NCBI RefSeq assembly: GCF_009687865.1
Contig: NZ_BLAE01000077.1
Location: 13,168 to 50,393 of the forward strand
Direction: 5' to 3'
DNA from: Acrocarpospora macrocephala
Lineage (GTDB): Bacteria; Actinomycetota; Actinomycetes; Streptosporangiales; Streptosporangiaceae
DNA length: 37,226 nucleotides
This document shows positions 1 through 37,226 of this stretch, piece after piece. The notes beneath the pieces are model-generated. The model was given only the letters and a program-made list of their open reading frames with translations. It searched no databases and was not told the DNA's origin. A program made the position numbers and the translations under genes. Position 1 is the first letter of the stretch. The number at the start of each line of letters is the position of its first letter.

Positions 1-335
1 CTTTGGACACTCGCGCTCGGCCCGAACCCCCCGCATTCGCGGGGACTGGCAGGGGCTCCCCATCCAGCCGTCCACGGAGACACTCAGCTCAACCTTCCGC
101 ATTCACCGGACCGGCAGCTGTCCCTATCCAGCCACCACGGACACACTCGGCTCGAACCTTCAGCACTCGCGGGACCGGTAAGGGCTCCCCCATCCAGCCA
201 CCACAGACACACTCGGCTCGAGCCTTCCGTGTTTGCGGAAACGGGCGGGGTTCCCATCCAGCTGCCATGGACACGCTCGCGCCCTGCCCGCCGCGTTGAC
301 GGGACCGGGATTTTCCCAGTTCAGTCGCCCACGGG
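1..335. repeat. Degenerate tandem repeat, about 5 copies of 63-71 bp
   Basis: Imperfect direct copies begin near 7, 78, 141, 207 and 271. Each carries a core like ACACTCGGCTCGAACCTTC, then CGCGGGACCGG, then CCCATCCAGCCACCACGG. Copies 3 and 4 are the most alike; the outer ones have decayed. The array may continue beyond the left edge. The copies lie downstream of the LysM gene (which reads leftward) and fill the stretch 1-448, in which I see no convincing gene. Spacings of 63 and 66 keep a reading frame open, but 71 and 64 do not, so coding is unlikely. Confidence 0.7.
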
Positions 336-448
336 ATGATCGAGTTCGGTCCGAGGCTTCGTGTTCGTGGGAGTTGGCGGGCCCGCCTCGCTGTCGTCGT
401 AGACGTACGCGTTCGGCCGTCTGGCCAGGTTCTGGGGACGCGTTCGGG

Positions 449-814
449 TCAGCCGGCTTGGCCGCTGGGTAAGTAGAGCTTGGAGCCTGGGCGGATCAGT
501 GGGTCGGGTAGGCCGTTGAGGTTCATGATCTGGCGGACCATTGGGCCGGGGTCGTCGCCTTCGCTCACGGCGGTGGCGATTTCCCAGAGGGTGTCGCCCT
601 CCTGGACGGTGACCCAGGGGAGGCCCGCGTGGTCGGGGCGGCCGGTCGAGGCGGTGACGGCGGCGCGGGTGCCGTACCAGAGGATGAGGAGGGTGAGGGC
701 GGCGACGAAGGTGATGAGGACGATGCGTCCCCGGCGGGTGAGGCGCACGGGGGGACTGGGGTATCGGACTTTGGGGACCGGATCGGGACGCATGGACGGT
801 TTCGTGGCTTGCAT
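449..814 (-). CDS. LysM-domain membrane protein divergent from lexA (candidate SOS cell-division suppressor)
   Basis: A 121-residue protein. The N-terminal 29 residues are basic and cytoplasmic; one membrane segment follows at about 30-50 ([16 protein letters not shown]), then an external LysM peptidoglycan-binding domain at about 66-117 with the hallmark [11 protein letters not shown] and a closing PGSKLYLP. The start is the ATG at 814, preceded by GGAGG; a longer reading to 874 has no ribosome site. In Bacillus (YneA) and mycobacteria (Rv2719c) a LysM protein lies beside lexA, is SOS-induced and slows division. The same arrangement and the SOS boxes between the two genes support that role here, but the function is inferred from context. 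The downstream side is repeat DNA. Confidence 0.88.
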
Positions 815-866
815 CGTTACCTCCAGCCACCGAGGAAGATCAAAACTTGGAAGAAAGATCGCGGAA

Positions 867-882
867 TCGAACACGATGTCGA
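867..882. promoter_or_regulatory. Weak candidate LexA (SOS) box
   Basis: TCGAACACGATGTCGA. The left half matches the actinobacterial/Gram-positive consensus TCGAAC-N4-GTTCGA exactly; the right half (TGTCGA) has two mismatches. It directly abuts the next box and lies about 55 bp upstream of the LysM start, so it would act mainly on that gene. Confidence 0.45.
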
Positions 883-898
883 TCGAACTCCCGTACGA
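883..898. promoter_or_regulatory. Candidate LexA (SOS) box controlling the LysM gene
   Basis: TCGAACTCCCGTACGA matches TCGAAC-N4-GTTCGA with one mismatch (A for T in the right half). It is nearer to the LysM gene than to lexA and is contiguous with the weak box at 867-882. Confidence 0.7.
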
Positions 899-934
899 TG
901 TTGTACACCACGGGACCGACGTTTTCGAGGACTA

Positions 935-950
935 TCGAACAATTGTTTGA
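935..950. promoter_or_regulatory. Candidate LexA autoregulatory box in the lexA promoter
   Basis: TCGAACAATTGTTTGA matches TCGAAC-N4-GTTCGA with one mismatch and is close to a perfect palindrome. It overlaps a possible -10 (GATAAT, 949-954) of lexA, the expected position for autorepression, and lies 68 bp before the lexA start. Confidence 0.8.
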
Positions 951-1017
951 TAATGATCTTGAATCGCGGTACCGTCGCTCTGAGCGACATTGGGAACACG
1001 GATTGGGAGGTGCCCGG

Positions 1018-1737
1018 GTGAACAGCGACGGTCTGGTGAGCCAGCACGACGAGAGCGTGAGTGACCTGGCGGTGCGCCGTCGGGACTCGCTCGGCCTCAC
1101 CCCACGGCAGCGCAAGATCCTTGAGGTGATCCGAGATTCCGTTCAGCAGCGTGGCTATCCCCCGTCGATGCGCGAGATCGGCGAGGCCGTTCAGCTGACC
1201 AGCACGTCCAGTGTGTCGCATCAGCTCACCGCCCTTCAGCGCAAGGGCTACCTGCGCCGGGACCCGCATCGCCCGCGGGCGCTGGAAGTGCGCCTTCCGG
1301 GTGAGCCGGTGCTGTGGGTCGACCCGGATGCCGCCGAGGAGGATTCGGGCTTCAATCGCCCGACCGCCGCCTATGTGCCGCTGGTCGGCCGGATCGCCGC
1401 CGGCGGCCCGATCCTCGCCGAGCAGAGCATCGAGGATGTCTTCGCGCTGCCGAAGCAGCTGGTCGGCGAAGGCACCCTGTTCCTGCTCCAGGTCAGCGGC
1501 GACTCGATGATCGAGGCCGCCATCGCCGACGGCGACTGGGTCGTGGTCCGCCAGCAGCCGGTCGCCGACAACGGCGACATCGTGGCCGCCATGATCGACG
1601 GCGAGGCCACCGTGAAGACGTTCAAGCGCAAGGACAACCACGTCTGGCTGGTCCCCCACAACGCCAACTACGAGCCCATCCCCGGCGACGAGGCCACCGT
1701 CCTCGGCAAGGTCACGGCCGTCCTCCGCAAGCTGTAA
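1018..1737 (+). CDS. lexA: LexA repressor (SOS regulator, self-cleaving)
   Basis: A 239-residue transcriptional repressor of the DNA-damage response. The N-terminal winged helix (about 26-92, [26 protein letters not shown]) binds SOS boxes. The cleavage site is Ala128-Gly129 (RIAAGGPI). The catalytic dyad is Ser163 in SGDSM and Lys200 in EATVKTF, with the 37-residue spacing seen in E. coli LexA. The start is taken at GTG 1018, which has GGGAGG 8 nt upstream; an open frame runs further upstream through the SOS boxes and is not credible. RecA-stimulated autocleavage would derepress lexA and the divergent LysM gene. No key residue is missing. Confidence 0.97.
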
Positions 1738-1815
1738 CGCCGTGCGGTGCCACTCGGCCAAGGAATCGCCTCCTTGACCATTGCGACAGACGAACGCGCC
1801 CACAACGGCGAACCA

Positions 1816-1849
1816 CCCAGCCCCGTCCGCCTCAGCGGCCGGGGCTGTG
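1816..1849 (+). terminator. Terminator-like hairpin after lexA
   Basis: AGCCCCG (1819-1825) pairs with CGGGGCT (1840-1846), with a further GCC/GGC inside. There is no clear T-run after it, so termination is only suggested. Confidence 0.4.
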
Positions 1850-2045
1850 GCTCTTCGGGGTGGCGGCGTCGTTCGGCTGCGGCTGCGCGGCTTGATCAGC
1901 TGACGGCGCCAGCGTCAGCGAAGCAGCGACATCATTCGAGGTAGTCCCGCCGCACGACTTGAGCAGATGGAGCGGGTGTGCCGGTGTCGGCGAAGTAGCG
2001 GCGTCGCTCGAGGCGGTCCAGCCGCACGGCTTGATCAACCGGACG
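1850..2045. repeat. Degenerate direct repeat, three copies of about 67-72 bp
   Basis: Three imperfect copies can be aligned on the block CGGCTTGATCA (starting near 1889, 1956 and 2028). The last two copies share GCGAAG-AGCG, TTCGAGG/CTCGAGG and CCGCACG and agree at roughly three quarters of positions; the first is more decayed. The tract fills most of the 377 bp between lexA and the aminotransferase gene, where I see no gene. It does not share a sequence core with the array at 1-335. Confidence 0.6.
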
Positions 2046-2114
2046 GGACGGCCGATGTGATCGTTAATCGGTATTCATAGTAACGTGCCCGTTTATGGGG
2101 AAATATCCTGAATT

Positions 2115-3262
2115 GTGGGTCGGAGACTTGATGAGTTGAGCTTGGTTGATGTCGCTGTTCGGGATGGGCTCAAGTGGACGCAGGTCGGGGCGGGGGTGAT
2201 TCCGGCCTGGGTCGCGGATATGGATTTTCCGCCGCCAGAGGCCGTGCGGGAAGCCGTGTTGCGGCGGGTGGACACCGATCTGGGTTATCCCGGCTGGCTG
2301 GACGACTCGACGGTGGGGGGGCCGCTGGCTGAGGCGTTCTCGGAGCGGATGGAGGCCCGGTATGACTTCCATACGGATCCTGGGCTGGTGCGCTCGTTCA
2401 CGGATCTGAACCAGATTCTGCAGATCGTCCTGCATCTCATGCTGAGCCGGGGGATGGCGTGCTGGTGCACACCCCCACGTACAACGCGTTCCTGGACACG
2501 TTGCGGACCATGAATCGGCGGCCGGTTCCGCTGGAACTGGTTGCCGACGGGAAGACCTGGCACTTCGAGCGGCCAGCGGACGCCGGAGGGGCCAAGGTGT
2601 TGCTTCTGGTCAATCCGCACAATCCCACTGGGCATTGCTTCACCCTGGCCGAATTACACGAACTGGCCGAACTCGCCGAACGGCACGACATGATCGTTGT
2701 CTCGGACGAGGTTCACGCCGATCTGGCTTTCGCGCCGGACGCGCACATTCCCTTCGGGACCCTGCTGCCGGACCAGACGATCACGATCACTTCGGCCAGC
2801 AAGGCGTTCAACATGGGCGGCGTGCACTGCGCGGTGGCACATCTCGGGCATCCGGGTGTCAGAGCGGCACTCAACGCGCAACCGCCCCACCTGTACGGCG
2901 CTGCCAGCGTGCTGGCCGTGGAAGCCACCGTCGCCGCTTGGCGGCACGGGGACATGTGGCTGGCCGAGGTCATGTCGATCCTCGACCGCAACCGCAAGCT
3001 GATCGCCGAACGTATCCCCCCGCACGTCCGCTACCAGATCCCGGCCGCCACCTACCTGGGCTGGCTCGACTTCGGCATCCCGGACGCGGCTGGATACCTG
3101 GAAAGCGAGGCCAGGGTCCGGCTGAACCCCGGCCCGCTGTTCGGCGCTCCAGATGGCTTCGCCCGCCTCAACTTCGGCACGTCAGGCCCGATCCTGGAGG
3201 AAATGCTCACCAGGATCGCGGCTGCGATGCCCTCCCCAAAGGGGGACATAGTCAGGGCCTGA
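2115..3262 (+). pseudogene. MalY/PatB-type PLP aminotransferase (C-S beta-lyase), interrupted by a -1 frameshift
   Basis: Two adjacent frames together make a normal length (about 382 residues) class I/II PLP enzyme of the MalY/PatB cystathionine beta-lyase-like group. The first part starts at GTG 2115 and carries LKWTQVGAGVIPAWVADMDF; the second carries VNPHNPTGH, SDEVHADLAF and the PLP lysine in TSASKAFNMGG. The break is at the G-run 2449-2453 (CCGGGGGATGG): one extra G would restore LSRGDGVLVHTPTYNAF. So either one G has been lost (a true pseudogene), the run was miscalled, or ribosomes slip there. No conserved motif other than the reading frame is lost, which favours a recent event or a sequencing error. 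A strong terminator follows. Confidence 0.85.
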
Positions 3263-3284
3263 ATATCTGCCTCCGAGCGGAGTA

Positions 3285-3320
3285 CCGCGAGGGCCGAGGC
3301 TCGGCCCTCGCGGGTTTCTT
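3285..3320 (+). terminator. Strong rho-independent terminator (probably bidirectional)
   Basis: CCGCGAGGGCCGAG (3285-3298) pairs with CTCGGCCCTCGCGG (3300-3313), a 14-bp nominal stem, followed by GTTTCTT. It lies between the convergent aminotransferase and cellulase genes. Confidence 0.85.
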
Positions 3321-3324
3321 GGGG

Positions 3325-5865
<2,541 letters not shown>

Positions 5866-5883
5866 TCAGCGCGCACCCCAAGA

Positions 5884-5907
5884 ACCGCCGCTCAACCGAG
5901 CGGCGGT
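5884..5907 (-). terminator. Hairpin after leuS (candidate terminator)
   Basis: A perfect inverted repeat ACCGCCGCTC-AACC-GAGCGGCGGT. Read on the minus strand it sits about 130 nt after the leuS stop and is followed by TCTTGGGG. It could instead belong to the promoter region of the cellulase, which begins 64 bp further on. Confidence 0.55.
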
Positions 5908-6034
5908 GGTCGCGGCATGCCCTGACCGCACGCCAATATTCAACATGTGTGGCTCGCCGCAATTTTGAGCGCCGGGCGACACCACGGTCAATGTCCCGGC
6001 GCGGCGAGCGGACCCCCCACGCCGGGACAACGCC

Positions 6035-8491
6035 TCACGGGACGATGTTCACCAGCTTCGGCGCACGCACGATGACCTTGCGCGGAGCCCCGGACAGGTA
6101 CGACCGGACCTTGTCGGACTCCAGGGCCAGCACCTCCAGGTCAGCGTCCGAAATGTCCGGTGAAACTTCCAGCCGGTCGCGGACCTTGCCCGCCACCTGC
6201 ACCACGCACGTCACCGAGTCCAGCACCAGCAGCGCCGGGTCGGCGGCCGGCCATCCGGCCAGCGCCACCGACGGCTGGTGCCCCAGCCGCTCCCAGCCTT
6301 CCTCCGCAACGTACGGCGCGACCAGCGACAGCATGATCGCCAGCGTCTCGGCGGCCTCCCGGACGGCCGGATCGGCGGCGCCGGGCCCGGAGTCGATGGC
6401 CTTGCGCGTGGCCGAGGTCAGCTCCATCATGCGCGCCACGGCGACGTTGAACCGGTTGCTCTCCACCAGCCGGGTGACCTCGTCCAGGGTGCGATGGGTG
6501 ACCTTGCGCAGCGCCAGGTCCCCGGTGGCCGGGTCGACGCCGGGCGCGCTGGACACCTCGGTCATCACCCGGAACGCCCGCGCCAGGAACTTCTGCGACG
6601 CGAACGGGGACACATCCGCCCAGTCGATGTCGTCCTCGGGCGGCCCGGCGAACACCATGGTCAGCCGGACGGCGTCCACCCCGTACGCGTCGATCTGCTG
6701 CCCCAGGTCCACGCCGTTGCCCAGGTTCTTGGACATGGCCTTGCCCTCGTTGATGACCTGGCCCTGGTTCAGCAGCCGCAGGAAGGGCTCGACGAAGTCG
6801 ACCATGCCCATGTCGTGCAGCACCTTGGTGAAGAACCGGCTGTACAGCAGGTGCAGCACGGCATGCTCGACCCCGCCCACGTACTGGTCGATCGGCCCCC
6901 ACTTGCGGACCCGCTCCACATCGAAGGGCCCGTCCTCGTACGTCGGATCCACGTACCGCAGGAAATACCACGACGAGTCGACGAAAGTGTCCATCGTGTC
7001 GGTGTCGCGCTTGGCGGGACCCGCGCACTTGGGGCAGGGCACGTTCACCCAGTCGGTGGCCGAGGCCAGCGGGGACACCCCGCGCGGCGCCAGGGCTTCG
7101 CCGCGCAGGTCCGGCAGCGTCACCGGCAACTGCTCGTCGGGTACGGGCACCTCGCCGCAGTCGGGGCAGTGGATGATCGGGATCGGCGTCCCCCAGAACC
7201 GCTGCCGGGACAGCAGCCAGTCGCGCAGCCGGTAGTTGACCGTGGCCCGGCCGGTGCCGTGCCCCTCCAGGACCTCGATGATCCGGGCGATCGCCTCCGC
7301 CTTGGCCAGGCCGTCCAGCGGCCCGGAGTTGACCAGCGTGCCCTCGCCTGGCGTGGCGATCCCGGTCTCGCCCGGGTCGGCCATGCCGGTGTGCACGACG
7401 ACCCGGACCGGCAGCTCGAACTTGCGGGCGAAGTCCAGGTCGCGCTGGTCGTGCGCGGGCACCGCCATGATCGCGCCATGCCCGTAGTCGGCCAGCACGT
7501 AGTCGGCCGCCCAGACCGGGATGCGCTCCCCGTTGACCGGGTTGATCGCGTGCACGCCCAGGAAGACGCCGGTCTTCTCCTTGTCGGTGGCCAGCCGCTC
7601 GATGTCGGTCAGCTTGGCCACTTCCGCGCGGTACGCCTCCAGCGCGCCCAATTCCTCCGGAGCGCAGATCTCGGCGGCCAGCGGCGCGTCCGCGGCGACC
7701 ACGAAGAAGGTGGCGCCGAACAGCGTGTCCGGGCGGGTGGTGTAGACGGTGACCGGCTCCTCCCGGCCTTCGATCTGGAACCGCACGTCCGCGCCGGTGG
7801 AGCGGCCGATCCAGTTCCGCTGCATGGTCAGCACTCGCTCGGGCCAGCCGCCCTCCAGCTGCGCCATGTCGTCCAGCAGCCGGTCCGCGTAGTCAGTGAT
7901 CTTGAAGTACCACTGGGTCAGCTCGCGTCGCACCACCACGGCGCCGCAGCGCTCGCACTTGCCCTGCACGACCTGCTCGTTGGCCAGCACCGTCTGGTCG
8001 TTCGGGCACCAGTTGACCAGGCCGCCCTTCCGGTAGGCCAGGCCGCGCTCGAAGAACCGGTTGAACAGCCACTGGTTCCAGCGGAAGTACTCGGGGTCGC
8101 TGGTGTGCAGGCGGCGGGTCCAGTCGAAGGAGATGCCGTACCGCTTGAAGGAGTTGGCCTGGGTCTCGATGTTGGCGTAGGTCCACTCGGCCGGGTGCGC
8201 GTTGCGCTTGATCGCCGCGTTCTCGGCGGGCAGGCCGAAGGAGTCCCACCCGATCGGGTGCAGGACGTTGTAACCCTTCTGGAACCAGTAGCGGGCGACC
8301 ACGTCCGCGATCGCGAACACCTCGCCGTGGCCCATGTGCAGGTCGCCGGAGGGGTAGGGGAACATGTCGAGCATGTACTTACGCGGCCGGGGGTCGGCCG
8401 GGTCCTCGCTCGCGGCGTAGGGCTTCAGTTCCTCCCAGCGCGGCTGCCACTTGGCCTGCAGCGCCTGCGGGTCGTACACCTGCTCATCCAC
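6035..8491 (-). CDS. leuS: Leucyl-tRNA synthetase
   Basis: An 818-residue class I synthetase that charges tRNA-Leu, cytoplasmic. The HIGH motif is HMGH at 52-55 ([13 protein letters not shown]); the KMSKS-equivalent loop reads AMSKN at about 585-589 ([13 protein letters not shown]), slightly off the canonical sequence. The CP1 editing domain sits in the middle ([19 protein letters not shown] with the conserved T-rich [13 protein letters not shown] element), followed by an anticodon-binding domain and a C-terminal domain ending [14 protein letters not shown]. The start ATG at 8491 has AGGAGTGAACCG just before it. The gene has a long leader with a candidate leucine attenuator (8516-8623). It stands alone, with no co-directional neighbour close downstream. 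Confidence 0.97.
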
Positions 8492-8515
8492 GGTTCACTC
8501 CTGATTTATCGCCAC

Positions 8516-8594
8516 CTGCCCATAAGAAAACCCCCCGGCAAACAGCACGAGGGGCAGCCGCATCGAGGCTTGAGATCAGCTCACTCGATGCGGC
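8516..8594 (-). promoter_or_regulatory. Candidate leucine attenuator in the leuS leader
   Basis: On the minus-strand RNA, the 5' arm GCCGCAUCGAG (8594-8584) overlaps the end of the leader peptide and pairs perfectly (11 bp) with CUCGAUGCGGC (8567-8557) across a 16-nt loop. Immediately downstream is a U-tailed terminator (8524-8554). A competing pairing is possible: CUGCCC (8557-8552) with GGGCAG (8521-8516), which would break the terminator stem. A ribosome stalled on the Leu codons would cover part of the first 5' arm, the expected trigger. The element layout is seen; the switching mechanism is inferred. Confidence 0.6.
8524..8554 (-). terminator. Intrinsic terminator in the leuS leader (attenuator)
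   Basis: Minus-strand RNA CCCCUCG (8554-8548) pairs with CGGGGGG (8537-8531) over a 10-nt loop, one G-U pair, and is followed directly by UUUUCUU (8530-8524). It lies between the leader peptide and leuS, so it can only serve as a conditional stop. Confidence 0.6.
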
Positions 8595-8623
8595 CCGGTA
8601 AGAAGCAGGGTCTCCGCACGCAT
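8576..8623 (-). CDS. leuS leader peptide, 15 codons with three consecutive Leu codons
   Basis: The frame reads MRAETLLLTGPHRVS then TGA, using CTG CTT CTT for the leucine run; too short for usual gene calling. The ATG at 8623 is preceded by TAGTCT ending 6 nt upstream, a TAnnnT -10 at leaderless distance, and there is no Shine-Dalgarno sequence, so translation would begin at the RNA 5' end. The stop lies inside the loop of the following 11-bp hairpin. Ribosome-mediated attenuation by leader peptides is established for several actinobacterial amino acid operons; a leucine-sensing peptide before leuS makes regulatory sense. Alternative: chance ORF. Confidence 0.6.
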   Translation of the reverse strand: MRAETLLLTGPHRVS

Positions 8624-8754
8624 AACCCAAGACTAGCGCAGTCTGCAACCGGATCGCCGACGTTATCGTACGAGAGAGCGGATCTTACACGCGGAGTCAA
8701 CTGCCGATACCCGATGGTGATAGATCCGTTGTGACCGCTGGTGTCCCTTTCCTT

Positions 8755-8760
8755 TACCCT
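8755..8760 (+). promoter_or_regulatory. Putative -10 box for leaderless transcription
   Basis: TACCCT followed by 6 nt and then the GTG at 8767. No ribosome binding sequence precedes that GTG. The spacing matches the actinobacterial leaderless pattern; a possible -35 (TTGTGA, 8729-8734) is somewhat far. Confidence 0.45.
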
Positions 8761-8766
8761 CATCTC

Positions 8767-10899
8767 GTGGCGAACTCAGTCGAGCCGGGATCGGGCCCGG
8801 AATTCCGGCAAACGGATCTTCCGATGCAGGATCCGCCGACCGACCCCACGGGTGAGCAGTTCCGCGGGGCATTCTCGGGTTTCGCTGCGGTGCCCCCCGG
8901 GTCGCATGAGATCATGCCAGGCGCCCCTAATTCGGGCATGAACTCGGGAGGTCCCATGCCCTCGGAGCACGACGAGTCGCAGCGAGCCGCTGCTCGTGGC
9001 GGCTGGCCGGAGGTTCCCCCGGCCTGGCCCGAGGTCCCCCCGGCCTCCGGGCCCACCCCGCCGGGCCGCTCATTCGAGCCCCCGCCCGCCGCCGATCCGT
9101 ACGGCCAGCGCCCCTACCGGACGGGCGAGCACCCGGTCCTCCCGCCCCCGCTCAACGACTACGACCAGCAGCCCCGGGTGGGCCGCGGCGGCACCGACCC
9201 CTTCGGCAGACCGCTCTACCGCGACCCGCAGCCCGGCCAGCCGATGGAACCGCAGCCACCCCGCGACCAGCAACCCCGCGACTTCCAGTTCCGCGAACCC
9301 CCGCCGCGAGACCCTCGCGAGCAGCAGTTCCGCGATCCCCAGCCACGCGATCCCCGCGAACAGCAGTTCCGCGACCCTCAACCGCGTGACCCCCGCGAGC
9401 AGTTCCGCGAGCAGCCGCCGCGCGACCCGCAGTTCCGCGACCCGCAGCCGCTCGACCCGCAGTTCCGCAACCCGCAGCCGCTTGACCCGCAGTTCCGTGA
9501 CCCCCAGTTCCGCGACCCGCAGTCACAGGACCGCCACCCCCGAGAGGCATGGCAGCGAGAACCTGAGCACCCGGCCCACGAGCCCTTCTCGACCGGCCCC
9601 TTCGGCACGCCCACGCTCGGCCAGCCCGCACAGCCCGCACAGCATGGGCTACCCGGTCAGCATGGCCAGCCCGGGCAACACCTACAGCCCGGACAACACG
9701 GACAGCCGGGCCAGTTCGAGCAGCCCGGCCAGTACGAGCAGGCCCCGCCCCGCCACGGCAACCGCCCGCCCGAGCCCCAGCAGCAACCCGGCCCCCGCGA
9801 CCCCCAGACGTTCGGCATGGTGAGCCCGCAGGCTTTCGGAACCGGCGAAACCCCCCTCTACCGAGCGGACGCCTCCGCCCCACCGCAAGCCGCCCTACCC
9901 CAGCAATCCCCCGCCTACACAGGCCCGCAAACCGGCGAACACGGCGTCCCCCAGTTCCCGATGGCCGGCCAGCGCCCCCCGCAACAACAACACCCGCAGG
10001 GCCCGCAACACCCGCAGGCCCAGCAGCACCCGCAGGGCGACGACCAGTACAAGCCGTTCGTCACCGCCGGCCAGATCAGCGGCCCGAAGACCCCTCCCGC
10101 CCACCGCCAGCAGGAACTCTGGAACAACGTCTTCGGCGAGAACTACCAGGCCATCGAGGAGTACGAGGACGAGGAGCGCGGCCGCCCCATCTGGCTGTTC
10201 GCCCTCGCCGGTTCCGTCCTGATCGCGCTGATCGGGGCCCTGCTGTGGGCGTTCCTGGCGGGCCCGCTGGCCAGCAGCGACGACGCCGCCCCCAGCCAGC
10301 CCTCCCCGTCGCCGTCGAAGGCGTCCGCGTCCAACGCCTCCCAGCCCCAGGCCGCGAGCCTGCTGGAGTATGAGGGCACCCCGTCCCCCGTACAGGGCAG
10401 GATCGCCGACAGCGAGTCGCGGGTCTCGATCCCGAAGCTCGGCGGCCAGTGGAAGACGGACGTGGACCAGCAGAAGAACCTGGCCACCTACGGCTACGTC
10501 ACCCGGCAGTTCGTCAGCGCGGGCCTGACCACGAAGGGCAAGCCGCAGTTCGCCCAGGTCATGTCCGGCCCGCTGGCACAGGACCTGGCGGCCAAGTACA
10601 CCACGGCCGACGACCTGCGCCCGGTGCTGAGCGCGGTGGTCTTCAAAGCCAGGCAGAACCTGTTCCCGAAGGGCAACAAGGTGGCCAAGGTCGGGCAGCA
10701 GAAGCTGCGCGGCGGGATCGGCCAGCTCGCCGCCTACGAGGTGAGCGACGACGGCGGGAAGACGCTGGTGGTGGTCGCCGCGGTGAACACCGGCGCGCCG
10801 CTGCCGTCGATCGTCTACATGCAGGTGCCCGACATCAAGGACGATCTGCTCCCCGATGTGGGCACCGTGTTCAAGTCCATCAAGGTCGCGAACTCTTAA
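8767..10899 (+). CDS. Single-pass membrane protein with Pro/Gln/Arg-rich repetitive N-terminus; function unknown
   Basis: About 710 residues. Residues 1-460 are low complexity and probably disordered: a first block of imperfect repeats built on REQQFRDPQPRDP and DPQFRDPQPL (about 176-255), then HGQPGQ-type repeats (about 292-325), then Gln/Pro-rich sequence. One membrane segment lies at about 475-500 (WLFALAGSVLIALIGALLW), followed by a Ser/Pro linker and a 150-residue external domain ending FKSIKVANS that I do not recognise. The topology implies an intracellular disordered tail. The GTG at 8767 is chosen for its leaderless -10; an open frame extends to 8731. It is monocistronic, closed by a terminator. 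Similar tails occur in membrane scaffolds, but no function is claimed. Confidence 0.8.
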   Translation: MANSVEPGSGPEFRQTDLPMQDPPTDPTGEQFRGAFSGFAAVPPGSHEIMPGAPNSGMNSGGPMPSEHDESQRAAARGGWPEVPPAWPEVPPASGPTPPGRSFEPPPAADPYGQRPYRTGEHPVLPPPLNDYDQQPRVGRGGTDPFGRPLYRDPQPGQPMEPQPPRDQQPRDFQFREPPPRDPREQQFRDPQPRDPREQQFRDPQPRDPREQFREQPPRDPQFRDPQPLDPQFRNPQPLDPQFRDPQFRDPQSQDRHPREAWQREPEHPAHEPFSTGPFGTPTLGQPAQPAQHGLPGQHGQPGQHLQPGQHGQPGQFEQPGQYEQAPPRHGNRPPEPQQQPGPRDPQTFGMVSPQAFGTGETPLYRADASAPPQAALPQQSPAYTGPQTGEHGVPQFPMAGQRPPQQQHPQGPQHPQAQQHPQGDDQYKPFVTAGQISGPKTPPAHRQQELWNNVFGENYQAIEEYEDEERGRPIWLFALAGSVLIALIGALLWAFLAGPLASSDDAAPSQPSPSPSKASASNASQPQAASLLEYEGTPSPVQGRIADSESRVSIPKLGGQWKTDVDQQKNLATYGYVTRQFVSAGLTTKGKPQFAQVMSGPLAQDLAAKYTTADDLRPVLSAVVFKARQNLFPKGNKVAKVGQQKLRGGIGQLAAYEVSDDGGKTLVVVAAVNTGAPLPSIVYMQVPDIKDDLLPDVGTVFKSIKVANS

Positions 10900-10903
10900 C
10901 CAA

Positions 10904-10944
10904 CTGGACAGCCGCATAGGCGACTCATCGCCGCGGCTGTCCAG
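10904..10944. terminator. Bidirectional terminator hairpin
   Basis: A perfect 12-bp stem CTGGACAGCCGC (10904-10915) / GCGGCTGTCCAG (10933-10944), followed by ATCAATTT on the plus strand. It separates the convergent membrane-protein and P450 genes. Confidence 0.8.
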
Positions 10945-10950
10945 ATCAAT

Positions 10951-12222
10951 TTAGAACGTGCAGTCCATGTGCTTGATCCCGTTGATGAAGCTGGAGAAGA
11001 GCCGCTCCGGCGGCCCGGCCTCGATCTGCGGGACCCGGCGCAGCAGCTCGCGGAACATGACCGTGATCTCGCGCCGGGCCAGGTGAGCCCCGAGGCAGAA
11101 GTGCGGCCCAGGACCGCCGAACCCGACGTGCGGGTTGGGGCTGCGGCCGATGTCGAACCGGTCCGGCTCGGCGAACACCCGCTCGTCCCGGTTGGCCGAC
11201 CAGTAGTACATGACGACCTTCTCGCCCGTCCGGTAGAGGTTGCCGTTCATGACGTGGTCGCGCGTCACCTTGCGCCGCATGTAGTTGACGGGCGCCGCCA
11301 GCCGGACGATCTCCTCGACCGCGCCGGCGGCCCGGCCGTCCACGTCTTCGAGCCAGCGCGCTTTCTGGTCGAGGTTATCGGTGAGCAGGCGTAAGCCGTG
11401 CGAGATGGCGTTCCTGGTGGTCTCGTTGCCGGCCACCACGAGCAGGATGAAGAACGAGCCGAGCTCCTGCGCGGTCAGCTGCTCGCCGTCGATGTTGGCG
11501 TTGACCAGCGCGGAGATGAGGTCGTCGGTAGGCGTGCCGAGGCGGTGCGCGGCCAGGTCCTGGACCAGCTGCTGGAGTTCCATCCCGGCGGTGAGCAGCG
11601 AGGTGGCGATGGCCGCGGGGTCGCTGACGTATTCGGGGTCGGAGGCGCCGAGGATGACGTTCGAGCGGTCGAAGACGAAGCGGTAGTCGCTCTCGGGGAT
11701 GCCCATCATGTCGCAGATGATCTTCAAGGGCAGCCGGGCGGCCACTTCGGTGACGAAGTCGCAGCCGGAGCCGGTGGCGATGAGATCGTCTACGATCTGG
11801 CCGGCGGCCGTCTCCACGTCCGCCTCGAACTGCTTGATCATCTTGGGCGTGAAGGCACGGGAGACGATGCGCCGCAGGCGAGCGTGCCGGGGATCGTCCA
11901 TGCTGATCATGGAGCCGAAGTACTCGATGAACTCGGCCGGCATGTCCACGATGTTGGTCGCGCCGCCGGCGCCCGAGCAGAAGACGTCCGGGTTCCGGCT
12001 CGCCTCCAGGATGTCGGCGTGCCGCACCAGCGCGTGGTAGCCCACCCCCGGCGGGGCGAAGGAGACCTCGGGCTCGGCGAAGAACGCGGGCATGTCCAGC
12101 TCGCGGAGCAGCCGGAACGCGTGTTCCCGCTCGCCCATGGGACGACCCCAGAAGTCCCAGTCGGACAGGTTGATGTCGGCTGCCGATGATATCGGCGCGC
12201 GCTCAACCGGCGAAGTCGTCAT
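10951..12222 (-). CDS. Cytochrome P450 (CYP124/CYP125-like), last gene of GMC-P450-P450 operon
   Basis: A 423-residue soluble P450. The I-helix reads VVAGNETTRN, the K-helix ExxR is EEIVR, and the haem-binding loop is FGGPGPHFCLGAHLAR with Cys376. The sequences SMDDPRHARLRR and the C-terminal FSSFINGIKHM resemble the mycobacterial CYP124/CYP125 group, which hydroxylates terminal methyl carbons of branched lipids and sterol side chains; substrate here is inferred. The start is ATG 12222, with GGAGGGG about 10 nt upstream; the frame runs open to 12279 without a better site. It follows the second P450 by 66 bp and is clearly its paralogue. No ferredoxin gene is nearby, so electron partners must be elsewhere. 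Confidence 0.93.
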   Translation of the reverse strand: MTTSPVERAPISSAADINLSDWDFWGRPMGEREHAFRLLRELDMPAFFAEPEVSFAPPGVGYHALVRHADILEASRNPDVFCSGAGGATNIVDMPAEFIEYFGSMISMDDPRHARLRRIVSRAFTPKMIKQFEADVETAAGQIVDDLIATGSGCDFVTEVAARLPLKIICDMMGIPESDYRFVFDRSNVILGASDPEYVSDPAAIATSLLTAGMELQQLVQDLAAHRLGTPTDDLISALVNANIDGEQLTAQELGSFFILLVVAGNETTRNAISHGLRLLTDNLDQKARWLEDVDGRAAGAVEEIVRLAAPVNYMRRKVTRDHVMNGNLYRTGEKVVMYYWSANRDERVFAEPDRFDIGRSPNPHVGFGGPGPHFCLGAHLARREITVMFRELLRRVPQIEAGPPERLFSSFINGIKHMDCTF

Positions 12223-12288
12223 ACGGCCACCCCTCCAGAATGACGTTCTGTTCCATCCTGCCACAGGTGGCCGCGGCACGGCGGTTGA

Positions 12289-13557
12289 TCACCAGGTGTA
12301 GTCCACGTGTTTGACGCCGTTGACGAAGTTGGACAGCAGGTAGTCGGGCTCCCCCACGGTACGGATCCCCGGATGCCGGGTGAACAGCTCGCGGAACATG
12401 ACGGTGATCTCGCGCCGGGCCAGGTGCGCGCCCAGGCAGTAGTGCGGCCCTGGCCCGCCGAACCCGACGTGCGGGTTCGGGCTGCGGGTGATGTCGAACA
12501 CGTCCGGGTCGGTGAACACGGCCTCGTCCCGGTTGGCCGAGTTGTAGAACAGCAGCACCTTGTCGCCCGCGCGATAGTCCATGCCGTTCATGGTGTGGTC
12601 CCTGGTCAGGGTACGGCGGAACTGGATCACGGGTGTCGCGTACCTGATGATCTCCTCGACCGTGCCGGGCACGTGCTTCTCGAAGTCGCTCAGGAGCACC
12701 TCCCGCTGCTGCGGATTGTCGGTGAGCAGCTTCAGCCCGTGGGCGATCGCGTTCCTGGTGGTCTCGCTCCCCGCCACCACGAGCAGGATGAAGAACGAGC
12801 CGAGCTCCTGGGGGGTCAGGTGCTCCTCGCCGTTGACCAGCAGTGAGGTCAGGTCGCCGGTCGGGTGTTTGCGCCGCTCCCGGCCGAGCCGCTGGGCCAG
12901 CAGGCTGAGCGCGCGCCCGGCCTTGATCAGCTTGAGCAGCCCGCGTGCCACCGGCCAGCGGCGGAAGGGGGCGTCCGGGTGGCTGAAGTCGACGGTGATG
13001 CCGGAGTATTCGGCGTCGGCGTTGGCCAGGATGACGTTGGTGTGGCGGAGGATCTCGTCGTGCCGGTCGGGCGGGATGCCCATCATGTCGCAGATCACCT
13101 GGACCGGCAGCCGGGCGGCGATCTCGCGGACGAAGTCGCCGGAGTCCGGCGCATTGGCGACGATCTCCCCGGCGGCGCGCTGCAGGTCCTCCTCCATCTT
13201 GGCGAGGATGCGCGGGGTGAAGGCGCGCGAGACGATCCGGCGCAGCCGGGCGTGCTTGGGGTCGTCCATGTTGATCATCGAGCCGAAGTAGACGGCCAGC
13301 CAGTTGGGCATGTCGGGGATGCTGTTGGAGGTGGGTTCGCTGCTGAAGATCCCGGCGTTGCGGCTGGCCTCGGTGACGTCGGCGTGCCGTACCAGCGCGT
13401 AGTAGCCCTTGCCCTGCTTGATGAAGGGCACCCTGTTCTCGTAGCAGAAGACCGGGTGCTCCAGCTGGCGGAGGCGGCGGAAGGCGTCCACGCGCTCCTG
13501 CTGGGGGCGTCCCCAGAACGGGATGTAGGAGAGGTCGATGTCGGCGGTCACGCTCAT
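12289..13557 (-). CDS. Cytochrome P450 (CYP124/CYP125-like), middle gene of operon
   Basis: 422 residues. I-helix VVAGSETTRN, ExxR EEIIR, haem loop FGGPGPHYCLGAHLAR with Cys374, C-terminal LLSNFVNGVKHVDYTW. Compared with its neighbour it carries an insertion around PDAPFRRWPVARGLLKLIK before the RLGRERRKHPTGDL segment. The start ATG at 13557 overlaps the stop of the GMC oxidoreductase gene as ATGA, so translation is probably coupled. The open frame continues far upstream through the GMC gene, but that is an out-of-frame shadow. Likely role: oxidation of a branched lipid or sterol-like chain together with its neighbours (inferred). Confidence 0.93.
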   Translation of the reverse strand: MSVTADIDLSYIPFWGRPQQERVDAFRRLRQLEHPVFCYENRVPFIKQGKGYYALVRHADVTEASRNAGIFSSEPTSNSIPDMPNWLAVYFGSMINMDDPKHARLRRIVSRAFTPRILAKMEEDLQRAAGEIVANAPDSGDFVREIAARLPVQVICDMMGIPPDRHDEILRHTNVILANADAEYSGITVDFSHPDAPFRRWPVARGLLKLIKAGRALSLLAQRLGRERRKHPTGDLTSLLVNGEEHLTPQELGSFFILLVVAGSETTRNAIAHGLKLLTDNPQQREVLLSDFEKHVPGTVEEIIRYATPVIQFRRTLTRDHTMNGMDYRAGDKVLLFYNSANRDEAVFTDPDVFDITRSPNPHVGFGGPGPHYCLGAHLARREITVMFRELFTRHPGIRTVGEPDYLLSNFVNGVKHVDYTW

Positions 13558-15098
13558 GATGCGGCCTTCAGGAGGTCTGCCGCCCTTTCGGCGATCATGA
13601 CGGTGGGCGCGTGGGTGTGCCCGCGGTTGAGCGTCGGCATGATCGACGCGTCCACGACCCGCAGCCCGGCCACGCCTCGCACCCGCAGCTCCGGATCGAC
13701 GACGGAGTCCTCGTCCGCGCCCATCCGGCAGGTGCCGACCGGGTGGTAGATGGTCTCGGCGCGCTCGCGGATCCAGCGGGCCAGCTCCTCGTCGCTCTCC
13801 GGCCCCCAGTACGGCTCCATCGGCGCCCCCGCGTACGGCTGGAGCGCCGTGGCAGCGGCCACCCGCTTGGCCATCTTCAGCCCGGCGACCAGCCGCCGCA
13901 GGTCGGCCTCGGCGGTCAGGTACGCCGGATCGATGACCGCCTGCCCATCCCGCACCGTGATCCGACCCCTGCTCTCGGGCTGGAGCAGCACGGCGCCCAC
14001 GGTGATCCCGTGCCCGGACGGTTTGGTCAGGCCGTGGTCGACGAACGGCCCCGGCACGAAGACCAGCTCGATGTCGGGGGCGGGCTCGGCGGGGCTGGTC
14101 CGGATGAACGCGATCGCCTCGGCCACGCTGGTGGTGAGCATGCCGCGCCGCCGGAACAGGAAGTTCAGCAGGTTCGGCAGCGACTCCGCGCCGCTCAGCG
14201 TGACCGGCTGCGGGCACTGGTAGAAGGCGCCGGTGACCAGGTGGTCCATCAGGTTCGCGCCGACCTGCGGCGAGGGGTGCACCAGGTCGATGAGGTCGTC
14301 GGCCAGCACGTCCGGGTCGCCCACGCCGGACAGCATCAGCAGCTGCGGCGAGCCGATCGCGCCCGCCGACAGGATGACCTCGCGGGCGGCCCGCACCCGC
14401 AGGTCGTCGCCGTATAGGACGCCCACCGCGCGGCCGTCCTCGATCAGCACCTTGTGCACGTGCGCGGCGGTCAGCACGGTGAGGTTGGCGCGGTTCATGG
14501 CCGGGCGCAGGTAGGCGTCCGCGGCGCTCCAGCGGTGGCCGCGGAGCTGGGTGACCGGGGTCGTGCCGTAGCCCTCGTTGGTGTGGCCGTTCACCTCGGC
14601 CAGCCGGGTCAGGCCGATCTCCTCGCACGCCGCCAGGAAGGCGGCGGTGATGACGTTGGGGCTGCGCAGTTCGGAGATCGTGATCGGGCCGTCGGTGCCG
14701 TACACGTCGCCGTGGTTGGAACCGGCGCGCCGTTCCGCGCGGCGGAAGTAGGGCAGGACTTCGTCGTAGCTCCAGCCGGGCAGGTCCCACTGGTCGTAGT
14801 CGAGGGCGGTGCCGCGCACCCACATCTGCGCGTTCATCGAGGAGGTCCCGCCGAGCATGCGCCCGCGCGGCCAGTACAGCTCCCGGCCCGCGAGCTCGGC
14901 CTGCTTCGTCGTGCTGTAGTCCCAGTCGCAGGGCGTCTTGAACAGCTTGGAGAAGCCGGCCGGCATGCGGACCTCCAGCTTGCGGTCGCTGCCGCCGGCC
15001 TCGATCAGCGCGACCTTGACGTTCGGGTCCTCGCTCAACCGGGCGGCCAGGACGCAGCCGGCCGAACCCGCCCCGACGATCACGTAGTCGAAATCCAT
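13554..15098 (-). CDS. GMC-family FAD oxidoreductase (choline/alcohol dehydrogenase-like)
   Basis: A 514-residue flavoenzyme. The N-terminal FAD-binding motif is VIVGAGSAGCVLAARL, the GMC signature is WPRGRMLGGTSSMNAQ, and the C-terminal catalytic region carries HPVGTCRMG and NRGHTHAPTVMIAER. Family members oxidise primary alcohols to aldehydes, passing electrons to oxygen or another acceptor. The ATG at 15098 has ACGGAG upstream. As first gene of the operon with two P450s, and divergent from an acyl-CoA synthetase, it fits the step after terminal hydroxylation of an aliphatic chain. No signal peptide is visible, so it is expected to be cytoplasmic. Confidence 0.93.
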   Translation of the reverse strand: MDFDYVIVGAGSAGCVLAARLSEDPNVKVALIEAGGSDRKLEVRMPAGFSKLFKTPCDWDYSTTKQAELAGRELYWPRGRMLGGTSSMNAQMWVRGTALDYDQWDLPGWSYDEVLPYFRRAERRAGSNHGDVYGTDGPITISELRSPNVITAAFLAACEEIGLTRLAEVNGHTNEGYGTTPVTQLRGHRWSAADAYLRPAMNRANLTVLTAAHVHKVLIEDGRAVGVLYGDDLRVRAAREVILSAGAIGSPQLLMLSGVGDPDVLADDLIDLVHPSPQVGANLMDHLVTGAFYQCPQPVTLSGAESLPNLLNFLFRRRGMLTTSVAEAIAFIRTSPAEPAPDIELVFVPGPFVDHGLTKPSGHGITVGAVLLQPESRGRITVRDGQAVIDPAYLTAEADLRRLVAGLKMAKRVAAATALQPYAGAPMEPYWGPESDEELARWIRERAETIYHPVGTCRMGADEDSVVDPELRVRGVAGLRVVDASIMPTLNRGHTHAPTVMIAERAADLLKAAS

Positions 15099-15150
15099 AA
15101 CTCCGTACTTACTCCGGTTCCTGGAATGCGTCCAGTTCGCAACCTCGTGG

Positions 15151-15166
15151 TACCTACCGGTCGGTA
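15151..15166. promoter_or_regulatory. Palindromic operator candidate between divergent operons
   Basis: TACCTACCGGTCGGTA: 14 of 16 positions are symmetric around ACCGGT. It has the size and form of many TetR-family operators and lies between the GMC/P450 operon and the acyl-CoA synthetase gene, where one regulator could control both. No regulator gene is adjacent. Confidence 0.55.
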
Positions 15167-15190
15167 TGGTGGCGATGGAACTATGTGCAC

Positions 15191-16702
15191 ATGCTCAATC
15201 TGTCCATCGTGCTGGAGGACACCGCCCGGGAGACCCCGGACCGCACCGCCGTGGTCTTCGGCGACCTCCGCCTGCCGTACTCGTTCATCGACTCCGTGGC
15301 CAACCAGGTGGCCAATCTGCTGGTGTCGCGGGGCATCGGCAAGGGCGACAAGGTCGCGCTCGCCTGTCCCAACCTGCCGTACTTCCCGTTCGTGTACTTC
15401 GGGATCCTGAAGACCGGGGCGACGGTGGTGCCGCTCAACGTGCTGCTGCAGGGCCGGGAGATCGCCTACCATCTGGCCGACTCCGAGGCGAAGGCGCTGT
15501 TCTGCTTCGAGGGCACCCCCGAGCTGCCGCTCGGCGAGCGTGGTCGGGCCGGGTTCGAGGACTCCGCCGCCGAGCACTTCATCGTGCTGCCCGCGACTCC
15601 GCTGGCCACCGAATCGCCGTACGGCGAGACGATCTGGGCCGCGCTCGACGGCGTCTCCAACGTGTTCGAGACCGTGCAGACCTCCGCCGAGGACACCGCG
15701 GTGATCCTCTACACCAGCGGCACCACCGGGCAGCCCAAGGGCGCCGAGCTGAGCCACCAGAACATGCTGATCAACGCCATGATCAGCGACGAGATGTTCC
15801 CGCGCCAGCCGCAGGACGTGTATCTGGCCACGCTGCCGCTGTTCCACTCCTTCGGCCAGACCGTGATCATGAACGCGGGTTTCCGCCGCCGCGCCACGCT
15901 CGTGCTGATGCCACGCTTCGAACCCGGCGAGGCGCTGCGCCTGATGGCCCAGGAGCGGGTCACCCTGTTCGCGGGCGTGCCCACCATGTACTGGGCCCTG
16001 CTCACCTCGGTGGCCGAAGCCCCGACGTCCCTGGTCACGGCCGTCGCCGGCGGCTCGGCCCTCCCGCTCGAAGTGCTCAAGGACTTCGAGAAGACCTTCG
16101 GCGTGGCCATCCTGGAAGGGTACGGCCTGTCGGAGACCTCGCCCGTCGCCTCCTTCAACCAGCTCGCCAAGGTCCCCAAAGCCGGATCGATCGGCACCCC
16201 CGCCTGGGGCGTGGAGATGAAGCTGATCGACAGCGACTGGAACACCGTCGAGGACGTGGGCGAGATCGCCATTCGCGGCCACAACGTGATGAAGGGGTAC
16301 TACAACCGTCCGGAGGCCACCCAGGAGGTCATGCGCGACGGCTGGTTCCGCACCGGCGACGTGGCCAGGCGGGACGAGGACGGCTACTACTTCATCATCG
16401 ACCGGGCCAAGGACATGATCATCCGGGGTGGTTTCAACGTCTATCCCCGGGAGATCGAGGAGGTCCTGATGACCCACGAGGCCGTCTCGCTGGCCGCCGT
16501 CGTGGGTGTCGCGCACGAGTCCCTCGGCGAGGAAGTCAAGGCGTACGTCATCCTCAAGCCCGGCGCCACCGTCCAGGAAGACGATTTAGTCGCCTGGTCC
16601 AAGGAGATGATGGCGGCCTACAAATACCCCCGGATCGTGGAGTTCCGCGACAGCCTGCCGATGACCGCCACCGGCAAGATCCTCAAACGCGAACTGCGGT
16701 AG
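15191..16702 (+). CDS. Acyl-CoA synthetase (AMP-forming, medium/long-chain)
   Basis: About 503 residues of the ANL superfamily; activates a carboxylic acid to an acyl-adenylate and then a CoA thioester. The P-loop is ILYTSGTTGQPKGAE, the A5 motif EGYGLSETSPV, the hinge region RTGDVARRDEDGYYFIIDR with GGFNVYPREIEE, and the C-terminal catalytic lysine is in MTATGKILKREL. The ATG at 15191 (MLNLSIVLED) is favoured because family members begin this way; GTG 15185 is also in frame, and no strong ribosome site distinguishes them. Divergent from the GMC/P450 operon across a shared palindrome, so it probably activates the acid produced there. Confidence 0.94.
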   Translation: MLNLSIVLEDTARETPDRTAVVFGDLRLPYSFIDSVANQVANLLVSRGIGKGDKVALACPNLPYFPFVYFGILKTGATVVPLNVLLQGREIAYHLADSEAKALFCFEGTPELPLGERGRAGFEDSAAEHFIVLPATPLATESPYGETIWAALDGVSNVFETVQTSAEDTAVILYTSGTTGQPKGAELSHQNMLINAMISDEMFPRQPQDVYLATLPLFHSFGQTVIMNAGFRRRATLVLMPRFEPGEALRLMAQERVTLFAGVPTMYWALLTSVAEAPTSLVTAVAGGSALPLEVLKDFEKTFGVAILEGYGLSETSPVASFNQLAKVPKAGSIGTPAWGVEMKLIDSDWNTVEDVGEIAIRGHNVMKGYYNRPEATQEVMRDGWFRTGDVARRDEDGYYFIIDRAKDMIIRGGFNVYPREIEEVLMTHEAVSLAAVVGVAHESLGEEVKAYVILKPGATVQEDDLVAWSKEMMAAYKYPRIVEFRDSLPMTATGKILKRELR

Positions 16703-16722
16703 CCGTAATTTCTTGATGTGGT

Positions 16723-16786
16723 TCCCCGGAAACAATGCGGGTAGGGGGCGCGGGTACGGTCAGGCCGCCATCCATGTTTCCGGGGA
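16723..16786 (+). promoter_or_regulatory. Inverted repeat covering the ribosome site of the next gene
   Basis: TCCCCGGAAAC (16723-16733) is the exact complement of GTTTCCGGGGA (16776-16786), an 11-bp stem with a 42-nt loop. The right arm contains most of the GGGGAG ribosome site (16782-16787) for the CBM35 protein at 16795. In read-through RNA from the synthetase it could hide the site or end transcription; it could also be a DNA operator pair. Confidence 0.5.
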
Positions 16787-16794
16787 GACACGCC

Positions 16795-19185
16795 ATGCGA
16801 GGCCATGCGATCACCGGTGCGTTAGTGCTCGTCGCGGGACTTCTGGTCACCGCAGCACCGGCTGCGAACGCCGGCGCAGCGACACCGTTCCAGCGAGGCA
16901 CCAGGTACGAAGCGGAATCTGCCACGATCGTCCAGGGCCGGGTCGAGAAAGCCCGGCGGGGATATACCGGCGAGGGATACGTCAACGGGTCCAACCAGGC
17001 CGGGAGTTACGTCGAATGGTCGGTCACGGCCGAGACGGCCGGACCGGCGAAGATCCTGATCCGGTACGCGAACACGAACCGGCGCAACGGGCGTTCGGAT
17101 ATCTCGGTGAACGGGCAGACCGTGGCCGAGGACCAGCGATTCCCGGGGACGCGCTGGTGGCGCTTCTGGCGGACGGTGTCGTTCCGGACGACGCTCGTCC
17201 AGGGCGAGAACACCATCCGGGTCACCTCGACGTCCCGGCGGGGGAACCCGCACCTGGATCACCTGGAAGTCCGCACTCTGACCGCACCCCCGACCGAAAC
17301 ACCGCCTCCCACCGAAACGCCCCCGCCATCCGAAACCCCACCTCCGACGGAATGCCCGACGATAACCCCGCCGGTCGAAACGCCCCCAGCGGAAACGCCT
17401 CCGGCCGAGACCCCGCCTGGGGAAACCCCACCGGGAGAATCACAAACTCCCTCACTCCTCGGCTCACCCCCGGTCGGATCGTCTCCCCCAGTCGAGACGC
17501 CACCAGCTGAAACACCTCCGGCCGAGACACCCCCGGCAGAAACTCCTCCCGCCGAAACTCCTCCGGCTGAGACGCCTCCAGGCGAGACGCCTCCTGGGGA
17601 AACGCCCCCGGTCGAAACACCTCCGGTTGAATCGCCCACTCCGCCCGGTGAATGTCCGCCGCCCGGTGGCGACACCGAGATTCCGACCGCGCCCGGTCAG
17701 CCCGTCTGCCAGGACATCGGCCCCACCCAGCTGAGCATCGACTGGCCGGTCTCCACCGACAACGTCGAAGTCACCGGCTACGACATCTTCGACGGCGGCA
17801 CGACGATCGCCGAGGCGACCGCTCCCCCGGTCCTCATCGTCGGCCTCACCCCGGCCACCGCCTACCAGCTCACCGTCGTCGCCAAGGACGCGGCCGGAAA
17901 CGTCTCCGCCAGCAGCCCGCTGGTCGAATGCGCCACCACCGAAGCCGAGGACACCGAACCCCCGAGTGCCCCGGCCGAACTGACCCAGTCCAACGTCACC
18001 GCCACCACCGCCGACCTGGCCTGGCAGGCGTCCACCGGCGACCCCGTCTCCTACCTGGTCCGCGACGAGGCGGAGAACGTCCTGGCCACAACCGGCGCCA
18101 CCAGCGTCACCGTCACCGGCCTGACCTGCGCGACGCCGTACACCGTGCATGTGGTGGCCGAGGACGCGGCCGGGAACACCTCCGAGCCGAGCGGAACCCA
18201 GACCTTCACCACGGCGGCCTGCGCCGAAAGCGTGCCGCAGCAGGCGGCGACACTGTCGGAGGGCTGGACCATCCCGTGGGACATCGCCTGGACACCATCC
18301 GGCGACTACGCCCTGGTCACCCAGCGCGACGATTTCAAGATCTACAAAGTCACCGCGGAAGGCCAGCGCACCGAGGTCGGCGCGGTTCCGGAGACCGTCA
18401 CCACGGACGGCGAGGGCGGCCTGATGGGCATCGCCATCCCATCCACCTGGAACGGCACCACAGATCGCGACATATACGTCATGCACACAGCGGCCGAGGG
18501 CAACCGCGTCGCCCGGATGAGCTTCGACGGCACCGCCCTCACCGACTACCGCACCGTCCTGACCGGCATCCGCAAGAACCGTTCCCACAACGGCGGCCGC
18601 ATCAGGTTCGGCCCCGACGGCTTCCTCTACGTCACCACCGGCGACGCCCAGCAGCCCAGCCTGGCCCAGGACCCGGCCTCCCTCAACGGCAAGATCCTCC
18701 GCATCACCCGGGAGGGCGCCGCCGCCCCAGGCAACCCCGCCGGCACCCCCGTCTACTCCCTCGGCCACCGCAACCCCCAGGGCCTGGCCTGGGACTCGGC
18801 CGGACGCCTGTGGGCGAGCGAACTCGGCAACATCAACTGGGACGAACTCAACCTCATCGAAGCGGGCAAGAACTACGGCTGGCCCACCTGCGAGGGCGAG
18901 TGCACCACCGAAGGCATGACCAACCCAAAGAAAACCTGGACCCCCGACACGGCCTCCCCCAGCGGCATGGCCATCGTCGCTGACACGGTCTACCTGGCCG
19001 CGATGCGCGGCCAACGCCTGTGGCGCATCCCCCTGAACGGCACCGACGCCGGCGAGCCATCGGCCTACTTCCAGGGCGTCCACGGCAGACTGCGCGCCGT
19101 AGAGAAGGTCCCCAACGCCAACACCCTGTGGCTCAGCACCACCAACGGCGAAGGAGACCGACTCCTCCGGGTCTCCCTCGAATAG
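16795..19185 (+). CDS. Secreted CBM35 - Pro-rich linker - two FnIII - PQQ-dependent sugar dehydrogenase-like protein
   Basis: A 796-residue extracellular protein. Signal peptide 1-26 (ending PAANA); a CBM35/CBM6-like carbohydrate-binding module at about 30-155 (YEAESATIVQG, GSYVEWSV, LDHLEVRTL); a long linker at about 163-298 made of ETPPAETPPG-type repeats; two FnIII domains (about 300-385 and 386-475); and a six-bladed glucose/sorbosone dehydrogenase-type propeller at 485-796 with HNGGRIRFGPDGFLYVTTGD and GHRNPQGLAWD. Enzymes of this fold oxidise sugars with PQQ; the substrate is unknown and the PQQ source is not in the window. The start ATG 16795 has GGGGAG about 8 nt upstream. Likely a surface or secreted oxidase acting on plant carbohydrate. 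Confidence 0.9.
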   Translation: MRGHAITGALVLVAGLLVTAAPAANAGAATPFQRGTRYEAESATIVQGRVEKARRGYTGEGYVNGSNQAGSYVEWSVTAETAGPAKILIRYANTNRRNGRSDISVNGQTVAEDQRFPGTRWWRFWRTVSFRTTLVQGENTIRVTSTSRRGNPHLDHLEVRTLTAPPTETPPPTETPPPSETPPPTECPTITPPVETPPAETPPAETPPGETPPGESQTPSLLGSPPVGSSPPVETPPAETPPAETPPAETPPAETPPAETPPGETPPGETPPVETPPVESPTPPGECPPPGGDTEIPTAPGQPVCQDIGPTQLSIDWPVSTDNVEVTGYDIFDGGTTIAEATAPPVLIVGLTPATAYQLTVVAKDAAGNVSASSPLVECATTEAEDTEPPSAPAELTQSNVTATTADLAWQASTGDPVSYLVRDEAENVLATTGATSVTVTGLTCATPYTVHVVAEDAAGNTSEPSGTQTFTTAACAESVPQQAATLSEGWTIPWDIAWTPSGDYALVTQRDDFKIYKVTAEGQRTEVGAVPETVTTDGEGGLMGIAIPSTWNGTTDRDIYVMHTAAEGNRVARMSFDGTALTDYRTVLTGIRKNRSHNGGRIRFGPDGFLYVTTGDAQQPSLAQDPASLNGKILRITREGAAAPGNPAGTPVYSLGHRNPQGLAWDSAGRLWASELGNINWDELNLIEAGKNYGWPTCEGECTTEGMTNPKKTWTPDTASPSGMAIVADTVYLAAMRGQRLWRIPLNGTDAGEPSAYFQGVHGRLRAVEKVPNANTLWLSTTNGEGDRLLRVSLE

Positions 19186-19205
19186 AGAATGGCGAGACGC
19201 ATGGC

Positions 19206-19234
19206 GGCTCCCGCGTGTGATCAACGCGGGAGCC
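19206..19234. terminator. Bidirectional terminator hairpin
   Basis: GGCTCCCGCGT (19206-19216) pairs with ACGCGGGAGCC (19224-19234), a perfect 11-bp stem, between the convergent PQQ protein and methyltransferase genes. Confidence 0.75.
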
Positions 19235-19245
19235 GTACCAAGAGA

Positions 19246-20505
19246 TCAGGGCCAGTCGAGGGACGGGCGGAGGGGGACGTAGGAGGCGCCCTCGTCGTCC
19301 AGGCGGACGCCTAGGACCTGGTGGAGTTGGATTTTGTTGCGTTCGAAGCCGACGATGCAGCCGGCCATGTAGAGGCGCCATACGCGGGCGGTGCCCTGGC
19401 CGACTTCGCGGACGGCTTCGTCCCAGTGGTCGTCCAGGTTGTGGCACCAGTCGCGGAGGGTCAGCGCGTAGTGTTCGCGCAGGTTCTCCTCGTGGCGGAT
19501 CTCGAATCCGGTGTCCTCCATCTCCCGGATGAGGGTGCCGACCGACTCCAGCTCGCCGTCGGGGAAGACGTAGCGGTTGATGAAACCGCCCTTGTTGATC
19601 GTCTTTTCCTTGCCGGTCGGGCGGGTGATGCAGTGGTTGAGCAGGCGCCCGCCGGGCTTGAGCTTGCTGTGGAGGAACCTGAAGTAGTTGGCGAGCTGGT
19701 CTCGGCCGATGTGCTCGGTGAGGCCGATGGAGCTGATCACGTCGAAGTCGGATTCGGCGACGTCGCGGTAGTCCAGGAAGCGCACTTCGGCGAGCTCGCC
19801 GAGGCCTTCCTCGGCGATGGCCTTCTGCGCCCACTCGGCCTGCTGGCGGCTGAGGGTGACGCCGAGCGCCTTCACGCCGTACTCGCGGGCGGCGTGGCGG
19901 ACCATGCTGCCCCAGCCGCAGCCCACGTCCAGCAGGCGCATGCCGGGCTTGAGGTCGAGCTTCCTGGCGACCAGGTCGAACTTGGTGTGCTGGGCCTGTT
20001 CGAGCGTGGCGTCAGGGGTGGGATAGGTCGCGCAGGTGTAGGCCATCGACGGCCCGAGCACCCACTCGTAGAAGCGGTTGGAGACGTCGTAGTGGTGGTG
20101 GATCGCCTCGGCGTCGCGCTGCTTGGCGTGCCGGCTGCCGAGCCGGGCCATCGCCGAGCGGCGGACCTCCTGGGCGGGCAGCGGGACCCGGGTCAGCAGC
20201 GGCTTGACGCCGAGCGCCCGGACGGCGGCGATCTTCTCGGCCGTCGAGAGGTCGTTGATCGTTAACGACCACATCCGGTCGAGCAGCTCGTACATGTCGC
20301 CCTGCACGTCCAGATGGCCGGAGATGTAGGCCCGGGCCATGCCGAGCTCACCCGGGGCCTGAGCCAGGTAGGCGACCGCCATCGGCGACTTCACCTCGAG
20401 GCGGATGTCCGCGCCGGACGGGCCGGCTTTGCTGCCGTCGTACGCGGAGAACTCGATGCCGGCCCCAGATCCGACAACCCGTTCAAAGATCTCGGCGAGA
20501 TTCAT
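19246..20505 (-). CDS. tmsB: SAM-dependent fatty acyl methyltransferase (CFA-synthase family, 10-methylene former)
   Basis: 419 residues of the cyclopropane fatty acid synthase/mycolic acid methyltransferase family. The N-terminal 100 residues match the CFA-synthase lipid-binding region; HHHYDVSNRFYEWVLG is the family signature, LLDVGCGWGSM the SAM-binding loop, and SIGLTEHIG the active-site segment. Next to a FAD-binding oxidoreductase it matches the TmsB/BfaB partner, which methylates the double bond of oleoyl phospholipid to a 10-methylene chain on the way to 10-methylstearic (tuberculostearic) acid. The ATG at 20505 follows the upstream stop by only 6 nt (AAGGTGATGACAC ribosome region). 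Without the partner it would be called CFA synthase. Confidence 0.88.
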   Translation of the reverse strand: MNLAEIFERVVGSGAGIEFSAYDGSKAGPSGADIRLEVKSPMAVAYLAQAPGELGMARAYISGHLDVQGDMYELLDRMWSLTINDLSTAEKIAAVRALGVKPLLTRVPLPAQEVRRSAMARLGSRHAKQRDAEAIHHHYDVSNRFYEWVLGPSMAYTCATYPTPDATLEQAQHTKFDLVARKLDLKPGMRLLDVGCGWGSMVRHAAREYGVKALGVTLSRQQAEWAQKAIAEEGLGELAEVRFLDYRDVAESDFDVISSIGLTEHIGRDQLANYFRFLHSKLKPGGRLLNHCITRPTGKEKTINKGGFINRYVFPDGELESVGTLIREMEDTGFEIRHEENLREHYALTLRDWCHNLDDHWDEAVREVGQGTARVWRLYMAGCIVGFERNKIQLHQVLGVRLDDEGASYVPLRPSLDWP

Positions 20506-20511
20506 GTGTCA

Positions 20512-21882
20512 TCACCTTCCCCGTACACATTTCTCATACAGGTCGAGCAAACGTCCACCGGGGTCGTACGCACGTTTGACCGGCCAGTAGGCGTCTCCGT
20601 TGTAGAAGCGCCAGAACTCCTCTCGAGCATAGAAGGAGGTCGAATAGAGGGACTTGTGGCCCTCCAGTTCGTGCACGGCGCGTTCGATCAGACGGTTGTA
20701 GTAGCCGTCCTGCCGTCCTCTCGGCAGGGCCACCATCCCCCAGAAACCGAAGTTCACGTAGAGCCGCCCGGAGTCCAGCGGGTAGAGGCTCCAGTCTCTG
20801 GTGGCTTTCAGGGGGCACATCCAGAGCGGCGTCATGCCCACCTGGCTGTGGAAGAACTCCAGGAACTCGGCGCCCCGCTCGACCGGGACCTCCACGTCCT
20901 GGATGACCGACTCATGCATCGGGTTGTCGCGCCAGCGGTCGATCCTGGCGGTGATGCCGTAGCGCTGGTCGAGGCCGACCAGCTTGCGGTAGACGTCGGA
21001 GCGCAGCCAGCGGCGCGGGGTGATGGACCGCACCAGGGGCTGCTGCACGCCGAAGGCGCGCGAGCACCAGAACCAGTCGGTGTCCCAGCGCCACAGGTAG
21101 TCGCGGATGGTGAGCCAGTCGCGGGTACGGCTGCGCATCGACTGGTAGTAGATCCGCATCCCGGTGTAATCCGACGCGTACGGCGCACGCTCGGCGAACC
21201 GGCCAAGCGTGATGTACATCTCGTCGGGCCCGAAGAAGGTGCCGTCGATGAAGTCGATCGGGTCGCCGTCGTGCTCCCGGGTATCGCAGATCTCCTGCAT
21301 GGCCAGCATGCACTTGTCGGCATCGGTGAACCGCACGTGGGTCAGCCGCACGAAAGGCTGCACGGGGGCCAGCTTGATCTTGATGCGGAGCGCGTAGCCG
21401 AGCGTGCCGTAGGAGTTGGGGAAGGCGTGGAACAGGTCGCTGAACTCGTTGTCGGCGCGGGCGACCACGATCCGGCCGTCGCCGGTGAGGATCTCCAGCT
21501 CCTCCACCGACTCGTGCGGCAGGCCGTCCCTGAACGAGCTGGACTCGATGCCGAGCCCGGTGACCGCGCCCCCCAGCGTGATCGTCTTCAGCTGCGGCAC
21601 CACGAACGGCATCAGCCCGTGCGGCAGGGTGGCGTCGACCAGGTTCTCGTAGGTCGTCATGCCCTGGACTTCCGCGGTGCGGGTGTCCGGGTCGACGTGG
21701 ATGACCTGGTCGAGGTCGCGGGCGGAGAGCTTGGCGACCTTGGCGGGCTCGCGGAACCGGAACAGGTTCGTGGTGGCCTTGGCCAGGCGCGGGGCCGCGT
21801 CGCCGGGGATCGCGGCGTAGGAGTCGCGGATCTGCTCGACCGCTCTCCGATGGGTGGTCATACTGGTCGTGCGCTCGGGCAT
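20512..21882 (-). CDS. tmsA: FAD-binding oxidoreductase, 10-methylene acyl reductase
   Basis: 456 residues. The N-terminal half is a PCMH-type FAD-binding domain (SARDLDQVIHVDPDTRTAEV, TLGGAVTGLGIESSSF, LPHESVEELEILTGDGR), and the C-terminal half is rich in aromatic residues (WRWDTDWFWCSRAFG). Together with the methyltransferase it corresponds to TmsA/BfaA, which reduces the 10-methylene intermediate to the 10-methyl group. The start ATG 21882 is preceded by GGGGGTGG. An ATG at 21861 is in frame but less well placed. It is first in a two-gene operon; the small tmsC found in several actinobacteria is absent here, the next gene being convergent. Confidence 0.88.
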   Translation of the reverse strand: MPERTTSMTTHRRAVEQIRDSYAAIPGDAAPRLAKATTNLFRFREPAKVAKLSARDLDQVIHVDPDTRTAEVQGMTTYENLVDATLPHGLMPFVVPQLKTITLGGAVTGLGIESSSFRDGLPHESVEELEILTGDGRIVVARADNEFSDLFHAFPNSYGTLGYALRIKIKLAPVQPFVRLTHVRFTDADKCMLAMQEICDTREHDGDPIDFIDGTFFGPDEMYITLGRFAERAPYASDYTGMRIYYQSMRSRTRDWLTIRDYLWRWDTDWFWCSRAFGVQQPLVRSITPRRWLRSDVYRKLVGLDQRYGITARIDRWRDNPMHESVIQDVEVPVERGAEFLEFFHSQVGMTPLWMCPLKATRDWSLYPLDSGRLYVNFGFWGMVALPRGRQDGYYNRLIERAVHELEGHKSLYSTSFYAREEFWRFYNGDAYWPVKRAYDPGGRLLDLYEKCVRGR

Positions 21883-21901
21883 GACACCACCCCCAGGATA
21901 G

Positions 21902-21916
21902 TAGAGATCGTCTCTA
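21902..21916. promoter_or_regulatory. Palindromic operator candidate in the tmsA promoter
   Basis: TAGAGA-TCG-TCTCTA, a perfect 6-3-6 palindrome. On the minus strand it lies just upstream of and touching a possible -10 (TACTAT) for tmsA, about 20 bp before the start codon. Confidence 0.5.
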
Positions 21917-21969
21917 GAGGAACGCTATCCCCCTAAAACAACCCAGACCAGACTCGACACGTTAAACCC

Positions 21970-22007
21970 GAGAAAACTGTCGGTTCGTTGGGCGTGCGTT
22001 GACAGTT
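21970..22007 (-). terminator. Candidate terminator after the kinase gene
   Basis: On the minus strand AACTGTC (22007-22001) pairs with GACAGTT (21981-21975) over a 19-nt loop and is followed by TTCTCGG. A second smaller hairpin (GGGAGA/TCTCCC, 22024-22044) lies closer to the stop. Both are modest; either could separate the kinase from tmsA. Confidence 0.4.
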
Positions 22008-22063
22008 GTTCCCACTCCGACATGGGAGAACCCTCGACTCTCCCGGCCTATTCCCGCTGTGGA

Positions 22064-23518
22064 TCACCTTGGCCGGAAGCTGTCCAGAACCTTGGTCATC
22101 GCTTCCGTCTGGGCGGCCCAGCGCGCCTCCTCCGACGTCCAGGTGACCAGGAACGCGCGGTCGCCGACCGTCAGCAGGCGGGTGAGTTCGCGGTAGCCGA
22201 CGCCGGCGGTGAGCCAGGGGCTGCTCGCGGTGTCCACCGGGGTGAAGGTGGACTCCCATTCGACGGCGCCGCCGTAGGACCAGGAGACGCGGTCGAGGCG
22301 CACGCGGCGGTAGTCGCGGGCGTCGCGGGCGCGGATGGCCTCGATCTCGGCGATCATCTCGCGCTGGGCCGCGTGCGGGACGACCTCCTCCACGCCGAGA
22401 TGGCTGCCGCCGTCGCGGCTCAGCCATTCGGTGAACGCCTCGGCGCGGGAGCCGGTCCAGGCGCGCGGGTAGCCGATCGTCCAGCCGGCCGGGGAGACGT
22501 ACCGCTTGTAGGAGGACACGCGGGTGGGAGTGACGCTCGGCTCCGGCGACGGAGACGGAGACGGAGACACGAGGACCGGAGCCGCCGGCGGGTCGAGGGA
22601 CATCATCGACCAGGCGGCGGTCCCGACGACCGCGACCATCGCGACGGCCGCGACCGCGATCAGCCAGGTACGGCTCCGCCACCGGCTCCCCGGCTGGCGG
22701 GGCGGCCCGCCGTCGACCAGGGACAGCAGGCGCTCGGCCTCGGCCACGCTGGCCCGCTCGGCGGGATCCCGCTTGAGCAGCGCCGACAGCGCCGGATGCA
22801 GGGCGGGATGGAGCCGCCCGAAGTCGGGTTCCTCGGTCAGCACCGCCGCCACCGTGGCGATCATCGTCCCCCGGTCGAAGGGCGACTTGCCGAGCACGGC
22901 CGCGTACAGCGTCGCCCCGAGCGACCACAGGTCGGAGGGCGGCCCGAACTCGGCCGCCTCGGCGCGCTCCGGCGCGAGGAACGCGGGCGACCCGGTGATC
23001 ATCCCGACCACCGGCAGGTTCGTCTCGTGCTCGGTGGTGGCGATGCCGAAGTCGGTGAGGACCGCCCGGCCTTCCGGCGTGACCAGGATGTTGGCCGGTT
23101 TGACGTCCCGGTGCAGCACCCCGGCGGCGTGCGCGGCGGCCAGCGCGGACAGGATCTGCCGCCCGATCGCGGCCACCTCCCGCACCGGCAGCGAGCCCTG
23201 CTCCCGGACGAGCTGCTCCAGGGAGGGCGCGCGGACGAGTTCCATCACGATCCACGGGCGGCCGTCCTCCTCCGCCACGTCGTAGATCGCGACGATGCTG
23301 CGGTGGCTGAGCCGGGCGGCGGTCCTGGCCTCGCGCCCGGTCCGCAGAAGCTGGCGTTCCAGCTCGCCTGGCGGCAGGCCGAGCGGCAGCATGACCTCCT
23401 TGACCGCGACCGGCCGATCCAGCAGCGTGTCGTGCCCCTCCCACACCACGCCCATCGCGCCCTGCCCGAGCTTCCGCTTGAGCTGGTAGCGCCCCGCGAC
23501 CAGCCGTTCCCCCTCCAT
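22064..23518 (-). CDS. Membrane Ser/Thr protein kinase (PknB-type catalytic domain)
   Basis: A 484-residue receptor-like kinase. The kinase domain spans about 10-265: glycine loop LGQGAMGVV, ATP-binding Lys40 (VAVKE), catalytic Asp138 (HRDVKPANIL), DFG at 156-158 and APE-equivalent APERAEA. A membrane segment follows at about 284-305, then a Pro/Ser linker (SPSPSPSPEP) and an external domain of about 150 residues (335-484) of unknown ligand; it contains VSPAGWTIGYPRAW and ends in VLDSFRPR, lacking PASTA repeats. The start ATG 23518 has GGGGG at 5-6 nt; the longer open frame upstream crosses the divergent promoter region. Substrates are not evident from the neighbours. Confidence 0.94.
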   Translation of the reverse strand: MEGERLVAGRYQLKRKLGQGAMGVVWEGHDTLLDRPVAVKEVMLPLGLPPGELERQLLRTGREARTAARLSHRSIVAIYDVAEEDGRPWIVMELVRAPSLEQLVREQGSLPVREVAAIGRQILSALAAAHAAGVLHRDVKPANILVTPEGRAVLTDFGIATTEHETNLPVVGMITGSPAFLAPERAEAAEFGPPSDLWSLGATLYAAVLGKSPFDRGTMIATVAAVLTEEPDFGRLHPALHPALSALLKRDPAERASVAEAERLLSLVDGGPPRQPGSRWRSRTWLIAVAAVAMVAVVGTAAWSMMSLDPPAAPVLVSPSPSPSPEPSVTPTRVSSYKRYVSPAGWTIGYPRAWTGSRAEAFTEWLSRDGGSHLGVEEVVPHAAQREMIAEIEAIRARDARDYRRVRLDRVSWSYGGAVEWESTFTPVDTASSPWLTAGVGYRELTRLLTVGDRAFLVTWTSEEARWAAQTEAMTKVLDSFRPR

Positions 23519-23554
23519 CGTGCCCCCTTGGCCGCACAGTAAGAGGCGGCAATT

Positions 23555-23622
23555 CTCCCATACCGGCCACCCCTGGGCGGTGCCGCGAAGGCCGGTTCCG
23601 AATATTGTTCTAGGTATGGGAG
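23555..23622 (+). promoter_or_regulatory. Inverted repeat spanning the kinase/racemase promoter region
   Basis: CTCCCATACC (23555-23564) is exactly complementary to GGTATGGGAG (23613-23622), 48 bp apart. The right arm contains the GGGAG ribosome site of the racemase gene. A possible -10 (TATTGT, 23603-23608) lies between the arms, so if that promoter is used the left arm is not transcribed and the repeat would work as paired DNA sites instead. Confidence 0.45.
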
Positions 23623-23627
23623 CCGAG

Positions 23628-24737
23628 ATGAGCGGACCGTTGGCCGGGATACGCGTGCTGGAACTGGCCGGGCTGGCTCCCGGGCCGTTCGCGGGCATGA
23701 TGCTGGCCGACCACGGCGCGGAAGTACTCCGGGTGGACCGGGTCAAAGCGGTCACCGACGCGCAGCATCCAAACGTGATGGATCGGGGCAAACGATCCAT
23801 CGGCCTGGATCTGAAGTCCACCGACGGCGTCGCCGCGTTCAAACGCCTGGCCGCGCGCGCGGACGTGGTCATCGAGGTGTTCCGCCCCGGCGTCGCCGAG
23901 CGCCTCGGCATCGGCCCCGCCGACCTGCACGCGGTGAACGAGCGCCTGATCTACGGCCGGATGACCGGCTGGGGCCAGAACGGGCCGCTCGCCGCCACGG
24001 CGGGCCACGACATCGACTACATCGCGATCTCCGGCGCGCTGTCCGCGCTGGGCCGCGCCGGGGACAAGCCCACCCCGCCGATCAACATCCTCGGCGACTT
24101 CGCGGGCGGCGGTCTCATGCTCGCGTACGGCGTGCTGCTCGCCCTCATCGAACGCGGGCGCACCGGCCAGGGCCGGGTGATCGACGCCGCCATGGTGGAC
24201 GGCGCGGCGCTGCTGCTGGCGATGTTCTTCCAGGCGTCCCAGACCGGATTCTGGGGGGCGCGTGGCACGAACCTGCTGGACACCGGGGCGCCCATGTACG
24301 ACACGTACGAGACGGCGGACGGAAAGCACCTCGCGGTCGGAGCCCTGGAGCCGCAGTTCTGGGCCGAGATGCTGGGCAAGCTCGGCCTCACCGACCTGCC
24401 GGACCGGGATGACCAGGCGAACTGGCCGGTGATCCGGGACCGCCTGGCCGCCGTGTTCGCGACCCGGACCCGGGCGGACTGGGAAGCGGTGTTCGCGGGG
24501 TCGGACGCGTGTGTCTCGCCCGTGCTCGAGTTGACCGAGGCTCCGGAGCACCCGCACAACCGCGCCCGGGGCACGTTCGTTGAGATCGCGGGTGTCACCC
24601 AGCCCGCGCCCGCCCCCCGCCTGCTCGGCACACCCCCCAGCGACCTGGCCCCCGCGACGAGGTTGCAGGACCTCACCTCCTGGGGCCTGGACGACGAAAC
24701 CGCCAAATCTCTTCGCGACCTTGGAGTCCTCGCTTAA
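23628..24737 (+). CDS. mcr: Alpha-methylacyl-CoA racemase (family III CoA-transferase fold)
   Basis: 369 residues; close in design to Mycobacterium tuberculosis Mcr. It interconverts 2R- and 2S-methylacyl-CoA so that branched chains can enter beta-oxidation. The catalytic residues His127 (AGHDIDY), Asp157 (ILGDFAG) and Glu241 (GALEPQF) are present, which distinguishes it from CaiB-type CoA-transferases. The ATG at 23628 is chosen because GGGAG lies 4-5 nt before it; the in-frame ATG at 23616 would be a leaderless alternative. The stop TAATG overlaps the start of the nitroreductase by one base. It fits the product expected from a CYP124/125-like terminal methyl oxidation. Confidence 0.92.
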   Translation: MSGPLAGIRVLELAGLAPGPFAGMMLADHGAEVLRVDRVKAVTDAQHPNVMDRGKRSIGLDLKSTDGVAAFKRLAARADVVIEVFRPGVAERLGIGPADLHAVNERLIYGRMTGWGQNGPLAATAGHDIDYIAISGALSALGRAGDKPTPPINILGDFAGGGLMLAYGVLLALIERGRTGQGRVIDAAMVDGAALLLAMFFQASQTGFWGARGTNLLDTGAPMYDTYETADGKHLAVGALEPQFWAEMLGKLGLTDLPDRDDQANWPVIRDRLAAVFATRTRADWEAVFAGSDACVSPVLELTEAPEHPHNRARGTFVEIAGVTQPAPAPRLLGTPPSDLAPATRLQDLTSWGLDDETAKSLRDLGVLA

Positions 24738-25378
24738 TGGACGTCTTCGAAGCCCTCTACACCACCCGTGCCATGCGCCGGGTCAAACCGGACGCGATCC
24801 CGGCCGACGTGCAGGAACGCATCCTGGACGCGGCCGTGCGCGGCCCGAGCGGCGGCAACACGCAGGGCTGGCGGTTCCTGCTGCTGGACGATCCGGCGGT
24901 GAAGGCCGAGCTCGGGCCGCTGTACCGGCAGGCGCTCGGGGTGCTGTTCGAGACGCACTACAAGCCGATGCGGGAGAAGGGGGATCCGCAGGCGCTCAGT
25001 GTCCTCAAGTCGGCGCAGCATCTCGCGGACCATTTCGAGGCGTACCCGCTGATGCTGTTCGCGTTCACCCGCAACGACCCGTCCGGGGGGTCGATCTTTC
25101 CGTCGGTGTGGAGCGCGCAGCTGGCGGCGCGGGCGTTCGGTGTCGGGAGCGCGCTGACGACCGTGCTCGGGATGTTCCACGGAGAAGAGGCGATGCGGAT
25201 CCTCGGTGTGCCGGAGGGTAAGGGCTGGCAGCTGGCGTGCACCGTCACCTTCGGCTACCCGACCGGTCGCTGGGGTGTCGCGCCCAGGCGGCCGGTGCAT
25301 GAGGTGAGCTATCGCAACAGGTGGGGCGAGCCGGTGGGCTTCGAGATCCCCGAGCCGCTGTGGAACTACGACGACTGA
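24737..25378 (+). CDS. Nitroreductase-family flavoprotein
   Basis: 213 residues of the FMN-dependent nitroreductase fold. DVFEALYTTRAMRRVKPDAI with Arg-rich FMN contact and AVRGPSGGNTQGWRFLLL are the family N-terminal signatures; WSAQLAARAFGVGS precedes the second FMN-contact region. Members reduce nitro, quinone or enone groups using NAD(P)H; substrate unknown. Its start overlaps the racemase stop (TAATG), so the pair is translationally coupled and may act in the same pathway. Its 3' end overlaps the convergent GyrI-like gene by 13 bp. Confidence 0.9.
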   Translation: MDVFEALYTTRAMRRVKPDAIPADVQERILDAAVRGPSGGNTQGWRFLLLDDPAVKAELGPLYRQALGVLFETHYKPMREKGDPQALSVLKSAQHLADHFEAYPLMLFAFTRNDPSGGSIFPSVWSAQLAARAFGVGSALTTVLGMFHGEEAMRILGVPEGKGWQLACTVTFGYPTGRWGVAPRRPVHEVSYRNRWGEPVGFEIPEPLWNYDD

Positions 25379-25848
25379 GTCTCCGCGTAAGAGGGCCGCA
25401 CGGCGACATAGAGGTCCGCGCCCGCCGGGTGGTGGACCTCCACGTCGGTGGTGAAGGCCCGGGCGGGAGACGCGCCGGACTCGGTGTGCTTCCAGAGGTA
25501 CTGCCAGGCCTCAATCAGAGTCTGCGGCAGCGGGCCGCGTACCTCCAGGTGCATGCAGGGCACGCCCGGCACCCGGACCGCGGCCATGCCCTCCGGCAGC
25601 CGGGCGGCGGTGTGCACCGCGACGCCGACGATCTGGGTGTACGCGCCGTTGTGATCGCTCTCGTAGTCGGTGAGCACCGCGTACACGTTCTCGTCAGCCC
25701 TTCCCGGCACGTGCGCGAACGCGCCCGGCGCGCCCGCGCGGGCCCAGAGCGCCGGCAGCTGCGCTCGCGCCGGGTCGGCCTCGGCCGCGTTCGTGGTCCG
25801 CACGACGTGGCCGACGACGAGCAGCTCGGGCCGGTCAACAATGATCAC
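25366..25848 (-). CDS. GyrI-like/AraC effector-binding domain protein
   Basis: 160 residues without a DNA-binding domain. The order of strands and the ends (LLVVGHVVRTTNAAEADP at the start, MHLEVRGPLPQTLIEAWQYLW and DVEVHHPAGADLYVAVRP at the end) fits the stand-alone GyrI-like small-molecule-binding fold (YdeE-type). Such proteins bind hydrophobic or cationic drugs or hydrolyse them. The start is GTG 25848 with GGGGGAC 7-8 nt upstream. It is monocistronic, divergent from guaB1 and overlapping the nitroreductase stop in the convergent direction. Assignment is by fold pattern, not by a catalytic motif. Confidence 0.8.
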   Translation of the reverse strand: MIIVDRPELLVVGHVVRTTNAAEADPARAQLPALWARAGAPGAFAHVPGRADENVYAVLTDYESDHNGAYTQIVGVAVHTAARLPEGMAAVRVPGVPCMHLEVRGPLPQTLIEAWQYLWKHTESGASPARAFTTDVEVHHPAGADLYVAVRPSYAETQSS

Positions 25849-25870
25849 AGATCGTCCCCCATTCGACTGA

Positions 25871-27364
<1,494 letters not shown>

Positions 27365-27521
27365 TGAGGGGAAGCCGCCGGTGATCCAGTGGCGCCCGAT
27401 AGAGTCGGCTGGTCGATCGGAACCACGATCGGCCGCCGGCACGGGGGCGCGCCACCTCTGCCGGACGCGGGCGGCTTCGCCGCCTGGCAACCGAGAGGCG
27501 CGCTGGAACAAGGAGACCCAC

Positions 27522-27896
27522 GTGGCACTCGAAAGGCCCGAGATCGACTTCCCCGAGGGCAACCCGCCCTCCGACCTGGAGATCGTCGACCTGGTCGAGG
27601 GCAACGGCGCCGAGGCCAAGCCCGGGCAGACCGTGAGTGTGCATTATGTCGGTGTCGCGTTCTCGAGCGGCGAAGAGTTCGACGCGTCGTGGAACCGCGG
27701 CCAGGCCTTCCAGTTCCCGCTCGGCGGTGGCCAGGTCATCGCGGGCTGGGACAAGGGCGTCGCCGGCATGAAGGTCGGCGGGCGCCGCCGCCTCACCATC
27801 CCGCCCCACCTGGGCTACGGCAACCGGGGCGCCGGTCGCGCGATCAAGCCCGGAGAGACTTTGATCTTCGTTGTGGACCTGCTCGACGTCGGCTGA
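27522..27896 (+). CDS. FKBP-type peptidyl-prolyl cis-trans isomerase
   Basis: A 124-residue single-domain FKBP with no signal peptide, so cytoplasmic. Active-site landmarks are VSVHYVGVAF, EEFDASW, QFPLGGGQVIAGWDKGVAGM and LGYGNRGAG, ending LIFVVDLLDVG. It assists proline isomerisation during protein folding. The start is GTG 27522, preceded by AGGAGA at 6-11 nt; the frame is open far upstream, overlapping guaB1, but has no ribosome site. A separation of 157 bp from guaB1 and a hairpin after it suggest its own transcription unit. Confidence 0.95.
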   Translation: MALERPEIDFPEGNPPSDLEIVDLVEGNGAEAKPGQTVSVHYVGVAFSSGEEFDASWNRGQAFQFPLGGGQVIAGWDKGVAGMKVGGRRRLTIPPHLGYGNRGAGRAIKPGETLIFVVDLLDVG

Positions 27897-27909
27897 CCCT
27901 GGCGAATCC

Positions 27910-27934
27910 AGCCCCCGGCCCGCCGCCGGGGGCT
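27910..27934 (+). terminator. Terminator-like hairpin after the FKBP gene
   Basis: AGCCCCCGGC (27910-27919) pairs with GCCGGGGGCT (27925-27934) over a 5-nt loop; no T-run follows. Confidence 0.6.
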
Positions 27935-27986
27935 GTGTCATGCCGGGAACTGGCGGCATTACAGCGGACTAGGGCAGGATTACCCT

Positions 27987-29501
27987 GTGTTGCTGATCGA
28001 TCTTGCCAGGACCTCCGCCGCGGTGGCCGCCGAGTCGGCCCGCCTGGCCAAGATCAGGCACCTGGCCGAGTTGCTGGGCAGGGTCGGGCCTGACGAGGCT
28101 GAGATCGCCATCGCGTACCTGTCCGGGGAACTGCCGCAGCGGCAGATCGGCGTGGGCTGGCGGACCCTGCAGGAGCTGCCCGAGCCCCGGCTGGCCGCCA
28201 CGGCCACGCTGACCCAGATCGACGCGCTGCTCGAACGCATCAAGGCCCAGTCGGGGCAGGGCTCGCAGGCGGCGCGCAAGCAGCTGGTCGCCGAGCTGTT
28301 CGGGGCGGCCACGCGGCCGGAGCAGACCTTTCTGGGGCGGCTGCTGACCGGGGAACTGCGGCAGGGCGCGCTCGACGGGGTGATGATCGAGGCCATCGCC
28401 AAGGCGGCCGAGGTGCCGTCGGCCGAGGTGCGGCGGGCGCTCATGTTGCGCGGCTGGCTGCCCGCCGTGGGGGCGGCGGCGCTGGCCGGTGGGGTGGACG
28501 CGCTGCGCGGCTTCCATCTGGAGGTCGGGCGTCCGGTCGCGCCCATGCTGGCGCAGAGCGCGCCGACCGTCACGGCCGCGCTGGAGAAGATCGGCGGGCC
28601 GGCGGCCGTGGAGTGGAAGCTGGACGGGGTACGGGTGCAGGCGCACCGGTCGGGCGATCACGTCGGGGTGTTCACGCGGACGCTGGACGACATCACGGCG
28701 CAGGTGCCTGAGCTGGTTGAGGCCATGCTGGGGCTGGAGCGTACGGATCTGGTGCTGGACGGGGAGGTCATCGCGCTGCGGGCGGACGGCTGGCCGGAGC
28801 CGTTCCAGGTGACGGCCGCGCGGGTGGCGACGAAGGTCGGGCCGCGGGAGGTGCCGTTGAGTGTGTTCTTCTTTGACGCGTTGCGGGTGGATGGGGTGGA
28901 TCTGCTGGATCTGCCGGACGCGGAGCGGCATGCGGCGCTGGCGGGAGCCGTACCGGCGGAGTTGATCGCGCCGCGGTTGGTGACGGGGGACGCGGAGGAA
29001 GGGGAGGCGTTCTTCGCGGACGCGGTGCGGCGGGGGCATGAAGGGGTGGTCGTGAAGGCGCCGCAGACGGCCTATGCGGCGGGGCGGCGGGGGGCCGGGT
29101 GGATCAAGGTCAAGCCTCGGCACACGATGGATCTGGTGGTGCTGGCGGTCGAGTGGGGGCATGGGCGGCGGGAGGGGAAGCTGTCCAATCTCCATCTGGG
29201 TGCGCTGGATCCGGAGACTGGCGGATATGTCATGCTCGGGAAGACGTTCAAGGGGCTGACGGATGAGCTGCTCGCGTGGCAGACCGAGCAGTTCCTGCGG
29301 CTCGCGGATGGGCCCACCGATGGGTGGACGGTCACCGTCAAGCCGGTGATGGTGGTGGAAATCGCCTTTGATGGCGTGCAGCGGTCGACGCGGTATCCCG
29401 GAGGATTGGCGTTGAGGTTCGCGCGGGTGCTCCGGTATCGGCCGGATAAGCGTGCGGAGGAAGCCGACACGATCGGGATGGTTCAGGCGCTTTTGCCCTG
29501 A
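27987..29501 (+). CDS. ligB: ATP-dependent DNA ligase (LigB-like)
   Basis: 504 residues, near the 507 of mycobacterial LigB. An N-terminal DNA-binding domain (about 1-180) precedes the nucleotidyltransferase core: motif [13 protein letters not shown] with adenylated Lys211, motif [11 protein letters not shown], motif [11 protein letters not shown] and motif V WIKVKP, then an OB-fold with [16 protein letters not shown]. It seals nicks with ATP in addition to the essential NAD-dependent LigA. No Ku or polymerase domain is attached, so it is not LigD. Start is GTG 27987 with GGCAGGA 7 nt upstream. The 3' half has noticeably more G-rich, less optimal codons than the 5' half. Confidence 0.95.
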
Positions 29502-29585
29502 TCAGCGACTTAGCGATCTATGCGAATTCGTTATATTTGGCAGTTCAGTTCATGATCGGCGCTCTAGGCTCGCACCCTGGGGCGC

Positions 29586-29601
29586 TGTGAGATGGGTCAC
29601 A
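29586..29601. promoter_or_regulatory. Perfect CRP/GlxR-type operator
   Basis: TGTGA-GATGGG-TCACA: an exact match to TGTGA-N6-TCACA. It lies in the 208-bp AT-richer gap before the RlpA-like gene. A possible -10 TATGTT (29630-29635) would put it near -48, an activator position. Two copies of CGCATATG (29608-29615, 29626-29633) flank the -35 region. Confidence 0.7.
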
Positions 29602-29709
29602 TCAATACGCATATGGGCGATTTGTCGCATATGTTCCGTAAAGATGTCCAATGGCCTGTTATGGGATTGGGTAGTCGTTGTTGTCCTGTTTCCCTCCCGA
29701 TCAAGGACT

Positions 29710-30447
29710 GTGGTTTCGTTGGGCCGGCATTCCTCCCCCGGTAAGAGTTCTCCCGCGCGTCGGATCGTGGTGGCGGTGGTCGCCACCGGTAGCGTCACCG
29801 CCGCCGCCGTGACGGCGTGGTCGGTGACCAGGGAGCCTGAGCTTGACGTTGCCAGGATGGCCCGGTCCGCGCCCGCTGCCACGTCTACGGCGGGGGTTCA
29901 TTCGCCGGTGCGGACGCCGGGCGCGGCATCGGGGGCCGGGTCGGCTCAGTCGCAGGCCGGTGAACCGACGTCCGCGGGTTCAAGCGCCGAACCGAGTTCC
30001 CCCACGGCGCGTACGGAGCCAACCGCGCCCAGTTCGAGCGCGGAGCCGAACTCCTCGGACGCTGACCCGAACTCTGCGCGTGCCAGCGCTGAGCCGGAGG
30101 CGTCGGTTCGCGCGGAGCCGTCGGCGAGTCCGCAAGCTTCGGAGTCGAACGCGCGGGTGGTCTCGTCCGGCAGCTGCAAGGCGGCCTTCTACCACGAGGA
30201 GCAGACCACGGCCAGTGGCGAGCGCTTCAATCCCAATGCGCTGACCGCCGCCCACCGATCCATCCCGATGCACAGCAAGGTCAGGGTGATCAACCCCGCC
30301 AGTGGCAAGTCCGTCGTGGTCCGGATCAACGACCGGGGGCCGTGGGGCAACGGCCTGTGCCTGGACCTTTCGCGCGCCGCCTACAACGCCATCGGCGACC
30401 TGCACACGGGCATCATGCGCGTGCGCTACGAGGTCCTCGACGACTGA
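29710..30447 (+). CDS. RlpA-like double-psi beta-barrel cell-wall protein
   Basis: About 245 residues. An N-terminal membrane anchor or signal (about 17-36, RIVVAVVATGSVTAAAVTAW) is followed by 110 residues of Ser/Ala/Pro/Glu-rich linker built on SSAEPNS-like units, then a C-terminal RlpA/expansin-type double-psi barrel (about 155-245) with TASGERFNPNALTAAH, VVVRINDRGPW and CLDLSRAAYNAIG. The INDRGP motif with Asp is the family active-site segment; RlpA proteins cut or bind peptidoglycan glycan strands. The start is uncertain: GTG 29710 lies too close to AAGGA, TTG 29719 and the leaderless ATG 29644 are alternatives. The 3' end overlaps the HxlR gene by 35 bp, convergent. Confidence 0.82.
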   Translation: MVSLGRHSSPGKSSPARRIVVAVVATGSVTAAAVTAWSVTREPELDVARMARSAPAATSTAGVHSPVRTPGAASGAGSAQSQAGEPTSAGSSAEPSSPTARTEPTAPSSSAEPNSSDADPNSARASAEPEASVRAEPSASPQASESNARVVSSGSCKAAFYHEEQTTASGERFNPNALTAAHRSIPMHSKVRVINPASGKSVVVRINDRGPWGNGLCLDLSRAAYNAIGDLHTGIMRVRYEVLDD

Positions 30448-30856
30448 TCTCGGGCGCCCGAGCCGTCCCGGGGTCCGCGGGTTCGGACAGGCGTTTGAGC
30501 GAGCTCTCGCGCGCCGCGTACGCGGCGCGGGCGGCCTCGATGTCGTCCAGATGGGCGAGCGTCCAGTCCATCAGCTGGCAGACCGTGTCCAGGAGGGTGC
30601 GTCCCAGCGGGGTGAGCTCGTAGTCCACCCGGGGCGGGACCACGGGGTGGATCGTGCGCTCGACCAGCCCGTCCTCCTCCAGCCCGCGCAGGGTGACCGT
30701 GAGCATGCGCTGGCTGATACCCGGGATCTCACGCTGGAGTTCCATGAAGCGTTTCTGACCATCGGCCAGGTGATGGATGACGTTGATCGTCCACTTGTCG
30801 CCGACCCGGTCCAAGATCTGCCTGATCAGGCACGCCCGCTCGTCGTGCTCAAGCAT
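30413..30856 (-). CDS. HxlR-family winged-helix regulator
   Basis: 147 residues. CLIRQILDRVGDKWTINVIHHL is the family signature (an early Cys, then GDKW), followed by RFMELQREIPGISQRMLTVTLRGLEEDGLVER recognition helix and wing, and YELTPLGRTL. HxlR proteins are dimeric regulators, often redox- or electrophile-responsive. The start ATG 30856 has GGAGG 9 nt upstream; an open frame to 30958 is ignored. It is divergent from the LUD-protein gene with an 79-bp gap, so it most likely controls that gene. The C-terminal 25 residues extend past the usual end and lie in the overlap with the RlpA-like gene. Confidence 0.92.
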   Translation of the reverse strand: MLEHDERACLIRQILDRVGDKWTINVIHHLADGQKRFMELQREIPGISQRMLTVTLRGLEEDGLVERTIHPVVPPRVDYELTPLGRTLLDTVCQLMDWTLAHLDDIEAARAAYAARESSLKRLSEPADPGTARAPEISRRGPRSARA

Positions 30857-30935
30857 GGACACTTCCCTCCAGGTAACTGACGCAGAAAAAAGTGCGATCT
30901 CCCACGTTAAGCCATACTTACCGATGATGGGGTTC

Positions 30936-31571
30936 ATGACAAAAAGTAACCAAGTCATGGAAGCGCCACCGCTGGATGAGGCGTTCGCCGTACCCGCGGC
31001 GGAAGATCAGCTGGAGCGGGCGGCGAAGGGCCTTCGGGAGCGCGGATATGCAGTGCATATTGTGGATGGTCCGGAAGACGCCAGGGCGTTGGTGAGCGCG
31101 CTCGTGCCAGTCGACAAGGAGGTGTTCACGGCGTCGAGCGAGACGCTGCGGACCGCGGGAATCGCGGCGGACCTCGACGAGTCGGGGCGGTTCCGTTCGG
31201 TACGCGCCCAACTGGCGGAGCTGGACATCGCCGCGCAGATCAGGATGGGCGCCACGCCCGATGTCGTAGTCGGCAGCGTGCACGCCGTCACCGAGGACGG
31301 GATCATGGTGGCGGCGTCCGCGAGCGGCAGCCAGCTCGCCTCGTACGCGGCCGGAGCGCGGCAGGCCATCTGGGTGGTCGGCGCGCAGAAGGTGGTCGCG
31401 GACCTGGACACCGCACTACGCCGCATCCGGACATACTCGCTGCCCCGGGAGTGGGTGCGGTTGCAGGAGGTGTACGGCCAGCCGTCGTTCGTCGGAAAAA
31501 TCCTGATACTCGAGCGCGAGATGCCTGATCGCGGGACGGTCATCCTAATCCGCAGCGAAATCGGATTCTGA
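30936..31571 (+). CDS. LUD-domain (LutC-like) protein
   Basis: About 211 residues covering a LUD domain: DEAFAVPAAEDQLERAAKGLRERGY, DVVVGSVHAVTEDGIMVAASASGSQL, AIWVVGAQKVVADLDTALRRI and the closing VILIRSEIGF. Related proteins include the LutC component of lactate oxidation, but stand-alone LUD proteins without LutA/LutB, as here, have no settled role. The start could be ATG 30924, 30927, 30936 or 30957; 30936 is chosen because GGGG is just upstream. Divergent from the HxlR regulator. A strong hairpin follows. Confidence 0.85.
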   Translation: MTKSNQVMEAPPLDEAFAVPAAEDQLERAAKGLRERGYAVHIVDGPEDARALVSALVPVDKEVFTASSETLRTAGIAADLDESGRFRSVRAQLAELDIAAQIRMGATPDVVVGSVHAVTEDGIMVAASASGSQLASYAAGARQAIWVVGAQKVVADLDTALRRIRTYSLPREWVRLQEVYGQPSFVGKILILEREMPDRGTVILIRSEIGF

Positions 31572-31583
31572 CCTCATCGAGTG

Positions 31584-31622
31584 GTGGCCACCACCGCCTG
31601 GGGGGTGCGCGGTGGTGGCTAC
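31584..31622. terminator. Bidirectional terminator hairpin
   Basis: GTGGCCACCACCGC (31584-31597) pairs with GCGGTGGTGGCTAC (31609-31622) with one G-U pair, between the convergent LUD and DUF1707 genes; its right arm includes the latter's stop codon. Confidence 0.7.
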
Positions 31623-32227
31623 TTGATCAGCCGGAGCGTGAAGGGATAGCGGAAGTCTCCCTCGGCCAGGGCGGAGACGCCACCGATGACGGACAGGGCG
31701 AACCCCAGCACCCAGATCACCGGGATCAGGACGATTCCGATGACGGTGATCGGAAGCAGGAAGGTCGCCCCGAGGACGGTCAGATGGAAGTTCAGGGCCT
31801 CGACGGCGTGTCTGCGGACGTAGGGGGACGACTTGCCGGCCGTGAGAAGAATGATCAGCGGGCCGACGATGAACAGGCCGGTCAGGCTGATCAGGTGGGC
31901 GGCCGAGGCCACCACACGGTCCGCCGCGTCCCGGGCCATGGGGCGCGGCAGCTGGGTCGCGTGCACCGGCGTCAGGGAGGGTGGTGGCGGGATGTACGGG
32001 GGGCGGGAGCCGTACAGGTCGGTCATGATCGGCATGAGGTCGGCGTGGGTCCTGGCCGTCATGGCGAGGTGGAGACGCTCGTCCATCTCGTCCTTGTCGA
32101 GACGCCCCTCCGCGTACGCGGCCTTGACGTGCTCGACCACCTGGTCTCGATCATCGTTGGTCACTCGGAGCTGGGGGTGCGGCGCGGGCGCGCCGCCCGG
32201 CCACGGTGGTGTCGCTGCCGCCGGCAT
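31619..32227 (-). CDS. DUF1707 - DUF4870 membrane protein
   Basis: 202 residues. An N-terminal DUF1707 (SHOCT-like) domain at about 20-65 (LRVTNDDRDQVVEHVKAAYAEG, LDKDEMDERLHLAM) is joined by a Pro-rich linker to a DUF4870 (Tic20-like) membrane domain at about 110-200 (AHLISLTGLFIVGPLIILL, SPYVRRHAVEALNFHLT, then two further hydrophobic segments). DUF1707 is common in actinobacteria and thought to be a small interaction domain; no enzymatic residues are evident. The ATG at 32227 is preceded by AAGGTAAGG. Divergent from the 113-residue protein. Function unknown. Confidence 0.88.
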   Translation of the reverse strand: MPAAATPPWPGGAPAPHPQLRVTNDDRDQVVEHVKAAYAEGRLDKDEMDERLHLAMTARTHADLMPIMTDLYGSRPPYIPPPPSLTPVHATQLPRPMARDAADRVVASAAHLISLTGLFIVGPLIILLTAGKSSPYVRRHAVEALNFHLTVLGATFLLPITVIGIVLIPVIWVLGFALSVIGGVSALAEGDFRYPFTLRLIK

Positions 32228-32438
32228 CAAAAGCCTTACCTTCCGTCGATCCGAGCAGCCGTGCGGGTACGCGCGACCACTTACACTTCGAGTCTGCCTC
32301 GCCACCGCGATGACGTGGGCTCTCGCCTACTCATATTCGATCGAGACAAGGCCGCGGTCCATCCGGGATGTCCCCCACGGAACCCCGGGAGCGCCCTCAT
32401 TGTCACCGGCTTTCGCTCAGGACCGGTATATAAGGGGT

Positions 32439-32780
32439 ATGAGATGGCGTGACCGCTACGGCCTTAGGCGCAATCGCGGCCCCAAGGTCGCCAAATTCGA
32501 CCGCGAGGCAACCGATCAGGACATCGAGGCTCTGATCGAGTTCGCCAAGTCCCGAAGGGGCGTCGAGTTCTACGTCGAGCCGGAAACCTTCGCGACCGAC
32601 ACCACCGCCGTCGCGATCGCGCACGACGGCGAATGGACCCGCCGCAGAGTCGGCTCCCCCGCAGTCATCAAGAAGGTCGCCCGCGACCTCGCACTCCCCG
32701 TGTACGACGTGCAACTCACGGGCTACCCCGCCCGCATGCGCGCCTACAACGAACGCCGCCGCCAAGCCGAAGCCGACTGA
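32439..32780 (+). CDS. Conserved hypothetical protein, 113 residues
   Basis: A small basic soluble protein: MRWRDRYGLRRNRG, KVAKFDREATDQDIEALIEFAKSR, GVEFYVEPETFATDT, EWTRRRVGSPAVIKKVARDL and YDVQLTGYPARM. It has the look of a conserved actinobacterial family but I cannot name a domain. The ATG at 32439 follows TATATA by 6 nt, suggesting leaderless translation; AAGGGG sits too close to serve as a ribosome site. The 295 bp after it (32781-33075) are C/T-rich and contain no gene that I can see. Confidence 0.75.
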   Translation: MRWRDRYGLRRNRGPKVAKFDREATDQDIEALIEFAKSRRGVEFYVEPETFATDTTAVAIAHDGEWTRRRVGSPAVIKKVARDLALPVYDVQLTGYPARMRAYNERRRQAEAD

Positions 32781-33075
32781 CCTCCCACCACCAGACCACG
32801 CACCACAACCATCACCTGGGCTCCTCACCCGAGCCTCCGCTTTGTCCACCGCCTTGTCCGGCATGCTTCGGCCTCCGCCCAGGCCCCTTCACCCGGGGCC
32901 TCTCACCCGGCCGTGACCGCCGTCGCCTGGCTCGCCTCGCCCCTTTGGCCGACCGCCCTCCGGCATCTTGTTGAGTTTTGTCCTGGATGCTCGGGAGGAT
33001 GTAGAGAACGTGGTGGCCTGCTTCTACCTACACGTGGAAGCGCCGAGTAGGGCGCGAGCACCGAAGGAGCCAGAG

Positions 33076-33483
33076 ATGAAGTACATGATGCTCATGCAGT
33101 TCGGGCAGCAGGCCGAGTTCCCGCCGATCAGCACGTGGCCGCCGGAAGATGTCATGGCGCACGTCGAGTTCATGCATGGCGTGACCGAGAAGTTCACCGC
33201 CTCGGGGGAACTCGTGGACGCGCAGGGCCTGGCGATGCCCGACCAGGCCAGGACGGTGCGGGCAGGCGACAGCGGGATCCCCGTGGTCACCGACGGTCCC
33301 TATCCTGAGACGAAGGAGTTCCTGGTCGGCTACTGGATCGTGGACTGCGAAAGCCAGGAGCGGGCGTTCGAACTCGCCGCGTTCGTCTCGGCCGCACCTG
33401 GACCGGGCGGCAAGCCGCTGAACATGCCGATCGAGGTCCGCCAGGTGATGTCCGCCCCACCCGAGGAACTGTCAACCCTCTGA
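33076..33483 (+). CDS. YCII/DGPF-domain protein, partner of the ECF42 sigma factor
   Basis: 135 residues of the YCII-related/DGPF family: MKYMMLMQFGQQAE at the start, a central VVTDGPYPETKEFLVGYWIVDC containing the DGP(F/Y) signature, and IEVRQVMSAPPEE at the end. Genes of this family sit next to ECF42 sigma factors, as here, and are thought to be their targets; the molecular function is not settled. The start ATG 33076 has AAGGAG at 6 nt. The stop merges into a tandem repeat that leads to the sigma gene. Confidence 0.92.
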   Translation: MKYMMLMQFGQQAEFPPISTWPPEDVMAHVEFMHGVTEKFTASGELVDAQGLAMPDQARTVRAGDSGIPVVTDGPYPETKEFLVGYWIVDCESQERAFELAAFVSAAPGPGGKPLNMPIEVRQVMSAPPEELSTL

Positions 33484-33657
33484 GGCACGCCACGCGATAT
33501 CCGTCCGAGAAAGCCGTCAACGCTTTGAGATACGCCAAGTGATGTCCGTCCGAGAAGCTGTCGCGCTTCGAGGCACGCCAAGCGATATCTCTTCGAGGAG
33601 GCGTCAGCGCTTTGAGGCACGCCGAATGACGTCCGTCCGAGGAGTCGGCAACGCTGG
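33481..33657. repeat. Degenerate tandem repeat, four copies of 43-46 bp, between YCII and sigma genes
   Basis: Units start at 33495, 33541, 33584 and 33628 and follow GATATCCGTCCGAGAAG, CGTCAACGCTTTGAG, GCACGCCAAG; a partial unit (33481-33494) overlaps the YCII stop. The last, truncated unit runs into the start of the sigma factor gene and its CCGAGGAG supplies the only Shine-Dalgarno sequence there. Every unit carries a GAGAAG/GAGGAG at the same place. Confidence 0.8.
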
Positions 33658-34961
33658 ATGATCGGGCCATCGAGGACCTGCTGCGCGAACTCGCGCCGCA
33701 GGTCGTCGGCGTGCTCACCCGGCGTACGGGAGACTTCGACGCGGCTGAGGACGCCGTCCAGGAAGCCCTGCTCGACGCCGCCGCCCAATGGCCGAAGGAA
33801 GGGCTGCCCGGCAATCCGCGTGGCTGGCTCATTCAGGTCGCGTTCCGCCGGATGACCGAGCAGGTCCGCAACGAGCAGGCCCGCCGTCGCCGGGAGGAAC
33901 TGGTCGCCGCGCGAACCCCGCCGGAACTGCGGTCCGCGCCCGCCGCCGACGACGCGTACGCCTCCGACCAGGACGACACGCTGAGCATGCTGTTCCTCTG
34001 CTGTCACCCCGCGCTCACACCCGCCTCCGCGATCGCCCTCACCCTGCGCTCGGTAGGCGGTCTGACCACAGCCCAGATCGCCAAAGCGTTCATGGTGCCC
34101 GAGGCGACGATGGCGCAGCGGATCAGCCGGGCCAAGCAGCGCATCAAAACATCCGGCATCCCGTTCGGAATGCCCGCCCCACATGAACGCGCACGCAGGC
34201 TCAGCTCGGTGCTCCATGTCCTCTACCTGACCTTCAACGAGGGCTACGCCAGCACCACCGGCCCCGACCTCCACCGCGTCGAACTCGCCCGCGAGGCGAT
34301 CCGGCTGACCCGGATGATCCACGCCCTGCTCCCGGATGAATGCGAAATCGCCGGCCTGCTCGCCCTCATGCTCCTCACCGACGCCCGCCGCGCCGCCCGC
34401 ACCGGCCCGCACGGCACCCCCATCCCCCTGACCGAACAAGACCGCACCAAATGGGACTCCGACGCGATCACCGAAGGAGTCACGCTCATCACCACCACCC
34501 TGGCCAAGGGCGCGGTCGGCCCCTACCAACTCCAAGCCGCGATCGCCGCACTCCACGACGAAGCCGCCACCGCCGACCAAACCGACTGGCCACAGATCAT
34601 GGCCCTCTACGGCCTGCTGGAACGCATGTCCGGCAACCCCATGGTCACACTCAACCGCGCCGTCGCCGCCGCCATGGTCCACGGCCCCTCAACCGGCCTC
34701 GACATCCTCAAAACACTCGACGCCGACGGCCGCCTCGCCGACCACCACCGCTTCCACACCGCCCGAGCCCACCTCCGCGAAATGGCCGGCGACCTCCCCG
34801 GCGCCATCGAGGACTACCGCACAGCCGCAAACCACACCACAAACATCCCCGAACGCGACTACCTCACCGCCCGCGCCGCCCGCCTAGCCGCAACGACATC
34901 CCCACCCCCGACCACCCAACTCAACACAGAAACCGATGACGCTTCTGATCCCCCTGCCTAG
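33654..34961 (+). CDS. ECF42-type sigma factor with C-terminal TPR-like extension
   Basis: About 435 residues. Sigma region 2 near the start (EDLLRELAPQVVGVL, FDAAEDAVQEALLDAA, PRGWLIQVAFRRM), region 4 at about 125-170 (LTLRSVGGLTTAQIAKAF, PEATMAQRISRAKQRI), and a long C-terminal extension with HVLYLTFNEGYASTTG, ELAREAIRLTRM and YRTAANHT, typical of ECF42. ECF42 factors carry this tail in place of an anti-sigma factor. The homologous N-terminus begins upstream of any ATG/GTG in frame: the only start after the stop at 33627 is CTG 33654, with GAGGAG 9 nt upstream. The first conventional start, GTG 33711, would remove part of region 2. So a CTG start, or a mutated ATG, is likely. Confidence 0.9.
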   Translation: MDDRAIEDLLRELAPQVVGVLTRRTGDFDAAEDAVQEALLDAAAQWPKEGLPGNPRGWLIQVAFRRMTEQVRNEQARRRREELVAARTPPELRSAPAADDAYASDQDDTLSMLFLCCHPALTPASAIALTLRSVGGLTTAQIAKAFMVPEATMAQRISRAKQRIKTSGIPFGMPAPHERARRLSSVLHVLYLTFNEGYASTTGPDLHRVELAREAIRLTRMIHALLPDECEIAGLLALMLLTDARRAARTGPHGTPIPLTEQDRTKWDSDAITEGVTLITTTLAKGAVGPYQLQAAIAALHDEAATADQTDWPQIMALYGLLERMSGNPMVTLNRAVAAAMVHGPSTGLDILKTLDADGRLADHHRFHTARAHLREMAGDLPGAIEDYRTAANHTTNIPERDYLTARAARLAATTSPPPTTQLNTETDDASDPPA

Positions 34962-35054
34962 CAAACCCACGGAACGAGCAGGTCCCCAGGCCAACGCCGT
35001 CATCCGGCACCGTTAACGCTCACGGTAGTTCTCACCAGACCGGCGCCCAGAGCG

Positions 35055-35105
35055 GCAGCAGCAACGTTGTGGATCTTCGGAATGAAGCGGTTTGCTTGCT
35101 GCTGC
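35055..35105. terminator. Weak hairpin between convergent sigma and DUF4192 genes
   Basis: GCAGCAGCAA (35055-35064) pairs with TTGCTGCTGC (35096-35105) over a 31-nt loop that itself contains a small CTTC/GAAG stem. It is the only candidate in the 148-bp gap. Confidence 0.35.
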
Positions 35106-35109
35106 TCGG

Positions 35110-36165
35110 TTAGCTCGCGAGGGCGGATGGTTCTTCGAGGAGGGTGAGGAGAGGGGAGAGCCATTTCATGGTGGGGGTGCCCATTTCTCGGTCCAGGTCT
35201 TCGGGGGTGGGCATACGTTCTCGGAGGACGTTTGGGGGGAGCAGGTTGCGGATGGCGCGGGAGAGGAGGACTGCCATTGTGTAGCGGGGGTCCGCGGTGA
35301 GGGCTCGGTCGAGGGCCAGGGTGGCGAGGGCGCAGTCGCCGTTACGCCAGGCGGTGGCCGCCAGGAGGGAGGCCGCGGGGGCGGCGTGACGGGGGTTCAG
35401 GCGGCGGGTCAGGTCGCGCCAGAGGGTGAGATGTGCGGCGCGGTCGTCGATCAGTGTCCATGCTTCGTCTCGCACGCGGATTATCGCCAGATCGAGGCCC
35501 AGGCGGGCGGCGTCGTCGTCGTTGAGGCGGTCGCCGTGCGCGTATACGTCGATCGCGGTTCGGACGCGGGCTATTCCGTCGGCCACGATGTCCGCGGGTT
35601 TTCCTCTGGCCAGGGCGATCCGGATGGACGTGATCGCACGGTCGGTCGCGCGGTTCATCGAGACGCGGGCCTTGCCTTGGTATGGCGCGACCGAGCGTTC
35701 CAGGCTGCGGCGGTTCGGAAGGGCGACCAAGCCCTGCACCACCGCCTCGGCCGCGATCGAACTCGCCTTTGGGTCATACGCCACCCCCTCGGGCGGGCAG
35801 CAGGCCACGCGCTGGCACACATACGACCAATAGCGGCCGTCGGCGGCACGCAAGGATTCGGTGATCTTGATGCCTCCCGTGCGCAACAGGCGGGTGGCCT
35901 CGTCCACCCCGGCGGTCACGAGAGATCCCGGGCCGTACCCGATGAGGATGACCGTGGTGACCTGTTCGCGCTTGAGCAGCGGCAGGAGTCCGTCGAGGGC
36001 GCCGGATTCCGCGGGGAGATCCCAGCGCGTGGTCACCCGCACAGCCGGCCCGACCAATCCGATCACGACCAGGCTGCGCTCGGGATAGAAGCCGATCAGA
36101 AACGGCACGGCGGCCAGGATGTCGGTCGGCGACGACAACCGGAGTCTCGGGTTCGCTGAACTCAT
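35110..36165 (-). CDS. DUF4192 family protein
   Basis: 351 residues matching the actinobacterial DUF4192 family: LSSPTDILAAVPFLIGFYPERSLVVIGL at the start, a central DGRYWSYVCQRVACCPPEG and a C-terminal helical repeat region (AAPAASLLAATAWRNGDCALATLALDRAL) ending near LLPP. The family is widespread in actinobacteria and has no known function; the N-terminal part looks like an alpha/beta domain and the rest helical. The start ATG 36165 has only a weak GGCGGAA upstream. Convergent with the sigma factor gene and divergent from the right-edge gene; it appears to be transcribed alone. Confidence 0.9.
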   Translation of the reverse strand: MSSANPRLRLSSPTDILAAVPFLIGFYPERSLVVIGLVGPAVRVTTRWDLPAESGALDGLLPLLKREQVTTVILIGYGPGSLVTAGVDEATRLLRTGGIKITESLRAADGRYWSYVCQRVACCPPEGVAYDPKASSIAAEAVVQGLVALPNRRSLERSVAPYQGKARVSMNRATDRAITSIRIALARGKPADIVADGIARVRTAIDVYAHGDRLNDDDAARLGLDLAIIRVRDEAWTLIDDRAAHLTLWRDLTRRLNPRHAAPAASLLAATAWRNGDCALATLALDRALTADPRYTMAVLLSRAIRNLLPPNVLRERMPTPEDLDREMGTPTMKWLSPLLTLLEEPSALAS

Positions 36166-36574
36166 GCCCGAACTATTCCGCCCCGGCGCTCACGCCCAGA
36201 AGCCGAACTCAATTCTGTGGACAGCCAACCTGAACCTGTTGCAATTGTGCCCTTGTGATTCGCATTCCCGCAGGTCACAACCCACCCAGGAAAGAACCGC
36301 CTGTGCATGATCTTCACGTTTACGGCGTGAGCCAAGCGGGAAACTCGGCCATCTGATATCACTCGACTGCGATTTGGGGGCACCGGAGCACGAAATGCAG
36401 GTCTGCCCGGAAGGATGCGCTCGGTACATAACGAACCAACTTCACAGTGATACAGGTGGTATTTGTGTTATTTCGTCTCGCCAGCAGCCATGTGTTCGCG
36501 GAGAGCGAAGATCATAATCCGGTAAAGAGGCCCGCGCGTTGAAGCGAGGCCGGTTACTGGGCAGAGCACTGTTT
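36166..36574. other. Non-coding gap with lower GC than its surroundings
   Basis: About 400 bp between divergent genes. Base composition is clearly less GC-rich than the flanks. Short open frames occur on both strands, but none has a ribosome site or recognisable product. A possible promoter for the right-edge gene is CATAAT (36513-36518), followed by AAAGAGG (36524-36530). I find no tRNA or other structured RNA. Confidence 0.4.
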
Positions 36575-37226
36575 ATGGGCATGCGCGACAGTCGATCCGT
36601 GGCTCCCCCATCCGTCGAGGATTGGTCCGATCATGAGCGATCCAGGCTGACCGCCCTGCTCGGCGGCGAGACCGTCCTCGTCAGCATGAACCAGCGGCGA
36701 GGCCACCCGCGCCTGATCGCCTGGGCCAAGTCCCAATCCCTGTATGTCCGGATCGATTCCCGGAGCGTGTGGGCCAACCCGCACGAGAAAGACGACGCTC
36801 TGCGCGGCGAACAGCTACGCCGTTTTGAGGTTCACCTCAATGCGCGTCCCGATTTGCTCGCACGGCTCGGCGAACTCCGCGGCAAGGCTCTGGCCTGCTG
36901 GTGCACTCACGGCCCCTGCCACGGCCAGATCCTCAAACTTCTCGCGGACGGTCCGGCCCCGCCGCCCGTACAACCAGAGCCGGACGATCTCAGCCCCGAA
37001 GAGCAGCTCGCCCTCGCCGAAGCCGAGAACGCGATCGAACACGGCCTCACCACGTTCGTCGACGTCGGTCACGCTCTCTCCCGGATCCGCGCCGGGCGCC
37101 TCCACCGCGCCACCCACCCCCGCTTCGAGGACTATTGCCGCGAACGCTGGGGCTTCACCAAGAACCACGTCAATCGCCAGATCGACGCAGCCCACGTCAT
37201 GGGCACCCTCGCCATCACCCACATCC
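36575..37226 (+). CDS. DUF4326 protein with extra C-terminal domain, truncated by the window edge
   Basis: The frame is open to the last base (about 217 residues visible, no stop). Residues about 30-120 match DUF4326: VLVSMNQRRGHPRLIAWAK, SRSVWANPHEKDD, RPDLLARLGELRGKALACWC and THGPCHGQILKLL with its Cys-Trp-Cys and PCHG pairs. This domain is common in phage and plasmid proteins. After a Pro/Glu linker comes a helical segment (EEQLALAEAENAIEHG, FVDVGHALSRIRAGRLHR, FEDYCRERWGFTKNHVNR) like those in mobile-element-associated DNA-interacting proteins. The start is uncertain: ATG 36575, ATG 36581 or TTG 36539 (which has the best ribosome site, AAAGAGG). Function unknown. Confidence 0.75.
   Translation, partial: MGMRDSRSVAPPSVEDWSDHERSRLTALLGGETVLVSMNQRRGHPRLIAWAKSQSLYVRIDSRSVWANPHEKDDALRGEQLRRFEVHLNARPDLLARLGELRGKALACWCTHGPCHGQILKLLADGPAPPPVQPEPDDLSPEEQLALAEAENAIEHGLTTFVDVGHALSRIRAGRLHRATHPRFEDYCRERWGFTKNHVNRQIDAAHVMGTLAITHI

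Follow-up and report, generated by a model that had tools for sequence, protein, structure and literature searches.

In the 37,226-nucleotide stretch of Acrocarpospora macrocephala DNA analysed in this study (hereafter the window), the region upstream of leuS contains what is, with a probability of roughly 75% judged from comparative sequence evidence, a ribosome-mediated transcription attenuator that senses charged tRNA-Leu. Conservation indicates that the element is real and not a chance arrangement, and it belongs to the kind of leuS attenuator already known from Streptomyces. An initial annotation of the window had proposed that leuS is attenuated through a leaderless leucine leader peptide, and that interpretation as a whole is partly supported: the attenuation proposal gains strong support from comparison, and the suggestion that a leaderless leuS leader would be a neat new variant had been anticipated by a Streptomyces case (excerpts of PMC8079986). 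What had been predicted in two genomes of Streptomyces is extended by the present comparison to an element that is broadly conserved and supported by covariation, and whose conserved parts include no obvious base-pairing switch, leaving a testable gap.

The layout of the locus is given in Table 1. As first annotated, the 15-codon frame with its Leu run and the -10 hexamer ahead of it proved accurate in coordinates and description when read on the minus strand. The annotated hairpin overlapping the late codons and the U-tailed terminator directly after it are likewise present, and are conserved with compensatory changes. In the window, hairpin P1 consists of 11 Watson-Crick pairs and one G-U pair, begins 4 nt past the last Leu codon, and has a 5' arm that begins in the last part of codon 10 and ends early in codon 14 of the leader frame. 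As a single sequence the element folds with unexceptional stability (z -1.10, with 28 of 200 shuffles equally stable), and the case for it therefore rests on comparison. A simple consensus scan of positions 8300-9200 detected neither promoter nor terminator and thus missed the conserved terminator. T-box models are included in Rfam; no Rfam covariance model matched the window at its gathering score, and six loci searched at E up to 0.1 gave a single snoRNA match, whose score fell far short of the gathering value, so that membership of the T-box or another curated RNA family was not found in the window or these loci.

Table 1. Features of the leuS leader locus, numbered by position in the window.
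Feature	Position	Strand	Remarks
-10 hexamer TAGTCT	8630..8635	-	From sequence; 6 nt 5' of the leader ATG, leaderless-type start
Leader frame MRAETLLLTGPHRVS and stop	8576..8623	-	ATG 8623-8621, stop 8578-8576; 15 residues
Regulatory Leu codons CTG CTT CTT	8600..8608	-	From sequence; within MRAETLLLTGPHRVS
Hairpin P1	8556..8595	-	Arms GGCCGCATCGAG (8595-8584) and CTCGATGCGGCT (8567-8556)
Hairpin P2 with T-rich tail, intrinsic terminator	8524..8555	-	P2 8555-8530, tail to 8524; abuts P1
GGGCAG	8516..8521	-	Able to pair with CUGCCC at 8557-8552
AGGAG, likely leuS Shine-Dalgarno sequence	8498..8502	-	From sequence
leuS, leucine--tRNA ligase, presumed controlled gene	6035..8491	-	GTG at 8491; TIGR00396, 939.8 bits, E 1.4e-282

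A leuS query matched all 120 genomes of the family, some matches being partial or to other synthetases, and the upstream DNA was read in 110 (all except G011, G017, G019, G024, G041, G053, G082, G092, G094 and G117). Selection of leaders required TAnnnT 5-9 nt ahead of a start codon (ATG or GTG) and two or more Leu among the first 12 residues; by these criteria 72 of the 110 regions contained a leader and 38 did not, and one genome with a single Leu codon and P1 and P2 intact (G057) is not among the 72. Since the 72 leaders were chosen on TAnnnT, their -10 hexamers are not independent evidence; such evidence comes from a promoter-blind set defined by ATG and LLL within the first 14 residues, comprising 55 frames in 53 genomes. 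In 53 of these 55 frames the hexamer TAnnnT ended 6-7 nt ahead of the ATG, and in 52 of them exactly 6 nt ahead, compared to a rate of 1.7% in shuffled sequences, and the two frames lacking the hexamer are longer, with an upstream ATG and the usual leader inside. In S. lividans transcripts, the TAnnnT hexamer averages 6.3 nt from the start (excerpts of PMC8079986).

The leader and the terminator occur together. A terminator was found in 70 of the 72 regions with a leader versus 4 of the 38 without, two of the four (G057 and G059) being P2-like, and the Fisher value for this association is overstated by the relatedness of the genomes. A hairpin followed by a T-rich tail occurred in all 72 leader regions. 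The check proposed with the initial annotation, that of the Leu run and stems in close relatives, found them conserved (72 of 110 regions, with the P1/P2 covariation described below), so the claim was not refuted. Two genomes (G065 and G077, loci L007 and L008; LeuRS 88% identical) keep the -10 hexamer and a P2-like hairpin and have lost the leader ATG and Leu frame, a state that, judged from these sequences, appears to be a natural decay series of the leader.

The element also extends beyond the family. Under strict filters and at E up to 0.01, a covariance model built from the family leaders (R1) found matches in 36 of the 396 phylum genomes searched, and the best 22 of these matches (E up to 7.9e-12) all adjoin leuS; no match occurred in the 14 genomes listed for family f4. 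Among 80 named relatives, kept as nearest in LeuRS, R1 matched directly upstream of leuS in 60 (E up to 1.5e-8), in genera including Nonomuraea, Sphaerisporangium, Herbidospora, Actinomadura and Arthrobacter. Five gave weaker matches (three Planotetraspora and two Microbispora, one of the latter at E 0.75), and 15, including Thermobifida fusca, Nocardiopsis and Streptomonospora, gave none, one of the 15 being without upstream DNA. At 16 of the best 22 phylum loci (L113-L122, L124, L125, L128-L130 and L133), LeuRS is only 39-43% identical to that of the window, so that one and the same leader stands ahead of two LeuRS types that differ greatly; the leader may have persisted through a gene replacement of leuS.

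Compensatory change supports both hairpins. In an alignment (A1) of 66 of the 72 leaders, six with long P1 loops being omitted, the RNAalifold consensus consisted of P1 and P2 only, with no columns in common. Across the two hairpins 96.4% of cells were paired and two-sided changes occurred at 11 of 17 pairs, with P1 contributing 96.1% of cells paired and changes at 8 of 11 consensus pairs, and P2 97.0% and 3 of 6 pairs. Two-sided cells numbered 100 versus 33.1 +/- 6.2 in shuffles, an excess that relatedness alone can produce without structure; the control in which P1 and P2 were slid retains relatedness, and pairing in it fell to 39-53%. Geometry was measured in 130 of 136 distinct leaders (153 instances), the hairpin finder having given no measurement for G091, G115, L128, L133, L164 and L178. 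The gap between P1 and P2 was 0 nt in 91 leaders, 1 in 27, 2 in 11 and 3 in one (0-2 in 129 of 130), with the qualification that R1 roughly fixes this spacing, so that leaders found only by R1 are biased toward it, and that the 72 family leaders are independent of R1. The distance from the last Leu codon to P1 was 4-5 nt in 115 of the 130, and the span of P1 varied from 20 to 121 nt; a near-fixed junction next to such a highly variable loop suggests function.

These features are consistent with the following scheme. Transcription would begin at the leader ATG or close to it, and the ribosome would initiate without a 5' UTR. When charged tRNA-Leu is ample, the ribosome would reach the stop codon and cover the 5' arm of P1, whereupon P2 would form and terminate transcription; when it is short, the ribosome would pause at CTG CTT CTT, allowing P1 to form and transcription to read through into leuS. 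Expression of leuS should rise when charged tRNA-Leu is short, and thus P1 should oppose P2. Once formed, P1, having no slack to P2, would hinder closure of the base of P2 in the RNA exit channel. That P1 acts in this way, and not by competing for base pairs, is a tentative sub-step, suggested because P1 and P2 abut in most leaders and have no strand in common. We infer translation of the leader, stalling, termination in vivo and the opposition of P2 by P1. The literature searched, at the level of titles and abstract openings, yielded no recognised precedent for an upstream hairpin hindering intrinsic termination.

Folding of the 72 sequences with a masked ribosome footprint suggests that, of the two hairpins, it is P1 that the ribosome would gate. 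Mean values for the five states (no ribosome; ribosome at the first, second or last Leu codon; ribosome at the stop codon) were 0.98, 0.96, 0.74, 0.34 and 0.04 for P1, compared to 0.94, 1.00, 1.00, 1.00 and 0.95 for P2. The hairpin next to the Leu codons is thus conserved and ribosome-gated in silico, and P2 forms with or without it; because P2 forms in every masked state (means 0.94-1.00), equilibrium folding displays no switch. Additionally, P1 is mostly masked with the ribosome at the last Leu codon, and stalling there would therefore not favour P1. Evidence against the scheme comes from four of the 72 sequences, all of one clade (G087, G112, G058 and G095), in which P2 was 0.1-0.19 both without a ribosome and with one at the stop codon, and 1.0 with a stalled ribosome. 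With the ribosome at the stop codon, P1 reached 0.49-0.57 in these four and in G071. The 38 of 110 family regions in which the selection criteria detected no leader likewise count against the scheme.

In the classical trp/leu scheme, the antiterminator and the terminator share a strand. Among the alternatives to the reading preferred here, the one that fares best is a classical attenuator of this type, in which a base-paired antiterminator excludes the terminator, either through CUGCCC/GGGCAG or through an extended P1 invading the foot of P2; such an arrangement is unlikely. The CUGCCC/GGGCAG pairing put forward in the initial annotation can form in the window but is not conserved, a helix of this type with at least six pairs occurring in the window, in the three genomes of its genus examined and in 11 of the 72 leaders in all. 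The mean longest alternative helix was 4.06 versus 3.94 with shuffled downstream sequence. Lacking any excess over shuffles, the pairing was rejected as a conserved antiterminator, and the claim that it would break the terminator was given up both on this ground and since its 3' half lies beyond the terminator and is therefore transcribed later. All four genomes examined from the genus of the window nonetheless keep the GGGCAG pairing, one of them (G106) showing a two-sided change, and for leuS of Streptomyces excerpts of Seliverstov et al. (PMC1262725) describe both an antiterminator and a terminator hairpin.

The geometry also offers the base-paired antiterminator some room. Ten of the 130 measured leaders are atypical, having a longer P2 stem in the finder output or a P1 that lies 6-10 nt from the Leu run, and in several the start of P1 is shifted because the longer P2 takes bases from the foot of P1. 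In those ten leaders P1 and P2 may share a few bases, and a short competition would be possible. Against this, nearly every sequence retains P2 in each of the masked states, and the consensus fold contains P1 and P2 alone, without shared columns. A mutually exclusive terminator and antiterminator of the trp/leu type was not found in the folding, consensus or pairing tests; the leuS leader may nonetheless work like trp/leu-type attenuation.

Several comparisons place the leader among known systems. In excerpts, Seliverstov et al. 2005 (PMC1262725) predicted classical leuS attenuators in S. avermitilis and S. coelicolor, and the S. lividans TK24 peptide LeuL2, MRAVRLLLSEPR, was described as leaderless from RNA-seq data, with a hairpin and a U stretch (PMC8079986). 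MRAVRLLLSEPR is encoded exactly by 9 of 11 loci of one genus (f3, g70). The window shares with these Streptomyces elements a three-Leu leader peptide, a hairpin and a U-tailed terminator upstream of leuS; it differs from the LeuL2 type in its longer leader (15 residues) and in the P1 arm lying inside the frame, and its LeuRS is approximately 42% identical to the LeuRS behind leaders encoding MRAVRLLLSEPR. Regulatory codons in a short leader, the position of the ribosome and an intrinsic terminator are features in common with enterobacterial trp/leu attenuation, as are biased and sometimes rare regulatory codons (excerpts of PMC1183508). However, most leuS leaders differ from that system in that no strand sharing between antiterminator and terminator was found, and in their leaderless-type start. 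Titles retrieved for leuS attenuation, leader peptides and leaderless leaders included none on the family of the window.

The Leu codons themselves are strongly constrained. Among the 130 distinct leaders, the last Leu codon is CTT in 116, CTC in 13 and CTA in one, although CTT accounts for only 71 of 4369 Leu codons (1.6%) in leuS genes (background sample, 71 of the 80 loci) and for none of the 69 in the window leuS. Of the 55 promoter-blind frames, 52 use the common CTG as their first Leu codon. Sensing through a rare codon is our preferred, inferential explanation of the terminal CTT, because CTC would pair with purine-rich RNA at least equally well. Codon bias is known in attenuation leaders, the rare codons of the leu operon being the textbook case, later refined by selective tRNA charging (excerpts of PMC1183508). 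Pairing between the Leu run and the 3' arm of the terminator (A1 columns 32-38 with 120-114, seven pairs, mean 93% paired) was set aside, since it is a low-specificity match of pyrimidines to purines and has the wrong sign, as a stalled ribosome would mask it.

It is improbable that control acts at a later step, as in the leuA LEU element, with the free Leu run pairing with RNA beyond the terminator and a stalled ribosome freeing that RNA. Among 76 cluster representatives of the 130 leaders, a Leu run with its own downstream segment gave 13.15 versus 12.59 with swapped partners (P 0.017), and 16 of the 72 leaders reached p 0.05 against shuffles. However, the effect is small, lineage-patchy and inflated by related genomes, and the window itself is not significant (p 0.16 against shuffles; rank 0.22 against swapped partners). 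In addition, this pairing arises only once the terminator is passed, and a conserved terminator would stay unexplained. The leuS leader resembles the leuA LEU element, as presented in excerpts of Seliverstov et al. 2005 (PMC1262725), in its Leu run closely followed by a GCCGCG hairpin, and R1 finds leuA leaders weakly, placement before leuA being a point for later-step control; the leuS leader differs in having a terminator, which is lacking in the description of the leuA element, where a pseudoknot is given together with a base stem reaching the Shine-Dalgarno sequence. Weak R1 matches precede leuA at four loci (L134, L136, L138 and L139) and leuC at one (L135), with three more loci (L137, L140 and L141) left unassigned; R1 matches ahead of leuA, leuC and cimA also speak for the attenuator reading of the leuS leader.

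A second R1 match in the same genome (E 1.9e-5; G000:C25:92403-92512, minus strand; L142/L225) lies before cimA (TIGR00977), where MTYRLLIIGRRAG, with Leu and Ile codons, is followed in order by P1, one base and a terminator. Of 30 cimA loci examined, 23 are preceded by a like leader; in 23 loci that fit a search expression, P1 and P2 are one base apart and four bases separate the last Ile codon from P1, the expression having allowed only gaps of 0-3 and distances of 3-6. The -10 hexamer of the cimA leader is less clear than that of the leuS leader. No report of the cimA leader was found, a search on citramalate synthase leaders and attenuation having returned, by title, only non-actinobacterial work. 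A leaderless small protein of the ordinary kind, or a terminator that constitutively lowers leuS transcription with no leucine sensing, would suit the compatibility of P1 and P2 in nearly all folded states but is very improbable, given that rare Leu codons form a conserved run whose distance from P1 is nearly fixed and that a like geometry with Leu/Ile codons occurs before cimA.

These leaders might constitute a distinct attenuator type, in which a ribosome-gated hairpin abuts the terminator (0-2 nt) without competing for its bases and blocks its closure at the RNA exit channel, rare codons are sensed, and the leucine and isoleucine genes served are leuS, cimA and perhaps leuA across actinobacteria, though this reading is less likely than not. 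Such a nearly fixed junction of a ribosome-gated hairpin with a terminator, which recurs ahead of cimA, would amount to a simple design that departs from the usual trp model.

Between leuS and a cytochrome P450 gene (10951-12279), four long open frames tested in window positions 8731-10917 had no Pfam match. Closer to the leader, 82-105 bases upstream of its ATG, lies CGGATCTATCACCATCGGGTATCG (window 8705-8728, minus strand); in the genome of the window no other copy was found within two mismatches, and one was found at three (a shorter pattern being searched). CGGATCTATCACCATCGGGTATCG is exactly conserved in 6 genomes, at 8 loci, 3 of them in the genome of the window.
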